A DNA stretch of 64,000 nt, taken from Acidaminococcaceae bacterium. GTDB lineage: Bacteria > Bacillota > Negativicutes > Acidaminococcales > Acidaminococcaceae. The notes beneath the pieces were generated by a model. The model was not told where the DNA came from, did not search any database, and was given only the letters and a program-made list of their open reading frames with translations. This document shows, piece by piece, positions 1 through 64,000 of the stretch; positions within the stretch are counted from its first letter, which is position 1; the number at the start of each line of letters is the position of its first letter. The stretch is from NCBI GenBank assembly GCA_022484685.1, contig JAKVKY010000007.1, positions 1 through 64,000 on the forward strand. Direction: 5' to 3'. Made by a program: the position numbers and the translations under genes.

Positions 1-1092
1 TTCACACTCTATGCCAGCTTCTTTAGCCATCTTCCTGGCAACTTCCACCTCGGTAACACTGGTAAAATCCTTGCCGGAATATTTAGCTACGGCTTCCAGC
101 ATGGTGAGACGCGGCCAGGGAGGAGTTAAATCAATATCTACGCCTTCGTACTGAATCTTCATGGTGCCCAGAACTTTTTGGGCGCACTGGGAAACGATGG
201 TTTCTGTCAACTCCATCATATCATTATAATCAGCATAGGCTTGATAAATTTCTACAGAAGTAAATTCCGGATTATGTTTAATGTCGATACCCTCGTTGCG
301 GAAGATACGGCCCATTTCATAAACACGTTCCAGACCGCCTACTACCAAGCGTTTTAAATTCAGTTCGGTAGCAATACGTAAATACAATTGCATGTCCAGG
401 GCATTATGATAAGTAATAAACGGACGGGCGGCAGCACCACCAGGAATCGTATTCAGGATGGGAGTTTCAACTTCCAGGAAATCTCTGCCATCCAAAATCT
501 CCCGGACGCTCTTGATGACCTTGCTACGTTTCACGAAGGTCTCCTTGACTTCCGGGTTTACGATTAAATCTACATAACGATGACGATAACGGATTTCTAC
601 ATCTTTCAGGCCATGCCATTTTTCCGGCAGCGGCCGCAGAGATTTAGATAAAACATCCAGCTTGCTGACCCGGACGGAAATCTCGCCGCTATGGGTTTTA
701 AAAACCGTACCCTCAGCGCCTACTATATCACCGATGTCCAGCAGTTTCACAACTGCATAAGCATCTTCGCCTAATACATCTTTACGAACATACAATTGCA
801 GACGACCGGTCTTGTCCATCATATCCATAAAACAGGTCTTGCCGTGACCACGGATGGCCATTAAACGTCCGCAAACTTTCACAGCGGTACCATCTGCTTC
901 TAACTTTTCTACCTGAGCATCCACATCTTTAGCATGATGAGTCCACTCATATTTATGTCCAAAAGGCGCAATGCCCTTGGCAGCCAGTTCATGCATCTTT
1001 TCGATGCGGTTCTGCATCTGCTCCGTAACATCTGGTTCCGTTACAGGCACATTTTCTACCTGAGGCTGTACTTGTTTCTTTTCTTCTGCCAT
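1..1092 (-). CDS. lysS: Lysyl-tRNA synthetase, class II (3' end outside window)
   Basis: Charges tRNA-Lys with lysine in the cytoplasm. The first 364 codons are visible, read leftwards from an ATG at 1092; the C-terminal part lies beyond base 1. An acidic leader of about 45 residues precedes an OB-fold anticodon-binding domain (about residues 60-150), then the class II catalytic core starts, with motif 1 (FLEVETPIL, near residue 204) and motif 2 (RNEG, near residue 263). Motif 3 should be in the missing part. It lies 17 nt after greA and is probably cotranscribed from the greA promoter at 1686-1714, as in the greA-lysS order seen in many Bacillota. Confidence 0.96.
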   Translation of the reverse strand, partial: MAEEKKQVQPQVENVPVTEPDVTEQMQNRIEKMHELAAKGIAPFGHKYEWTHHAKDVDAQVEKLEADGTAVKVCGRLMAIRGHGKTCFMDMMDKTGRLQLYVRKDVLGEDAYAVVKLLDIGDIVGAEGTVFKTHSGEISVRVSKLDVLSKSLRPLPEKWHGLKDVEIRYRHRYVDLIVNPEVKETFVKRSKVIKSVREILDGRDFLEVETPILNTIPGGAAARPFITYHNALDMQLYLRIATELNLKRLVVGGLERVYEMGRIFRNEGIDIKHNPEFTSVEIYQAYADYNDMMELTETIVSQCAQKVLGTMKIQYEGVDIDLTPPWPRLTMLEAVAKYSGKDFTSVTEVEVARKMAKEAGIECE

Positions 1093-1109
1093 CTTCTAAC
1101 TCCTAATTC

Positions 1110-1598
1110 TTATTTCACTTTAACAATCTTATATTTATGGTCTCCGGAAGGAGTACGTACGGTAACAACAGAGTTCACCTTTTTACCTAAGATAGCTGCG
1201 CCGATAGGAGACTCATTGGAAATTTTACCATCAAAAGGATCTGCTTCTGTGGTACCAACCAAGGTATATTCCTGTTGCGCGTCTTCTTCATCTTCCGGTT
1301 CCAAATCTTCAATGATAACCGTAGAGCCCAGGTTAACTACACCCTTCTTTTTCTTGCCCTTATCATCGATGATGGTAGCAGTACTGATCATCTGCTCCAG
1401 TTCCAGGATGCGGCCTTCAATAAAAGCCTGCTCATTCTTGGCATCATCATACTCGGAGTTTTCGCTGATATCACCATAAGAAATTGCGACCTTAATACGT
1501 TCAGAGTTCTGCACACGTTTAACTGTGCGTAACTGTTCCAGTTCAGCTTCCAGCTTTGCAAGACCTTCAGCGGTCAGGATTGTTGCTTTATCAGCCAT
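1110..1598 (-). CDS. greA: Transcription elongation factor GreA
   Basis: Binds the secondary channel of RNA polymerase and stimulates cleavage of backtracked RNA. The 162-aa product has the usual two-part build: an N-terminal coiled coil (LAKLEAELEQL onward, with the acidic tip around SEYDDAKNEQ) and a C-terminal FKBP-like domain ending VRTPSGDHKYKIVKV. A longer reading from 1619 is possible but the ATG at 1598 is chosen because GGAGG lies 8 nt before it and the protein then starts MADKATILTAEG as in the family. It is first in a greA-lysS unit with its own consensus promoter and an 80-nt leader that carries a hairpin. Confidence 0.96.
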   Translation of the reverse strand: MADKATILTAEGLAKLEAELEQLRTVKRVQNSERIKVAISYGDISENSEYDDAKNEQAFIEGRILELEQMISTATIIDDKGKKKKGVVNLGSTVIIEDLEPEDEEDAQQEYTLVGTTEADPFDGKISNESPIGAAILGKKVNSVVTVRTPSGDHKYKIVKVK

Positions 1599-1636
1599 GC
1601 TTCCATTCCTCCACATCAAACTAAATAATAGAAATA

Positions 1637-1660
1637 GTGTCAGGCGACCTCGTCTGACAC
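1637..1660 (-). terminator. Hairpin in greA leader / possible terminator
   Basis: Inverted repeat GTGTCAG/CTGACAC with an inner CGA/TCG pair, followed on the minus strand by the pyrimidine-rich TATTTCTATTATTT. It lies about 20 nt after the predicted greA transcription start, so it could be the terminator of the upstream dusB unit, an attenuator in the greA leader, or both. Confidence 0.55.
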
Positions 1661-1685
1661 CGGCTATAAGATACTATACTAAGTT

Positions 1686-1714
1686 ATTATAATTTTTTAC
1701 ACCCGGCTTGTCAA
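1686..1714 (-). promoter_or_regulatory. Sigma-A promoter of greA-lysS
   Basis: Perfect consensus on the minus strand: TTGACA at 1709-1714, a 17-nt spacer, TATAAT at 1686-1691. Predicted start near 1679, giving a leader of about 80 nt before the greA ATG. Confidence 0.9.
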
Positions 1715-1776
1715 CTTTTTTATCCCTGACAGCTTACCAATCCTTACCAATCTAACCCCAGAATGCTATTTTCCGC

Positions 1777-2697
1777 TTAAAAATCAATACAGGAATAGTA
1801 GACCGGTACCTTGGATAAAATCTGGGCATATGTCCCGGCACTTAGGGGTTTCCTGGCGCCTTGCAGCGCTACCAGTACTGCTTCCAGCATATTTGTACCA
1901 AAGCTACGCCCATCCAGACAGGGAGTAGTAGTAATTACTCTGGCAATACCTGCCGACCGCAAAAATTGTAAATCTTCCGTTGTCACGGTATTCGTAATGA
2001 TAATTTTCCCTGGCAGGTGGTCCGGCATAAAACGACGGATAAAATGAAAATCTCCGGCAATGATATCACTATCTGTAAAATATTCCGGAAAACGTTGCTG
2101 CCTGGTTTGTTGCTGTCTGCCTAAAGGATAGAACCAGCGGACCGGCAAACTAGCGATAACAGGCGCCAAAAACCGTGCCCAAAAATCAACCTGCTGCAAA
2201 GAACGTAAAGGCAGGTTCAGATTCAAACCATACAGGAAATCACCGCAAATTAGACGACAGCCTTGTTCCGTTAAAGCCTGGGCCATACCGAAACGATCTA
2301 CGGCACAAACTAACAAGACCCTCTTATCTTTAAAAGTAACAATCTGCGCCGCAGCTAATTCCCTGATAACCCGTTTTTCCCAGCTGTTTTTGATGCCACT
2401 GCCATCCACGACCGGCGTCTGCCGTACGGTGCTGATCAAATGTGCCGATTCCCGCAACAGATACCTTTTAGTACCGGCAAATAAATATAAATCAGTCCCG
2501 CCTAAGCCAAAGGCATCCACCTTACCGTCAAATTCGTGAAAGAGAGCTGCAGCCTGATCCAGATTACCATCTGTTCCCCGCCGTTCCAGTACAAATTTAT
2601 ACTGTCCCAGGGTCAGGATTCTTACCGCATCCCTGGCCGAAGAACCCAAACTGATACTCATAACCTTTTTGGTAATTAACTCTGCCTGCTCAGTCAT
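1777..2697 (-). CDS. Uncharacterised conserved protein, quinate/shikimate dehydrogenase-like family
   Basis: 306 aa, soluble, no signal peptide or membrane segment. The start (VMSISLGSSARD, ERRGTDGNLDQA, DAFGLGGTDLYLFAG) resembles a Bacillota family that databases often label quinate 5-dehydrogenase; I recall this from memory and see no catalytic evidence in the sequence for that reaction. A Rossmann-like segment (KRVLLVCAVDRFGMAQAL, about residues 124-141) may bind a nucleotide. Its ATG overlaps the dusB stop as ATGA (2694-2697), so the two are translationally coupled. Function should be treated as unknown. Confidence 0.75.
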   Translation of the reverse strand: MTEQAELITKKVMSISLGSSARDAVRILTLGQYKFVLERRGTDGNLDQAAALFHEFDGKVDAFGLGGTDLYLFAGTKRYLLRESAHLISTVRQTPVVDGSGIKNSWEKRVIRELAAAQIVTFKDKRVLLVCAVDRFGMAQALTEQGCRLICGDFLYGLNLNLPLRSLQQVDFWARFLAPVIASLPVRWFYPLGRQQQTRQQRFPEYFTDSDIIAGDFHFIRRFMPDHLPGKIIITNTVTTEDLQFLRSAGIARVITTTPCLDGRSFGTNMLEAVLVALQGARKPLSAGTYAQILSKVPVYYSCIDF

Positions 2698-3692
2698 TCG
2701 CCAGCATCCTCATCCGCAAATTGTACGGTAACACCTAAAAAAGTTGCATATTCCCGCAATGCCTGCTCCAAATCCTGCAAAGAATTGATAAAGAAAAAGC
2801 GGCTGCGATAAGCTGCAGCTCGTGGCAAACCCTTAATATAAGCTGCCGCATGCGTGCGCATCTCCTTAATACCGATACCTTCACCTTTAAAGCGGCAAAG
2901 CATTACCGCATGACGGTACACCATCTGGAAACGTTCTGTCACCGTGACTTCCGGAACCGTACCGCCTGACAGCGCTGCCTTCATCTGAGCAAAAAGCCAC
3001 GGGTTACCATCTGCGCCGCGACCAATCATCAAACCATCACAACCTGTTTCCTGCAGCATTCTTAATCCATCCCTGGCTGTAAAAATATCTCCGTTGCCCA
3101 AAACAGGAATATGCACCGCCTGTTTCACAGCTTTAATCAAAGACCAGTCAGCCTTACCACTGTAAAATTGCATTCTGGTCCTGGCATGCACAGCTACTGC
3201 AGCTACACCAGCTTTTTCTGCCAGTTCAGCCATCTGCACCACATTGATATGGTTCTCATCCCAGCCTGTACGCATCTTCACCGTCACCGGTACAGAAACA
3301 GCTTCTACCATTCGTGCCAGGATCTCGTACGCCAGTTCCGGTTTCTGCATCAGGGCTGAACCTTCTCCATTGCCTACTACTTTGGCTACCGGGCAACCCA
3401 TATTGAAATCAATGCAATCAGCTCCGTCCGCCATAGCAACCTTGGCTGCCGCTGCCAGTTCCGCCGGTACCGAGCCAAACAGTTGCAATGCCGTTGGATG
3501 TTCTTCCGGGGCAATAGTCAGCATCTGCAAAGTTTTACTATTATGATACATAATACCTTTGGCACTAACCATCTCCGAAACAGTCCAGTCACAACCCTGT
3601 TCCCGGCACAAAACCCGGAACGGCAGATCCGTCACTCCGGCCATGGGAGCCAGGATTAACGGCGTATGTAATTCCTTCTTCCCGATAAACAT
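2694..3692 (-). CDS. dusB: tRNA-dihydrouridine synthase, DusB type
   Basis: FMN enzyme that reduces specific uridines of tRNA to dihydrouridine. The 332-aa protein starts LHTPLILAPMAGVTDLPFR as in the family and holds the catalytic-cysteine motif NMGCPV (about residue 100), the RNA/FMN segment KMRTGWDE, and phosphate-binding GNGDI and MIGRGADGNPW near residues 197-232. Length is normal (about 320-340 aa). The gene begins only 11 nt after the coaX terminator hairpin, with GAGAGG as ribosome binding site, so it has no room for a promoter of its own and may depend on read-through. It overlaps the next gene by 4 nt. Confidence 0.95.
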   Translation of the reverse strand: MFIGKKELHTPLILAPMAGVTDLPFRVLCREQGCDWTVSEMVSAKGIMYHNSKTLQMLTIAPEEHPTALQLFGSVPAELAAAAKVAMADGADCIDFNMGCPVAKVVGNGEGSALMQKPELAYEILARMVEAVSVPVTVKMRTGWDENHINVVQMAELAEKAGVAAVAVHARTRMQFYSGKADWSLIKAVKQAVHIPVLGNGDIFTARDGLRMLQETGCDGLMIGRGADGNPWLFAQMKAALSGGTVPEVTVTERFQMVYRHAVMLCRFKGEGIGIKEMRTHAAAYIKGLPRAAAYRSRFFFINSLQDLEQALREYATFLGVTVQFADEDAGE

Positions 3693-3702
3693 AACTACCT
3701 CT

Positions 3703-3731
3703 CACAAAGAAAGCCCGCTAAGCGGGCTTTC
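3703..3731 (-). terminator. Terminator after coaX
   Basis: Perfect 10-bp stem GAAAGCCCGC/GCGGGCTTTC with loop TTA on the minus strand, 18 nt after the coaX stop, followed by TTTG. The T-tract is short, so termination may be partial; dusB starts directly behind it. Confidence 0.75.
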
Positions 3732-3749
3732 CGGTTCAACAAATACTAT

Positions 3750-4526
3750 TTATTTCTTATTCTTTTCGTAAATCAGACGCAAGCCCTCCAGCGTCAGGAA
3801 AGGTTCCACGATATCGATGGACTTGGTCCCTGCCGCCATGGTGTTAGCAAAACCACCCGTGGCAATGACCAAACCATCACCGCCGAGCTCATCCTTAAAG
3901 TGTTTAATCAGCCCTTCAATCAGTCCAAAATAACCATACATGATGCCGGCTCGCATAGCACTGACCGTATTAGTGCAGATAGCTTTCTTGGGGGGCAACA
4001 ATTCAATACGAGGCAGCTTGGCTGTCCTTTGGAACAGTGCTTCTGCTGAAATGCCAATACCTGGCACAATGGCACCACCCAGGTAAACGCCCGTAGGCAG
4101 CAACGCACAGAATGTGGTAGCCGTACCAAAATCGATGATGATCATGGGTTTACCCTTAGACGCATGTTCTTCATAAGCGGCGACCGCGTTGACAATCCTG
4201 TCGGCGCCAATTTCCTTGGGATTCTCATAACGGAGAGACAAACCTATCTTCAGACCTTGTCCCACTACCATGGGTTTCATTCCAAAGTAACGCTCGCACA
4301 TGTGACACAAAGGTACTAAGACCGGGGGAACAACACTGGAGATGATAATGGCTTTGATGCCCTCCATAGGAATCTTACTATACGCAAACATACTTCCTAA
4401 CATGATACCAAACTCATCCGCTGTCTTGGACCTATCCGTAGAAAAACGCCAGTTAACTAAAAGTTTTTTACCATCATAAACACCGGCAACGACATTGGTG
4501 TTGCCTACATCAATTACTAACAGCAT
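3750..4526 (-). CDS. coaX: Type III pantothenate kinase
   Basis: Phosphorylates pantothenate, the first step of coenzyme A synthesis. The 258-aa protein has the ASKHA-fold signatures of the CoaX family: DVGNTNVVAGVYDG at the start (phosphate 1), GADRIVNAVAAYE (about residue 103), and IIDFGTATTFC (about residue 125). Length matches the family. It is the third gene of birA-bioY-coaX, 23 nt after bioY, and ends at a strong hairpin, so it is likely under the same BirA-controlled promoter. Linkage of birA and coaX is common in Bacillota. Confidence 0.95.
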   Translation of the reverse strand: MLLVIDVGNTNVVAGVYDGKKLLVNWRFSTDRSKTADEFGIMLGSMFAYSKIPMEGIKAIIISSVVPPVLVPLCHMCERYFGMKPMVVGQGLKIGLSLRYENPKEIGADRIVNAVAAYEEHASKGKPMIIIDFGTATTFCALLPTGVYLGGAIVPGIGISAEALFQRTAKLPRIELLPPKKAICTNTVSAMRAGIMYGYFGLIEGLIKHFKDELGGDGLVIATGGFANTMAAGTKSIDIVEPFLTLEGLRLIYEKNKK

Positions 4527-4549
4527 ATAAACCTCCGGGAGTTAAATTA

Positions 4550-5122
4550 CTATTTTGTTAGCAGTCCCGCCATCTGCAAAGCACTCCTGACTTTGACTCC
4601 GATGAAAGCAGCGAGAACCGCCTTTATTATATCAAATGGTAGAAAAGGTGCAACTGCCAAAATAAAACCTTTACTCCAGGTCATAGGTTTATGCAGGAAA
4701 TAAGCAAAACTCAGCTTAAAACCAATCAGTCCCAGAATATAGCAGATGATTACTGCTAAGATCATAGCTCCGGCCATATACCAGACACTATTATTCGTAT
4801 TTCTTTCAGTACAGAAACCTACCAACCAGGCCATCAGCACAAAGGAAACTAAAAAGCCGGAAGTAGGTCCCACAAGCATCACCGCTCCACCCTGCCCCTG
4901 ATTAAAGACCGGCAGACCCGCACAGCCAAGAATAATCCAGGCGATGATACTTAAAGGTCCCAACCGTGATCCTAACAGGATACCCGCCAGCAGTACGACA
5001 AAGGTTTGTAAGGTAATAGGTACCGGACCGATGGGTATCACAATGTAAGAACTGATGACCATCAGGGCAACAAACAGACCCATTAACATAATATTTCGAG
5101 TTGTAAGAGTTTCCCGCTTCAT
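4550..5122 (-). CDS. bioY: Biotin ECF transporter substrate-binding subunit BioY
   Basis: Integral membrane S-component that binds biotin and works with a shared EcfA-EcfA'-EcfT module. The 190 residues form about six hydrophobic helices; the family segments GPVPITLQTFVVLLAGILLG and GAVMLVGPTSGFLVSF are present. Its ATG overlaps the birA stop (ATGA at 5119-5122), so synthesis is coupled to the biotin repressor. No bio synthesis genes are nearby, which suggests that biotin is imported at least in part. The only ECF energising module in view is ecfA1A2T at 51.6-54.1 kb. Confidence 0.95.
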   Translation of the reverse strand: MKRETLTTRNIMLMGLFVALMVISSYIVIPIGPVPITLQTFVVLLAGILLGSRLGPLSIIAWIILGCAGLPVFNQGQGGAVMLVGPTSGFLVSFVLMAWLVGFCTERNTNNSVWYMAGAMILAVIICYILGLIGFKLSFAYFLHKPMTWSKGFILAVAPFLPFDIIKAVLAAFIGVKVRSALQMAGLLTK

Positions 5123-6117
5123 TGATAACGTTTCCCCTTTGCATTAGCCGGACGGATGGAAACATCCCCGGCGATAACTTTTTCAATAGAACCATCTTTC
5201 TTTTGTACAATTAACAACCCTTCCGGATCAATATCGATAGCTTTGCCGTAATAAACATCACCCAGAGAAATAACTTTTACTTCCTGACCCAAGGTGTTGT
5301 TATACTTGCGCCATTCTTCAAAAATCGGTCCAAAGCCTTTTTTCAGCACCGTCTCATACAAATCTTCCAGATTCTTTAAATAGTCAGCCAGGATATCAAT
5401 CCTGCGCACCGGTTCCTTAGCCGCATCTGCCACGGAAATAGCCAGTTCCTGTAATTCTTCCGGAATCATGTCCCGCGGCACATTCACATTAATGCCGGTA
5501 CCAATGACGATATAGTTGACCTTGCCGAATTCTGCGTTCATCTCTGTCAGGATGCCCACCATCTTTTTGCCATTCAGCAAAATATCGTTAGGCCACTTGA
5601 TAGAGGCCTTAACACCCTTGTATTTATTTACGGCTTTTACTACAGCAATGGCAGCCATCAATGTACATTTTGGCGCTTCCTGCGGCAGGAAAGGAGGTTT
5701 TAGTACTACAGAAACCCAAACGCCGTGCCCATAAGGAGAGAACCAGCCGCGTGACAACCTGCCCTTACCGCTAACCTGCTCCTCGGCAATGGCAACCAGT
5801 CCGTCGGCACAACCTTCATTAGCAGCTTTTTTAGCCAGTTCATTTGTAGAGTTGATGGATTCGCAATACCGGATATTACGACCCAGCCATTTGGTCTTTA
5901 AAGCAGCTTCAATTTCCTCAGGATTTAACTTATCAGGCGTGCCCCGCAAGATATAACCTTTCTTTGGCACCGATTCAATATCATAGCCCTCAGCCTTCAA
6001 GGCCTGGATATGTTTCCAGATAGCAGTCCGGGAAACGCCAAACTTATTCGAGATATCTTCACCGGATACCGGCTGCTGCATATTATTTCGTAAAAGCTCC
6101 AAAATTTGCTTCCGCAT
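5119..6117 (-). CDS. birA: Bifunctional biotin-protein ligase / biotin operon repressor
   Basis: Makes biotinyl-AMP and transfers biotin to carboxylase carrier domains; the holoenzyme also represses biotin genes. Of 332 aa, residues 1-60 form a winged helix-turn-helix (SGEDISNKFGVSRTAIWKHI), so this is the repressor-type class II BirA. The catalytic domain has the adenylate loop SGKGRLSRGW, then WPNDILLNGKKMVGIL, and an SH3-like C-terminal domain. Two in-frame ATGs are 6 nt apart; the inner one (6117) is chosen because GGAGG ends 7 nt upstream of it, whereas the outer ATG (6123) touches the ribosome binding site. First gene of birA-bioY-coaX. Confidence 0.94.
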   Translation of the reverse strand: MRKQILELLRNNMQQPVSGEDISNKFGVSRTAIWKHIQALKAEGYDIESVPKKGYILRGTPDKLNPEEIEAALKTKWLGRNIRYCESINSTNELAKKAANEGCADGLVAIAEEQVSGKGRLSRGWFSPYGHGVWVSVVLKPPFLPQEAPKCTLMAAIAVVKAVNKYKGVKASIKWPNDILLNGKKMVGILTEMNAEFGKVNYIVIGTGINVNVPRDMIPEELQELAISVADAAKEPVRRIDILADYLKNLEDLYETVLKKGFGPIFEEWRKYNNTLGQEVKVISLGDVYYGKAIDIDPEGLLIVQKKDGSIEKVIAGDVSIRPANAKGKRYQ

Positions 6118-6131
6118 AACCATCCCTCCAA

Positions 6132-6163
6132 ACGTTACCCATAGATTAGCACCTGGTTAACTT
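6132..6163. promoter_or_regulatory. Candidate BirA operator
   Basis: Imperfect inverted repeat ACGTTACCC-N14-GGTTAACTT. One half matches the known BirA half-site GGTTAACAA at 7 of 9 positions and the other at 6 of 9, with the family's 14-nt spacing. It covers the -10 box and most of the spacer of the birA promoter, which is where an autorepressor should bind. Confidence 0.7.
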
Positions 6164-6171
6164 TAAGTCAA
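6143..6171 (-). promoter_or_regulatory. Promoter of birA-bioY-coaX
   Basis: Minus strand TTGACT (6166-6171), 17-nt spacer, TAATCT (6143-6148). It lies directly after the ftsH terminator and overlaps the candidate BirA operator. Confidence 0.75.
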
Positions 6172-6199
6172 GAAAAAACTCCCGTAGTAAACGGGAGTT
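6171..6199 (-). terminator. Terminator after ftsH
   Basis: Stem AACTCCCGT/ACGGGAGTT with a 5-nt loop, followed on the minus strand by TTTTTTC, 11 nt after the ftsH stop. Classic intrinsic terminator; its T-tract abuts the birA -35 box. Confidence 0.92.
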
Positions 6200-6209
6200 T
6201 AAAGTAAGC

Positions 6210-8123
6210 TTATTGTTGAGGAGCTGGTGTCCCGGTCTGCTGGAGCTTCAAATCAGCCTCTCCGGCAGTTGCCGCCAGAGACGGGTCCGCTGCAGCCACC
6301 GTCGTATCTGCTGCGGCTTCAATCTTAGTCTCAGGCAGATGGCCTTCCTGCATCAGCATTCTCAAATCTTCTGCTTCCAGAGTTTCTTTTTCCAGTAGTG
6401 TTTCGGCAATCAGATGCAGTTTATCCATATGCTCGGTCAGCATCTTTTCCGCATTCTTGTAGGCCTCGTCCATCAACTTATGTACTTCTTCATCAATGAC
6501 GGCCGCTACCTGATCACTATAATTGCGTTCCCTGGTAATATCCCGGCCCAGGAAAACTTGTCCATCCGGATGACCGAAAGTCATGGAACCTAACTTATCG
6601 CTCATGCCGTATTCGCAGACCATTCTCCTGGCCAGATGGGTAGCCCGCTCTAAATCGCTGCTGGCGCCGCTGGAAATATCCTTCAGCACCAATGCTTCAG
6701 CCACACGGCCACCCAGGAACATCTCCAGGTCAGCCAGCATCTCGGACTTGGTGGAATAAGCCCGATCTTCCTTAGGAATGCTCAGTGTATAACCACCGGC
6801 ACGTCCACGGGGAATAATCGTAACCTTATGGACGCTGCTCATCTTGTCTTCCAGTAAACCAATCAGAGCATGTCCCGTTTCATGGTAAGCCGTCAAACGT
6901 TTTTCCGCATCACTGATAATGTGACTCCGGCGTTCCGGTCCCATCACTACCCGTTCTGCAGCTTCACCCATGGCATCCATGTTGATAACTTTCTCATTGC
7001 GGCGAGCCGTCAGTAAAGCCGCCTCGTTCACCAGGTTAGCCAGATCGGCACCGGTAAAACCTGTCGTCTGCTTGGCAATCGTCCCCAGATTAACGTTGCT
7101 GTCCACCGGTTTGCCCTTTACATGCACTTTCAGGATTTCTTCCCGGCCACGCATATCGGGACGATCCACCACAATCTGACGGTCAAAACGACCCGGACGC
7201 AGCAAAGCATGATCCAGAATATCCGGACGGTTCGTAGCGGCAATCACGATGATACCTTCGTTAATACCAAAACCATCCATCTCAACCAATAACTGGTTCA
7301 GCGTTTGCTCTCTTTCATCATGGCCGCCGCCTAAACCTGCGCCACGCTGACGACCAACCGCATCAATTTCATCAATGAACACAATACAGGGCGCACTCTT
7401 TTTAGCCTGTTCAAATAAATCACGGACACGGGAAGCGCCTACACCGACAAACATTTCCACAAAGTCAGAACCGGAAATGCTGTAAAACGGCACGCCGGCT
7501 TCACCGGCAACAGCACGTGCCAGCAAGGTTTTACCTGTACCCGGGGGGCCGAATAACAATACGCCCTTAGGAATCTTAGCGCCCAGTTTATTGTACCTTT
7601 GCGGATGTTTCAGGAAATCAATGACCTCCTGCAGTTCTTCCTTCGCCTCATCAGCGCCGGCAACATCCTTAAAGGTTACCTTATTCTGGTTATCATCGTA
7701 GCGGCGGGCATTACTCTTGCCAAAACTCATAACCCGGCTACCGCCACCACCCTGCTGCATCAGCATAAACCAGATGCCGACCACTAACAGCATAGGTAAC
7801 AAGGAACTCAGGATTGTTGTCCACCAGGGAGGCTGGGGTGGTAATTCCGCTTTAATTTCTACATCCCTGGATCTCAAGGTGGGAATCAAGGTCTGGTCCT
7901 GAGGGGCAATAGTTGAAAAAGTTTTGCCATCCTTCAGCTTACCATTAATGACATTATCAACAATGGTGACCTGTTTCACCTCATCCTGCTGCACATGTTT
8001 CATAAAAGCAGTGTAACTGATATCCGTCTTGCTGACCGTGCTGGCAGAATAATAATCAATAATCCAGATGGCCACAATAATAATAACCAGATAAAAAGCT
8101 ACATTTTTAAAAAACTTATTCAA
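6210..8123 (-). CDS. ftsH: ATP-dependent zinc metalloprotease FtsH
   Basis: Membrane-anchored AAA+ protease that degrades misfolded membrane proteins and some regulators. The 637-aa protein has an N-terminal membrane helix (residues 8-24), an extracytoplasmic domain, a second helix (about 105-122), Walker A GPPGTGKT (about 192), Walker B IVFIDEID, the second region of homology with arginine finger RPGRFDRQ, and the zinc site HETGH in [11 protein letters not shown] (about 415). The usual text at the zinc site is HEAGH; HExxH is intact. The last 40 residues are a low-complexity Ala/Thr/Gln tail. Transcribed alone from 8178-8206 and ended by the hairpin at 6171-6199. Confidence 0.97.
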
Positions 8124-8177
8124 GGATTTAATCCTCCTTCCTCAAAGGATAATCTTACACAACTTAGATGTTTAATA

Positions 8178-8206
8178 ATTATAATACAAGAATGGACTTA
8201 GTTCAA
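8178..8206 (-). promoter_or_regulatory. Promoter of ftsH
   Basis: Minus strand TTGAAC (8201-8206), 17-nt spacer, TATAAT (8178-8183), in the gap between hpt and ftsH. Confidence 0.85.
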
Positions 8207-8250
8207 CACTGCTAAGCCAATTTTTCTCAAAATTCACACGTAAACACAAG

Positions 8251-8793
8251 TCAGGCCCGGGCATAAACAGACGGTTTGAGGATGCCGATATAAGGCAGAT
8301 TTCTATATTCTCCGGCATAATCCAGGCCATAACCCACTACGAATTCATCTGGAATCTGAAAACCTGAATAGTCGGCGTTAAAACCGGTAGTACGCCGAGC
8401 CTTTTTATCGCACAGGGCCACGGTCTTGATGGAAGCCGGATGTTTAGCCAGCAGCATCTTCTTAATATTGGCAAAAGTCAGGCCGCTGTCAATAATATCA
8501 TCTACCAGCAGGACATCTTTACCGGCAATATCGTCCTGGATATCCAGCCGGATAATCATACAACCTGAAGTCTGGGTGCTGTCACCGTAAGAAGAAACCA
8601 CCATAAATTCCATACGTACGGGAATATCCATCGCTTCGCTCAGGTCAGTGGCAAAATGGGCCGCACCTTTTAAGAGCACCACCATGACCACATTTTTACC
8701 AGCGTAATCTTTAGTTAACTGCTTGCCTAATTCCTGTACCCGTTTCTGAATCTGTTCCTTGGTTACTAAAATTTTTTTAATGTCTTCATTCAT
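8251..8793 (-). CDS. hpt: Hypoxanthine phosphoribosyltransferase
   Basis: Purine salvage: converts hypoxanthine or guanine plus PRPP to IMP or GMP. The 180-aa protein has the PRPP-binding motif VLLVDDIIDSGLT (about residue 98) and the C-terminal family segment DEFVVGYGLDYAGEYRNLPYIG. A GTG at 8805 in the same frame is possible; the ATG at 8793 is preferred because the protein then starts MNEDIKKILVT, matching the Bacillus enzyme, with AAGGTG 9 nt upstream. The tilS stop overlaps the start region, so the two are coupled as in the tilS-hprT-ftsH order of Bacillus. Confidence 0.94.
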   Translation of the reverse strand: MNEDIKKILVTKEQIQKRVQELGKQLTKDYAGKNVVMVVLLKGAAHFATDLSEAMDIPVRMEFMVVSSYGDSTQTSGCMIIRLDIQDDIAGKDVLLVDDIIDSGLTFANIKKMLLAKHPASIKTVALCDKKARRTTGFNADYSGFQIPDEFVVGYGLDYAGEYRNLPYIGILKPSVYARA

Positions 8794-8797
8794 AATT

Positions 8798-10192
8798 TTA
8801 TTCACCTTTCCTCACTTCTGCTTGCAGCCAGTTCTCAACTTTATTAGTTGTGTCCGTCCGCCAACCTGCTCCTTGACGGCCGCTCACCCAAAGAATATGT
8901 TCACCTACAGCAGCTAACAAAATCTGGTCGCGTGCGGCTGCCGGAATCTTGCAATCCGTAAAATAATCCTGTAATTTTTTATGTCCGGCCCCTTTATATG
9001 GATAAAAAACATCTCCCGGTAACCGGGTGCGTAAGGTTAAAGCCGGTCCTAAAGCCTGTAGTTGTTCCCAGGGATATACGAACCGATCCTTTCCTGGTGA
9101 AAATGGTTGTGCCGGCACAACCTTAAACTGCAGGGTTCCTCCCGGAACCGATACGCTTTTTCCCTGAACCAGCTCGTCCCATTTTAAAACTAAGCTGGGC
9201 ATCCCACAGTTTTTCAATGGCTCTTGCCGGTAAAGAGTTAATTTACCATACGCATATAAGCAGCACCGGCTTCCCGGCAAAATAAGTTTTTTACCGCTGG
9301 CACCCTGCCGGCACAAGCGGGACAAAGCTTGCAAATGCACGCTGCTAAGTTCCTGCTGTGGTTCTAACTGTGACCATTGTTCCTGTAAAACACGCTGTTG
9401 TAATGCCTCAGGCAAGGTGCGCCATACAAGTACGTCACACACTACCTGCCCGTCGGCAGTACACTTCAGGCAACGCTGTGCCGCCTGCTTTCCGGCCTCT
9501 GCCAGATACGCTGCGTCCTGTTGCAGGATAACCGCAGTTCTGGCTAAAGTTTCCACGATTTTAGGATTATATTCTCGCTCCAATAACGGCAACAACTGAT
9601 GCCGAATCCGGTTTCGTGTCAGATTAACATCCTGATTACTGCTGTCCTCGCACCACTGTAGTTTCCGTTCCCGACAATATGCTTTCAGTTCGTCCGCCGT
9701 AAAAGTTAGCAGCGGGTGCAAGATGTTATCACGAAGAGGGCGGATCCCGCCCAGTCCCCTGGTACCTGAACCACGTAACAGTCTTAATAAAAATGTCTCG
9801 GCCTGGTCATTTTTTTGGTGAGCCGTGACCACAAAGGCAACCCCGCAGTCAGTGGCCAGTTCCTGTAAGGCCTGCCACCGCAAAATACGTGCCCCGTCTT
9901 CCAGTGATACCTTCTGCTGCTGGCAATATTCCCGTACCTGTACCTGCCTGAATCCAAATTTCAGTTGCCTTGCCGCACAAAAATCGCGAACAAACGCGGC
10001 ATCACGTAAACTCTCTGCACCCCGGAGTCCGTGTTCAACATGCCCGACCACAAAAGAAAATCCGGCCAGCTGCATCGCATCTGTTAACGCCATTGAGTCT
10101 GAGCCACCGCTACAGGCCACCAGATATTTTTTTGTAGGGTCCAGTTGAGCTGTCAAAGCCTCGCGTACCCTGGCAATAATTCCGGTTTGCAT
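8798..10192 (-). CDS. tilS: tRNA(Ile)-lysidine synthase
   Basis: Converts C34 of tRNA-Ile (CAU) to lysidine so that it reads AUA and accepts isoleucine; essential. The 464-aa protein has the PP-loop motif SGGSDSMAL (about residue 29), the HVEHGLRGAES and ATP-handling TAHQKNDQAET segments of the N-type ATPase domain, and a C-terminal TilS domain near RTRLPGDVFYPYKGAGHKKLQDYF. Start at 10192 (MQTGIIARV) is chosen for GAGGT 6 nt upstream; the longer reading to 10237 runs through the yabR terminator. There is no visible promoter between that terminator and the start. Confidence 0.93.
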   Translation of the reverse strand: MQTGIIARVREALTAQLDPTKKYLVACSGGSDSMALTDAMQLAGFSFVVGHVEHGLRGAESLRDAAFVRDFCAARQLKFGFRQVQVREYCQQQKVSLEDGARILRWQALQELATDCGVAFVVTAHQKNDQAETFLLRLLRGSGTRGLGGIRPLRDNILHPLLTFTADELKAYCRERKLQWCEDSSNQDVNLTRNRIRHQLLPLLEREYNPKIVETLARTAVILQQDAAYLAEAGKQAAQRCLKCTADGQVVCDVLVWRTLPEALQQRVLQEQWSQLEPQQELSSVHLQALSRLCRQGASGKKLILPGSRCCLYAYGKLTLYRQEPLKNCGMPSLVLKWDELVQGKSVSVPGGTLQFKVVPAQPFSPGKDRFVYPWEQLQALGPALTLRTRLPGDVFYPYKGAGHKKLQDYFTDCKIPAAARDQILLAAVGEHILWVSGRQGAGWRTDTTNKVENWLQAEVRKGE

Positions 10193-10223
10193 AACAACCT
10201 CAGTTTCCAGCTTAAACTTGGAT

Positions 10224-10257
10224 AAGAAAGAGGGCACTTCCCACGAAGCGCCCTCTT
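10224..10257 (-). terminator. Hairpin/terminator after yabR
   Basis: Stem built on AAGAGGGC/GCCCTCTT, extended by GCTTC/GAAGT around a GTGG loop, followed on the minus strand by TTCTTATCC. The T-tract is weak, consistent with read-through into tilS. Confidence 0.65.
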
Positions 10258-10271
10258 ATTAAGCATACAGA

Positions 10272-10697
10272 TTATCTTTCCCGGCTGGCTCCACGACCGC
10301 CACGCTTAGATTCCGTATTTCTTTTGAGATCCAATAACCTGTCATCGCTTTCTTTCATAAACCGGGACAGTTTATCTTCAAAAGAAGCAGGACCAGCAGG
10401 ACGAGCCATATGGTTTTCTCCCTTAGGAGCCATTCTGGGCATCTTCACGGATTTCGCCGGAGCTTCTTCCAGCTGCTTGATGGACAGGCCAATCTTTCCC
10501 TTGGGATCGATAGAGATAACCTTGACCTTAACCTTGTCCTTATCCTTCAGGAAATCATGCACATCTTTTACGTAGACATTGGAAATCTCGGAGATATGAA
10601 TCAATCCGACTTTATTTTCCGGCAATTGCACAAAAGCACCGAAATTAGTAATACCGGTAACTTCACCTTCAATAATATCTCCAACCGCAATTGACAT
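10272..10697 (-). CDS. yabR: S1 RNA-binding domain protein (YabR / general stress protein 13 type)
   Basis: 141 aa. Residues 1-72 are a single S1 OB-fold (GDIIEGEVTGITNFGAFVQL, GLIHISEIS, KVKVKVISIDPKGKIGLSIKQ); the rest is a basic, low-complexity tail rich in Lys/Arg ending RGGRGASRER. Such proteins bind RNA and associate with ribosomes. It lies between divIC and tilS exactly as yabR does in Bacillus, but has its own perfect promoter (10736-10764) and hairpin. In spore-formers spoIIE follows here; it is absent. Confidence 0.9.
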   Translation of the reverse strand: MSIAVGDIIEGEVTGITNFGAFVQLPENKVGLIHISEISNVYVKDVHDFLKDKDKVKVKVISIDPKGKIGLSIKQLEEAPAKSVKMPRMAPKGENHMARPAGPASFEDKLSRFMKESDDRLLDLKRNTESKRGGRGASRER

Positions 10698-10735
10698 AGA
10701 ACCGACAATCCCCCTTGTTTTTATAGTACAGGCCT

Positions 10736-10764
10736 ATTATACCCTTGCCCAAAAAGGCTGTCAA
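10736..10764 (-). promoter_or_regulatory. Promoter of yabR
   Basis: Perfect consensus on the minus strand: TTGACA (10759-10764), 17-nt spacer, TATAAT (10736-10741). Confidence 0.9.
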
Positions 10765-10800
10765 TAATGTTTTTCCGCAACTTCCCACCGGCAAGGCACA

Positions 10801-11133
10801 TTATTTTTTAGTCGTCTGGCTGTCCTGCCCAGCTTTATCTTTATCCTTATCCTTGACAATAAACAAAGGAACTTCGTTCTTACCTACCATATTATGATCT
10901 TCCCGGGCCAGTTTTTCTATATATTTGGGATCATCTAACCGTTTACGTTCCGCTTCCAGATCAGCTTTGGCTTTCTGTAACTGCTCTACCCTCTGCTGCG
11001 TAGCCAGAGTTTCCTTCTTGATCTGATAAATTTTATATTCCTGCCGTCCCAGCACAGCCAGAAAAAAGACAATCAGCAGCACTAACACCCATAAAAAATC
11101 ATGTGCTCCTCTTTTTTTCCTCTGTGTGGTCAT
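10801..11133 (-). CDS. divIC: Septum formation initiator, DivIC/FtsB family
   Basis: 110 aa, bitopic membrane protein of the division complex that partners FtsL and DivIB/FtsQ. Short basic cytoplasmic N-terminus, one membrane helix (about residues 13-29), then an extracytoplasmic coiled coil (IKKETLATQQRVEQLQKAKADLEAE, seen as heptads) and the family motif DDPKYIEKLAREDHNMV. A charged KDKDKDK tail closes the protein. It follows the hup terminator by about 40 nt; an extended -10 (TGTTATACT at 11164-11172) may drive it. The rqcP, yabP and yabQ genes that separate HU from divIC in many Bacillota are not here. Confidence 0.88.
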   Translation of the reverse strand: MTTQRKKRGAHDFLWVLVLLIVFFLAVLGRQEYKIYQIKKETLATQQRVEQLQKAKADLEAERKRLDDPKYIEKLAREDHNMVGKNEVPLFIVKDKDKDKAGQDSQTTKK

Positions 11134-11174
11134 GATAAGCCTCCAACTGCTTTACTTGCCCTTAGTATAACATG

Positions 11175-11214
11175 GAAAAAACAAAAATAAAAGTGCCGGG
11201 CCTTAGCCCGGCAC
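11175..11214 (-). terminator. Terminator after hup
   Basis: Perfect 9-bp GC-rich stem GTGCCGGGC/GCCCGGCAC, 4-nt loop, followed on the minus strand by TTTTATTTTTG. Strong intrinsic terminator. Confidence 0.93.
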
Positions 11215-11238
11215 AAATACAACCATTGCCCTAAAGAA

Positions 11239-11529
11239 CTATTTCTTAGCTTTCTTCTTGTTAACAGCTTCCTTGAAAGCCTTGCCAGCCTTAAATGCAG
11301 GCACGGTAGCAGCCGCAATCTTAATGGCAGCACCAGTTTGCGGGTTCTTGCCGGTACGAGCTTTACGGCTACGAGCTTCAAAAGTACCAAAGCCAATTAA
11401 TTGAACTTTGCCCTTCTTAGCTACTTCGGCGACGATGGCGCCGGTCAAAGCCTTCAGAGCCTTTTCTGCATCTTTCTTGGTTAAGCCGGATGTTGCTGCA
11501 GCAGCAGCGATGAGTTGTTGTTTGTTCAC
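11239..11529 (-). CDS. hup: HU family nucleoid DNA-binding protein
   Basis: 96 aa, histone-like protein that bends and compacts DNA as a dimer. The sequence [25 protein letters not shown] and the beta-arm region [21 protein letters not shown] are typical, with Lys-rich C-terminus slightly longer than the usual 90 aa. Start is GTG, with AAGGGGG 6-8 nt upstream. It sits between mazG and divIC, where Bacillota of this synteny often encode HU, and ends at a strong terminator. Confidence 0.95.
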
Positions 11530-11579
11530 AATAAATCCCCCTTTTTATTTGCATTTTTTCTGTAACTCCAGTCCCAGAG

Positions 11580-11595
11580 TGTAACTAACGTTACA
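11580..11595. promoter_or_regulatory. Inverted repeat upstream of hup
   Basis: TGTAAC-TAAC-GTTACA, perfect 6-bp arms, 51 nt before the hup GTG, with another TGTAAC copy at 11561-11566. Could be an operator or a leader hairpin; no regulator is assigned. Confidence 0.35.
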
Positions 11596-11694
11596 GACAT
11601 GCCTGTAAGGTGCAGAATCAATGCATTTCTATGTGGTACTAACCGTTATATTCGCTATAAATGGCATTTCTCCTGCTTAAAAATTAATTTTTTT

Positions 11695-13206
11695 CTATTT
11701 TCTCAAACCCTGCCGGCTTTCATGAAGTTCCTTGCTTTCCTTCTGTTTAGCCTGATCCCAAAACTTATCTAACTCCGTCAGGTTAAAATCCTGCCAGTTT
11801 TTCCCGGAAGCCGCTACCTGGCTCTCCACGTAGGCAAAACGTCTGGTAAAACGATTATTAGTTCCATTCAACGCAGTTTCTGCATCTATTTTAAGATGCC
11901 GGCCATAATTGACAAGAGCAAACAGCACATCGCCTAACTCTGCCTCGATGGCTATCGGATTCTGACTCTGTACGGCTTCCTGTACCTCTCGTAATTCTTC
12001 CTGCACCTTAGCATAAACCGGTGCCAGCTCCTGCCAGTCAAACCCAACCTTAGCTACCTTGCTTTGCAGCTTAGCCGCCCGGAGCAAGGCTGGCAAACCC
12101 TGATACACTCCGTCCAGAATATGCACCCGATCTTTCTTTTCTTCCTTTTTTAAAGCTTCCCAGTTCTGCAAAACCTGGGCGCTATCCTTCACTTCCAAGG
12201 TACCAAAGACATGAGGATGCCTGTGGATTAATTTCTGGCTGACGCCATCGATAACATCCTGCATGGTAAAGATTCCTTTTTCTTCAGCCAGACGGGCATG
12301 GAAAACTACCTGCATCATGATATCGCCCAGTTCTTCCTGCATGCCGGCAAAATCTCCGGCATCCACCGCCTCTAAAAATTCATATACTTCTTCAATCATA
12401 TTGGCACGGATAGAACGATGATCTTGTTCCCGGTCCCAGGGACAGCCACCCGGTTCCCTTAAAATACGCATCACATCCGTCAGGGGCTTGGTATCCATGA
12501 CCCCCTCCTGACCATGCTGTTCCTGTAACCGCGCTTGGACCGGTACAAATACGCTGGTCAGATAATCAATCTTTTTTTCCCTATCCAGTTCCAGTAATTT
12601 TATCTGCCGGCACTCAGCATCCTCCAAACCCAGATTATGTAAATAATAAATCTCCGCCTCGTCCGGCAGGACATCCATCAAATTTAATTTCAGTTCGGAG
12701 GCAATCATCCGGTCATAGACCTGGGTGACCATAAGGGGGTATTTACCGCCGTCAGCTAAAGCATCCAGGTCCACCGCGTCAATGATTCTTAAGCCTGTAA
12801 GCGGATCGATACCCAAAGCCACGTAGGCCGGGTCCAGAAAACTCATGGCCGGCTTGATGGTCAAATTAACTCCGGCTTCCGCCGCTTTATCCCGCAGCAG
12901 GACCACCGTTTTTTCCGCTACCAAAGGACTGCCAGGCACAGCGTACACCACATCAGCTTTCTGACAGGCCTCCAGGACAAAGTTCACTATCCTGGTATAC
13001 ACCTCTTCAAAACTGCTGCCGGTTTCGTAAAAATTATCGCAGGCCGTAAAAGTAATTCCTTGGGCACGTAAAGCTGCCACCGTTGGATGTACCGCAGTAC
13101 GCAGGATAACCTGCTTCGCTTGTTGCAACAGAGCCACAGTTTCTAAAGAAAGATAACCTGCAGGGCCTGGTCCCAAGCCTACGATTGTTAATTGATGTTG
13201 CATCAT
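11695..13206 (-). CDS. mazG: YabN: tetrapyrrole methylase-like domain fused to MazG NTP pyrophosphohydrolase
   Basis: 503 aa with two domains. Residues 1-220 resemble the SAM-dependent tetrapyrrole (corrin/porphyrin) methylase fold (TIVGLGPGPAGYLSLE, YAVPGSPLVAEKT); residues 240-490 are a MazG nucleotide pyrophosphatase with Mg-binding acidic motifs (EEVYEFLEAVDAGD, EELGDIMMQVVFHARLAEE, EAELGDVLFALVNYGRH). MazG cleaves non-canonical or excess NTPs. The methylase-MazG fusion is the YabN architecture of Bacillota, next to spoVB as in Bacillus; 12 nt separate it from spoVB, so they are cotranscribed. Confidence 0.93.
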   Translation of the reverse strand: MMQHQLTIVGLGPGPAGYLSLETVALLQQAKQVILRTAVHPTVAALRAQGITFTACDNFYETGSSFEEVYTRIVNFVLEACQKADVVYAVPGSPLVAEKTVVLLRDKAAEAGVNLTIKPAMSFLDPAYVALGIDPLTGLRIIDAVDLDALADGGKYPLMVTQVYDRMIASELKLNLMDVLPDEAEIYYLHNLGLEDAECRQIKLLELDREKKIDYLTSVFVPVQARLQEQHGQEGVMDTKPLTDVMRILREPGGCPWDREQDHRSIRANMIEEVYEFLEAVDAGDFAGMQEELGDIMMQVVFHARLAEEKGIFTMQDVIDGVSQKLIHRHPHVFGTLEVKDSAQVLQNWEALKKEEKKDRVHILDGVYQGLPALLRAAKLQSKVAKVGFDWQELAPVYAKVQEELREVQEAVQSQNPIAIEAELGDVLFALVNYGRHLKIDAETALNGTNNRFTRRFAYVESQVAASGKNWQDFNLTELDKFWDQAKQKESKELHESRQGLRK

Positions 13207-13218
13207 TTCACCACTTTC

Positions 13219-14793
13219 TTAAACACGCACGAAGCGCTGTAACTTCTTCCCAATCCAGGGCAGTTTTGCTACCTCCGCAGCTGTCAGGATACCCAACTGC
13301 AATACTAATACGGCATAGACCACAGCCCCCACGGCTACCGCCAACAGCAGTCCCAGGACCGCACCCACATAAGGCAGTACCAGCACATAACCAGCCCTGG
13401 CCAATGCACCCATCACTACTGCTGCAAGTAATGTCTTACCACAACACCACCAGGGAAAAGTAATCTCTTTCCGGTAAAGGAAATATACATTGATGACAGC
13501 AACCACCAGGTAATTAAGATTCGAGGCCCAGGCAGCTCCCACTATATTCAGGACCGGACAGGAAGTTAGAAACCAGAGAGCTACGATGCGTACCCCGGCT
13601 CCAAAAACCATATTCCACATCGGCACCGCCGTGAGTCCCATTCCCTGCAGGGCACCGGTGGTGACCTGGAAAATTCCCAAAAAAACGATGGAAGGTGCCA
13701 GATTGGCGATAACTGCTGCCGCCTTCACAGTGCCATATAAAACCTTGGAGATAGGCGCCGCCAGAGCGTACATGCCCAGTGTTGCCGGCAGGGTGATTAG
13801 CAGGCATAACTTCAAAGCTACCAACGTCTTAGCCTTAATCTCCGTCACTGTTCCCAGGGTAAAAGCCGCAGAAACTGAAGGTACCAGGCTGGCAGCAATC
13901 GAAATTGTCGGAATCAACGACATCATGAGCAGCGGTTGGGCCATACCCGATAAATAACCAAACAAGGTGGTAGCCGCCGCTACCTCAAACCCGGCCCGCC
14001 CTAAACAGTTAGGCACCAGGATCATATCAATACTGCTCGTCACCGGAATCAGCAGATTAGCGCAGGAAACCGGTACAGCCAGAAGCACCAGTCTTTTAGC
14101 GAGCTGCACCAGATTTTCTTCCGTTGTAACCGTAGAACCAATCTGCTTGGACTGCCAGGTTTTCCTGGCCCGGCGATAAAAGTAACTGAGTACCACTAAA
14201 CCGGCTAAGGAACCGGGGATGGCACCAAAAGCAGCGCCTGCCGCCGCATAAGCCAGACCATAAGGTAACAGCAGATATGCTAATAGTACCATGGCGACAA
14301 CCCTGACAAACTGTTCCAGAATCTGGGACACCGCCGGCGGTGTCATAAGCTGATAACCCTGAAAGTAACCACGAAAACTGGCCAGGATGCTGGAAAAGAA
14401 AACTGCCGGTGTTAAAACCACTAGGGCCAGATAAGCACGACTGTCCCGGATAAAGCCATAATCCACCATGACGCCGGCCATCCCGTACAGGAACAGCGCA
14501 AAAATTAGTCCGAAGACCATCATCAGTTTCAGCGTTACTTTAAAAACTTTGTGAGCGCCGGCATAATCACCACGGGCCACTTTTTCTGCCACGATAATGG
14601 ATACTGCCACCGGCACGCCGGCCGAAGAAATAGACAGCATGAGCAGATAAAAAGGATAGGCCATCTGGTAGAGACCTATACCTTCACCGCCTAAAAGACG
14701 TGATAGTATGATCCTGTTGACGGAACCAAAAATTTTAACGACCAGCCCAGCCACGGTTAAAATTAAGGCACCCCGCAGAAATTTGTCCTTCAT
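13219..14793 (-). CDS. spoVB: SpoVB/MurJ-type lipid flippase (MOP superfamily)
   Basis: 524-aa polytopic membrane protein with about 14 hydrophobic helices (LRGALILTVAGLVVKIFGSVNRI at the start is the typical first helix). Family members flip lipid-linked cell-wall or polysaccharide precursors; SpoVB acts in spore cortex synthesis in Bacillus, and relatives act in vegetative peptidoglycan synthesis. Position between mfd and mazG is that of spoVB. Because neighbouring spore genes are missing, a vegetative role is more likely here. Confidence 0.88.
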   Translation of the reverse strand: MKDKFLRGALILTVAGLVVKIFGSVNRIILSRLLGGEGIGLYQMAYPFYLLMLSISSAGVPVAVSIIVAEKVARGDYAGAHKVFKVTLKLMMVFGLIFALFLYGMAGVMVDYGFIRDSRAYLALVVLTPAVFFSSILASFRGYFQGYQLMTPPAVSQILEQFVRVVAMVLLAYLLLPYGLAYAAAGAAFGAIPGSLAGLVVLSYFYRRARKTWQSKQIGSTVTTEENLVQLAKRLVLLAVPVSCANLLIPVTSSIDMILVPNCLGRAGFEVAAATTLFGYLSGMAQPLLMMSLIPTISIAASLVPSVSAAFTLGTVTEIKAKTLVALKLCLLITLPATLGMYALAAPISKVLYGTVKAAAVIANLAPSIVFLGIFQVTTGALQGMGLTAVPMWNMVFGAGVRIVALWFLTSCPVLNIVGAAWASNLNYLVVAVINVYFLYRKEITFPWWCCGKTLLAAVVMGALARAGYVLVLPYVGAVLGLLLAVAVGAVVYAVLVLQLGILTAAEVAKLPWIGKKLQRFVRV

Positions 14794-14881
14794 GCTGTGT
14801 TCTTTCCCTTCCTCACAAGTTTGGTAACATCAAAACTGTTTACTTAAATGTTGTAAGCATTTGCATCTTTGCCAGTTCTGA

Positions 14882-17800
14882 TTATAACAAACCAGGCAAA
14901 GTTTTTTCCAGCCACTCTAAAGGGTTGACCTTCATCCTGGTAGTCCGGAAAATTAGGCGCGGTTCCTCCCCGCTCTTAAACTTCATAGAACTCTTATGCT
15001 GCTCCAGAAGCTTAATAAAAGCTTCCGGACGCACATTAGCCTGTTTGGCAAAACTAATCTGGATCAACCCCGGCCTTACATTAATCCCACGAATCTTGAG
15101 CTGACGGCACAAAGACCGTATTTTAGCCTGACGCCACAAGAGTTCCACTTCTTCCGGCGGCGTACCAAAGCGGTCGATAATCTCGTCCAGCAAATCAGAA
15201 CCATCCTGATACTCCAGGTCCACGAAGCGCCGGTACAATTCCAACTTATAACGCGGGTCGCTAATATAGCTGTCAGGAATATAGGCGTTAAGCGGAATTT
15301 CCAGAATAGGATCCGGCTCCTGGTTTCTAAGTTCCTGTCCGTTTTTCAACGTATTAATAGTCTTTTCCAGGATGTCGCAATACGCAGCGAAACCAATACC
15401 GGCAATATAACCATGTTGCTGCGGTCCTAATAAGTTTCCGGCACCGCGAATTTCCAGATCCCGCATGGCAATCTTAAAACCGGCGCCCAATTCCGTAAAG
15501 TCGCGGATAGCCTGCAGACGCTTCGCCGCCACTTCGCTCAACACCTTATTGCGGCGGTACACAAAATAGGCATAAGCCAGGCGGGATGAACGTCCTACCC
15601 GCCCCCGCATCTGATAAAGCTGAGACAGGCCGAAATTTTCCGCACCGTCAATAATAATCGTGTTGGCAAGCGGTACATCCAATCCATTTTCCACGATGGT
15701 CGTACTCAGAAGGATATCACACTGCCCCTGATAAAAGGCCAACATCGCTTCTTCCAGGGCATCTTCGTTCATCTGACCATGAGCCACACGGATACTGAGG
15801 CCCGGCACCAGTTTATGCAGCCGGGCAGCAATGAGTCCCAGGCCCGAAACCCGGTTATGCACATAATAAATACGCCCACCCCGGCGAATTTCTCTCTCGA
15901 TAGCTTCCTTAATCATGCCATCATCATATTCCGCCACATAGGTTTCTACAGGTAACCGGTCTTCCGGTGGTGACTCAATGACGCTCATATCCCTACCATT
16001 GACAAGAGCCATGTGCAGGGTCCTGGGGATAGGCGTTGCCGACAATGTCAGCACGTCAATACCCACTTTCCATTTTTTGATTTTTTCCTTCTGTACCACG
16101 CCAAAACGCTGCTCCTCATCAATAATGAGCAGGCCCAGGTCTTTAAAAACCACATCTTCCTGCAAAAGCCGGTGCGTACCGATAAGAATATCCACCTGCC
16201 CCATCTCCAGCGCCGCCAGACTTTCTTTGACCTCCGTCGGCGAACAGAACCGGCTGAGCATAGCAATACGCAGGCCAAAACTATCCATTCTTTCTTTAAA
16301 AGTCAGATAATGCTGTTGCGCCAGAACCGTGGTAGGTACCAGTACTGCCACCTGTTTACCATCCATGACGGCCTTAAAAGCTGCTCGTAACGCCACCTCA
16401 GTTTTACCATAACCAACATCGCCGCACAACAACCGATCCATAGGCACCGGTTTTTCCATGTCAGCCTTAATCTCTTCGATAGCTTTTACCTGGTCCGGAG
16501 TTTCTTCAAAAGGAAATTGCTCTTCAAAAGTTTTTTGCCATTCCGTATCCTTACTAAAGGCATGTCCCTTCACAATCTTCCGGTTGGCATACAAACGCAA
16601 AAGCTCCTCCGCTAGTTCAGTGATGGCGGTGGAAGCTTTGGCTTTCATCTTCTTCCAATCCGCGCCGCCCATCTTGGAAAGTTTAGGCGCCACGCCTTCA
16701 TTGCCTACATATTTATGTAAGAGTCCGACCTGATCTACTGGCACATACAGCTTGTCATTACCGGCATAACAAATTAGCAGATAGTCACGATGCAGACCAT
16801 CCACCACAATATTTTCCACGCCTGTATAGCGGCCGATGCCATGAATATCATGTACGACATAGTCGCCTTCTTTGATATCGGTAAAGTACTGAAGCTGAAC
16901 GCCTTTATGTTTGGAATGAAAGCGGCGATGCCGCTGCAATCCGTAAATATCGTTTTCGGTTAAGAGCAGCCACGTCTCATTCCAGAAACGGAACCCGGCA
17001 AATAATTCGCCGCTGCAAACATTAACCTTTCCCTGAACTAACTGTTCCTTCTCTGCCAGACAAACGGCGATACCCTGTCCCCGCAAACTTTCTACCACAT
17101 TGCGGGCCTTAATTAACGAACTCAACATTAAAACCGGCGTCAATCCCTCAGCCAGCCAGCCTTTTAAATCGCCGATCAATAAGTTTAAGTTCCGGTTATA
17201 AGGCGCCATGGCACGTACCGGAATGGCTAACTGCTCAAAGCTGGTAAAATGATTATGCGCCAGGGCGGACACTACCCACGCCGGTTTTGCAGCAAGCTGT
17301 GCTTCCACTGCCTCCGGCTGCCACAATTCATCCCGGCACTCCTGGTTTTCCGCATACACATGCGTCAGCGCCTCCAGAAAACTTAAAGGTTCGTCCAGGA
17401 TGATACGGGTCGTGGCTGCCACATAGTCAAACACGGAAGCATCATAAATCTCCTCTTCCTCGTTTGTTTGCAGCGGAGTAATCTTCACCGTTTCCAGGTT
17501 ACGTACGGAACGCTTGGTGTCCAGGTCAAAAGATCTGAGACCGTCCAGCTCGTTATCCAGCCATTCCAGACGGATGGGCAGCTCGGCATTTAAGGGAAAA
17601 ACATCCACAATATCGCCGCGTACCGCAAACTGACCCAGGGTATCCACTTCATCCGTATGCTCGTAACCTAAAGCGGACAGACTCTGCAAGAAAGTCTGGC
17701 GGTCCAGTATCTGCCCCGCCTTAACTTCCAGGGTAGCAGCTTCCACACTCTGAGGTCGCGCCTGTTTTTGCAACAAGGCCTCCGCCGTCACGAAGACAAT

Positions 17801-18154
17801 ACCCTTTTCCTCACCCCGCAGAAGCCGTAAAGCTGCTGCTCTCCCGGCTCTGATTTCCAGATTCCGGCTTTCCGCTTGTACCCGGGGTAAATTGGTAGGA
17901 TATAATTCCTGCAACGGTAAATCCGGATAAAAATAACTTAAAGTCTGACGGTATTCCCGCATAGCATCCCGCCCGGACACCAGGAACACCAAAGAGCCCT
18001 GTACGGTCACCAGACCGTCCAGAGCTGCGATAAATGTTGCCTTGGCCGTACCGCTTAAGCCGGAACAAACAGTGCCACGTCCCGCAAGAAATGCGGCTGC
18101 CGCCTGCTTAGCCTCCTGTACCTGGCCGACTAGTTTCAGAAGATAATCTTTCAT
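14882..18154 (-). CDS. mfd: Transcription-repair coupling factor Mfd
   Basis: 1090 aa. Removes RNA polymerase stalled at DNA lesions and recruits UvrA. N-terminal UvrB-like region (to about residue 330), the RNA polymerase-interacting CarD-like domain starting FTDIKEGDYVVHDIHGIGRYTG (about 418-490), and a superfamily 2 translocase with Walker A GDVGYGKTEVALRAAFKA (about 580), DEEQRFGV (DExQ box), SATPIPRTLHMAL, and the TRG region GRVGRSSRLAYAYF. The C-terminal regulatory domain is present. Slightly shorter than the usual 1150-1180 aa. Upstream of spoVB with an 88-nt gap. Confidence 0.97.
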   Translation of the reverse strand: MKDYLLKLVGQVQEAKQAAAAFLAGRGTVCSGLSGTAKATFIAALDGLVTVQGSLVFLVSGRDAMREYRQTLSYFYPDLPLQELYPTNLPRVQAESRNLEIRAGRAAALRLLRGEEKGIVFVTAEALLQKQARPQSVEAATLEVKAGQILDRQTFLQSLSALGYEHTDEVDTLGQFAVRGDIVDVFPLNAELPIRLEWLDNELDGLRSFDLDTKRSVRNLETVKITPLQTNEEEEIYDASVFDYVAATTRIILDEPLSFLEALTHVYAENQECRDELWQPEAVEAQLAAKPAWVVSALAHNHFTSFEQLAIPVRAMAPYNRNLNLLIGDLKGWLAEGLTPVLMLSSLIKARNVVESLRGQGIAVCLAEKEQLVQGKVNVCSGELFAGFRFWNETWLLLTENDIYGLQRHRRFHSKHKGVQLQYFTDIKEGDYVVHDIHGIGRYTGVENIVVDGLHRDYLLICYAGNDKLYVPVDQVGLLHKYVGNEGVAPKLSKMGGADWKKMKAKASTAITELAEELLRLYANRKIVKGHAFSKDTEWQKTFEEQFPFEETPDQVKAIEEIKADMEKPVPMDRLLCGDVGYGKTEVALRAAFKAVMDGKQVAVLVPTTVLAQQHYLTFKERMDSFGLRIAMLSRFCSPTEVKESLAALEMGQVDILIGTHRLLQEDVVFKDLGLLIIDEEQRFGVVQKEKIKKWKVGIDVLTLSATPIPRTLHMALVNGRDMSVIESPPEDRLPVETYVAEYDDGMIKEAIEREIRRGGRIYYVHNRVSGLGLIAARLHKLVPGLSIRVAHGQMNEDALEEAMLAFYQGQCDILLSTTIVENGLDVPLANTIIIDGAENFGLSQLYQMRGRVGRSSRLAYAYFVYRRNKVLSEVAAKRLQAIRDFTELGAGFKIAMRDLEIRGAGNLLGPQQHGYIAGIGFAAYCDILEKTINTLKNGQELRNQEPDPILEIPLNAYIPDSYISDPRYKLELYRRFVDLEYQDGSDLLDEIIDRFGTPPEEVELLWRQAKIRSLCRQLKIRGINVRPGLIQISFAKQANVRPEAFIKLLEQHKSSMKFKSGEEPRLIFRTTRMKVNPLEWLEKTLPGLL

Positions 18155-18189
18155 GCACTTCTACCTTTAACATTGAGCAAATTGAATTC

Positions 18190-18236
18190 TTAAAAAAATA
18201 AACTAAGTGGGTCTTAGCAGCTGCTAAAACCCACTT
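18190..18236 (-). terminator. Terminator after glpX
   Basis: Long stem AAGTGGGT...TTAGCAG/CTGCTAA...ACCCACTT followed on the minus strand by TTTATTTTTTT, 12 nt after the glpX stop. Strong. Confidence 0.93.
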
Positions 18237-18248
18237 GGCATCCTCTAA

Positions 18249-19211
18249 TTACAGCTTTACACTAAAATGCTGTCTGTCGTAACTATGCACGGCATCGATA
18301 AACCTGACCGTACCAGTCTTATAACGCATAGAGATAGTATGGGTGCGGACGCCGCCACCAAAATATCTTAAGCCGCCCAGTAAAAAGCTTTCAGTAATAG
18401 CTGTAGCCGTAAACATGCAGTCATCGCCTTTGACCATGTCGTCCAGGGTAAGTACCTGGTTCACATCTGCGATGCCCATTTCCACGCAACGGCGCATTTG
18501 TTCTTCATTTTCCGGGCACAACCGGGCCTGCATATCGCCACCCAGGCATTTGAGAGCTGCAGCTCCCAACACACCTTCCGGTGCGCCGCCCTTGCCGATG
18601 TACATGTGCACGCCCGTGCCTTCAATACCGGCGTTCACAATGGGGTTCACATCGCCATCGGTAATCAGATGCAACCTGGCACCAGCCTTGCGGACATCTT
18701 CCATGATGCCGTAATGTCTTTCTCTGTCCAGGATGACCACGGTCAAATCAGAAACACGACGGTTCAAAGCCTTGGCTACCCGCTTCAGGTTTTCTTCTAC
18801 CGGCGCATTAATATCAATACAACCCTTTGCACGAGGACCAACGGCAATTTTTTGCATGTACATATCCGGTGCATGCAGCAGACAGCCCCTCGGTGCAATA
18901 GCAATAACTGCAATAGCACCAGGTTGGCCCTTGGCCACCAGGTTCGTACCTTCAACAGGATCTACGGCGATATCCACCGGTTCTCCGCCGGCGCCAACTT
19001 TTTCGCCGATATACAGCATGGGAGCCTCGTCCATCTCGCCCTCGCCAATAACCACCGTACCATCGATGTTTACCGTATCAAACATTTTACGCATCGCATC
19101 GACAGCCAGTTGATCAGCGCCATTTTTATCACCGCGGCCTACACTGCGTCCACAAGCTACCGCAGCTGCTTCCGTCACTCTGACAAACTCCATGGATAAT
19201 TCTCTTTTCAC
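18249..19211 (-). CDS. glpX: Fructose-1,6-bisphosphatase, class II (GlpX)
   Basis: Hydrolyses fructose-1,6-bisphosphate to fructose-6-phosphate in gluconeogenesis. 320 aa, the usual length. Key segments: GEGEMDEAPMLYIGE, metal-binding DPVEGTNLVA, RHYGIMEDVRKAGARLHLITDGDV, and the substrate loop MYIGKGGAPEGVLGAAALK. Single-gene unit with its own promoter (19268-19296) and a strong terminator. Confidence 0.96.
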   Translation of the reverse strand: MKRELSMEFVRVTEAAAVACGRSVGRGDKNGADQLAVDAMRKMFDTVNIDGTVVIGEGEMDEAPMLYIGEKVGAGGEPVDIAVDPVEGTNLVAKGQPGAIAVIAIAPRGCLLHAPDMYMQKIAVGPRAKGCIDINAPVEENLKRVAKALNRRVSDLTVVILDRERHYGIMEDVRKAGARLHLITDGDVNPIVNAGIEGTGVHMYIGKGGAPEGVLGAAALKCLGGDMQARLCPENEEQMRRCVEMGIADVNQVLTLDDMVKGDDCMFTATAITESFLLGGLRYFGGGVRTHTISMRYKTGTVRFIDAVHSYDRQHFSVKL

Positions 19212-19267
19212 GTGCTGTCCCTACCTTTCTCTTCCTTATCCTAATTCTGGCTTCCTATTCTAATGTC

Positions 19268-19296
19268 ATTATGCCACTTTCAGCCCATTAACGCAA
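19268..19296 (-). promoter_or_regulatory. Promoter of glpX
   Basis: Minus strand TTGCGT (19291-19296), 17-nt spacer, CATAAT (19268-19273). Confidence 0.65.
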
Positions 19297-19306
19297 GCCA
19301 AATTGC

Positions 19307-19876
19307 TTAAAGTCCTATGCTTAAACAGAACAGCCGTGCCAATAAATACAACGGCAAAACAAAAGTAATCGCCAACAGCAGGATGCTAAAGCACACTACC
19401 GCCACCGCTCTGATAAAATCAATAATATAAACTACCTGTAAGGCCCGCATCAAGAGATAGAGCATCCAGAGACAGCCTACCAGGAAGGTACCGCCAAACA
19501 ACAGCACGCCTTCATAGCCCAGCCTGGTACTTAAAAAAGCCACCGGTGTCAGTACCAGGAAAGGTAAGACCGTATATCCCAACAGACAAATCAGCGACAC
19601 GGGATTACCTGAGGTAGCCCCCACGGTTTCCAGAATGCCATGCAACAAGAAACCATACAAGGTCAGCACCACCGCGCCAATCATCAGCAGCGCAAAAATT
19701 ACCCCGAAACGGATACCCAGGCTGAGATGGCTGAGTACAAAATTGCTGACCACCCCTATAAAGAAGCCCAGGCTGAGCACGAAATACCATAAGCTTCTCC
19801 ACATGCAGTGTTCCTTCCCCAGGATGTCCATCTCATTTTTAGTTTCAAAAAGTACATTAAAAGTCTTGCGTCTCAT
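19307..19876 (-). CDS. Membrane protein of unknown function (Yip1-like topology)
   Basis: 189 aa. After a polar N-terminus of about 25 residues come five hydrophobic segments (starting WRSLWYFVLSLGFFIGVVSNF and ending ICFSILLLA/FVLPLYLLARLF). The five-helix layout resembles Yip1-domain proteins, but I see no diagnostic motif. Start at 19876 has AAGGAT 7 nt upstream and lies inside the sppA stop region (5-nt gap), so it is made with the signal peptide peptidase; a role in membrane homeostasis is only a guess. Confidence 0.6.
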   Translation of the reverse strand: MRRKTFNVLFETKNEMDILGKEHCMWRSLWYFVLSLGFFIGVVSNFVLSHLSLGIRFGVIFALLMIGAVVLTLYGFLLHGILETVGATSGNPVSLICLLGYTVLPFLVLTPVAFLSTRLGYEGVLLFGGTFLVGCLWMLYLLMRALQVVYIIDFIRAVAVVCFSILLLAITFVLPLYLLARLFCLSIGL

Positions 19877-19881
19877 ACCAG

Positions 19882-20823
19882 TTATCCTTTAACCTGCAAA
19901 GTGGCAGGACCTTGTTTAACCTGTCCCTGCAGCACTTCCGTCACGGCCTGTTTCAGCAGATCTTTGAGCTGAGCGTTAAAAATGAAATCCCAACGTTTTT
20001 TCACGGCTGGGCTCTTGACTAAAGGTTTATCGCCCAGTCCTGCCAGTTTACCCGTTGCTGCCAGAGCGTCGTAGTAGTTGCCAATTTCATCTACCAGTCC
20101 CAGTTCTCTGGCCTGTTTTCCGGTATAAACCCTGCCGTCCGCCAGTTTGCGCACCTGCTCCGGGCTCATCTTCCTGCCAGTAGCCACCGTAGTGACGAAC
20201 TGGTCAAACATCTCGTCCACCATCTTCTGCATGATCACTCTCTCCTCCGGTGTCATCTGCCGGTCAGGAGACAGGATATCCTTATGCACCCCGCTCTTAA
20301 TCTTGCCAGAAGAAACGCCGATCTTCTTAAAGAGTTCTTCCGTGTTCATATAAGGCATATATACGCCGATGCTGCCCGTCAAAGTAGAAGCATCCGCGTA
20401 AATCTTATCACTCTGGCAGGCGGCCAGCCAGTAAGCTGCCGATGCACCCATATCGCCCATGCTGGCTACGATAGGCTTGCCAGAACTTTCCTTAAAACGG
20501 GCCAGCTCTCTGCCTGTTTCTTCCGCTGCCGTCACGCTGCCGCCAGGAGAATTAATCCGGAGCAACAGTGCCTTGACACTTTTATCCTCCGCGGCAGCCC
20601 TGATTTCCTTCATCAGTGTCTCCGAGGAAGTTCCGGTACCCGAAGTCTCCAGCAGACCGCCATCCTCTTCGCCGGTAGTGATAGTTCCGTTAATATTAAT
20701 CACAGCCACATAGGAACTGGTAGGCAGCACCGGTTTGGAACTGTTATTACCCTTCAGCAGAGACAAGATAAAACAAGTTACCGCCAATAATAAGATGGCG
20801 CTGATAAAAATTTTCTTTAACAT
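19882..20823 (-). CDS. sppA: Signal peptide peptidase SppA (S49 family)
   Basis: Membrane-anchored serine protease that degrades cleaved signal peptides. 313 aa: one N-terminal helix (FISAILLLAVTCFILSLL), INSPGGSVTAAEE (about residue 92), and the nucleophile motif GDMGASAAYW with its Ser near residue 130; the general-base Lys should lie in the segment around residue 180. Short Gram-positive form with one protease domain. Forms a pair with the downstream membrane-protein gene; it follows the pyrG terminator. Confidence 0.92.
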   Translation of the reverse strand: MLKKIFISAILLLAVTCFILSLLKGNNSSKPVLPTSSYVAVININGTITTGEEDGGLLETSGTGTSSETLMKEIRAAAEDKSVKALLLRINSPGGSVTAAEETGRELARFKESSGKPIVASMGDMGASAAYWLAACQSDKIYADASTLTGSIGVYMPYMNTEELFKKIGVSSGKIKSGVHKDILSPDRQMTPEERVIMQKMVDEMFDQFVTTVATGRKMSPEQVRKLADGRVYTGKQARELGLVDEIGNYYDALAATGKLAGLGDKPLVKSPAVKKRWDFIFNAQLKDLLKQAVTEVLQGQVKQGPATLQVKG

Positions 20824-20854
20824 AGGAACCTCCCTCAGGCAGATTAAGCTCTGT

Positions 20855-20890
20855 GAAAAAACAAGCAGACCGCTTAGCAGTCTGCTTGTT
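20855..20890 (-). terminator. Terminator after pyrG
   Basis: Perfect 11-bp stem AACAAGCAGAC/GTCTGCTTGTT with a 9-nt loop, then TTTTTCAC on the minus strand, just after the pyrG stop. Confidence 0.92.
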
Positions 20891-20895
20891 ATCTC

Positions 20896-22536
<1,641 letters not shown>

Positions 22537-22615
22537 TTATCGTTGTCAACCCTCAAAATATGCTTACAGCCAAACTTATCTGGCCTACTTAACCACCTAA
22601 ATCCCTAGCTCTGGC

Positions 22616-24274
22616 TTACATATGATCCGGAGCGCTGACTCCCAGGATACCCAGGGCGTGCTCCAAGACATGTTTTACCACCATCACCAGCGCTAAACGC
22701 GCCTGCTGTAAATCATGATCTACGCCAATAATACGGCATTGATTATAGAAGGAATGGAACAGACCAGCCAGTTCCTGGAGGTAAAAGGCTACACGATGTA
22801 CCGCCCGGTCCTGAGCCGCAGTTGCGATTAAATCAGGATATTCACCCAGCTTCTTAATCAGTTCCACTTCCGTAGGCTCTACCAAAAGGTCATACTTATC
22901 CGTGCCTTCCAGACGTACACCTACTTCCTGCATCTGCTTCAAGATACTGCAGATTCTGGCATGAGCATACTGCACATAAAAGACCGGGTTATCATTACTC
23001 TTTTCTGTAGCCAGGGTTAAGTCAAAATCCAGCTGGCTGTCAATGGAACGCATCACAAAGAAGAAACGCGCTGCGTCCGCTCCTACTTCCTCAATCAACT
23101 CATTCAGTGTTACCGTCTGGCCGGTACGCTTGGACATCTTCACCAGCTCGCCGTTGCGATACAGGCTCACCAACTGCAGGATTAAAATTTCCAGATGTTC
23201 CGGATTATAACCCAGCGCCGCCATAGCCGCCTTCATCCTGGCAATATAGCCGTGGTGGTCTGCTCCCCACACATTAATGACCCTGTCAAAACCCCGTTCA
23301 AATTTATTCTTATGATAAGCAATATCCGCGGCCAGATAAGTGGGCACGCCGTTATCACGAATTACGACCCGGTCCTTGTCATCGCCAAAGGCGGTAGACT
23401 TCAGCCACAGGGCGCCATCTTTTTCATACATATAGCCCTTGGCTTTCAAAAGCTCGCAGGCTTCATCAATCTTATGGGCATCATGCAGGGTCTGTTCGCT
23501 AAACCAAACATCATAATGTACATTAAAAGCTTCCAGGTCTTCTTTTAAGGCCGCCAGCTTTTCCTTGTAGGCGATGGTCTTAAATTGTTCCAGACGTTCA
23601 GCCTCGCTCAAATGTAAAAATTTATCGCCGTACTTCTTGACGATGCGCTGCGCCGTCTCGATGATATCGTGGCCGTGGTAACCATTTTCCGGGAACTCCA
23701 CTTTCTGTCCCAGAAGCTCCAGGTACCGGGCATTCACCGAAGCCGCCAGGTTCTGCATCTGGTTACCGGCATCATTAATATAATATTCCCGTTCCACATC
23801 GTAGCCGGCTGCTTCCAGCAGGCTGGCCAGGGAACTACCTACCGCCGCACCACGGCCGTGGCCCACATGCAGAGGTCCGGTAGGATTGGCGCTGACAAAT
23901 TCAATCTGTACCTTTTCCGGATGTTCCAGATGCAGGTTGCCGTAATCTTTACCAGCAGCTACCATGGCAGCCAAAAGTTCGCTAACCCAGTTTGCTTTCA
24001 GATAAAAATTTATAAAACCAGGCCCTGCAATCTCAATCCTATCCACATAAGCGCAAGCCAGGTTCTTTTGCAGATACTGGGCCATCAGCCTGGGATTACA
24101 ATGCAGGCTGCGGGCCGACTGCATGGCAAAATTACTGGAAAAATCGCCAAATTCTTTTTTAGGAGGCACTTCCAACACTACCTCGGGCAAAGGCCCTTCT
24201 TTAAATACGCCCTCCCTGATAGCCTTTTGGGCAGTTTCTCTGATGCTTTTGCCCAGCACGTCCTTAATGTTCAC
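22616..24274 (-). CDS. argS: Arginyl-tRNA synthetase
   Basis: Class I synthetase charging tRNA-Arg. 552 aa with N-terminal Add-1 domain, HIGH motif as HVGH in NPTGPLHVGHGRGAA (about residue 124), KMSKS equivalent MSKRTGQTVTL, and an anticodon-binding C-terminus rich in alpha helix. Start is placed at the GTG at 24274, which has AGGAGG 9 nt upstream; a TTG 18 nt earlier would overlap that ribosome binding site. The upstream DUF1934 gene overlaps the start by 11 nt, so translation is coupled. Confidence 0.95.
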   Translation of the reverse strand: MNIKDVLGKSIRETAQKAIREGVFKEGPLPEVVLEVPPKKEFGDFSSNFAMQSARSLHCNPRLMAQYLQKNLACAYVDRIEIAGPGFINFYLKANWVSELLAAMVAAGKDYGNLHLEHPEKVQIEFVSANPTGPLHVGHGRGAAVGSSLASLLEAAGYDVEREYYINDAGNQMQNLAASVNARYLELLGQKVEFPENGYHGHDIIETAQRIVKKYGDKFLHLSEAERLEQFKTIAYKEKLAALKEDLEAFNVHYDVWFSEQTLHDAHKIDEACELLKAKGYMYEKDGALWLKSTAFGDDKDRVVIRDNGVPTYLAADIAYHKNKFERGFDRVINVWGADHHGYIARMKAAMAALGYNPEHLEILILQLVSLYRNGELVKMSKRTGQTVTLNELIEEVGADAARFFFVMRSIDSQLDFDLTLATEKSNDNPVFYVQYAHARICSILKQMQEVGVRLEGTDKYDLLVEPTEVELIKKLGEYPDLIATAAQDRAVHRVAFYLQELAGLFHSFYNQCRIIGVDHDLQQARLALVMVVKHVLEHALGILGVSAPDHM

Positions 24275-24695
24275 GCCGTTTATCCTCCTCAATCCTGATC
24301 CTTAACTGCCTTTGGTTGCTTTCGGCAGCTCCATACAACAATTCATAATCTATATCCAACTGCCAGGCTCCTGCCGGTAACGCAGTAATAGTCACCGTCC
24401 TGGTCCTGGTCTGCAGCGGAATGGTTAATTCCGGGGTCTTGTAGAGGGAAGCCTGGCTCAAACCGGGGAAAAATTCCTGCCGGTGTTCCACGCCACCGCT
24501 GCGCAGCACGATAATCCGCTCCCGGTCCCATTTGATAGTGGTCATGGTCCCAGCCAGTCCCGTCAGTTCAGATTCCTGATATCTGGCATACCAGCTACCG
24601 TTCTTTTCATGCAGCGTGCCAAAGCTAACTACTTCCAGCTTTTCTTCACCGGCCACGTCACTGCTGCTGCATACCGTAATCTTTACTGCCTGCAT
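24264..24695 (-). CDS. DUF1934 (YwiB-like) beta-barrel protein
   Basis: 143 aa, soluble. Alternating strands and the layout VKITVCSSSD...YQESELTGLAGTMTTIKWD...TPELTIPLQTRTRTVTI...DIDYELLYGAAESN fit the DUF1934/YwiB family, predicted to form a lipocalin-like barrel of unknown function. ywiB also precedes argS in Bacillus, which supports the call. Start at 24695 has GGAGAG 5 nt upstream; a longer frame runs to 24764. Overlaps argS by 11 nt. Confidence 0.82.
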   Translation of the reverse strand: MQAVKITVCSSSDVAGEEKLEVVSFGTLHEKNGSWYARYQESELTGLAGTMTTIKWDRERIIVLRSGGVEHRQEFFPGLSQASLYKTPELTIPLQTRTRTVTITALPAGAWQLDIDYELLYGAAESNQRQLRIRIEEDKRREH

Positions 24696-24787
24696 CTTCT
24701 CTCCATATAAAACAACCGGAGCTCGTTCCCTTTCGTCTGTCTTTTCGCCGTCGAAAAAGAGCAAGCTCCTTCAATTGTCAAGTTCCT

Positions 24788-25231
24788 TTAACGCATATTT
24801 TCAATAAAATCCTCAAAGGTATTAATTAAGACCTTGTGACCTGTAACCTTTAAATCCCGGAGCGTGGTGCCGTAAGAATCGTACCACTTGTCCGCCAGCT
24901 CCATCTTCAGACCTTCCACCTCGTATTCTTTAATCATCTTGACGATGAAACGGTTAATCTCACCTGTTTCCTTCTTAACCACGTTCAACGGAATGATACG
25001 CGTTTCCGGTTCAAAAGTTTCTACCACCACATCCCAGCCCCCGGGAATAGGCGGCTGCCTGGTGGCCTTGATAAAATAATTTTCCGCAAACCCCACATAG
25101 CCGTTCAGAGCATTGTTCAGTTTGGCTTTCTTGAGGGGATAACCATTAGCATTGCCCCATTTTACAATTTCTTCTCCGACTTCATTATTATGGATAATGC
25201 TGGAAAGCGTACCCTTCTTCACTACTGCCAT
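24788..25231 (-). CDS. Conserved hypothetical protein, first gene of the argS unit
   Basis: 147 aa, soluble, no signal peptide, no cysteine. I do not recognise a family. Visible features: an aromatic and charged central region (YVGFAENYFIKATRQPPIPGGWDVVVETFEPETRIIPL), predicted mixed alpha/beta, and a helical C-terminus (TFEDFIENMR). It has a good ribosome binding site (GGAGG) and a 17-nt-spaced promoter (25306-25334), and leads the 147-aa gene/DUF1934/argS group, so it is probably a real expressed gene. Confidence 0.65.
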   Translation of the reverse strand: MAVVKKGTLSSIIHNNEVGEEIVKWGNANGYPLKKAKLNNALNGYVGFAENYFIKATRQPPIPGGWDVVVETFEPETRIIPLNVVKKETGEINRFIVKMIKEYEVEGLKMELADKWYDSYGTTLRDLKVTGHKVLINTFEDFIENMR

Positions 25232-25305
25232 GTATATTCCTCCTTCAGATGTGCACGGCCATAGCCGGCAGCTAAAAGTAAGTTTAGAATAATTTAATCC
25301 TTATT

Positions 25306-25334
25306 ATTTTACCCCAAGGCGGGAAATATTGCAA
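25306..25334 (-). promoter_or_regulatory. Promoter of the 147-aa gene/DUF1934/argS unit
   Basis: Minus strand TTGCAA (25329-25334), 17-nt spacer, TAAAAT (25306-25311); back-to-back with the cysE promoter. Confidence 0.7.
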
Positions 25335-25354
25335 TCACCTCCGGGCATTTTTCA

Positions 25355-25383
25355 TTTACAAGGTTTGGCATTTATGATAGAAT
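25355..25383 (+). promoter_or_regulatory. Promoter of cysE
   Basis: TTTACA (25355-25360), 17-nt spacer, TAGAAT (25378-25383); 35 nt before the cysE ATG. The -35 boxes of the two divergent promoters are about 20 nt apart. Confidence 0.75.
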
Positions 25384-25417
25384 AACAAAGATTTAGTAAA
25401 GACAAAGGAGTCCTGTC

Positions 25418-26116
25418 ATGTTTGAAGAGATGAAAGAAGATATTAATGCCGCTATGCACCGTGATCCCGCAGCCAAATCCAGGCTGGAGATTGCCTTGTG
25501 TTATCCCGGTCTGCATGCCATCTGGCTCCATCGTATCGCCCACCATTTTTATCTGAAAGGCTGGATACTGCTACCCCGGATGATTAATGCTTTTTCCCGG
25601 TTTATGACCGGCTGCGACATCCATCCAGGTGCCAAACTGGGCCGCGGTCTGTTCATCGATCATGCCACGGGACTTGTTATCGGCGAAACTACCGAGCTGG
25701 GTACTAATGTTACCTTATACCAGGGCGTGACCCTGGGTGGTACGGGCAAGGAAAAAGGCAAGCGCCATCCTACCATCGGCAATAATGTGGTTATCTCCTG
25801 CGGGGCCAAGGTTTTAGGTTCCTTTAAAGTAGGCGATAACAGCAAGATTGGTGCCGGCAGCGTCGTCCTGCACGAAGTACCGCCAAATTCTGTGGTGGTT
25901 GGTATTCCCGGACGCGTAGTAGTAAGACACGGTGTGAAAGTGAACAGCGCCAACGTAGATGCAGATTCCCTGATTGATTTAAACCATAACCAACTGCCGG
26001 ATCCGGTAGCTGATTACGAAGAAAAACTGAATGAACACCTGGAAGCTTTGCAAAAACGTCTGGATACCCTGGATGCCCTTATTGAAAAATATAAAGAACA
26101 GCATCCTCAAAGCTGA
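25418..26116 (+). CDS. cysE: Serine O-acetyltransferase
   Basis: Transfers acetyl from acetyl-CoA to serine, committing it to cysteine. 232 aa: helical N-terminal SAT domain (HRDPAAKSRLEIALCYPGLHAIWLHR), then a left-handed beta-helix of hexapeptide repeats (GAKLGRGLFIDHATGLVIGETTELG, the acetyl-CoA loop GGTGKEKGKRHPTI), ending in a charged coiled coil of about 40 residues. First plus-strand gene of the window, monocistronic with its own promoter and terminator. No cysK is adjacent and no T-box was seen in the short leader. Confidence 0.95.
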   Translation: MFEEMKEDINAAMHRDPAAKSRLEIALCYPGLHAIWLHRIAHHFYLKGWILLPRMINAFSRFMTGCDIHPGAKLGRGLFIDHATGLVIGETTELGTNVTLYQGVTLGGTGKEKGKRHPTIGNNVVISCGAKVLGSFKVGDNSKIGAGSVVLHEVPPNSVVVGIPGRVVVRHGVKVNSANVDADSLIDLNHNQLPDPVADYEEKLNEHLEALQKRLDTLDALIEKYKEQHPQS

Positions 26117-26120
26117 AACT

Positions 26121-26172
26121 AAAAAATAGCAGCGGCCATGTAGTTGTAACTCATGACACGCTGCTTTTTTTA
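26121..26172. terminator. Bidirectional terminator between cysE and the CHAD gene
   Basis: AGCAGCG...CGCTGCT stem (with an inner CATG/CATG pairing) flanked by an A-tract before and a T-tract of seven after, so it can end transcription from both sides. Confidence 0.88.
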
Positions 26173-26211
26173 TGTTTATTTTATGTTTAATAGGTAAAAT
26201 TTAGCATGCGC

Positions 26212-27477
26212 CTACTCCCGGTTCTCGGTCAGCTCCTGCAAAAAATCTGTCCATAAATCCGGCAGGACTAAGAGGATGGATTCCGTCTTTCCCTGATTCC
26301 AGCTGGCAAAAGATGATAAATCTGCCAGCAATATCTTATCCTTAGGATAACGCCCGGCCACCTTAGCACCCCAACGCGCGTTAATATAATCATCATGCAG
26401 AAATCCCAACAGGTCCTGGAGTTTCTTCAGCTTGCGCAAAAGCTTGCTGTTGAGACCGATCACACTCAGAGTCTGGATCACATACCGATAACGTTTCACC
26501 TTAATCCTGATCTTATGCAAATCTTCCATGTTGCGGAAATCAGGATACTTCACTGCCAGCTGCTGCAGATTCTCCGACCATTCCGCCAGACGAGCCTGAG
26601 CATACGTACCGGCTTTCTGCTGTTTGCGAATAAGACCGATACTGCTTTGCAGCCACAAATAAAAGCGCACCGTCTTCAGGGTAGCATCATTTAACTTGTG
26701 ATTTTTGAAAAAATCTGCCGCCGCCTGTTGCCGCATATCTGTCAATACTTCCTGCAAACGAACAGGCGATACTACGGCACCACCGGCATCTGTAGCATCC
26801 AGACGCATCTTATCGCAGGTCATGAGCGCCACATCCAGTTCTCGCAGCAGCGCCAGAGACTCTGCTTCATTACGCCAGGTCTGCTGCCAGGTATAAACCT
26901 GTTTTTCCGGTAACAGCTTCTTAAAGAAAATTAAACAGGAACGCAACCGGCGGATTTTTACCCGCAGCTGCCGCACCAGAAGTTTCTCTTCCGGGTGAAG
27001 CAACAAAGCGTGCCAGGCTTCGTTCACACTGTACACCTGCCAGAGCAAATATTGTTTCACCGCCCGGAAAGCAGAGTGCGTCCTGGCCACCCGTGGCACA
27101 TAGGTCCCCTGCAGGAAGCTGACCCGCCGCTTCAAGTTAGCATCCACCAGCACATAGTCCTGCCGGCTGCACAGTTTCTTGGCCAGAGCCAAAACCTGGC
27201 TTTCACTGCCCGGTTCATAGGTCAGGATAAAATCCCGTACCGGCTGGATCCGCGTTCCCAAAACCAGGATGCCTTCCAATGTGACCGCACTAAGCAAACC
27301 CGGCTTGGTCATACCGCTTAATCTACGTTCCACGTATCTAACCTGAGCTTCACCGTTAAACTTGCGTTCCACGGTAGTGGGAACGGCAGCTTTCAGGCCC
27401 AGCAACTTGCACACGGAACCGGTATAATTAGCCTGCATGGAAACATCTACTGCTTCCAGGCAAATAGTCCTGCTCAT
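26212..27477 (-). CDS. CHAD domain protein
   Basis: 421 aa. The region from about residue 150 has two helical CHAD repeats: RQLRVKIRRLRSCLIFFKKLL and LHKIRIKVKRYRYVIQTLS, rich in conserved Arg/Lys. CHAD domains bind inorganic polyphosphate and often occur with a CYTH phosphatase domain. The first 140 residues are not obviously CYTH: the ExExK signature is missing, so the N-terminal part is unassigned. The first CHAD repeat has Gln/Leu where a His is usual; the second keeps it. AGGAGG lies 7 nt before the ATG. Confidence 0.8.
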   Translation of the reverse strand: MSRTICLEAVDVSMQANYTGSVCKLLGLKAAVPTTVERKFNGEAQVRYVERRLSGMTKPGLLSAVTLEGILVLGTRIQPVRDFILTYEPGSESQVLALAKKLCSRQDYVLVDANLKRRVSFLQGTYVPRVARTHSAFRAVKQYLLWQVYSVNEAWHALLLHPEEKLLVRQLRVKIRRLRSCLIFFKKLLPEKQVYTWQQTWRNEAESLALLRELDVALMTCDKMRLDATDAGGAVVSPVRLQEVLTDMRQQAAADFFKNHKLNDATLKTVRFYLWLQSSIGLIRKQQKAGTYAQARLAEWSENLQQLAVKYPDFRNMEDLHKIRIKVKRYRYVIQTLSVIGLNSKLLRKLKKLQDLLGFLHDDYINARWGAKVAGRYPKDKILLADLSSFASWNQGKTESILLVLPDLWTDFLQELTENRE

Positions 27478-27558
27478 CCTGCCGCCTCCTTTGCGTCGCT
27501 TGGCGCTGCCCGCGTCATATTTTAAAACAAAAAATATTTTTTCTTTAATCTTTATTTG

Positions 27559-28530
27559 CTAATCTTTTATTTTCACTTCGGCCGGCATAGGCAGTCCCTG
27601 CAAAGCCGCTAAAATATTCTCCGCCGTCAGGACCGCCATCGCATCCCTGGTTTCCAGGGTGGAGCTGGCAATATGCGGCGTAATGGTCACATTGTTCAAT
27701 CGGGTTAAAGGATGATCTCCCGGCAAAGGTTCCGGATCCGTGACATCCAGTCCCGCCGCCGCTACCTTCCCACTCTCTAAAGCTGCCACCAGGGCCTCCG
27801 TATCCACGACCTTGCCCCGGGAAATATTCACGAAACGGACGCCGTCCTTCATCTTGGCAAAAGCCGCTGCGTTAAACAGCTTTACCGTGGAAGGATTAAG
27901 GTTGACACAGCAGAGAACAAAATCTGCTGTTGTTAAAAGTTCTTCCCAGTTGACATAAGGCACCTGCAAAGTTTTCGCCTGCGGATTCTCATGCCGGTTA
28001 TGATAAATTACTTGTAAGCCGCTGGCCCGGGCGCGTTTTACAACTGCGCTGCCAATAGAGCCCATCCCCACGATACCCAGTGTTTTTCCCGCCAGGTCCA
28101 CGCCAAATCCCAGCCCTTTACGTTGACCCCAGGCGCCGCTCTTCACATGCCGGTCACCCCGGGTAATATTACGGGCCGTATCCAACAGCAGGCCATAAGC
28201 CAGGTCTGCTACCGCATCCACCAGCACGCCGGGAGTATTCCCCACGCGTACGTGCCTGTCTTGACAAGCCTGCAGATCAATATTATCATAGCCCACCGAA
28301 GCCTGGCCCACTACTTTTAAATGGGGCGCCTGGGCGAGCAATTGCGCATCAATTTTCAGGTTGGCAATAGAATACAAAGCATCGGCCTTCGCCAGCCACT
28401 CTGCCAAAGTTGCTGCCGGCACCCGGCCGCCTTGCTGCCAGGTCAACAGCTGGACCTTGTCCGCTAATTTAGCCAGAGCAGCTTCTCTGATCTTACCGCT
28501 GCACACTACCGTCATCTGCCGTATATCCAT
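27559..28530 (-). CDS. D-2-hydroxyacid dehydrogenase (glyoxylate/hydroxypyruvate reductase type)
   Basis: NAD(P)-dependent reductase of 2-keto acids. 323 aa with the dinucleotide motif GIVGMGSIGSAV (about residue 145), catalytic Arg in VNISRGKVVD, Glu in DPEPLPGDHPL and His in TPHIASSTLETR, the expected R-E-H triad. Substrate cannot be told from sequence; glyoxylate, hydroxypyruvate or gluconate are options. Start at 28530 (MDIRQMTVV) has GGGGAGG 7 nt upstream. No pathway partner adjoins it; the 81-nt gap to the CHAD gene is very AT-rich. Confidence 0.88.
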   Translation of the reverse strand: MDIRQMTVVCSGKIREAALAKLADKVQLLTWQQGGRVPAATLAEWLAKADALYSIANLKIDAQLLAQAPHLKVVGQASVGYDNIDLQACQDRHVRVGNTPGVLVDAVADLAYGLLLDTARNITRGDRHVKSGAWGQRKGLGFGVDLAGKTLGIVGMGSIGSAVVKRARASGLQVIYHNRHENPQAKTLQVPYVNWEELLTTADFVLCCVNLNPSTVKLFNAAAFAKMKDGVRFVNISRGKVVDTEALVAALESGKVAAAGLDVTDPEPLPGDHPLTRLNNVTITPHIASSTLETRDAMAVLTAENILAALQGLPMPAEVKIKD

Positions 28531-28605
28531 ACCTCTGCCTCCCCGCACCTTATTTCTGTTTTCTGGTCAAAGTACAAGCAGCTGCCTCTTGTAGCTCCGC
28601 GCCGC

Positions 28606-29136
28606 TCAATTGCAAGAAAAAATCTGTCTGGCAAACAAACAGGCGATTAAAACTGTAACCACCAGCTTGCCAATAAGAGCGATAAACTGGTTCCGCGCCG
28701 CCTTAAAAGCCAGGCTATAAGCATCCTGCGTATCCCTGGTACACCAATACTGGTAAATAAAAGCAGCTAAAAAAGCGCCGGCTGCTCCGCCAATCACGCT
28801 CCCCAGCACCGGTAAAAACAGGGTGCCGATACAGGTACCCACCAACGTACCGCCGCCTATAAAGGTAACTGCCAGCCAGGAAATATGTTCCCGCTTGATG
28901 CCCAGATACGAGATGCTGAAATCCCAGATCTCACCTAAAGCATAGAGCAGCACCATCAAGAGGACGGTCTGCATATTTAAATACCTTGGTTCATCCACCA
29001 GGATGTAACCCAGGTAACCTAAAAGCAACAAAGTATTGCCCGGCAGGTTAAAAATCGTTAACAGGATGGCTAAAAGGATGATGAAAAGCGCTAAAATATC
29101 TTCCAGCCAAAAAACTGAAGGAAAAGCTTGTTCCAT
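28606..29136 (-). CDS. DUF456 family membrane protein
   Basis: 176 aa, five hydrophobic segments. The pattern LFIILLAILLTIFNLPGNTLLLLGYLGYIL, then GEIWDF...YLGIKREHISWLAVTFIGGGTLVG and GSVIGGAAGAFLAAFIYQY (each shown in pieces) with small-residue glycine zippers fits DUF456, a family of unknown role. Start at 29136 (MEQAFPS) is chosen for GGAGG 6 nt upstream. Confidence 0.75.
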   Translation of the reverse strand: MEQAFPSVFWLEDILALFIILLAILLTIFNLPGNTLLLLGYLGYILVDEPRYLNMQTVLLMVLLYALGEIWDFSISYLGIKREHISWLAVTFIGGGTLVGTCIGTLFLPVLGSVIGGAAGAFLAAFIYQYWCTRDTQDAYSLAFKAARNQFIALIGKLVVTVLIACLFARQIFSCN

Positions 29137-29248
29137 ACAGAACCTCCGTACTAAAAAAGACACTTGCAAATTTTCTTCATTATAGCACAGGGACTGGGGC
29201 TAAACCTTGAAACTTGTGTGAACTTTCCTCTAAACAACTCTTTAGGAT

Positions 29249-29277
29249 TTGTGTTAGGGAAAAAGTAGTGCTAAAAT
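29249..29277 (+). promoter_or_regulatory. Promoter of the MscS gene group
   Basis: TTGTGT (29249-29254), 17-nt spacer, TAAAAT (29272-29277), 52 nt before the ATG. Confidence 0.7.
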
Positions 29278-29328
29278 AAATACTACATCTATTAGAAAAT
29301 TTATAGCACAAAGGACTGTGAAAAAATT

Positions 29329-30456
29329 ATGGCTGATTCAACCTTAGATATGCTTATGAACAGCTTCAGTAACTGGTACTCGGCTGTGGGTTTGTTTATC
29401 TTTATCCTCATCCTGCGCATCTTTTATAAATTCATTTCCCGTCACATCGCAACTTTTATCAATAACAAGTTTAATATTGATCTGGAAGAAGATACCCTGC
29501 TGGCTTTTGATAGACCCATCCAACTGCTGCTCCTGATCCTGGCTTTTTATCTGCTCTTAACCCTGTCCCCGGTAAAAGGCCTGGCCAATAATCCGCTGCT
29601 GGACCGTATCATCCGCAGTGCCGTCATCTTCAGCATGATCTGGGGTTTATATAATCTCTGTAACGCCAGTCACGGTATCTTTACCAAAATTCTGGCCCAG
29701 GCCGGTCTGGCTACCGACCAGGCTGTAGCAAACATCGTGGCCACCTTCCTGCATATCCTGGTCGTATGTCTGGGTTTTGTCATGATCGCCAAAGAGTGGA
29801 ACTATGATATTTCCGCCTTTATCGCCTCCCTGGGCATCGGCTCCCTGGCCATTGCCCTGGCGGCCAAAGATGCACTATCCAATGTGTTCGGCAGCCTGAC
29901 CATCTTATTAGATAAACCTTTCAAGGTTACGGACTGGATTAAGGCCAACGATATCGAAGGTACCGTAGAATCCATCTCGTTCCGCAGTACCTGCATCCGT
30001 ACCTTCGAACAAGAACTGGTCTACATTCCTAACTCGCTCTTAGCCAACGGACCTATCATCAATTATTCCCTGCGGGAAAAGCGTCGCATCACCTATAATT
30101 TTGGTTTGACCTACGGCACGACCATTGCCCAGATGCAGAACGTTGTGGGCAATATCCGGTCCTTCCTGAGCCAGGCACAGGGTATCGACAACACAGATTT
30201 TAACGTCAACTTTTACGATTTCGGCGACAGCGCCCTTTTCATCAGGATCGTATGTTATGCCAATAATCCGGAACAGAATGAGTACCTGGCCACCAAGGAA
30301 AATATCAACCTGGAGCTGATGCGCATCGTGGACCAAAACCATGTCAGCTGCGCCTTCCCCAGCACCAGCCTTTATTTTGAAAACGAACTTAAAACGCAGC
30401 CGGAAACTGTTAAATCTGCCAGCGGCAGTACCACAGACGCGGCTCCGTCTAAATAA
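29329..30456 (+). CDS. mscS: Small-conductance mechanosensitive channel (MscS family)
   Basis: 375 aa. Four hydrophobic N-terminal segments precede the pore-lining helix, whose Gly/Ala pattern is clear in ASLGIGSLAIALAAKDALSN (about residues 166-185), followed by the beta domain (DWIKANDIEGTVESISFRST) and the C-terminal alpha/beta cage. It opens on membrane tension to release osmolytes. The ribosome binding site is weak (AAAGGA about 13 nt upstream). Leads a plus-strand run with the flavoprotein, thioredoxin and TSUP genes. Confidence 0.9.
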   Translation: MADSTLDMLMNSFSNWYSAVGLFIFILILRIFYKFISRHIATFINNKFNIDLEEDTLLAFDRPIQLLLLILAFYLLLTLSPVKGLANNPLLDRIIRSAVIFSMIWGLYNLCNASHGIFTKILAQAGLATDQAVANIVATFLHILVVCLGFVMIAKEWNYDISAFIASLGIGSLAIALAAKDALSNVFGSLTILLDKPFKVTDWIKANDIEGTVESISFRSTCIRTFEQELVYIPNSLLANGPIINYSLREKRRITYNFGLTYGTTIAQMQNVVGNIRSFLSQAQGIDNTDFNVNFYDFGDSALFIRIVCYANNPEQNEYLATKENINLELMRIVDQNHVSCAFPSTSLYFENELKTQPETVKSASGSTTDAAPSK

Positions 30457-30483
30457 AACCTCAGTCCAAGAAGGAGAAACTTT

Positions 30484-31344
30484 ATGTTTGATGCTATCAT
30501 CATCGGTGCCGGTCCGGCCGGTTGTTCTGCCGCTTTGTATTTATGCCGCGGCAATGCCAGGGTTTTACTTTTAACCCACGGCGGCAGCAGCCTTCTACAG
30601 GCCCATACCCTGGAAAATTACTACGGTCTGACCTCTGTCAGCGGCAGCGAGCTGTACCAACAAGGCTTAAACCAGGTACGCCGTTTGGGCGCTACCGTTA
30701 AAGAAGAGGAAGTGCTCGACCTGAGCTATGATGGTAATTTTATACTGCAGACTAATGTGGCCGCTTATACCGGCAAAGCGCTGATCATGGCCACCGGTTC
30801 CGTGCGGGCCAGTCTGCCCCTGCCCGGTTTAAAAGAACTGGAAGGTAAGGGTGTAAGTTATTGCGCGGTCTGTGATGGTTTCTTCTTCCGCAAGAAAAAG
30901 GTAGCTGTCCTGGGTAACGGCGCTTTTGCTTTGCACGAAGCCGCCGTCCTGGAACCCCTGGCCGCTACCACTACTTTATTAACAGATGGCGCAGCCCTGC
31001 CGGCAGAAAGTAAACTGCCCGGCGTAGATAAAAAAATCACCGCCCTGGAAGGCACGGAACATTTAACCGGCGTACAGTTTGCTGACGGTTCCCGCCTGGA
31101 CGTGGACGGACTTTTCGTAGCCCTGGGTACGGCTGATACCAATGCCCTGGCCCGTAAACTGGGTCTGGTCCTGGAAAAAAATTATCTGGCTGTTGACCAG
31201 ACAATGCATACTAACATTCCCGGCGTTTTTGCCGCCGGCGATTGTATCGGCGGTTTAAATCAGGTAGCCACCGCCGTTGGTGAAGGTGCCATCGCAGGCA
31301 TGGAAGCGCTCAAGTTTATCCGTGCCCAGGCGCAACATAAATAA
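30484..31344 (+). CDS. Thioredoxin reductase-like flavoprotein lacking NADPH motifs
   Basis: 286 aa, shorter than the usual 305-320. FAD motif GAGPAGCSAALYL at residue 8, redox pair CAVC at 127-130 in the TrxR context SYCAVCDGFFF, second FAD motif GVFAAGDCIGG at 247-257. The NADPH site is altered: GNGAFA replaces the usual GxGxxA with Gly, Asp/Asn, and the HRRxxxR motif that grips the 2'-phosphate is absent (TLLTDGAALPAE instead). It may use NADH, ferredoxin or another donor, as known for ferredoxin-dependent flavin thioredoxin reductases of anaerobes. thioredoxin follows after 40 nt, so the pair is probably functional. Confidence 0.85.
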   Translation: MFDAIIIGAGPAGCSAALYLCRGNARVLLLTHGGSSLLQAHTLENYYGLTSVSGSELYQQGLNQVRRLGATVKEEEVLDLSYDGNFILQTNVAAYTGKALIMATGSVRASLPLPGLKELEGKGVSYCAVCDGFFFRKKKVAVLGNGAFALHEAAVLEPLAATTTLLTDGAALPAESKLPGVDKKITALEGTEHLTGVQFADGSRLDVDGLFVALGTADTNALARKLGLVLEKNYLAVDQTMHTNIPGVFAAGDCIGGLNQVATAVGEGAIAGMEALKFIRAQAQHK

Positions 31345-31384
31345 AAAGCAAACAGTTTTTTAGTGTATTTTGAAGGAGGATATT

Positions 31385-31693
31385 ATGAGCTTACAAGTTA
31401 CAGAAGCTACTTTCCAAGAAGAAGTATTAGCAGTACCTGGCCCTGTCCTGGTAGATTTCTGGGCGCCCTGGTGCGGACCCTGCCGTATGCTGGGACCGGT
31501 TATCGAAGAAGTAGCCGGTGAAGTTAAAGAGGCCAAGATTTGCAAGGTCAATGTAGATGATAATCCTGACCTGGCTGGCAAATATCAGATTAACGCTATC
31601 CCGGCCCTGATGGTTTTCAAAGGTGGTAAGGTCGTTGCTTCCGCCCTGGGCGTGCAAAGCAAAGCTACTATCCTGGAAATGTTAAAGAAATAA
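31385..31693 (+). CDS. trxA: Thioredoxin
   Basis: 102-aa disulfide reductase with active site WCGPC in VDFWAPWCGPCRMLGP (about residue 30) and the cis-Pro segment INAIPALMVFKGG. Start at 31385 rather than 31370 because AGGAGG lies 5 nt before it. Sits directly behind the thioredoxin reductase-like gene and ahead of an intrinsic terminator. Confidence 0.96.
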   Translation: MSLQVTEATFQEEVLAVPGPVLVDFWAPWCGPCRMLGPVIEEVAGEVKEAKICKVNVDDNPDLAGKYQINAIPALMVFKGGKVVASALGVQSKATILEMLKK

Positions 31694-31703
31694 GTTAGCA
31701 GCG

Positions 31704-31738
31704 CAGGGCTTGCCGGTTGGTAGGCCCTGTCTTTGTTT
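31704..31738 (+). terminator. Terminator after trxA
   Basis: 11-bp stem (CAGGGCTTGCC/GGTAGGCCCTG, two G-T pairs), loop GGTT, then TCTTTGTTT. Confidence 0.85.
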
Positions 31739-31774
31739 AACGTTAAGTTTGTGGATAAGTTGAGGTAGGAACGT

Positions 31775-32527
31775 ATGGAAGCGTATCTGATTGTTTGCCC
31801 GTTATTATTCCTGGCTGGTTTCGTGGATTCCATTGCCGGCGGCGGCGGTTTGATTTCCCTGCCGGCCTATTTGCTGGCCGGCCTGCCGCCCCATCTGGCC
31901 CTGGGTACCAATAAATTCAGTTCCGCCCTGGGGACCACCATCTCCACCGCCCGCTTTGCCTTAAACGGCTTCATCCCCGTACGGCCGGCGCTGTTATGCG
32001 TGGTGCTGGCTTTCATCGGTTCTACGATTGGTTCCCATCTGGCCCTTCTGGTCAGTGAAAACGTGGTCAAAGATTTGATGATCGTCGTCCTGCCCATCGT
32101 TGCTTTTTACGTGCTGCGCAACAAAAAGCTGAGCAGTGATGAAGGCATGGTGGAAAGAATTCCTGATAAACTGGCTTTGATCATCACCGGTGCAGCAGCG
32201 CTGTTTATCGGCTGCTACGATGGTTTTTACGGTCCCGGTACGGGAACCTTCCTGCTTCTGATCCTGACCGGCGCTGCCAAACTGGGTTTGCGTACCTCGG
32301 CCGGTTTAACCAAAGCCACCAACCTGACTTCCAACCTGGCCGCACTCTTAACCTTCGTGCTGAACGCCAAAGTTTATTATCCCCTGGCTATCGCCGGGGC
32401 CATCTTTAACATCCTGGGCAATTATTTCGGTTCCGGTATGGTCATGAGTAATGCTAAACGGGTCGTAAAACCTATCATCTTTATCGTCCTGGCCTTACTC
32501 TTTATCAAGATTTTATGGCAGGGCTGA
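31775..32527 (+). CDS. TSUP (TauE/SafE) family permease
   Basis: 250 aa with about eight membrane helices. The family signature GFVDSIAGGGGLISLPAYLLAG is at residues 14-35 and repeats in GCYDGFYGPGTGTFLLLIL and the GLRTSAGLTKATNL segment. Family members move sulfite, sulfonates or other organic anions, commonly as exporters. Placed behind trxA but after its terminator, with no clear promoter in the 80-nt gap; the substrate is unknown. Confidence 0.9.
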   Translation: MEAYLIVCPLLFLAGFVDSIAGGGGLISLPAYLLAGLPPHLALGTNKFSSALGTTISTARFALNGFIPVRPALLCVVLAFIGSTIGSHLALLVSENVVKDLMIVVLPIVAFYVLRNKKLSSDEGMVERIPDKLALIITGAAALFIGCYDGFYGPGTGTFLLLILTGAAKLGLRTSAGLTKATNLTSNLAALLTFVLNAKVYYPLAIAGAIFNILGNYFGSGMVMSNAKRVVKPIIFIVLALLFIKILWQG

Positions 32528-32561
32528 GTATCTTGTACCCGGTTCTGTATAACAAAATTGC

Positions 32562-32612
32562 CAATAAAAAACTGTGTTCTCCCATTACTTCGGAGAACAC
32601 AGTTTTTATTTT
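32562..32612. terminator. Bidirectional terminator, TSUP gene / hydrolase gene
   Basis: Near-perfect 16-bp stem AAAAACTGTGTTCTCC/GGAGAACACAGTTTTT with A- and T-tracts on either side, between convergent genes. Confidence 0.95.
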
Positions 32613-32640
32613 ATTTCTCAGCTGAATGTTTACTTGGAAC

Positions 32641-33549
32641 TTATACTTTCGCTTCCTGCTGCAAAAATGCCAGCACCTGGTTATTGATCAGTCCCGCCTG
32701 GACCATGGTTAAATCGTGGCCGGCACCGGGAAGCAAACTGGTTTGTACTTGCGGCGCCACCCGGTGCAAACGGTCCAGGGCCTGGCCGGGGTCATATAAT
32801 TTTTCATGCTCGCCGACCAAAAATAACGTAGGCGGTTGCAGTCCCGCCCATTCCTTGTCGGACAAGACCGTGGGGTACACAAAGAAACGCTGCCGTACAC
32901 ACTGATGCCCCATGTACAGGCAATTACCAAAATCGTTGATATCCATAAGGCAACTTTCCGGATGCGCCACCCCATCGGCAAAGAGCCAGTGAAATAACTC
33001 CGAGGAAGCCTGCCCGCCCAGTATGCCTGCCAGAGCTGAACGCCGCAAGAAAGACCAGTGCATCCTGAGAACCGCTGCTCCCGGAGCAATCAGTACCAGT
33101 TTCCGCAAGCGCTCCGGCCTGGCCACACCGTACATGGCTGCCAGCCAGCCGCCGTAACTCATGCCCAGCAGGTTAAAAGGCTGTGTTAAACCTAGCTGGT
33201 TAAAATAATCATCCAGCCACTCCAAGAACTGACTTGACTTCCAGATTACCCGGCTGTCCCGGCTTAAGCCGTAATCATTAAGCAAATCTACCGCATAAAC
33301 CCGGTAGGACTTAGACCAGGCAGCCACATTAGGCGCCCACATCAGCGACGTGGCATTAATACCCGGCAAGAGCACCAGGGCCGGTGCTCCCTTAGGACCG
33401 CTGACCCTGGCATAAGTAGGTCCGCAGCAAGTCTTAATAAAAATATTTTCGTACGGCACCGGCCACAGCTTGGCCGCCGTCGCCGTGTAATAAGCCACAT
33501 ATTCCTGCTCTGCTGCCGCTGATTTAAAAGGATAATAACTGGTTTGCAT
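32641..33549 (-). CDS. Alpha/beta-fold hydrolase
   Basis: 302 aa, cytoplasmic. Nucleophile elbow GMSYGG (about residue 128) and a late His in GAGHDLTM (about residue 278) fit the catalytic triad; GPKGAPALVLLPGINATS carries the oxyanion-hole strand. Closest by eye to the carboxylesterase/YtxM-like hydrolases; substrate unknown. It has no close operon partner: it converges on the TSUP gene and lies 21 nt after the hybrid kinase, so it may be cotranscribed with the kinase. Confidence 0.82.
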   Translation of the reverse strand: MQTSYYPFKSAAAEQEYVAYYTATAAKLWPVPYENIFIKTCCGPTYARVSGPKGAPALVLLPGINATSLMWAPNVAAWSKSYRVYAVDLLNDYGLSRDSRVIWKSSQFLEWLDDYFNQLGLTQPFNLLGMSYGGWLAAMYGVARPERLRKLVLIAPGAAVLRMHWSFLRRSALAGILGGQASSELFHWLFADGVAHPESCLMDINDFGNCLYMGHQCVRQRFFVYPTVLSDKEWAGLQPPTLFLVGEHEKLYDPGQALDRLHRVAPQVQTSLLPGAGHDLTMVQAGLINNQVLAFLQQEAKV

Positions 33550-33570
33550 CTCAACTAGTCGCCTCTCCGG

Positions 33571-36500
33571 TTAAACTTTAACCTTGTACTTACTCATCAA
33601 ATCTTCCAGCACCTGATACAACTTGTCCGGCTCGATAGGCTTGGACAGATGAGCGTTCATCCCTGCCGCTAAAGACATGTTCACATCTTCTTCGAAAGCA
33701 TTAGCCGTCATGGCAATGATAGGTATCCGCTTACTGCTGGCCTTGCGCATCGCACGAATGGCTCTGGTTGCTTCCAGCCCATCCATGACCGGCATCCGCA
33801 CATCCATCAGGATAGCATCAAAATAACCTAAGGGCGCCGCGGCAAAAGCTTCCACCGCCTCGGCACCGTTAGCTGCCGTTTCCACGGTACAGTTTTTCAT
33901 GACCAGGATGCTTTGGGCAATTTCGGCGTTAATCATATTATCTTCCACTAACAGGATCCTCTTACCGACAAAATCAAAGGTATGAGGCTGAGCAGCCGTT
34001 GGCAAAACTCCCTTCTTCTGGTGCAGCACTTTCGTAAAGACTTCCTGCACAGCAGAAGCAAAAACCGGTTTCTTCATAAACATATCCACGCCGGCTTCCC
34101 GGGCTTCCTGTTCAATATTGGCCCAGTCATACGCGGTCATGATGATAATGGTAACCTCCGGCCCCACAATCTTTCTGAGAGCGCGCGCCGTTTCCACCCC
34201 GTCCATGTCCGGCATCTTTAAGTCCAGCAGGATAAGGTCATAATCGCGCCGCAGCCTGCGTTGTTCCGTTACTTTGTTCACGGCCGCCGCACCGGAATCC
34301 ACCCACTCCGCTTTAAGTCCTGCTTCCCGCAGCACAATCTGGGTATGCCGGCACACGATGACATCATCATCCACGATCAGGGTAAACAAAGGTTGCTGCA
34401 GCTTAGCCCGTTCTGAGCGGTGCTGCAAAGTTTCTTTCGTCAAACCTACATGTACTTCCACGGTAAAATCTGTCCCGACATTTTTGATGGAATGGACTTT
34501 GATATCACCGCCCATAAGACCCACCAGGTTCTTAGAAATAGCCAGTCCCAACCCAGAACCGCCGTAGGATGTAGTGCGTCCCGGATCTTCCTGGGTAAAA
34601 GGCTGGAACAATTTGGGTAAAAAGTCCTCATCAATCCCGATGCCGGTATCCGAAATCTCAAAGCGCAGCTTAGCCTTGCCCTTTTGCTGCTCCACCTGCT
34701 CAATCATAAAATGAATCTTGCCGCCCCTGGGCGTAAACTTTACCGCATTACCAAGGATATTGACCAGTATCTGCTGTAATTTCGTTGCATCACCTACATA
34801 GGCCGGCTCCGTATAACTTTTCAGCACACATTCATATTCCAGGTCATTATCCAGGCATTGCTGATACAAGATAGTATTAATACCGTTAATCAGTTCTTCA
34901 AAATTAAAAGTCTCCTGGCGTAACAACATCCGGCCGCTTTCAATCCTGCTCATATCCAGGATATCATTGATCAGGCTCAAAAGGAAGCGGGCGCTGATAC
35001 CAATTTTTTGCAGATGGTCTACCATGGATGTCGATAAGGATTTTTCCTGTAAGGCGATGGCATCCAGACCGATGATGGCGTTCATGGGCGTACGAATCTC
35101 GTGGCTCATCCGGGACAGGAATTCTGTCTTCGCCACCGAGGCCTGCTCCGCCGCAATAAGGGCATCGCTAAGTTTTTCCCGTTGCTCCCGTTCCTGCTCT
35201 ACGATTCCCGTGACATCGCTGACCACGAACACGATCACATCCCGGTGTTCATCCAGATAAAAGGCAATACTCTTCATCTTCCGGAAAGGTTTGCCCGGCA
35301 AATTTTCCACCCGTTCGTCGTTAGTAAAATAAGCCGTGTACTCGCCCTGTTTTTCCAGGACGGCCTTGATCGTATCCATAGCATAATCCTGCCGGGCAGT
35401 TTCTTGCGTAGACGGAACTACGCGTTTCAGAGCGTCTTCCAAAGCTTCCTCATAAGACACGCCGTTATAAGATGCCATCCTGGCATCTCCTGTACTTTTC
35501 ACGTACAAGGTCCGGGACTGCAAATCATAGAAAGACAAGGTTACATAATTCCGCTCAATCAGTTTCCGGAAGATGCGTTCCTGCATCACGCTATCATTAA
35601 TGTCCTGCGTATAGTAAAAAGCAATATAATCCTGGCTCTCCGGATCTTTTAAAACCTCCACCGAAGTCTGTACCCAGCGCACCAGATTGCCTCTCCGCCG
35701 GCGATATTTAATCTCTGCCTTATAATTTCCATGTTTACTTAACGCATCCCGGACAGCCGCACCGCTGCAGGTCTTGATAAACAGTTCCTGTTCCTTCTGG
35801 TCCGGAATCATGTTGGCAGCGTGCAGCAGGATTCTCCTGGTCTCCGCCTTGGTGCTTGTTAGGGCAGGTGAAATCCGCAGGGATCTCTTCACCAGTTCTT
35901 CCGGTAAATCTTCATCCAGCACACTCTTATCCGTAGTATTAAAATAAGGTTCCGAATTCTTGGTCAGGTTAAAAGAAAAGGCCTCGAAAATCTTGCCTTC
36001 CAAAGTTTTCTGGCGCACCCGCTCCTTCCTGATCTGCTCGGAAGCTTCCATCTCCCTGGTAACGTTCACGGAATAACCCTGGGCCTTAACCGTCTTTCCC
36101 TGGGGATTACGCAAGGCTTTCAGCCTGATATGTTCCCAGGACCAGTTGCCCTTATAAGCCAGCCGTACCTTACATTCCGCTGCGGCAGCCCCGTTCTCAA
36201 TCTGATTTAGCATCTCCCGGTAAGCCTTCGCATCCGTTGCATTGGCACGAGTATACTGCAAAAAATCCTCTGGAAAATTATTCCAGATTTGCGGTAACTC
36301 ATGAAGCCGGTCGCTGTTAAGGTAAATCTCGCCCCGGTGCTGACCCGGGAAATACGTGAAAAACTGAATATCTGAATTACTGATAACTTCGCGCAGCGTA
36401 TCCCGACTCTCCTGCAATTTTTCTTCAGCGCTCATCTGCTCATCCATGTTGCTGACCGTGGCATAGTAATACTGCCGTCCCTCAGCCACATATGCCTTGC

Positions 36501-37224
36501 AAAAGTGCAGCTGAATCCAGTGTACCGTCCCTGCCGCATCTACAAAACGATAACTAACCGTGTCTGCCGATTTACCTTCTCCATGACCCGCAAAAATCTT
36601 AGCTACTGCCGCCTGATCCTCAGGGTAAATCATGGGAAAAACATCGGCGCCTAAGATAGCACCCGTTTGTTCCGGACTAATACGATGCGCTGCAAACCAG
36701 CCGTCATTGGCGTAATCCAGAAAGAACTTTTCTCCTTCTTCATGGAGGATGCCGATGCCGCCGGGAATATGCTTAATCAACTCCACATACTTTTGGGCTT
36801 CTGCCGCGGTAGCTTCCAGAACTTTCTCCCTGGTTATATCCCTGCTGATACCATACAGTCCCACTATTTGCTGCTGCTCATCAAATAAGGGATATTTCCA
36901 GGTCTTAGTCCAACGCGGGACACCATGTAAAGGCGGCAAGGTTTCCACCATCCCGATGATGGCCTGACCACTCTCCAGCACCTGCCGGTCATCGCGCTGA
37001 TATTTTAGCGCCAGTTCCTGCGGGAATATTTCCTTATCGGTCCTGCCCACCATGGCGCTCGCCGCCGCAACTCCAGCCATCCTGGCTACATGTTCGGAAA
37101 CAGCCAGGTATACCAGTTCCCTGTTCTTCACGAAGACATAGTCTTCGCTTTTTAAAAGGATCTGCAGCAACGCGTTATGTAGAATCTTTTTTCCCCGTAG
37201 CCCTGCTTTGTCCTGTGTGGTCAT
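33571..37224 (-). CDS. Soluble hybrid sensor histidine kinase with PAS domains and two receiver domains
   Basis: 1217 aa, no membrane segment or signal peptide. About 690 N-terminal residues hold at least three PAS-like modules (first: DYVFVKNRELVYLAVS to KTWKYPLFDEQQQIVGLYGISRDIT). Then HisKA with the phospho-acceptor in FLSRMSHEIRTPMNAI (His near 707), HATPase_c with N, G1 and G2 boxes (NILGNAVKFTP, DTGIGI, GGSGLGLAIS), receiver 1 (LILLDLKMPDMDG, Asp near 1000) and receiver 2 (DAILMDVRMPVMDG, Asp near 1136). No HPt domain and no separate regulator gene nearby, so the output path is not visible. Cytoplasmic or redox/ligand sensing is inferred from the absence of membrane helices. Confidence 0.92.
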   Translation of the reverse strand: MTTQDKAGLRGKKILHNALLQILLKSEDYVFVKNRELVYLAVSEHVARMAGVAAASAMVGRTDKEIFPQELALKYQRDDRQVLESGQAIIGMVETLPPLHGVPRWTKTWKYPLFDEQQQIVGLYGISRDITREKVLEATAAEAQKYVELIKHIPGGIGILHEEGEKFFLDYANDGWFAAHRISPEQTGAILGADVFPMIYPEDQAAVAKIFAGHGEGKSADTVSYRFVDAAGTVHWIQLHFCKAYVAEGRQYYYATVSNMDEQMSAEEKLQESRDTLREVISNSDIQFFTYFPGQHRGEIYLNSDRLHELPQIWNNFPEDFLQYTRANATDAKAYREMLNQIENGAAAAECKVRLAYKGNWSWEHIRLKALRNPQGKTVKAQGYSVNVTREMEASEQIRKERVRQKTLEGKIFEAFSFNLTKNSEPYFNTTDKSVLDEDLPEELVKRSLRISPALTSTKAETRRILLHAANMIPDQKEQELFIKTCSGAAVRDALSKHGNYKAEIKYRRRRGNLVRWVQTSVEVLKDPESQDYIAFYYTQDINDSVMQERIFRKLIERNYVTLSFYDLQSRTLYVKSTGDARMASYNGVSYEEALEDALKRVVPSTQETARQDYAMDTIKAVLEKQGEYTAYFTNDERVENLPGKPFRKMKSIAFYLDEHRDVIVFVVSDVTGIVEQEREQREKLSDALIAAEQASVAKTEFLSRMSHEIRTPMNAIIGLDAIALQEKSLSTSMVDHLQKIGISARFLLSLINDILDMSRIESGRMLLRQETFNFEELINGINTILYQQCLDNDLEYECVLKSYTEPAYVGDATKLQQILVNILGNAVKFTPRGGKIHFMIEQVEQQKGKAKLRFEISDTGIGIDEDFLPKLFQPFTQEDPGRTTSYGGSGLGLAISKNLVGLMGGDIKVHSIKNVGTDFTVEVHVGLTKETLQHRSERAKLQQPLFTLIVDDDVIVCRHTQIVLREAGLKAEWVDSGAAAVNKVTEQRRLRRDYDLILLDLKMPDMDGVETARALRKIVGPEVTIIIMTAYDWANIEQEAREAGVDMFMKKPVFASAVQEVFTKVLHQKKGVLPTAAQPHTFDFVGKRILLVEDNMINAEIAQSILVMKNCTVETAANGAEAVEAFAAAPLGYFDAILMDVRMPVMDGLEATRAIRAMRKASSKRIPIIAMTANAFEEDVNMSLAAGMNAHLSKPIEPDKLYQVLEDLMSKYKVKV

Positions 37225-37480
37225 TTTGCAACCACCTTTCCTTATCCTTATCTTTTTCTAAAATTTTTCCTGACAGCAGATGTAACTGCCATTAATCAAT
37301 ATTTTGTAATAATTATAACTTATTTTAAAGGTAACAACAAGATATCAAGGGATAATTCTTAGGATTACGCCGCTTTTCTGATATTTTGCATTCAAATACA
37401 GCGCTTTTAGGCGCGTCATAGATGTATGTTAACTTACAGGTTCGATTGTTGCGATATGGTTGCTAAACCCAGAGTAGCAG
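37225..37480. other. Intergenic region between hybrid kinase and CoA-transferase
   Basis: AT-rich for the first 110 nt, holding the kinase promoter (37312-37340). The remaining part up to the CoA-transferase terminator shows no convincing gene; a 66-codon plus-strand frame from 37426 runs into the terminator and the CoA-transferase and lacks a ribosome binding site. Confidence 0.6.
37312..37340 (-). promoter_or_regulatory. Promoter of the hybrid kinase
   Basis: Minus strand TTGTTG (37335-37340), 17-nt spacer, TATAAT (37312-37317), about 90 nt before the start codon. Confidence 0.7.
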
Positions 37481-37513
37481 CAAAAAGGCTTCCAGAAGTA
37501 TTTCTGGAAGCCT
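37481..37513 (-). terminator. Terminator after the CoA-transferase
   Basis: Perfect 12-bp stem AGGCTTCCAGAA/TTCTGGAAGCCT with loop ATAC and TTTTTG behind it on the minus strand. Confidence 0.95.
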
Positions 37514-37525
37514 GTGACCCAATTT

Positions 37526-38662
37526 TTACCGCAACTTGGCGCGCAAAGAGGCTAATACTGCTTCTGTATCTTCGCCTAAACGGGGCGCCCGTTTTTGCAC
37601 GCTGCAGGGCGTCTTGGAAAATTTAATAGGGAAACCCATTTGTTGGTAGGTTCCCAATTCCTCATCCTGCAAAGTTAATACCATAGCGTCAGCCCGGGTC
37701 TGCTCCAAGGCTACCGTCTCGGCAAAATTAAGTACCGGCCGGACGCAGGTATCCTGATGTGCCAGTAGTTTTTCCCACTCCGCCAGAGGATGCTGCCGGA
37801 TGCAAGCTGCCAGTTCCCTGATCAGCTGCGGGTAATTTTTAGGTTCCTTAATCTGTGCTTGCCACTCCACATGACCGCAAACACGGCATAAATTGTCCCA
37901 GAATTTTTGTTCCAGGCAGGAAACAGAAAGATAACGTCCATCCTGTGTCTCATAAATATTATAGTTAGGATTCGTACCTGTCAACCAGTTATTGCCGCGT
38001 TCGTGTACCGTACCGTCGCCAAAATAAGCGGCGGCAACGCCTGGCATCAAAGTCAGCGCCGCATCAAACAGGCTGACCCGGATGGCCTGCCCCTTGCCGG
38101 TACGTTCCGCATCCCGTACCGCCCCCAGGATGGCAATGCCGGCTAACGCCGCTGCATGCATATCCGCCACCTGGAAACCGGGAATAGCCGGCTGGCCCCC
38201 CGGTTCACCGCTCATACTGGTAATCCCGGCCAGGCTGGCAAACCCCAGGTCGTGATCCGCATCCCGGCTGTAGGGACCCACAGGTCCATAACCGGTTAAG
38301 GAACAGTACACGATGCGGGGATTAACCCCGGCCGCCGTAGCGTAATCCACGCCCAGCTTTTCCAGGACCACCGGACGGAAACTTTCTACTACCACGTCCG
38401 CCGTCTGGACCAATGCCAAAAACTGCTGCCGGCAAACCGGTACTTTCAAATCCAAAACTACGCTGCGCTTACCCCGGTTCACTTCCATGAACCAGCAGCC
38501 CAGGTCCTTCCTGAAAGGGGCAAAACTGCGGGAATAATCTCCCCGTCCCGGTTCCTCAATCTTGATGACCTCCGCCCCCATATCCGCCAGGATCCTGGTA
38601 CAATACGGACCCGGCAGCAGGCGGGACATATCCAGGATGCGTAAACCTTCTAAAACTCCCAT
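37526..38662 (-). CDS. Family III CoA-transferase (CaiB/BaiF type)
   Basis: Moves CoA between carboxylic acids through mixed anhydride intermediates. 378 aa: N-terminal GLRILDMSRLLPGPYCTRILADMGAEVIKIE is diagnostic, and the catalytic Asp is in FQVADMHAAALAGIAILG (about residue 165). The C-terminus is normal. The start at 38662 has AGGAGG 6 nt upstream; a longer frame to 38728 has none. No dehydratase, racemase or carnitine genes adjoin it, so the acyl substrate is open. Monocistronic, with promoter 38749-38776 and a 13-bp palindrome in its leader. Confidence 0.9.
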   Translation of the reverse strand: MGVLEGLRILDMSRLLPGPYCTRILADMGAEVIKIEEPGRGDYSRSFAPFRKDLGCWFMEVNRGKRSVVLDLKVPVCRQQFLALVQTADVVVESFRPVVLEKLGVDYATAAGVNPRIVYCSLTGYGPVGPYSRDADHDLGFASLAGITSMSGEPGGQPAIPGFQVADMHAAALAGIAILGAVRDAERTGKGQAIRVSLFDAALTLMPGVAAAYFGDGTVHERGNNWLTGTNPNYNIYETQDGRYLSVSCLEQKFWDNLCRVCGHVEWQAQIKEPKNYPQLIRELAACIRQHPLAEWEKLLAHQDTCVRPVLNFAETVALEQTRADAMVLTLQDEELGTYQQMGFPIKFSKTPCSVQKRAPRLGEDTEAVLASLRAKLR

Positions 38663-38686
38663 CTTGCTCCTCCTTGTTCTGCTTCT

Positions 38687-38697
38687 TGCCTGAGGCA
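38687..38697. promoter_or_regulatory. Palindrome TGCCTGAGGCA in CoA-transferase leader
   Basis: Perfect TGCCT-G-AGGCA, 25 nt before the start codon; the surrounding 13-mer TTGCCTGAGGCAG also occurs (inverted) in the promoter of the DUF1015-serC unit. Candidate shared operator. Confidence 0.4.
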
Positions 38698-38748
38698 GTC
38701 TGAGCCAGAACTTACTTTTCCGGTTCAACCTGCGTCACATTTATTTCT

Positions 38749-38776
38749 ATTATACCCCGCGGGCGCCGCCCTGCAA
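38749..38776 (-). promoter_or_regulatory. Promoter of the CoA-transferase
   Basis: Minus strand TTGCAG (38771-38776), 16-nt GC-rich spacer, TATAAT (38749-38754). Confidence 0.7.
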
Positions 38777-38831
38777 AGCAAAACTTACCGGCAGTTGCCG
38801 TCTGTTTGCGAAAGCTTCACAGCTAGTGCAA

Positions 38832-38860
38832 TTGACAGCCGCCCCCGCCCTTAGTAAAAT
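38832..38860 (+). promoter_or_regulatory. Promoter of lemA-TPM unit
   Basis: TTGACA (38832-38837), 17-nt spacer, TAAAAT (38855-38860), 51 nt before lemA. Confidence 0.85.
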
Positions 38861-38911
38861 AAAGACAGCGTTAGCCACGCTAAAATTTACTAAACATCAC
38901 GGAGGTTCATC

Positions 38912-39466
38912 ATGAAAAAAGTCTTACTAGCCGTCCTGGCCATCATCGTTATCTTTGTTGGCATGGCGTTAAGCGGCTACAATTCTCTCGTCACCCTGAA
39001 TGAAAATGTCAACGGCAAATGGTCCCAGGTGGACAACCAGCTCCAGCGCCGTAACGATTTGATTCCCAACCTGGTGAATACCGTTAAAGGTTACGCTACG
39101 CATGAGACTGAAGTCTTCAAAGCGGTAGCCGATGCCCGGGCCAAACTGGCCGGCGCTAACACCGTAGCCGACAAGAGCCAGGCCAACGGCGAACTTTCCA
39201 GCGCCCTGTCACGTTTGCTGGCTATTTCCGAAGCCTATCCGGAATTAAAAGCTAATACCAATTTCCAGCAATTACAGGACGAACTGGCCGGAACGGAAAA
39301 CCGTATCGCCGTAGCCCGCAAGGATTACAACGATACCGTGCAGCAGTATGATGCTCAGATTAAATCCATCCCCACCGTGCTCTATGCCGGTCTTTTAGGT
39401 TTCCATGCCCGCGACTACTTTAAGGCGGATGAGGGAGCCAAGACTGCGCCCAAGGTTCAGTTTTAA
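38912..39466 (+). CDS. lemA: LemA family protein
   Basis: 184 aa, N-terminal membrane anchor (VLLAVLAIIVIFVGMALSGY) with the bulk outside or, depending on topology, inside. The LemA signatures LNENVNGKWSQVDNQLQRRNDLIPNLVNTVKGYA are present, split here as LVTLNENVNG and RRNDLIPNLVNTVKGY; the rest is a helical bundle. Role of LemA is poorly defined; it is regularly paired with a TPM protein, as here (3-nt gap). Confidence 0.93.
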   Translation: MKKVLLAVLAIIVIFVGMALSGYNSLVTLNENVNGKWSQVDNQLQRRNDLIPNLVNTVKGYATHETEVFKAVADARAKLAGANTVADKSQANGELSSALSRLLAISEAYPELKANTNFQQLQDELAGTENRIAVARKDYNDTVQQYDAQIKSIPTVLYAGLLGFHARDYFKADEGAKTAPKVQF

Positions 39467-39469
39467 AAG

Positions 39470-40291
39470 ATGATGAAAAAATGGTTTCTGCTCTGCTGGC
39501 TGCTAATCCTGCTGACCATGGGTGTCACCTGTCAGGCGGCGCTTACCTTGCCGCCCAAACCTACAGGCGCGGACATCTATGTGCAGGATTATGCCGGCGT
39601 GCTTACGCCCCAGACACGGCAAAAACTTAATACCCTGGGCCGGACCCTGGACCAGAAAACCACGGCGCAGCTGGCAGTGGTCACCGTTAAAACTTTAAAT
39701 GGCGCCCCCACCGATGAGTATGCGCTTGGTATCCTGCGCTCCTGGGGCATCGGCAGCAAGGAAAAGAATAATGGCGCGCTCCTCCTCATCTCCGTGAACG
39801 ACCGGAAATCCCGCATCGAAGTGGGCTACGGTCTGGAAGGCGTCCTGCCGGACGGTTTAACCGGACGGATCCAGGACCAGTATATGCTGCCCTATTTTAA
39901 ACAGGGCCAGTACGACCAGGGTATCGTTAACGGTTATGTGGCGGCCGCCCAGTTAATTGCCAAAGATGCCGGTGTAGATTTAGCCACCGGTCAGGGCGTA
40001 AAAGCGCCGGCCCCTGCCAACGACAACTTCCTGGGTTTAGGCGACGATGACCTGGAACTGCTTACCTATATCATCATCGTCCTCATCATTATCTTTTTCA
40101 CCAGTCGCGGCGGCGGTGGCGGCGGTAATTCCCGGCATCACGGCGGCTTTTACGGCGGTGGTGGCTACTACGGCGGCGGCAGTTTTGGCGGCGGTAGCTT
40201 CGGGGGCGGTAGCTTCGGGGGCGGCAGCTTCGGCGGTGGCGGCTTTGGCGGCGGCTCCGGCGGCGGCGGCGGTTCCTCCCGGGGCTGGTAG
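39470..40291 (+). CDS. TPM domain protein with glycine-rich C-terminus (YgcG type)
   Basis: 273 aa. Signal peptide (residues 1-24, WFLLCWLLILLTMGVTCQAA), TPM domain (about 37-165: DYAGVLTPQTRQKLNTLGR, NDRKSRIEVGYGLEGVLPD), one membrane helix (about 195-210), then a tail of about 55 residues made of SFGGG-type repeats ending SSRGW. TPM domains are extracytoplasmic, phosphatase-like folds; partner of LemA. The coding DNA of the tail is five 15-bp tandem units (40181-40255). Confidence 0.9.
   Translation: MMKKWFLLCWLLILLTMGVTCQAALTLPPKPTGADIYVQDYAGVLTPQTRQKLNTLGRTLDQKTTAQLAVVTVKTLNGAPTDEYALGILRSWGIGSKEKNNGALLLISVNDRKSRIEVGYGLEGVLPDGLTGRIQDQYMLPYFKQGQYDQGIVNGYVAAAQLIAKDAGVDLATGQGVKAPAPANDNFLGLGDDDLELLTYIIIVLIIIFFTSRGGGGGGNSRHHGGFYGGGGYYGGGSFGGGSFGGGSFGGGSFGGGGFGGGSGGGGGSSRGW
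40181..40255 (+). repeat. Five 15-bp tandem repeats encoding SFGGG-type units
   Basis: Units of the form AGCTTCGGGGGCGGT, four encoding SFGGG and the last GFGGG, inside the TPM gene. GC-rich and prone to unit gain or loss. Confidence 0.9.
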
Positions 40292-40306
40292 CAATTTTCT
40301 CGTAAG

Positions 40307-40317
40307 TTTGTTATAAT
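40307..40317 (+). promoter_or_regulatory. Extended -10 promoter of ybaK-type gene
   Basis: TGTTATAAT (TG at 40309-40310, TATAAT at 40312-40317); no good -35 box, as extended -10 promoters tolerate. Confidence 0.6.
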
Positions 40318-40357
40318 AGCACTAACTTTTCCAAATACATACAAAAGAGGTCTTAAC

Positions 40358-40837
40358 ATGTCGGTAGCATTAGCAAGCAAGTACCTGTCCCAGTTCGGAC
40401 TGGATAAAAAGATTATCACCTTCGCAACTTCCAGCGCTACGGTAGAACTGGCGGCCCAAGCCGCCGGTTGTGAACCGGCCCGGATTGCCAAAACTTTATC
40501 CTTCATGACTAAAACCGGTCCCATCCTCATTGTCACGGCCGGTGATACCAAGATTGACAATGCCAAGTACAAAGCCCAGTTCGGCTGCAAAGCCAAGATG
40601 CTCAGCGCCGACGAGGTGGAACCCCTCATCGGGCATGCCATCGGCGGCGTCTGCCCCTTTGGCGTCAAAGATGGCGTCAAGATTTATCTGGACGTATCTA
40701 TGAAACGTTTCACCACCGTCTTCCCTGCCTGCGGCGAACATAACAACGCCATCGAGCTGACCCCGGCAGAAATGGAAACATACACGCCTAACCAGGGTTG
40801 GATTGATGTCTGCAAAGGCTGGCAGGCTCAGGCCTAA
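40358..40837 (+). CDS. YbaK/EbsC-type aminoacyl-tRNA deacylase
   Basis: 159 aa, single YbaK domain. Family members hydrolyse mischarged tRNA, often Cys-tRNA(Pro). Visible segments: EPARIAKTLSFMTK with the catalytic-site Lys region, GDTKIDNAKYKAQFG, IGHAIGGVCPFGVK (GxxPxG loop), VFPACGEHNNAIELTP. Length and order match the EbsC/YbaK group; the exact tRNA is not deducible. Monocistronic, between an extended -10 promoter and a bidirectional terminator. Confidence 0.9.
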   Translation: MSVALASKYLSQFGLDKKIITFATSSATVELAAQAAGCEPARIAKTLSFMTKTGPILIVTAGDTKIDNAKYKAQFGCKAKMLSADEVEPLIGHAIGGVCPFGVKDGVKIYLDVSMKRFTTVFPACGEHNNAIELTPAEMETYTPNQGWIDVCKGWQAQA

Positions 40838-40893
40838 ACGCCAAAACCTGTACGTGCCTGCGCAAGATCCGGTTTCTTTTTTCAAGTACAAAC

Positions 40894-40940
40894 AAAATGC
40901 CCCTCGGATCTGTTTAGCTATCCGGGGGGCATCTTTTTTT
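40894..40940. terminator. Terminator between ybaK-type gene and small membrane gene
   Basis: 13-bp stem ATGCCCCTCGGAT/ATCCGGGGGGCAT (one G-T pair), then a run of seven T; A-rich on the other side, so probably bidirectional. Confidence 0.92.
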
Positions 40941-40989
40941 GTGCGCGGCGCACCTGATTCCTAACCAGTCATTACCGCTCTTTTACTAA

Positions 40990-41175
40990 TTACAGAGTAT
41001 CAGGGGTCTGGGGCATCTGGGTCTCAGGCTCAGCCTCTTTACCATCCAGGAACTCGCTGGCTTTCTTGTACAGGAGCACACCTGTAATCATGCCCAGGGC
41101 TACACCAACCACCAGGGTCGCACCTAAAGTCACACCTGCCACCTTGCCAACGGTCTTACCAGATACCATACGCAT
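40990..41175 (-). CDS. Small membrane protein (YtxH-like)
   Basis: 61 aa: short basic start, one glycine-rich membrane helix (VAGVTLGATLVVGVALGMITGVLLY), then an acidic Pro-rich tail. Resembles YtxH/gas-vesicle-like one-helix proteins, but is too short for a firm family call. Two ATGs lie 6 nt apart behind GGAGG; the inner one (41175) has proper spacing. The 17 nt GGAGGGATGGTTATGCG around the start are identical to those of birA. Confidence 0.65.
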   Translation of the reverse strand: MRMVSGKTVGKVAGVTLGATLVVGVALGMITGVLLYKKASEFLDGKEAEPETQMPQTPDTL

Positions 41176-41216
41176 AACCATCCCTCCTTAAATTAATGTT
41201 GCCTCAATCCTTAACT

Positions 41217-42302
41217 TTATTTATGCTGCCTCCAGAATGCTTCCATCAGGTCTGCCAGTTGCTGACAGCCCGCCAGAGGCATGGCATTATAAATCGAAGC
41301 CCTGATTCCGCCTACGCTGCGGTGGCCTTTCAGACCACCCAGGTTAGCAGCCTTGCCCTGCGCCACAAACTCCGCTTCCAATTCCTTGGTCGGCAGTCCG
41401 AAAGTGACGTTCATGATGGAACGACTGTCCTTATCCGCATAAGCCCTGTAAAACTCCGGATGCGCATCCAAAGCCGCATAGACCAGCGCCGCCTTGGCAC
41501 GGTTCCGTTTCTCCATAGCGGCCAGACCGCCCTGAGCCTTTAACCATTTAGCCACCTTGCCCACGATATAAATCGCATACACCGGCGGCGTATTATACAA
41601 AGAATCGTTGTCCAGCATCACTTCGTAATTCAACATGGTAGGCAAATTCTTGGGTCTCCCCTGCAGAAAATCTTTTTTAGCGATGACCACCACTGTGCCA
41701 GCCGGACCGATATTTTTTTGCACGCCGGCATAAATCAAAGAAAACTTCTGCACGTCGAAAGGACGGGAGAGAATATCAGAAGACATATCCGCAATCAAAG
41801 GCACGCTGCCTGTTTCCGGATATTGGAAATATTCCGTGCCCTCAATAGTATTATTGCCGGTGATATGCAGATAGGCGCACTGTTCCGGCAGCTTGATCTC
41901 GCTCGGACGGGGCACCCGGTTGTAGTGCTGCGCCTTGGAACTGAAGACTACCGCCGTTGTTCCTACCTTTTGTGCTTCCTGCAACGCCTTATCGGAAAAT
42001 GAACCGGTGATGCTGTACGCGCCAACCTGACCTGCTGCCAAAAAATTCAGGGGCACACAGCTAAACTGTAAGCTGCCGCCGCCGGCCATGAACAAGACCT
42101 CATAATCCTCGCCGATACCCAGCAGTTCCTTGATATCAGCTTTAGCTTCCTGCAAAACTTTTTCAAACGCCGGACTGCGATGGCTGATCTCCAGGATTGA
42201 CATTCCGGTTCCGGCAAAATCCAGCAGTTCTTTTTGTACTTCTTCCAGCACCGGAAGCGGTAAAGTTGCCGGACCTGCATTAAAATTATAAATTCTCTGC
42301 AT
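41217..42302 (-). CDS. serC: Phosphoserine aminotransferase
   Basis: PLP enzyme making 3-phosphoserine from 3-phosphohydroxypyruvate in serine synthesis. 361 aa: start RIYNFNAGPATLPLPVLEE, EISHRSPAFEKVL, PLP lysine in LIYAGVQKNIGPAG (about residue 195), and GGLKGHRSVGGIRASIYNA at the end. Start at 42302 has GGAGGGG 6 nt upstream. Forms a unit with DUF1015 (47-nt gap); serA is not in the window. The pairing of serC with DUF1015 recurs in Bacillota. Confidence 0.96.
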   Translation of the reverse strand: MQRIYNFNAGPATLPLPVLEEVQKELLDFAGTGMSILEISHRSPAFEKVLQEAKADIKELLGIGEDYEVLFMAGGGSLQFSCVPLNFLAAGQVGAYSITGSFSDKALQEAQKVGTTAVVFSSKAQHYNRVPRPSEIKLPEQCAYLHITGNNTIEGTEYFQYPETGSVPLIADMSSDILSRPFDVQKFSLIYAGVQKNIGPAGTVVVIAKKDFLQGRPKNLPTMLNYEVMLDNDSLYNTPPVYAIYIVGKVAKWLKAQGGLAAMEKRNRAKAALVYAALDAHPEFYRAYADKDSRSIMNVTFGLPTKELEAEFVAQGKAANLGGLKGHRSVGGIRASIYNAMPLAGCQQLADLMEAFWRQHK

Positions 42303-42349
42303 CAAGCGCCCCTCCATTTACCTATCTTTTATCAGCAAATACGTTTTTC

Positions 42350-43606
42350 TTAAAACAAGGTAATGTCCTCAGTGATCATGTGCACCACCATACCGTCCCT
42401 GAGCTTAGGTTCAAACCAGGTAGACTTGGGCGGCATAATCTTGCCGGCATCAGCTACCCGCATGACCTCGGCAATGTCGGTCGGATACATGGCAAAAGCC
42501 ACGGCAGCCTCTCCCTCATCCACACGCTGAGTCAGCGCTTTCACACCCTTGATGCCGCCTACGAAATCAATCCTGGCATCCGTACGGGGATCGCCGATAC
42601 CCAAAACAGGTGCCAGCAGATTGGTCTGCAGGATGGAAACATCCAGGGAAGCGATAACATCGTCCTTGGCAAAACTATCTTCCTTCGCCGTCAGCGTATA
42701 CCACTTGCCGCTCAAATACATGCCAAAAGTATGTTTCTCTTTCGGTTCCGGGTCCCGGGGTGCCGGCGCCACGGTAAACTTTTCGCTTACCCGAGCCAAA
42801 AATTCTTCCGGGGTCAAACCGTGTAAATCCTGCACCACACGGTTATAAGCCATGATGTGCGTCATGTTATCCGGGAAGATCACCGCCAGGAACTGATCGT
42901 ATTCTTCGCCCTGCAGACCGGGATAACTCTTCATCTCGTCCGCCACCCGACGTGCCGCTGCACAGCGGTGGTGACCGTCTGCGATATACATGGCTGGTAC
43001 CTCTTCAAACAGACGGGTCAGCTCGGCGATTTCCAAAAGCTGGTCCACCACGTACAAAGTATTTTGGACGCCGTCGGCCGCGATAAAATCATACACCGGT
43101 TTTTTCTCGCTCATCAATTTTAAAATATAGGCGTTGATATCGCCCTTATTCTTGTACGTCAAAAAGACCGGTCCGGTCTGAGCCTTGGTAGCTTTAATAT
43201 GCTCCACCCGGTCCTGTTCCTTATCCGTCCGGGTCAGTTCGTGCTTCTTAATAATATTGCGGCGATACTCATCCACCGACGCGCAAGCTACCAGGCCGAT
43301 CTGAATGTTCCTGTCCATGCGCTGCCGGTAAATATAATAACGGGGCGCACTGTCCTGTTGCATCTGTTTCTGGCTCAGGTACCGCAGTAAATTCTGCTGA
43401 GCCATCTTGTAAACGGCAGGGCTGGTCGGCGAGATACAATCGCTCATGGTAGCTTCCGACCGGGTCACGGTCAAGAAACTTAAAGGATGCTTCGCTATTT
43501 CCCGTGCCGCCTCTTTGGCGTCCATGACATCATAAGGCTGGGATGCTATCTCTTGCGCAAATTCCGGTAACGGCCTGAGACCACAAAAAGGTCTGATTTG
43601 TGCCAT
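42350..43606 (-). CDS. DUF1015 family protein
   Basis: 418 aa, soluble. Recognised by IRPFCGLRPLPEFAQEIASQPYDVMD at the start, LTRSEATMSD-type and the YIADGHHRCAAARRVADE motif (about residue 212), and ParB-like histidines (GHHR). DUF1015 proteins are widely linked to serine synthesis, possibly as a serine kinase-like enzyme (relation to SbnI/ParB-type kinases is my inference from the GHHR motif). First gene of a unit with serC; promoter 43682-43710. Confidence 0.88.
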   Translation of the reverse strand: MAQIRPFCGLRPLPEFAQEIASQPYDVMDAKEAAREIAKHPLSFLTVTRSEATMSDCISPTSPAVYKMAQQNLLRYLSQKQMQQDSAPRYYIYRQRMDRNIQIGLVACASVDEYRRNIIKKHELTRTDKEQDRVEHIKATKAQTGPVFLTYKNKGDINAYILKLMSEKKPVYDFIAADGVQNTLYVVDQLLEIAELTRLFEEVPAMYIADGHHRCAAARRVADEMKSYPGLQGEEYDQFLAVIFPDNMTHIMAYNRVVQDLHGLTPEEFLARVSEKFTVAPAPRDPEPKEKHTFGMYLSGKWYTLTAKEDSFAKDDVIASLDVSILQTNLLAPVLGIGDPRTDARIDFVGGIKGVKALTQRVDEGEAAVAFAMYPTDIAEVMRVADAGKIMPPKSTWFEPKLRDGMVVHMITEDITLF

Positions 43607-43681
43607 AAAAATTCCTCCTCTAAAGCTATCTATGTAAACTTACCCTAAAAAAATCAATTTTATGCTATATGTGTAACTATA

Positions 43682-43710
43682 ATTGTACCCTGCCTCAGGC
43701 AAAATAGCAA
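43682..43710 (-). promoter_or_regulatory. Promoter of DUF1015-serC
   Basis: Minus strand TTGCTA (43705-43710), 17-nt spacer, TACAAT (43682-43687). The spacer contains the palindrome TGCCTCAGGCA (43691-43701). Confidence 0.65.
43691..43701. promoter_or_regulatory. Palindrome TGCCTCAGGCA inside the DUF1015-serC promoter
   Basis: Perfect palindrome between the -35 and -10 boxes; same 13-mer (reverse orientation) as in the CoA-transferase leader. A protein bound here would block the promoter. Confidence 0.4.
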
Positions 43711-43713
43711 GCC

Positions 43714-44376
43714 TTAACCTGCTAAATCACGCCAGTGGGTAAAATCACTTATGACCAGGTCCACTTCCGGCATCTGATACAGGAAGGCGCTGCCGGGGAT
43801 CGCAGCCAGACCGATAATCCGGGCCACCCCGGCCGCCGCCGCTGCTTTCACGCCCAGCCAGGCATCTTCAAAGACCAGGCACTGTTCGATAGGAACCCCA
43901 ATCCTGGCAGCCGCCAAAAGGTAAATATCCGGATGGGGCTTGCCGGGAAAACTGCCGTCCGAGAAAACAATCTGGTCCGGGTCAAACCAGCGTCCCAGTT
44001 GTAGATGTTCCAGATAAAAATCCAGGTTGCCTTTATCCGCGCCCGTGGCAATATTATGCGGGATGCCTTCCGCCTGCAAATAATTTAAAAACCCTTCCAG
44101 CCCCGGCGCCAGCTGCAGAGATTTTCTCTGTAGACAGAACTGCCGGTATAAAGCTTCTTTGCCGTCAGCATAGAACTGCGCTTCGGCGTTGGTAAAATCT
44201 TTATTGATAAAATGACGGATGATATCCACATCCGGCACACCATTGATATACTGTTTAAAATCCGCAGCGGTAACCGTGTAACCTGTCTGCTGGTAAATAT
44301 ATTCCCGCCAGGCCCGGATATTTTCTTCCGTATCCAGGAACATGGTGCCGTTAAAATCAAAAAGAACCGGTTGCAT
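43714..44376 (-). CDS. HAD superfamily hydrolase (beta-phosphoglucomutase-like)
   Basis: 220 aa, subfamily I with an alpha-helical cap. Motif I is FDFNGTMFLD (Asp7 nucleophile, but Asn9 where most phosphatases have Asp), motif II TGAD (about residue 118), motif III GKPHPDIY with its Lys, motif IV FEDAWLGVKAAAAAG. The Asn at the acid/base position is seen in some gut-bacterial HADs but weakens a phosphatase claim. Substrate unknown. 40 nt behind the P-type ATPase-like gene. Confidence 0.85.
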   Translation of the reverse strand: MQPVLFDFNGTMFLDTEENIRAWREYIYQQTGYTVTAADFKQYINGVPDVDIIRHFINKDFTNAEAQFYADGKEALYRQFCLQRKSLQLAPGLEGFLNYLQAEGIPHNIATGADKGNLDFYLEHLQLGRWFDPDQIVFSDGSFPGKPHPDIYLLAAARIGVPIEQCLVFEDAWLGVKAAAAAGVARIIGLAAIPGSAFLYQMPEVDLVISDFTHWRDLAG

Positions 44377-44415
44377 AAAAAACTCCTTTGACCAGACACC
44401 CAGAGCCCGGTAGTA

Positions 44416-46275
44416 TTATTCTTTAAAAGTACGCAGCCGCTGGGTATTAATGAATACGCCTAGCAAACTGGCCAGCGTTACCGCCAGCACCGCCAGGTCC
44501 GGCAATGGTCCCACTCCCAGCAGATAACCTAAGCCGGCCGCCCAAGGCAAAGCCACCATGTTTCCCAGCAAAGCCCAGCGCAAATTTTGCCGGGCCAGAC
44601 GTAAAGTTTTCCGACCCAGACGTAAGCTGGTGCCTACCTGGCGCAAATCATTGCGCGGCAGGATAATATCTGCCGAACCGGCAGTCACCGCATCCACCTT
44701 GCTGCCAAAAGCCAGGCCCACATCAGCCTGAGCCAAAGCCGGCGCATCGTTCACCCAGTCGCCGACCATCGCCACTACCTCGCCCACCTGCTGCAGGCTG
44801 CGGACAAATTCCGCTTTCTGTTCCGGCAGCAGTTCGGAAATCACCTGGTCCGTCCCGGCCAGTTGTCCCATGTAGTTCGCTGCCCGTTTATCATCACCGG
44901 TCATGAGCACCGTCCGCAGTCCCTGCTGACGCAGAGCTGATACCACCGCACTGCTTTCCGGCCTTAACACATCCGCCACGGCAAACATGCCGTACAAAGT
45001 GCGGCCTACCGCCAGATAAAAGACAGTGCGGCCTTCATTCTGCCAGGCCTGAGCCTGATCCAAAGCCGCCAGCGGCATATAGACAAAACCTTGCACAAAA
45101 GCCAAAGGCCCCAGACGGATATTTTCCTTAAAACATCTGGCGGTAACCACGCCTTCACCATGACGCTGCACTTCCGTACATAAAGGTAATTGTGCCGGTC
45201 CAGCCTTCGCCCTAAAAGCGCGACTGACCGGATCAGTTCCGTCCTGTACCATGGCCGCGGCCAAAGCAATAAGTCCCTTTTCACTGCCGCCCTTAAAAGT
45301 GGTGACAGCCGTGACTGCCGGTTTACCAGCTGTCAGGGTACCGGTCTTATCAAAGATTACGGTCACCACCCGGGGAGTACGCGCCAGAACCTCGGCATCC
45401 CTGAACCAGATACCTTGCCGGCGGCCGGCGTTTAAAGCCGCCTGTACCACCAGGGGCAGCGCCAGAAAAGCAGCAGCTGCTGTACCGCAAACCAGTACCG
45501 CTGTTAAAATTTCCAGGGCCCGGGGCCAACCGTAGCCGTTCCAGAGCCAGCTCAAAGAAGTCACCACCGCCAGCACCAGCACAATTGGTACCAGGAGCAG
45601 AGCCACCTGGTCCGTCATCCGGGCTAGCGGTATCTTGCCGGCCCGGGCTTGTGCCACCAGATTTTTTATCTGTTCCAGATAAGGAGTATCCGGAACCGCC
45701 GTTACCGCTGGTGCCGCCAATTCCGGCCGCAGCACCTTATAAACTTTTTCGCCGTACGCCGCCGCTGCCGCCAAAACCAAACTGCCCGCCGCGCTCACCG
45801 GATAAGCTATAGCCGCCGGCAGGTTCCCGGTACGGCCAAAGATTCCCAGCAGCAGGCAGCCCTCGAGAAAAGCTAACGGACCGGCCAGGGCTAATAAAAT
45901 TTCCAGACAGGGCTCGCCTTCCAGCAACGCCCGTCCGCCCCAACGCAGCTGTCCCCGTTCTTCGTATAAAAGTAACAGCAGGCAGAAAAGCTGCAAACCC
46001 AAAACTACGGCCGCTCCCCACCACCGGCAGGCAGCTAAGACCGGCTCACGTACTGCCAGCCAGGCGGGCGGCTGCACACACCACCAGCCAACCAGTTTGC
46101 CCGCAGCGGTAACTAACAGCAGCACCGCAAAAACACTCAGGTCCAGCTTTAAATGCCGCCACCCGGCAGGAAAACGCGAACTGCTTTTAGGGCGCGTGGT
46201 ACCCGTCTCCGGTACTGTTGCTGCCGGTCGCGGCTGTTGCTGTTTATTTGCCTGTTGCTGCTGCTCTGCGTTCAT
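44416..46275 (-). CDS. P-type ATPase-like protein lacking the actuator domain and CPC motif
   Basis: 619 aa. P and N domains are clear: phosphorylation site FDKTGTLTAGKP (Asp309), TGDDKRAANY (460), VGDWVNDAPALAQADVG (505). Layout and ends fit heavy-metal P1B pumps. Three key parts are altered: between helix 4 (ends about 174) and YLEQIKNLVAQA (199) only about 25 residues remain where about 100 with the TGES dephosphorylation loop belong; the metal-site CPC reads LVCGTA (261-266); the N-domain His-Pro is Asp-Pro (348-349). No CxxC metal-binding N-terminus; instead a Gln-rich leader and two or more extra hydrophobic segments. Transport by the normal cycle seems unlikely. Frame is open throughout, so it is not simple decay. 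Confidence 0.85.
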   Translation of the reverse strand: MNAEQQQQANKQQQPRPAATVPETGTTRPKSSSRFPAGWRHLKLDLSVFAVLLLVTAAGKLVGWWCVQPPAWLAVREPVLAACRWWGAAVVLGLQLFCLLLLLYEERGQLRWGGRALLEGEPCLEILLALAGPLAFLEGCLLLGIFGRTGNLPAAIAYPVSAAGSLVLAAAAAYGEKVYKVLRPELAAPAVTAVPDTPYLEQIKNLVAQARAGKIPLARMTDQVALLLVPIVLVLAVVTSLSWLWNGYGWPRALEILTAVLVCGTAAAAFLALPLVVQAALNAGRRQGIWFRDAEVLARTPRVVTVIFDKTGTLTAGKPAVTAVTTFKGGSEKGLIALAAAMVQDGTDPVSRAFRAKAGPAQLPLCTEVQRHGEGVVTARCFKENIRLGPLAFVQGFVYMPLAALDQAQAWQNEGRTVFYLAVGRTLYGMFAVADVLRPESSAVVSALRQQGLRTVLMTGDDKRAANYMGQLAGTDQVISELLPEQKAEFVRSLQQVGEVVAMVGDWVNDAPALAQADVGLAFGSKVDAVTAGSADIILPRNDLRQVGTSLRLGRKTLRLARQNLRWALLGNMVALPWAAGLGYLLGVGPLPDLAVLAVTLASLLGVFINTQRLRTFKE

Positions 46276-46320
46276 CTAGCTCCCTGCCTGACACCGGCCG
46301 TAGTCTCGCATCCGGTCAGC

Positions 46321-47433
46321 TTATTTCAGATTTTCAGGATTCAGTCCCGCCAGTTCCGGCAGGACAAAACGTCCGTCTTTCCGTACCAGGACGCCATCCA
46401 GATAAATTTCACCACCGCCGTATTCCGGACGCTGGATGCAGACCAGATCCCAGTGAATGGCACTCTGGTTGCCATTAGGCGCCTCATCATAGCAGCGCCC
46501 CGGCGTCATATGGAAACTACCGGCAATCTTTTCGTCAAACAACGTATCCTTCATCGGCGTCAAAATATAAGGATTCAGGCCAAAAGAAAATTCGCCCACG
46601 TAACGGGAACCGGCATCCGTATCCAGGACCTTGTTCAAACTTTCCGTCTCATTGGCTGTGGCCTTGATAATCTTGCCGTCCTTAAAGGTAAAAGCAATGT
46701 GCTCATACGTACGTCCCTGGAACACCGCCGGCACATTGTACTGTAAAGTTCCATTAATACTATTCTTCACCGGGGCGGTAAAAACCTCTCCATCAGGAAT
46801 ATTCATGAGGCCGCTGCATTTAATCGCCGGGATATTTTTAATGGAGAAAGTCAGATCCGTACCCGGTCCCTTAATCTGCACCTTATCCGTCCGGTTCATC
46901 AAATCCTGCAGCGGCGTCATGGCCCGGTCCATCTTCTGGTAATCCAGGGTGCACACGTCAAAATAAAAATCCTCAAAAGCTTCCGTGCTCATGTTGGCAG
47001 ACTGGGCAATCGCCGGTCCCGGATACCGCAGCACGCACCATTTGGTATGGGGCACGCGGATTTCGCCATGTACCGGATTGGACCAGTATTTCTCAAACAG
47101 CTCCATCTTGTCATGAGGTACATCCGCCAGTTCGCTGGCATTAGCGCCGGCCCGCACCGCGATGTACGCATCCATCTCTTTCATCCTGGCTGCTTCATAA
47201 GTTCCGTTTTGTTGCATCTGTTCTTGGGTGCAACTCCTGAGCAATTCCCGCTGCAAGCTACTGTTCTTCACCGTGACGAAAGGTACGCCGCCGGCCTTAT
47301 AAGCTTCCGCTACCAGAGCCTGAGCCAAAGGAATACCGCCGTCCGTAACCTCAATCAGCAGTTTTTCTCCGGCCTGCAGCCGGACCGAATAATTAATTAA
47401 ACTGTGAGCAAACTTAACTACGCGTGTCTCCAT
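46321..47433 (-). CDS. Aminopeptidase, M29 family
   Basis: 370 aa metallo-aminopeptidase. Metal-ligand segments are in the right order: IPDGEVFTAP (Glu), YVGEFSFGLNP (Glu), GSFHMTPGRCYDEAPNGNQSAIHWDLV (His, His, Asp, shown here only as FHMTPG and AIHWDLV). Broad N-terminal peptide hydrolysis in the cytoplasm. An ATG at 47433 follows a GTG; GGGAGG is 7-8 nt upstream. Followed by the P-type ATPase-like gene across a hairpin at 46287-46319 of uncertain function. Confidence 0.92.
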   Translation of the reverse strand: METRVVKFAHSLINYSVRLQAGEKLLIEVTDGGIPLAQALVAEAYKAGGVPFVTVKNSSLQRELLRSCTQEQMQQNGTYEAARMKEMDAYIAVRAGANASELADVPHDKMELFEKYWSNPVHGEIRVPHTKWCVLRYPGPAIAQSANMSTEAFEDFYFDVCTLDYQKMDRAMTPLQDLMNRTDKVQIKGPGTDLTFSIKNIPAIKCSGLMNIPDGEVFTAPVKNSINGTLQYNVPAVFQGRTYEHIAFTFKDGKIIKATANETESLNKVLDTDAGSRYVGEFSFGLNPYILTPMKDTLFDEKIAGSFHMTPGRCYDEAPNGNQSAIHWDLVCIQRPEYGGGEIYLDGVLVRKDGRFVLPELAGLNPENLK

Positions 47434-47449
47434 CACAAAGCCTCCCTTA

Positions 47450-47491
47450 CAGAAATAAAACTGCTACCGGGATACCAGACCCCGGCAGCAG
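47450..47491 (-). terminator. Terminator after the VOC gene
   Basis: CTGCT-CCGGG/CCCGG-AGCAG stem with one internal mismatch, followed on the minus strand by TTTTATTTC. Confidence 0.88.
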
Positions 47492-47498
47492 TCACAAC

Positions 47499-47864
47499 TT
47501 AATATGCACAAAATTCCAGCAGATTGCCATCCGGGTCGCGCACATACACCGACCGCATCTCACCCCAGACGCCATGTCTGGTTACCGGGCCTCTTTCTAA
47601 AGCAATCCCGGCCGCTGCCAATTGCTGGCACCACGCTGTCAGCGAATCCACTTCAAAACATAAATCTGCGCTGCCGGTTTGCACATGAGCCGCTTTCGGC
47701 TCCAGTTCCCGGCCGGCAAAATGTACGTTCAGCTTAAAATCGCCCGCCATGAACTCATAACGATCACCGCGGTCCACAAAATGAAAACCCAGCTTCTGAT
47801 AAAAAGCCGCACAAGCTTCCGGCTGTGCCGTGGTCAAAACCACATGGTCAATTTTCTTCAGCAT
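47499..47864 (-). CDS. VOC (glyoxalase/dioxygenase-like) protein
   Basis: 121 aa, one VOC domain (two beta-alpha-beta-beta-beta units): KKIDHVVLTTAQPEACAAFYQKLGF, then DLCFEVDSLTAWCQQL and VRDPDGNLLEFCAY at the end. Metal ligands His6 and Glu near the C-terminus (LLEF) are present. Resembles FosX/YwbC-like stand-alone VOC proteins; substrate unknown. 19 nt behind the kimA reading frame. Confidence 0.86.
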   Translation of the reverse strand: MLKKIDHVVLTTAQPEACAAFYQKLGFHFVDRGDRYEFMAGDFKLNVHFAGRELEPKAAHVQTGSADLCFEVDSLTAWCQQLAAAGIALERGPVTRHGVWGEMRSVYVRDPDGNLLEFCAY

Positions 47865-47883
47865 AGATTTCCCTCCCCTGGTC

Positions 47884-49736
47884 TTAGCGCTTAAACTGCA
47901 ACGGTACCGTCGCCACCACCACGTCCATGTAATTGAGCATCTTCAGCCTGAGCAGCCAGCCGCTCTGGTTATGCATGAACCGGTGCCACAACTTGCGGGT
48001 TTCAAATTCCGGGATGACGACCGTGATCATATCCCCCGGTTTATTCTTCTGCCGCAGCTGGTTAATAAAATTAATCAGCGGCGTCGACATCTGCCGGTAA
48101 GGCGAAGGTACGACCACCAGTTCCACTTCAGGTTCCAGTTCCGCCCACAGACGTTTTACCTTTTCTCCCTTGGCTTCATCCGTAGCCACATGGACTGCGT
48201 AAATCTTACCGTTGGTGACGCCGATAACCTTGGCATAGGCAATGGCCCGGGCCACCGCCTGTGTCGGTGAAGCCAGCGGCACGATAATATAGTTGGTGCC
48301 TTCACCGTTAGTACGGTAATGCTGTTTATAATCTTCCGGAGTCAGAACCAGTTGCTGGCGCACATCCTCGTAGTGGGCATGAATCTTCTTGAAGCAATAC
48401 ACCAGGGTAGGAATGAGCAGTACCACGATCCAGGCGCCGTAAATAAACTTGGTCAGCAGCACGATGATAACGACCACACCGGTTACCATCGCACCCAAAC
48501 CGTTAATACCGGCATAAAGCCGCCAATATTTACATTTGAGCAGATGCCAGTGTTTGCAAATGGCTGTCTGGGCAATGGTAAAAGACAGGAACACACCCAG
48601 GGCGTACAAAGAAATCAGATGTTCCACATTGCCTTTAAAGACAATCATGAGCAATGCTGCACCCATGGTCAATAAAATAATGCCGTTGGAAAAGCTGAGA
48701 CGCTCGCCGCGTTCGCCCAGATACCGGGGCACATAACCATCCTTGCTCATAAAATACAGCAGGGGCGGCATCCCATTAAAGGCGGTGTTCGCAGCCAGAT
48801 ACAAGATAATCATCGTCATGATCTGTACGAAGAAGAACATCAGGCTCTGGCCAAAGACCTGCTCCACCAGGACAGACATCAATGTCCGGCCTTCAGTAGG
48901 CAGCATGTGGAAATGAATGAAGAGAAAACCGATGCCGGCCAGCATACTGGCCAGGATAGTCGCCATGATGCCGGTAGTAATCATTGCGTTGCGTTCCTGG
49001 GGTACCTTAAACATAGGCACACCATCGGCGATGGCTTCCACACCGGTCATAGAGCTACAGCCGTTGGCAAAGGCTCTTAACAGCAGCACCGCGGTTAACG
49101 CTGTCAAAGGCCCGGCTGCTGTGCCGTTAGTGCGTGCGCCGGCACGCCCAGCACAAAAATCTGGTACAGGCCGCCGCAGATTGTTACCCACATACACCCG
49201 ATAAAGATGTAGGTCGGCCACACGAAAGTCGTTGAAGCTTCCTGGACACCGCGTAAATTGATAACCATCATTAGGAAGAGGACAAATAAATCCAGTTCCA
49301 GATGATACGGTACCAGAAACGGAAAGGCGCTGGTGATAGCCGCCGTACCTGAAGAAATAGAAACCGCCACTGTCAGCAGATAATCTGAGAACAGGGCTGC
49401 GCCGGTAATCAGGGCCGGATATTCACCCAAGTATTTTTTAGCGATGACATAAGAACCACCGCCGCCCGGATTAGCTTTAATAATTTGCGAATATGACAGG
49501 GCCACGATTCCTAACAAGAGGATGATGGCGATAACTACGCGCCCAAAATAGGCATACAGTCCCAGCGCCGGGATAGAAGCCAGCACGAGAGCAATCTGCT
49601 CCGGGCCGTATCCCACGGAAGACAGGGCATCGGAAGAAAAAATCGGTAACGCTTTCCACTTCGGGATGCGTTCGCTCTCCATCTGATTACTGCCCAGGGG
49701 CCGTCCGATCAGCCACCTATAGATAGTCCGAAACAC
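47884..49736 (-). pseudogene. kimA: KimA-type potassium/proton symporter, frameshifted
   Basis: Two overlapping frames together match the roughly 600-aa KimA (YdaO) APC-superfamily potassium importer from end to end: 49736 to about 49140 encodes residues 1-200 (start IYRWLIGRPLGS, SSDALSSVGYGPEQI, NPGGGGSYVIAKKYLGE), and the frame one base back encodes the rest (LLLRAFANGCSSMTGVEAIADG to the C-terminal cytoplasmic domain ending HNQSGWLLRLKMLNYMDVVVATVPLQF). A single-base loss in the GC-rich stretch near 49125-49150 is the simplest cause; no slippery heptamer is visible. Start is GTG at 49736, 10 nt behind GAAGGAG. It lies against the rpsI terminator and has no promoter space or c-di-AMP riboswitch in front. 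Could also be a sequencing error. Confidence 0.88.
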
Positions 49737-49754
49737 AATTTTTCTACTCCTTCT

Positions 49755-49792
49755 CTAAAAAATCCCCTGCGGACCAAAGTCTGCAGGGGATT
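49755..49792 (-). terminator. Terminator after rpsI
   Basis: 10-bp stem AATCCCCTGC/GCAGGGGATT extended by G-T and GAC/GTC pairs to about 14 bp, loop CAAA/TTTG, then TTTTTTAG on the minus strand. Confidence 0.94.
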
Positions 49793-49814
49793 GTCGATGT
49801 TGATTCCAAACAAA

Positions 49815-50207
49815 TTAACGCTTGGAGAACTGGCTTGCCTTACGAGCTTTCTTTAAGCCGTATTTACGACGCTCTTTTTCACGAGGATCGCGAGTTAACA
49901 AACCTGCCTTCTTCAACACAGGACGATACTCTGCATCCACTTCCAGCAGCGCGCGGGCAATACCGTGACGGATGGCGCCGGCCTGGCCGGAGATGCCACC
50001 GCCGAAAACGTTAACCAGGACATCATATTTGCCCTTGGTCTCGGTTGCTTCTAACGGCTGGTTGATGATTAATTCCAAAGTTTTCAGGCCGAAATACTCT
50101 TTCAGTTCACGACCATTAACAGTAATCTTGCCTTCACCCGGAACCAGGCGAACGCGGGCAACTGAAGATTTGCGACGACCGGTCGCACTATAATTTACTA
50201 CTGCCAT
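49815..50207 (-). CDS. rpsI: 30S ribosomal protein S9
   Basis: 130 aa, binds 16S rRNA in the head of the small subunit; the C-terminal tail contacts P-site tRNA. Recognised by [39 protein letters not shown] and the end [16 protein letters not shown] (typical basic tail). Second gene after rplM (20-nt gap), from the promoter 50767-50795. Confidence 0.98.
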
Positions 50208-50227
50208 TTATTGTTCCCTCCTCCGGA

Positions 50228-50665
50228 TTATCTTACGCTAATTTCTAAAACTTCAGGCTTCTGCGCCGTATGCGGATGCTCTGCACCAGCATAGACATGA
50301 AGCTTATTGAACATCTGCTCGCCCAGACGGTTATGAGGCAGCATGCCTTTTACAGCAAGCTCAACCATCTTCACGGGGTTGTTCTTCAGCATATCGCCGG
50401 CCTTGACGTATCTGTCGCCGCCCAGGTAACCGGTATGATGGAAATAAACTTTTTGGATTAACTTCTTGCCGGTCAGGTGAATCTTCTCGGCATTGATGAT
50501 GATGACGTTATCGCCAGTATCCATATGCGGGGTGAAAGTCGGTTTGTTCTTACCACGCAGAACCTTGGCAACTTCTGCAGCCATGCGGCCCAGAGTTTTA
50601 TCAGTGGCGTCCACGATGAACCATTTGCGTTCAATATTGGACGGATTGGCCATGAAAGATTTCAT
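50228..50665 (-). CDS. rplM: 50S ribosomal protein L13
   Basis: 145 aa, early-assembly 23S rRNA-binding protein. Start [27 protein letters not shown] is the family start, and [17 protein letters not shown] and [11 protein letters not shown] are present. In several bacteria L13 regulates rplM-rpsI through a leader; here a hairpin (50713-50754) lies in the roughly 95-nt leader. First gene of the pair. Confidence 0.98.
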
Positions 50666-50712
50666 TCTCAGTGTCCCTCCTAAATAATGTTACGATAAGC
50701 ATTGACGATGAG

Positions 50713-50754
50713 TTTTGTGGCTGCCTTCGGGGCTAATCGAAAATAGGCACAAAA
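50713..50754 (-). promoter_or_regulatory. Leader hairpin of rplM-rpsI
   Basis: Minus-strand leader folds as TTTTGTG...CACAAAA with an inner TGCC/GGCA pairing, between the promoter and the ribosome binding site. Position fits an L13-type autoregulatory leader; I cannot match it to a known covariance model by eye. Confidence 0.45.
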
Positions 50755-50766
50755 TCACGTGAATAT

Positions 50767-50795
50767 ATTGTAACGAATTTAACGTTTTTTGTCAA
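50767..50795 (-). promoter_or_regulatory. Promoter of rplM-rpsI
   Basis: Minus strand TTGACA (50790-50795), 17-nt AT-rich spacer, TACAAT (50767-50772). Confidence 0.88.
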
Positions 50796-50824
50796 TGAAA
50801 AACCAGCAGAAATCCACAATATTT

Positions 50825-51586
50825 TTAGCTTTTCGGCCCGGTACCCCAAGGTACGTAGCTGACATAATCCAGATAAAGTCCCTGCGCCGGCGCCGGTGAG
50901 TTCAAAAATGTTCCCCTTGGCTGGGTCAGCTGCTGCCGGAAAGTTTCCGGCGCCAGTAATCCCTGACCTACCTGCACCAGGCTCCACACCAGGTTCCGTA
51001 CCATGTGGTAGACAAAACCGTTACCGCTGATACTGAACCAGAATCTGTTCCCCTGTGTACGCCACTCTGCCGCGTAAATGGTTTTTACGGGGCTTACCGG
51101 CGCGCTGCCCGTACTTTGAAAGCCGCTAAAATCATGCGTCCCTGTTAAAAAAGCAGCGGCCCGTTGCATGCCAGCCATATCTAATTTCCCTGCCAGCTGC
51201 CAGCAATAATTACGGCTAAAAGGATCACGCTGGTCAGCTAAACGCAGCTGATACACATAGCGCTTCCAGCGGGCATCCTTGCGAGCATTAAACTCCGGGG
51301 CTACCGTTTCCGCACTGGTCAGCACGATATCCGGTGGTAACAAGCTGCCGCTCACCCGCAGCAGATTCGGTAAAGGAATCGTGCCTGCCGTCGTAAAACT
51401 TACTACCTGGTAACGGGCATGCACACCGGCATCTGTCCGGCCGCTGCCCGTAGTCACTACCGTTTCGCCGCAGACCTGGCTTAAAAATTCTTCCAGCACC
51501 TGCTGCACGCTGGGTTTATCCGGCTGTTTCTGAAAGCCGTTGTACAAAGTGCCGTCATAAGCCAGCACCAGCTTAATCGTCCTCAT
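50825..51586 (-). CDS. truA: tRNA pseudouridine synthase A
   Basis: Makes pseudouridine at positions 38-40 of tRNA. 253 aa: RTIKLVLAYDGTLYNGFQ start, catalytic Asp in GSGRTDAGVHA (about residue 53), and the C-terminal NGFVYHMVRNLV segment. ATG at 51586 overlaps the ecfT stop (TTATGA), so it is coupled to the ECF genes; a GTG 9 nt earlier lacks a ribosome binding site. Confidence 0.96.
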   Translation of the reverse strand: MRTIKLVLAYDGTLYNGFQKQPDKPSVQQVLEEFLSQVCGETVVTTGSGRTDAGVHARYQVVSFTTAGTIPLPNLLRVSGSLLPPDIVLTSAETVAPEFNARKDARWKRYVYQLRLADQRDPFSRNYCWQLAGKLDMAGMQRAAAFLTGTHDFSGFQSTGSAPVSPVKTIYAAEWRTQGNRFWFSISGNGFVYHMVRNLVWSLVQVGQGLLAPETFRQQLTQPRGTFLNSPAPAQGLYLDYVSYVPWGTGPKS

Positions 51587-52389
51587 AAAGGCCACCAGCG
51601 CAGCGCTGCCATGATCGCCATGACGACCACAATCAGGACAAACGCTCCCACATCTACCTTGGTATAAGCCAGCTCATGCATCCTGGTCCGGCCTTCGCCG
51701 CCGCGGTAGCAGCGTGCTTCCATCGCAATCGCCAGTTCATCCGCCCGGCGGAAAGCGCTAATAAAAAGCGGAATCAGGACCGGCAGCATATTTTTAGCTT
51801 TCTGCAACAAATTACCGCTGGAAAAATCTGCGCCTCTGGCCGTCTGCGCCTTGATAATCCGGTCCGTCTCCTCAATCAAGGTCGGGATAAAGCGGAGCGC
51901 AATGGTCATCATCATGGCCAGCTCATGGGCCGGTACGCCGATTCGCTTAAACGGGTTCAAAAGGGATTCAATCCCGTCAGTAAGCACAATTGGCGACGTA
52001 GTAAAGGTCAGGACCGAGGAAATTAAAAGCAGCAGCACCAGCCGCAAAGACATCTTAATACCCATGGCCAGACCTTCCTGAGTGATGCGCAAAAACTTCC
52101 ACTCAAACAGAACCTGTTCCCCTTCGCCCATGAAAAAGTGCAGGGCCATGGTCAGGATAATAATAAAGGCCAGCGGTTTTAAAGAACGGAACACCATGCC
52201 CACCGGCAACCGCGATGCTAAAATTACCGCCATGACAAAAACACAGAGGAAGATATAGCCCGCCGTGTTCGTCGCCATGAAGATAGCGATGATAAACAAC
52301 AGCGTGCCTAAAATTTTCGTCCGGGGATCCAGGTGATGAATCACCGAATTGCCCGGGTAATATTGTCCTAAGGTAATATCTGAGAGCAT
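51583..52389 (-). CDS. ecfT: ECF transporter transmembrane subunit EcfT
   Basis: Energy-coupling scaffold linking the two ATPases to vitamin-binding S-components such as BioY. 268 aa with about five membrane helices, HHLDPRTKIL at the start, and the two coupling motifs AQTARGADFSSG (about residue 187) and EARCYRGGEGR (about residue 228) that dock on EcfA. Encoded 1 nt behind ecfA2 and overlapping truA. Confidence 0.95.
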   Translation of the reverse strand: MLSDITLGQYYPGNSVIHHLDPRTKILGTLLFIIAIFMATNTAGYIFLCVFVMAVILASRLPVGMVFRSLKPLAFIIILTMALHFFMGEGEQVLFEWKFLRITQEGLAMGIKMSLRLVLLLLISSVLTFTTSPIVLTDGIESLLNPFKRIGVPAHELAMMMTIALRFIPTLIEETDRIIKAQTARGADFSSGNLLQKAKNMLPVLIPLFISAFRRADELAIAMEARCYRGGEGRTRMHELAYTKVDVGAFVLIVVVMAIMAALRWWPL

Positions 52390-52390
52390 T

Positions 52391-53248
52391 TTAATGCAAA
52401 CCTCTAACTTTTTTTATTGCGGCTACCACCGCTGGTTCAGTCAATAAACCTTCCGGCAGTTTTAAACCGCCCTGGCGCAACAATTCTACCAGTTGTACCG
52501 TCTGCGGGATATCCAGGGAAGCCTGCCGCAGCTCGTCCCGATGGTGCAGAAAAATTTCCCGGGGCGTACCGTCCATCAGGATCCTGCTCTTACTCAGCAC
52601 CAGGATGCGGTTAGCATAACGGGCGGCTTCTTCCATGCTGTGTGTCACCAGGATAATGGCAATTTTCCGGGCCTGATACAATTTCATGATTCGTTCAAAG
52701 ATAGCTTCCTTGGCGCCGGGATCCAGACCTGCCGAAGGCTCGTCCAGGATCAGGTAATCCGGTTTCATGGCCACCACACCGGCAATAGCCACCCGGCGCA
52801 TCTGGCCTCCGGACAGCTGGAACGGAGACCGCTTGGCGTAAGTCTCATAATCCAAGCCTACAAAATCCATGGCCTCATGTACCTGCTGTTCCACTTCGGC
52901 TTCGCTCATCCCTTTGTTCCGCGGTCCAAAAGCGATATCCTCAAACACAGTTTCCGCAAAAATCTGGTGCTCCGGATACTGGAAGACCATCCCCACTTTT
53001 TGTTTACAAGCTTTGATGTTGGGAGCCTTCCCAGCCAAATCCACGTCTTCAATAAAAACTTTGCCTTTACTGGGCTGCAACAGTCCGTTCAGATGCTGCA
53101 CCATGGTAGATTTACCGCTGCCCGTATGACCGATGACAGCCACAAATTCACCTTTATTAATGGTCAGGGACACATCGCTCAAAGCCTGTTTCTCATAGGG
53201 TGTCCCCTGCATATAGATAAAATCCACGTGCTCTAATCTTATCGACAT
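52391..53248 (-). CDS. ecfA2: ECF transporter ATPase EcfA2
   Basis: 285-aa ABC ATPase of the energising module. Walker A GHTGSGKST (about residue 38), Q-loop FQYPEHQIFAETV, signature LSGGQMRRVAIAG, Walker B YLILDEPSAGLDP, switch His in LVTHSMEEA. C-terminal extension includes a short regulatory segment. Overlaps ecfA1 by 10 nt and ecfT by none. The two ATPases form a heterodimer. Confidence 0.95.
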   Translation of the reverse strand: MSIRLEHVDFIYMQGTPYEKQALSDVSLTINKGEFVAVIGHTGSGKSTMVQHLNGLLQPSKGKVFIEDVDLAGKAPNIKACKQKVGMVFQYPEHQIFAETVFEDIAFGPRNKGMSEAEVEQQVHEAMDFVGLDYETYAKRSPFQLSGGQMRRVAIAGVVAMKPDYLILDEPSAGLDPGAKEAIFERIMKLYQARKIAIILVTHSMEEAARYANRILVLSKSRILMDGTPREIFLHHRDELRQASLDIPQTVQLVELLRQGGLKLPEGLLTEPAVVAAIKKVRGLH

Positions 53249-54072
53249 AATGCTGCTGCTAACTCCTCATTCGTAATGATATCCCGGGGTAAACTTAAAC
53301 CGGCATGGCGTAAATCCGCCGCCACGGTTGCCGCCAGCGGCGCTTCCAGGTGCAGGGTTTGTAGTTCCGCCACCCTGCTAAAAACTTCCGCCGGTTTTCC
53401 CTGCATAACTATCTGGCCGTGGTCCATGACAATGACCCGGTCCGCCTGCATGGCTTCGTTCATATAGTGTGTGATATAGACAAATGTAATCTGTTTTTCC
53501 CTTTGTAATTTTTTTACCGTGGCCATAATTTCTTTTCGTCCCAGCGGATCCAGCATCGCCGTCGGTTCATCCATCACGATACAGCGCGGCTCCAAAGCCA
53601 CCACGCCGGCAATCGCCACCCGCTGTTTCTGACCACCGCTCAAAAGATGGGGAGCATGCAGCGCATAGGCGCTCATATCCACCGCCTTTAAGGCCGTTTC
53701 CACCCGGGGCCGGATTTCTGCATGAGGCACGCCGATATTTTCCAGGCCAAACGCCACATCCTCTTCCACCACGGCAGCCACAATCTGATTGTCAGGATTT
53801 TGAAAGACCATCCCCACCGTCTGCCGGATATCCCAGAGGTGACTTTCGTCCTGCGTGTCCATACCGTTCACCAGACATTTGCCTCCAGTGGGTAAAAGCA
53901 GGGCATTAAGATGCTTAGCCAGCGTGGATTTACCACATCCGTTAGCGCCAATCACGGCTAAGAATTCTCCCTGCTCAATTTGTAAATTTAGCTTCTGCAA
54001 AGCCAGGACCTGATTATTTTCCGCATCCGTATAGGCGTGGGTCAAATCCTGCAGCTCAATCAATGGTTGCAT
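53239..54072 (-). CDS. ecfA1: ECF transporter ATPase EcfA1
   Basis: 277-aa ABC ATPase, partner of EcfA2. Walker A GANGCGKSTLAKHL, Q-loop FQNPDNQIVAAVV, signature LSGGQKQRVAIAG, Walker B CIVMDEPTAMLDP, switch YITHYMNEA. Start at 54072 has GAGGAGG 4 nt upstream. The unit has its own promoter (54100-54128) behind the rplQ terminator, so it is expressed separately from the ribosomal cluster. Confidence 0.95.
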   Translation of the reverse strand: MQPLIELQDLTHAYTDAENNQVLALQKLNLQIEQGEFLAVIGANGCGKSTLAKHLNALLLPTGGKCLVNGMDTQDESHLWDIRQTVGMVFQNPDNQIVAAVVEEDVAFGLENIGVPHAEIRPRVETALKAVDMSAYALHAPHLLSGGQKQRVAIAGVVALEPRCIVMDEPTAMLDPLGRKEIMATVKKLQREKQITFVYITHYMNEAMQADRVIVMDHGQIVMQGKPAEVFSRVAELQTLHLEAPLAATVAADLRHAGLSLPRDIITNEELAAALCR

Positions 54073-54099
54073 ACAGCCTCCTCTAATCGTCACCTATAC

Positions 54100-54128
54100 A
54101 TTATATCTGGCTCCGCCCGTGACGTCAA
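54100..54128 (-). promoter_or_regulatory. Promoter of ecfA1-ecfA2-ecfT-truA
   Basis: Minus strand TTGACG (54123-54128), 17-nt spacer, TATAAT (54100-54105); about 28 nt before the ecfA1 start, so the leader is very short. Confidence 0.88.
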
Positions 54129-54191
54129 CCTTATTATAGCTTCGTGTTAACTTAATTTAAAGCTTAGCAGCTTGTTATCCCGACTGCTGCA

Positions 54192-54221
54192 TAAAAAAAG
54201 CAGAGGCAGGCTGCCTCTGCT
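54192..54221 (-). terminator. Terminator after rplQ
   Basis: Near-perfect palindrome AGCAGAGGCAG/CTGCCTCTGCT then TTTTTTTATG on the minus strand. Marks the end of the spc/alpha transcript. Confidence 0.93.
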
Positions 54222-54234
54222 AATTTTTAGATCC

Positions 54235-54576
54235 TCAGATCAATTCGATGATGGCCATCTCGGCCGCATCACCACGACGGGGGGCTAACCGGTAAATACG
54301 GGTATAGCCGCCATTCCTGTCTTTATACTTCGGAGCAATTTCATCAACCAATTTCTTGGTTGCAACTTCATCAACCAGGACTGCATTTACTTGACGACGG
54401 GCGTTTAAGTCGCCGGCCTTAGCTACGGTAATCAGCTTAGCTACATGCTTGCTGATTTCCTTAGCCTTGGTGATGGTCGTCTCGATACGTCCCTGTTTGA
54501 TAAGAGCGCCTAAAACGCTGCGAAATAAGGCTTTGCGGTTACCAGAATTACGGCCTAACTTTCTATAAAATGCCAT
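54235..54576 (-). CDS. rplQ: 50S ribosomal protein L17
   Basis: 113 aa, located at the peptide-exit rim of the large subunit. Family start [33 protein letters not shown] and end [22 protein letters not shown], each recognisable in part. Last gene of the ribosomal cluster, 18 nt after rpoA, ahead of a strong terminator. Confidence 0.98.
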
Positions 54577-54593
54577 TAGTTCCGACTCCCTTC

Positions 54594-55559
54594 TTATTCT
54601 TCGTCATCCTTGCGCAAGGACAAACCCAGATCAGCTAACTTTTTCTTAACTTCTTCCAAGGACTTGGTACCCAGGTTACGTACCTTTTTCAAATCAGCCT
54701 CGGACTTTTTCGTTAAATCACCCACGAAATTGATACCGGCGCGGCGCAGACAATTGTTGGAACGTACTGAGAAATCCAGTTCCTCAATGGTCATGCTCAG
54801 CTTGGGATCAATTCCGGGCTCGGCTTCGGTCTTACCTTGAGTATCCTTCGGTACCGTCGGATCCAGGGCAGGCTCGGTGCCGTTCTGGAACAATTTCAGA
54901 TAACCAATCATGATGGTGGAAGCCATGCTGATGGCGCTGTCCGGCTCAATACTACCGTCGGTCCACACTTCCATGGTCAACTTATCATAGTTGGTGACAT
55001 TACCTACACGCGTATCCGTCACACCAAATTTTACTCTGGTGATGGGCGAATAAATAGAATCAACAGGAATGATGCCAATAATCTGGTCTTCCTTTTTGTT
55101 CTTTTCGGCAGGTACATAACCAGTGCCCTTATCAACAAAGATATCCATCTTCAGGCTGCCATCCTTATCCAGGGTAGCAATATGTAAATCCGGATTCAGG
55201 ATCTCAATGTCGCTGTCAGGCGCAATATCTGCAGCAGTAACTTCCTGCTCGCCGCTAACATCAATGCTTAACGTCTTGGGTTCATTGGAATGCATCTTCA
55301 GACACAAACCTTTAATATTCAGGATGATGTCAGCAACATCCTCCCGTACACCGGGAAGCGTGGTGAACTCATGGAGTACACCTTCTATTTTTACACCGGT
55401 AACGGCAGCGCCTTCCAGGGAAGAGAGCAGCACACGACGCAGGCTGTTGCCCAACGTAATGCCATAACCTCTTTCCAAAGGCTCCCAAACATATTTGCCA
55501 TAACGCTTGTCTTCGGAAAGCTCAGAAGAAACCAACTTAGGGTTTACAATTTCAATCAT
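54594..55559 (-). CDS. rpoA: RNA polymerase alpha subunit
   Basis: 321 aa. N-terminal assembly domain ([31 protein letters not shown], with [18 protein letters not shown]), an about 20-residue linker rich in acidic residues, and the C-terminal domain ([43 protein letters not shown]) that contacts UP elements and activators. Length is slightly above the usual 314-315. Hairpin before it in the leader (55580-55598). Confidence 0.98.
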
Positions 55560-55579
55560 GCGGAAAGCCTCCTTCTCTC

Positions 55580-55598
55580 GCGTATTACCACAATACGC
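55580..55598 (-). promoter_or_regulatory. Hairpin between rpsD and rpoA
   Basis: Perfect 7-bp stem GCGTATT/AATACGC with a 5-nt loop, about 20 nt before the rpoA start, in the 70-nt rpsD-rpoA gap (longest gap within this cluster). No U-tract, so it is more likely an RNA-processing or translation-control element than a terminator. Confidence 0.5.
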
Positions 55599-55628
55599 CT
55601 ACTAGTGGGTGGCACAGATGTCCTAGGA

Positions 55629-56255
55629 TTACTTGGAGTACAATTCAACAATGGACTGTTCAGCAACAGGAACATCTATTTCCTCACGAGTCGGGAACCT
55701 GTCAACTTTACCACTCATGTTCTGAGCATCTAAAACGAGCCAGGCAGGAACGGTCTTGGCAGCCAGAGTTTCGGCTAATCCCTTGAAGCATTCCTTCTTA
55801 CGGCTGGCTTCCATGATGGTAATAACATCACCCGCTTTAACATAAGCGGAAGGAATGTCTACGCGCTTGCCATTAACTGCTACATGGCCGTGCGTTACCA
55901 GCTGGCGAGCCAGGCTGCGGCTGCTTACAAAACCCAGACGGTAAACTACGTTGTCCAGTCTTCTTTCGAGCAGGATCAGTAAGTTTAAACCAGTCATACC
56001 AGGCTGACGTTCAGCCTTGACGAAAATCTTATGGAACTGACGCTCCAGGATACCATAAATACGTTTTGCTTTTTGTTTTTCCCGCAATTGCTGGCCGTAT
56101 TCGGATACCTTCTTACGATCCTGACCATGTTGACCAGGAGCATAGGAGCGAATATCAAAGGCACATTTCTTCGTATAGCATCTGTCGCCCTTCAGGAACA
56201 GTTTGCATCCTTCGCGGCGGCACATACGGCAATCCGCTTCAGTATATCTTGCCAT
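55629..56255 (-). CDS. rpsD: 30S ribosomal protein S4 (zinc-binding form)
   Basis: 208 aa, primary 16S rRNA binder that also regulates translation of its own unit in some bacteria. Start [30 protein letters not shown] carries four cysteines in a C-x2-C pattern typical of the zinc form; S4 RNA-binding domain is [28 protein letters not shown]. Zinc-independent paralogues are not in the window. Confidence 0.98.
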
Positions 56256-56278
56256 CTATTGTTTACACCTCCTACAAA

Positions 56279-56674
56279 TTAAACTCTTCTGCGTTTCGGC
56301 GGACGGCAACCATTATGAGGAATCGGAGTAACATCCTTAATGGAATTTACTTCGAGACCAGTAGCCTGAAGCGCACGAATTGCTGCTTCACGACCAGCTC
56401 CCGGACCCTTAACGTATACTTCTACAGTTTTCAAACCATGTTCCATAGCTGCCTTGGTTGCAGTTTCTGCAGCCATCTGGGCAGCGAACGGAGTGCTCTT
56501 GCGGCTGCCGCGGAAGCCTAAGCCACCGGAGCTTGCCCAACTCAGCACATTACCGGACATGTCGGAAATGGTCACTATCGTATTATTGAAAGTAGACTTA
56601 ATATGAGCAACACCACTTTCAACATTCTTGCTTACTTTTTTCTTGTTGCGAACAACTTTCTTAACTGCTGCCAC
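56279..56674 (-). CDS. rpsK: 30S ribosomal protein S11
   Basis: 131 aa, small-subunit platform protein near the mRNA exit. Family segments [19 protein letters not shown] and ending [11 protein letters not shown] are present. Start is GTG with GGAGGG upstream. Between rpsM and rpsD. Confidence 0.98.
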
Positions 56675-56696
56675 TCGTGTAACCCTCCCTTACTTC

Positions 56697-57065
56697 TTAT
56701 TTCTTAGCGCCAGGCGCTTTTCTCGGGCCCTTACGGGTACGAGCATTATTCTTGGTATTCTGACCACGAACAGGAAGTCCTGCGCGATGTCTTCTGCCGC
56801 GATAGCTACCGATTTCAATCAAACGCTTAATATTTAAGGATTCCTCACGACGGAGGTCGCCTTCAATCTTATAGCCTTCGTTTTCGATGGTCTCACGAAT
56901 TTTACTTACTTCTTCTTCGGTGAGATCGCGCACCCGGGTATCAGGGTTAATGCCGGTCTTAGCTAAAATCTCACGGGATAATGTCAGTCCAATACCAAAA
57001 ATATAACGCAGAGCATACTCAACGCGTTTATCTCTCGGTAAATCGACACCAGCAATACGTGCCAT
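56697..57065 (-). CDS. rpsM: 30S ribosomal protein S13
   Basis: 122 aa, head protein that bridges to L5 and contacts P-site t[28 protein letters not shown] start, C-terminal basic extension [29 protein letters not shown] before the ATG. Adjacent to rpmJ. Confidence 0.98.
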
Positions 57066-57082
57066 TAAAGTGCACCTCCTTC

Positions 57083-57196
57083 TTATCCTTGTCTTTGTTT
57101 ATGTTTCGGATTCTCGCAAATTACCATTACATGGCCTTTGCGCTTAATAATCTTACATTTTTCACAAATCTTCTTTACAGACGGCCTGACTTTCAT
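57083..57196 (-). CDS. rpmJ: 50S ribosomal protein L36 (zinc type)
   Basis: 37 aa, too short for most ORF listings: [20 protein letters not shown], ending [12 protein letters not shown]. CxxC...C...H is the zinc ribbon of the C+ form. ATG at 57196 with AGGAGGTAG upstream. In the canonical infA-rpmJ-rpsM order. Confidence 0.96.
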
Positions 57197-57225
57197 AATT
57201 GCTACCTCCTCATGCCTGTCTCCGG

Positions 57226-57444
57226 TTATTTAAACCGGTAAGTAATCCTACCGCGATTTAAATCGTACGGGGTAAGTTCAACCGTCACCCTGTCACCCGG
57301 CAAAATCTTGATGAAATTCATCCTGATCTTACCAGAAATATGCGCCAGGATAACATGGTCATTTTGTAACTTCACCTTAAACATAGCATTAGGCAGGGAT
57401 TCCAAAATTGTGCCTTCTACTTCGATTACATCCTGTTTTGACAC
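57226..57444 (-). CDS. infA: Translation initiation factor IF-1
   Basis: 72-aa S1-like OB-fold factor that occupies the A site during initiation. [40 protein letters not shown] is diagnostic. Start is GTG, AGGAGG upstream. Follows adk by 13 nt; the map gene that commonly sits between adk and infA in Bacillota is absent. Confidence 0.98.
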
Positions 57445-57457
57445 AGTTTCTTACCTC

Positions 57458-58108
57458 CTACTTTCTGCTGTCCAGACTACTCTTCACAGCGCTGTATACC
57501 TTATCAATCGGCTGTGTGCCGTCGATATTGATATAGATGCCCTGCTTCTTGTAGTAGCTGATTAAAGGTTCCGTTTGAGAATGATAAGCGGCCAGACGGT
57601 TCTTCACCGTTTCAGCCTTATCATCATCCCGCTGGTAAAGATCGCCGCCGCATTTATCGCAGATACCTTCAACCTTAGGCGGGTTAAAAGTAATGTGATA
57701 GGTGGCACCGCATTTTTTGCAAATACGGCGTCCCGTGACACGGTCAACCAAGTCTTTATCAGGCACTTCGATATTTACCACACCGGTGAGCTTAATGCCC
57801 AGGTCCTTCAAGATTCCGTCCAGAGCCACAGCTTGTTCCTGCGTTCTGGGGAAACCATCCAGGATAAAACCCTTGGCACACTCAGGTTTGGCAAGTCCTT
57901 CCCGTACGATGCCGATGGTAACCACATCAGGTACCAGACCGCCGGCATCCATATACTTCTTGGCTTCCTTGCCCAGTTCCGTTCCTTGAGAAACGGCAGC
58001 CCGGAACATATCGCCTGTAGAAATATGGGGAATCTTATATGCGTCAATGAGTTTTTCTGCTTGGGTGCCTTTGCCGGCACCGGGAGGTCCCATTAAAAGA
58101 ATATACAT
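57458..58108 (-). CDS. adk: Adenylate kinase (zinc lid)
   Basis: Interconverts AMP+ATP and 2 ADP. 216 aa: P-loop [10 protein letters not shown] at residue 7, NMP-binding domain, and a long lid with four cysteines CKKCGATYH and CDKCGGDL forming the Gram-positive zinc site, then [12 protein letters not shown]. Between secY and infA. Confidence 0.97.
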
Positions 58109-58120
58109 TCTAATCCTCCT

Positions 58121-59377
58121 CTACTTCATAAAGCCCTGGTAATGACGCATCAATACCAAAGACTCAATTTGTTTCATGGTTTCCAGAGCTACACCTACCA
58201 CGATCAGGAGGGCCGTACCACCAAAGTAGATGCCCTGAATACCAGTGATAGCTGCAATCGCATGAGGCATTAACGCAATCAAGGCCAGGAAAATGGCGCC
58301 CGAAAGAGTGATTCTGCTCATAATGCGGTCCAGATACTCAGTGGTCGGTTTACCAGGACGCAAGCCGGGTATGAAACCGCCCATCTTTTTAATATTATCG
58401 CTCATGTCTGTGATATTCAGCGTTACCGCCGTGTAGAAATATGTAAAGAAGAGAATGAGGATAACATAGAGGGTTGTTTGGATGGGAGAACCCCAGGCAA
58501 ACCAACCGGTAATCGTCTTTAGCCAGCCCACGTTCACAAACTGGGCAATGGTAGCCGGGAACATCAACAGTGACGAAGCAAAGATGATGGGGATTACACC
58601 TGCCTGGTTAACACGCAGCGGAATGTAGCTGCTGTGTCCGCCATACATCTTGCGGCCTACCACACGTTTGGCGTATTGCACGGGTACTTTGCGGATACCC
58701 TGGGTAATTGCTACTACAAAGGCAATCATCAGGAGCGCAATAACCACGAACAAGAAGACGCTTAGTACACTGACAGTACCGGCCTGCAGGTATTTATATA
58801 AAATACCTAACGCGTCCGGCAACCTGGATACGATACCGGCAAAGATGATTAACGAAATACCGTTGCCAATACCAAATTGGGTTATTTCCTCACCAATCCA
58901 CATTAAGAGGATCGTGCCAGCTGTCAGGGTAATTGTAATCAGGAGCACCGAGAAGAAACTGAAGTTATCAATTGCTTCCCTTAAGCCATAAGCCATGCCC
59001 AGGGCCTGAATAAGAGCCAGGCCTACCGTACAGTAACGCGTAACCTTATTGGTTTTCTTGAAACCTTCCTCACCTTCCTTGGACCATTCGTCCAGGGTCG
59101 GGATAACAACTTTTAACAGTTGCAGGATAATGGAGGCGTTGATATACGGGGTGATGCTCATGGCGAAGACGGAGAATTTACTCAGGGCGCCGCCAGAAAA
59201 CAGATCCAAAAGACCGAACAGGTTGCCATTATTGAACAACCTTTCAATCATGGCCGGATTCACACCAGGTACCGGAATATGGGTACCCAGACGGAAAATG
59301 ACGAACATGGCCAGAGTAAATAGAATCTTGCGTCTCAGCTCCGTGATCTTAAAAATATTTGCAAGAGCTGAACCCAA
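58121..59377 (-). CDS. secY: Protein translocase subunit SecY
   Basis: Pore of the Sec translocon. 418 aa with about ten membrane helices; signatures GTHIPVPGVNP (early loop), GGALSKFSVFAMSITPYINASIILQLL and the QGIRKVPVQYAKRV loop. Start is TTG, 1 nt behind the rplO stop with GAGGTGATC as ribosome binding site; ends next to adk. Confidence 0.97.
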   Translation of the reverse strand: MGSALANIFKITELRRKILFTLAMFVIFRLGTHIPVPGVNPAMIERLFNNGNLFGLLDLFSGGALSKFSVFAMSITPYINASIILQLLKVVIPTLDEWSKEGEEGFKKTNKVTRYCTVGLALIQALGMAYGLREAIDNFSFFSVLLITITLTAGTILLMWIGEEITQFGIGNGISLIIFAGIVSRLPDALGILYKYLQAGTVSVLSVFLFVVIALLMIAFVVAITQGIRKVPVQYAKRVVGRKMYGGHSSYIPLRVNQAGVIPIIFASSLLMFPATIAQFVNVGWLKTITGWFAWGSPIQTTLYVILILFFTYFYTAVTLNITDMSDNIKKMGGFIPGLRPGKPTTEYLDRIMSRITLSGAIFLALIALMPHAIAAITGIQGIYFGGTALLIVVGVALETMKQIESLVLMRHYQGFMK

Positions 59378-59378
59378 A

Positions 59379-59819
59379 TTAGATCACCTCTACTTTTCCG
59401 CCGGCAGCTTTAATCTTTTCTTCAGCTTTTTTGCTGAAGCCCATAGCCTGGACAGTGAGTTTCTTTGTCAAATCGCCATGACCCAGGACTCTGATCCCGT
59501 CACGAACGTTCTTCACTAAACCACACTCAACCAGCATTACGGGTTCAACTACAGTACCGTCTTCAAAGCAATTGAGAGTTCCAACATTAATTTCAGTGTA
59601 TTCCTTAGCAAATTTATTATAGAAACCACGTTTCGGTAAACGCAGATATAACGGCTTTTGACCACCTTCAAAACCAGGACGCTTTACACCGCCGGAGCGG
59701 GCATGTTGTCCTTTGGTGCCTTTGCCAGCAGTTTTACCTAAACCACTGCCCAGGCCGCGGCCAACGCGTACATGAACCTTTTTAGATCCCGGTGCGGGAT
59801 GTAATTCATGCAAATTCAT
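59379..59819 (-). CDS. rplO: 50S ribosomal protein L15
   Basis: 146 aa, late-assembly protein of the large subunit. Gly-rich basic start [41 protein letters not shown] is typical. Between rpmD and secY. Confidence 0.98.
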
Positions 59820-59839
59820 TTTTGCAGCACCTCCTTGTC

Positions 59840-60025
59840 TTAAGCTTCTACTTCTTCAACCTTCACGAGATGTTCAACCTTGTGAATCATCCCACGGATA
59901 GTCGGATTATCTTCCTGTACAGCAGTAGTACGAATTTTTCCTAAGCCAAGCGCCCTAACAGTTAACCGTTGATCTATGGAATAATGCATGGGGCTTTTGG
60001 TCAGCGTGATCTTAATCTTTTTCAT
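59840..60025 (-). CDS. rpmD: 50S ribosomal protein L30
   Basis: 61 aa: [27 protein letters not shown], ending [16 protein letters not shown]. Start set at 60025 where AGGAGG is 9 nt upstream, not at the longer frame start 60049. Confidence 0.97.
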
Positions 60026-60039
60026 CGTGCTATACCTCC

Positions 60040-60627
60040 TTAGCTCCAAAGTTCCTGAACGGTCTTGCCACGCAGAGCGGCAACAGTGCTGGCGTTCTTT
60101 AACAAGGACAGACCTTGCAGGGTTGCACGAACCATGTTGTTCGGATTATGGGAACCCTGGCTCTTGGTCAGGATATCACGAACACCGGCCAGTTCCAGTA
60201 CGGCACGTACCGGACCACCGGCGATAATACCGGTACCAGGGGCAGCAGGCCTTAAGAAAACACGGCCGGCGCCAAACACACCGATAATCTCATGAGGAAT
60301 GGTCGTACCACGCAGGGTTACGGTTACCAGATTCTTCTTGGCATCTTCCACACCCTTGCGGATAGCTTCCGGAACCTCGGCAGCCTTGCCCAGGCCCATG
60401 CCGACATGGCCCTTACCATCGCCAACAACAATCAGTGCAGCGAAGGAGAAACGACGTCCGCCTTTTACGACCTTAGCAACACGGTTGATGAATACAACCT
60501 TTTCGTTAAAACCATCATCCGGTTTCTCACGTCTATCGCGTCTATCACGTCTTTCGCGTCTATCACGCTTTTCACCGCGCGGTGCACGATTATCGTGGTT
60601 ATCTTGCTTATTATCAAAATTAGCCAA
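60040..60627 (-). CDS. rpsE: 30S ribosomal protein S5 with charged N-terminal extension
   Basis: 195 aa, about 28 longer than usual at the N-terminus. The extension (residues 7-40) is almost all Arg, Asp, Glu and Lys ([16 protein letters not shown]) and its DNA is four 9-bp repeats at 60530-60565. The S5 core follows ([48 protein letters not shown]). Start is TTG, with GGAGG 9 nt upstream. Accuracy protein near the decoding centre. Confidence 0.95.
60530..60565 (-). repeat. Four 9-bp tandem repeats in rpsE
   Basis: CGTCTATC(G/A) units on the plus strand (four in a row, one with a T for A change), encoding [11 protein letters not shown] on the minus strand. In-frame, so copy number changes would only lengthen or shorten the tail. 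Confidence 0.9.
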
Positions 60628-60646
60628 AATGTTATTCCTCCTTCTC

Positions 60647-61018
60647 TTAGAATTTCAGACCAGCTTCACGAGCTGCGTCTGCTAATGCGGCAACACGACC
60701 ATGATACAGGTAGCCGCCACGATCAAATACTACTTCTTTAATACCCTTAGCCAGTGCTTTTTCAGCAATTTCCTTGCCAATAACCTTGGCTGCTTCCACA
60801 TTACCGCCATACGTTGCTTTCTTATCTTTTTCTACGGTGCTGGCAGCAACAAGGGTTTCACCGGTTACATCATTGATAATCTGAGCATAAATGTTGCTCA
60901 AAGAACGGTATACATTCAGACGGGGTCTTTCAGCAGTACCGGTGATATATCTACGAGAACGTACATGACGTTTCTGACGTTTCTCGTTCTTGTCCACTCT
61001 CTTAAACAAGAGCTTCAC
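60647..61018 (-). CDS. rplR: 50S ribosomal protein L18
   Basis: 123 aa, 5S rRNA-binding. Core [32 protein letters not shown] and end [24 protein letters not shown]. The start is GTG (61018); a TTG at 61009 with GGAG 8 nt upstream is also possible. Confidence 0.96.
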
Positions 61019-61036
61019 TCCCTTCCTTAGAAATTA

Positions 61037-61585
61037 TTACTTAGCCTTAGCGCCGGCGGCCTTGCCGACCTTACGACGAACATATTCGCCTTCATAACGG
61101 ATGCCCTTGCCTTTATAGGGTTCAGGCGGACGCAGGTTGCGCAACTTAGAAGCTACGTCGCCTACCAGTTCCTTATCGGCGCCATGAATAACGATCTTGT
61201 TAGGAGCCGGTACTTCGAAAGTAATTCCGGCAGGCGGCTCTTCAACTACAGGATGAGAAAAACCCAACGTGAAGTTGATAGCTTTGCCTTTCATTGCGGC
61301 ACGGTAACCAACACCCTGGATATCCAGCTTTTTGCTGAAACCGGTGGTTACGCCAACAATCATATTATTAATCAGGGTACGGGACAAACCATGCAGAGCA
61401 CGGTTATCTTGTTCGTCATCGGGACGCTCAACCGTAATCTTACCATCTTTCATGGTGAGCTTCATATTCTTGTGAATCTGACGAGAAAGTTCGCCTTTCG
61501 GTCCTTTCACAGTAACATGGTTATTTTCAATCTTTACTGTTACCCCAGCAGGGACAGTGATTGGCATCTTACCAATTCTAGACAC
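61037..61585 (-). CDS. rplF: 50S ribosomal protein L6
   Basis: 182 aa, near the GTPase centre. SRIGKMPITVPAGVTVKIENNHVTVKGPKGEL start and PEPYKGKGIRYEGEYVRRKVGKAAG end. Start is GTG with GGAGGT upstream. Confidence 0.98.
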   Translation of the reverse strand: MSRIGKMPITVPAGVTVKIENNHVTVKGPKGELSRQIHKNMKLTMKDGKITVERPDDEQDNRALHGLSRTLINNMIVGVTTGFSKKLDIQGVGYRAAMKGKAINFTLGFSHPVVEEPPAGITFEVPAPNKIVIHGADKELVGDVASKLRNLRPPEPYKGKGIRYEGEYVRRKVGKAAGAKAK

Positions 61586-61610
61586 TTGTGGGCACCTCCT
61601 ATCTTTAGTA

Positions 61611-62009
61611 TTACCAAACGTATGCTAATACTTCTCCACCAAGACCTGCCTTGCGGGCAGCCCGGTCGGTCATCAGACCTTGAGAAGTAGAAATGATTGC
61701 GATACCAAGTCCGCCAAATACCTTCGGCAGCTGGTCCTTTTGCGTGTAAACCCTCAGACCGGGTTTGGAAATACGTTTCAGACCAGAAATTACCTTTTCC
61801 TTATTGGCACCGTACTTAAGGTTGATGCGGATAACATTTTGCTTATTATCAGCTACAACTTCAAAATCTTTTATGTAGCCTTCGGTCTTCAGGATGGAAG
61901 CGATTGCCTCCTTAATCTTAGAACCGGAAACTTCAACTTTATCATGATGAACCGAATTTGCATTACGGATACGAGTAAGCATATCGGCGATGGGATCAGT
62001 CATTACCAT
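61611..62009 (-). CDS. rpsH: 30S ribosomal protein S8
   Basis: 132 aa, binds helix 21 of 16S rRNA and in Enterobacteria autoregulates spc. [23 protein letters not shown] and [28 protein letters not shown]. The outer ATG (62009) is chosen because GGAGG is 10 nt upstream of it and 16 from the inner ATG. Confidence 0.97.
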
Positions 62010-62039
62010 TCTTCGATGGCCTCCTTCCTAAAAGAGTTC

Positions 62040-62225
62040 TTACCAACTTGCCTTGGTCACACCGGGAATATCGCCTTTGTAACTATATTCACGGAAGCAG
62101 ATACGGCAAAGACCGAATTTACGCATATAACCGTGAGGTCTGCCACAGATCTTACAACGATTATAACGGCGTACTTTGAATTTCGGCTCGCGTTTCCACT
62201 TTTCAATCAATGATGTCTTAGCCAA
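62040..62225 (-). CDS. rpsN: 30S ribosomal protein S14, type Z
   Basis: 61 aa, zinc-binding short form with [20 protein letters not shown]. Start is TTG with AGGAGG 8 nt upstream. Between rplE and rpsH. Confidence 0.97.
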
Positions 62226-62243
62226 GATTTAATCCTCCTCACT

Positions 62244-62789
62244 CTATGCGCTGAAGGGCATGCCGAGAAGCCTGAGCAACTCTCTTGCTTCTTCGTCAGT
62301 CTTTGCGGTGGTCACAATGATGATATCCATGCCACGCGCCTTGTCAACCTTATCATACTCGATTTCCGGGAAAATTAACTGTTCTTTCAGGCCCAGGGCA
62401 TAATTGCCACGACCATCGAAAGATGCGGTACTTACACCACGGAAGTCACGTACACGGGGCAGTGCCAGGTTCATCAACTTGTCCAGGAAAAAGTACATCC
62501 GGTCACCACGCAGGGTAACTTTAGCACCGATAGGCATCCCGGCACGAAGTTTGAAAGCCGCGATGGATTTCTTAGCTTTCGTGACAATAGGTTTCTGACC
62601 GGAAATAGTGGTCAGATCAGATACTGCTGATTCCATAGCCTTACTGTTCGTTACGGCCTCACCAACACCCATGTTGATGATGATCTTTTCGATCTTAGGA
62701 ATCTCCATAACATTCTTATATTTGAATTTATCCATCATGCCTTTCACAGCTTCGGATAAATACTTCTCTTGCAATCTGGTTTTCGCCAT
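62244..62789 (-). CDS. rplE: 50S ribosomal protein L5
   Basis: 181 aa, 5S rRNA-binding, bridges to S13. [41 protein letters not shown] and [19 protein letters not shown]. Between rplX and rpsN. Confidence 0.98.
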
Positions 62790-62816
62790 TTAAAAATTGT
62801 CCTCCTTTCCCGGAAA

Positions 62817-63146
62817 TTATTTATCAATTACTTCGCCGCATTTCTTGCAGGCTCTCTTAAAAGAACCGCCGTCAGCGACTTTCTTAATACGGGTGGGTTT
62901 CTTGCAAGACGGACATACCAACATTACCTTGCTGGAAGAAATTGCTGCTTCTTTCACGATAATGCCGCCTTGAGGATTACTCTGAGACGGTTTGGTATGA
63001 CGCTTTACTTTATTCACGCCTTCGATAACCACTTTGGCTTTCTTCGGCAATGCTTCGATTACTTTACCTTGCTTGCCCTTATCCTTACCGGACAGGACAA
63101 TGACGGTATCGCCTTTTTTTACATGGAGCTTTAAAGCTTCACTCAT
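62817..63146 (-). CDS. rplX: 50S ribosomal protein L24, zinc-ribbon form
   Basis: 109 aa. KOW domain ([21 protein letters not shown]) followed by a C-terminal stretch with two CxxC pairs ([23 protein letters not shown]), a zinc-ribbon variant found in part of the Bacillota. Assembly initiator for the large subunit. Confidence 0.96.
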
Positions 63147-63180
63147 GTCGGAACACCTCCTTGTGTGCTAATCTTATTTC

Positions 63181-63549
63181 TTACAGCACTTCCGGTGCCA
63201 GAGAAATGATCTTCATAAAATCTTTATCACGCAGTTCGCGCGCTACAGGCCCGAAAATACGGGTGCCGGTAGGGCTCTTGTCGTCCTTAATGATAACAGC
63301 GGCATTCTCATCAAAACGGATATAAGAACCATCCGGACGATGAATACCTTTGATGGAACGAACAACAACTGCCTTAACTACATCACTCTTTTTTACAACG
63401 CCACCTGGTGTTGCATCCTTAACAGCGCACACGATAATGTCGCCGATATTAGCATATTTACGGTAGGAACCGCCCAATACGCGAATACACATAACTTTCT
63501 TAGCGCCGGTGTTATCAGCAACATTAAGAATAGTTTGTTGTTGGATCAT
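63181..63549 (-). CDS. rplN: 50S ribosomal protein L14
   Basis: 122 aa, at the subunit interface (bridge B8). [33 protein letters not shown] and [26 protein letters not shown]. Confidence 0.98.
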
Positions 63550-63591
63550 GGTTTTTCCTCCCTTGCCAAAGCAACTTGCCTCTGGCAGTAA

Positions 63592-63852
63592 TTATTTTGC
63601 ATGCTCAATGATTTCAACTACACGCCAGCACTTCTCCTTGGAGAGCGGACGAGTTTGGACAATGCGTACCAAATCGCCAATCTTGGCTTCGTTCTTCTCG
63701 TCATGAGCTTTGAACTTCACCGTGCGAATAACACCCTTATTGTAAGTTTGATGCTGAACATGACGTTCAATAGCAACGACAACGGTCTTTTGCATCTTAT
63801 CGCTTACCACTCTTCCGAGACGGGTAACACGTGCATTCCTTGCTTCGGTCAC
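63592..63852 (-). CDS. rpsQ: 30S ribosomal protein S17
   Basis: 86 aa: [30 protein letters not shown] and the end [19 protein letters not shown]. Start placed at the GTG at 63852, directly behind AGGAGG (8 nt), which gives the normal length; the longer ATG frame (63888) reaches into rpmC. Confidence 0.96.
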
Positions 63853-63884
63853 GACTGTTTCCTCCTTTATAAGCTTCAAAACGC

Positions 63885-64000
63885 TCAAGCGTTAATTTCC
63901 TTTTGCCTTTGAACAGTTTTAATCCTGGCAATGGACTTCTTGACTTCACGAATCTTCATGGGATTCTCACATTGTCCGGTTGCCATCTGAAAACGCAAGT
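63885..64000 (-). CDS. rpmC: 50S ribosomal protein L29 (5' end outside window)
   Basis: C-terminal 37 codons of L29: LRFQMATGQ...[18 protein letters not shown] then a TGA at 63885. Start lies past base 64000. Binds at the peptide-exit site; normally follows rplP and rpsC. Confidence 0.95.

Follow-up and report, generated by a model that had tools for sequence, protein, structure and literature searches.

The locus examined here raises the question of what a P1B-type ATPase gene encodes once the region of its actuator (A) domain is missing: a transporter, a gene in decay, or a protein put to some other use. It lies in a 64,000-nucleotide stretch of DNA from an Acidaminococcaceae bacterium (hereafter, the window), where the sequence-only reading had placed an open frame of 619 codons preceded by a normal ribosome site. 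Both the location and the ribosome site proved right. The gene is read from the minus strand and is flanked by two codirectional genes, each of which possibly forms one transcription unit with it. The features of the locus are as follows:

44416..46275, (-) strand: actuator-less P1B-ATPase-like gene, 619 aa (open frame from ATG; PF00702, partial PF00122, TIGR01494 above cut-off)
46280..46285, (-) strand: Shine-Dalgarno-like AGGGAG, 4 nt 5' of the ATG (sequence)
46321..47436, (-) strand: upstream M29 aminopeptidase gene (PF02073; gap 45 bp)
43714..44376, (-) strand: downstream HAD-family hydrolase gene (PF00702; gap 39 bp)
43705..43724, (-) strand: terminator-like stem-loop past the HAD gene (consensus scan only)
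47459..47493, (-) strand: terminator-like stem-loop ahead of the M29 gene (consensus scan only)

Elsewhere in the window, an amino-acid permease at 47884-49736 (-) is seemingly split across two frames (ORFs 49104-49736 and 47884-49221), which appears to be a frameshift or sequencing error.

The actuator domain counts among the core elements of P-type ATPases. Its absence from the window protein, claimed at first from the letters of the sequence, was borne out by Pfam, TIGRFAM, alignment and an AlphaFold2 model. In the Pfam search, E1-E2_ATPase (PF00122) matched residues 191-284 only, which correspond to positions 85-178 of 181 in the profile, i.e., to its C-terminal half; the HAD hydrolase domain (PF00702) was found at residues 305-518. 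The alignment to TIGR01525 starts at profile position 136 of 560 and scores 309.4 bits, below the curated cut-off of 346.25, and the general P-type model TIGR01494 was passed with 173.6 bits vs. a curated cut-off of 62.3 bits. With phmmer, residue 192 is the first query position matched to solved CopA structures. The fourth hydrophobic segment extends to about residue 174, and about 17-25 residues stand in for the TGES-bearing part, in agreement with the roughly 25 residues estimated beforehand. The AlphaFold2 model shows a helix at 152-185, a loop, a helix at 198-211 and M3 from residue 218, with no beta strands or A fold between M2 and M3. Confidence of the model is mostly >90 for about residues 230 to 560, but low for the N-terminal 200 residues, M1-M2 included, because the alignment rows used run from M3 onward and none cover that part, full-length and M1-M2 rows having been left out as misaligned. 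A split gene with the A domain encoded elsewhere was rejected, as the other three PF00122 matches in the genome are full-length pumps. The window protein is thereby confirmed to be P1B-ATPase-like and to lack an actuator domain, and its layout is given below:

45754..46158, (-) strand: four hydrophobic segments MA, MB, M1 and M2, residues 40-174 (hydropathy)
45625..45753, (-) strand: linker in the place of the actuator domain, residues 175-217 (PF00122 from profile position 85 on; alignment; strand-free model)
45418..45624, (-) strand: M3-M4, residues 218-286, CPC replaced by T265-A266-A267 (alignment, model)
45295..45417, (-) strand: P domain part 1, residues 287-327, DKTGT at 309-313 (8 of 8 near-invariant positions retained)
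45016..45294, (-) strand: N domain, residues 328-420, SxHP and GxG lost (alignment)
44641..45015, (-) strand: P domain part 2, residues 421-545 (12 of 15 near-invariant positions retained)
44419..44640, (-) strand: M5-M6, residues 546-619, YN and MxxSS not intact (alignment)

No HMA domain was matched by the Pfam search ahead of MA, and the motif check and alignment found no TGES in the linker, in which some of the strand and helix region that normally follows TGES may persist. Based on hydropathy and on the model, the N-terminal part of which is of low confidence, all eight transmembrane helices, including MA and MB, are retained.

The sequence-only reading had credited the protein with a full phosphorylation and nucleotide-binding half. 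This holds for the first component: DKTGT at 309 and GDWVNDAP at 505 are where they had been placed, and the P-domain residues D309, K310, T311, G312, T313, D435, G460, D461, P484, K487, D506, N509 and D510 are kept, with TGD at 459-461 and with GDGxND reading GDWVND at 505-510 (Gly507 to Trp). It does not hold for the second, as S346, H348, G374 and G376, which hardly vary among 33 other P1B sequences, are replaced by G, D, E and V, respectively, and the His-Pro of P1B pumps is indeed Asp-Pro (348-349). With both SxHP and GxG lost, the nucleotide site is therefore eroded too. As for the metal site, the string LVCGTA proposed as its counterpart is present at 261-266 and the site is gone; however, the CPC columns fall on T265-A266-A267, and C263 lies off the CPC position. 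In M5, the Tyr of YN is G571 and N572 is kept, and in M6, L604 takes the place of the second Ser of MxxSS. At positions invariant among 20 canonical CopA sequences, the window protein keeps 39 of 49 in the P domain, 3 of 9 in the N domain, 9 of 21 in M3-M4 and 11 of 21 in M5-M6. It is a relative of P-type ATPases in which the actuator, the metal motif and the ATP signatures of P1B pumps are all missing.

The top Foldseek matches of the window protein are structures of CopA, the P1B-1 Cu(I)-ATPase (e.g., PDB 4bbj, 3rfu, 3j09 and 7r0g). M3-M4, the P and N fold and M5-M6 align with CopA over ~420 residues at 30-35% identity, and the P-domain catalytic residues are common to both; unlike CopA, the window protein has no A domain, HMA, CPC, SxHP or GxG, and no intact YN or MxxSS. 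The closest intact relative is a protein of 742 aa from genome G002 (L056:8322-10550), which shares 42% identity with it from M3 to the end, the N-domain cysteines Cys366 and Cys381, a GRxL element and nearby rpsI-rplM-truA genes. Unlike the window protein, it carries HMA, TGES, CPC, DKTGT and GDGIND, and looks like an ordinary CopA. Cys381 is found in every actuator-less member, in G002 and in proteins of genus g11, and Cys366 in most of these; both are absent from 21 canonical pumps. In the AlphaFold2 model, the two residues (codons about 45133-45180) lie on neighbouring N-domain strands, where they could form a putative redox or metal site.

The profile search covered the whole taxonomic family (59 genomes; the genus codes g2, g11, g14 and g16 and the family code f1 are the search tool's own labels). 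Actuator-less homologues were detected in all 14 g14 genomes, that of G075 being a fragment located where its contig stops, and in 5 of the 6 g2 genomes. Outside the family, an M1-M2 profile run on 380 genomes of the class gave no matches spanning the deletion, and no close relatives were found among viral contigs. The actuator-less homologues are 530-655 residues long vs. 740-900 in intact pumps, and those of g14 and g2 have the same domain order as the window protein, with both A domain and HMA absent. They differ from it in that g14 members retain CP in M4, whereas g2 members have lost DKTGT and GDGxND altogether, together with most catalytic residues. SxHP and GxG of the N domain are partly lost in g14. 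The first Asp of GDGxND is lost in G013, G036 and G078, and the phosphorylation motif of G078 reads SETGT. Two candidates were set aside: a 633-aa open frame in G281 is an intact CopA cut by a contig end, and L001, a Chloroflexi match with the same GDWVND, is cut by the contig start and uninformative on the A domain.

In the phylogenetic tree, the G002 protein, the actuator-less set, the G005 protein and two g11 proteins group together, apart from canonical CopA (100/100). The two g11 proteins retain the A domain, but have DKTGT changed to GKTGT and TGES to TGNS or TGSS. Inside the clade, where long branches make placement uncertain, g2 stands beside these A domain-bearing forms, and the AU test does not reject a single actuator-less clade (p 0.196); the tree is compatible with loss of the A domain once or twice. 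The window protein does not stand alone, but belongs to a clade of broken P1B pumps distributed over several genera, in which a single CopA-type lineage has been broken in different ways. The g11 proteins (L093:8708-10879 (-) and L094:8084-10252 (-)) are full-length and P1B-like with CPC kept, and this pair has a dN/dS of 0.13 with dS near saturation. The G005 protein (L057:7664-9691 (+)) is a half-broken pump with the A domain present but with TGEV and CPS, and with HMA absent; the G005 and g11 homologues look like cases of independent decay.

A mirror case of the window protein is found in g16, where CopA-like pumps of three species (L040:4087-5901 (+), L041:4976-6814 (-) and L042:198-2012 (-)) have the nucleotide-binding domain cleanly deleted. 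HMA, TGES, CPC, DKTGT and GDGVND are present, with 86 residues separating the last two motifs; the flanks of the deletion share 48-64% identity with CopA from related genera, and dN/dS is 0.09 in the single measurable pair.

The genus of the window species is represented by one genome, so the dN/dS estimates come from the relatives in g14 and g2. Whole-gene values obtained by Nei-Gojobori counting are 0.117 in g14, 0.213 in a second g14 pair and 0.161 in g2, i.e., the relatives are under purifying selection, which fits a use other than pumping as suggested initially. By region, compared without a formal test, g14 values are 0.056-0.061 for P, 0.072 for N, 0.066 for M3-M4, 0.122 for M1-M2 and 0.169 for M5-M6, and those of g2 are 0.080 for P2, 0.089 for N, 0.271 for M5-M6 and 0.260 for P1, which has lost DKTGT there and is under no tighter constraint than the membrane part. 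The pattern is the opposite for canonical CopA from these genera, in part from the same genomes, with N (0.071-0.109) less constrained than M3-M4 (0.018-0.022) and M5-M6 (at most 0.034). Thus, in the actuator-less relatives, the transport path has been released and the headpiece held. The first reading of this DNA had taken relatives with an intact domain as a sign of a lineage-specific deletion or an assembly error. Such a relative does exist in G002; yet the deletion is common to many species under purifying selection, and the intact domain of G002 therefore does not make the finding an error.

The wider gene context is partly held in common: rpsI-rplM-truA lie near the window gene and the G002 and G005 homologues, and among the genes close by, the window has DUF1015 and serC in common with g14, and LemA and TPM genes in common with g2, which supports orthology. 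Immediate neighbours differ: the window gene has the M29 peptidase and the HAD hydrolase next to it, the g14 genes a beta-lactamase-fold protein, and the g2 genes MerR and Hsp20. A common operon partner was looked for and rejected, as no such neighbour recurs across genera. In g2 (L053:11414-13667 (+)), the actuator-less gene is overlapped at its start by a gene for a MerR-type regulator, and Hsp20 then follows, which could possibly reflect regulation in that genus.

The explanation that we consider rather probable is that of a pseudo-pump, in which the headpiece of P (HAD) and N domains does the work and the membrane part is an anchor. The ancestor would have been a P1B-1 (CopA-like) copper pump from which HMA, the actuator domain and the copper site were lost. 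We infer that the window protein has given up transport, the membrane part being kept to anchor the cytosolic headpiece. The headpiece would be the selected part, probably acting by binding a partner or ligand in a regulatory or scaffolding role. Since GKTGT of g11 and SETGT of G078 lack the phosphorylated Asp, pump catalysis is not the common function of the clade. Against the pseudo-pump stand the lack of a neighbour gene common across genera that would mark a pathway, the single genome of the window genus, the uncertain placement within the clade and the looser constraint on P1 in g2.

Among the alternatives, it is unlikely that the window gene is a decaying pseudogene, a dead pump in which stops are yet to come. 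The many lost pump motifs, the long branch of the protein, the single genome of its genus and the seemingly independent decay of the G005 and g11 homologues would agree with this. However, the frame is open and its ribosome site in place, retention on the long branch is non-random (compare the P domain with M3-M4), and orthologous forms in two other genera are under purifying selection.

Quite unlikely, too, is a phospho-switch, in which, in the window species and most species of g14, D309 would take up a phosphoryl group from ATP or a small phosphodonor and would signal to a partner in a phosphorylated state made long-lived by the loss of the actuator phosphatase. The actuator domain is described as the built-in phosphatase that closes the P-type ATPase cycle (PMC10654040). 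D309, K310, T311, T313, D435, TGD, K487, D506 and D510 are all in place in the window protein, and constraint in g14 is tightest on the P domain. Nevertheless, the window protein lacks the N-domain ATP signatures, which are partly gone in g14 as well, and residues required for the switch are missing from g11, g2 and G078 (G013 and G036 also lack the first Asp of GDGxND), so that this cannot be the clade-wide function.

That the protein is still a transporter, with another substrate or with actuator function dispensable or supplied by another protein, is improbable: the eight transmembrane helices would permit it, but the M3-M4 metal site is lost, M5-M6 is relaxed in relatives and the genome holds no separate A-domain gene. 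An assembly or sequencing artefact deleting the A domain, conceivable in a draft genome (58 contigs, 82% complete), is very improbable, as the same architecture with the frame kept in 18 other assemblies of two other genera refutes it for those relatives.

Returning to the pseudo-pump, a regulatory or moonlighting role of the window protein would be plausible. The closest idea in the literature is C. elegans CATP-1, a P-type ATPase for which a pump-independent action has been reported; CATP-1 resembles the window protein in having a role besides transport, but belongs to the eukaryotic Na,K-ATPase family and no domain deletion is claimed for it (PMC11631496). In the limited open-access literature searched, no description of an actuator-less or pseudo P-type ATPase family was found.

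Tentatively, and with chances somewhat short of even, the clade may represent a bacterial pseudo-P-type ATPase lineage without an actuator, in which selection has moved to the P/N headpiece and the transporter fold has been reused as a membrane-anchored regulator. If true, a selected lineage with the P domain and membrane part but no actuator would separate the modules of the pump in nature and offer a testable example of a pseudoenzyme derived from a transporter. Such genes would most likely be labelled as copper or heavy-metal pumps by automatic annotation, a label that would be wrong for predicting metal resistance.
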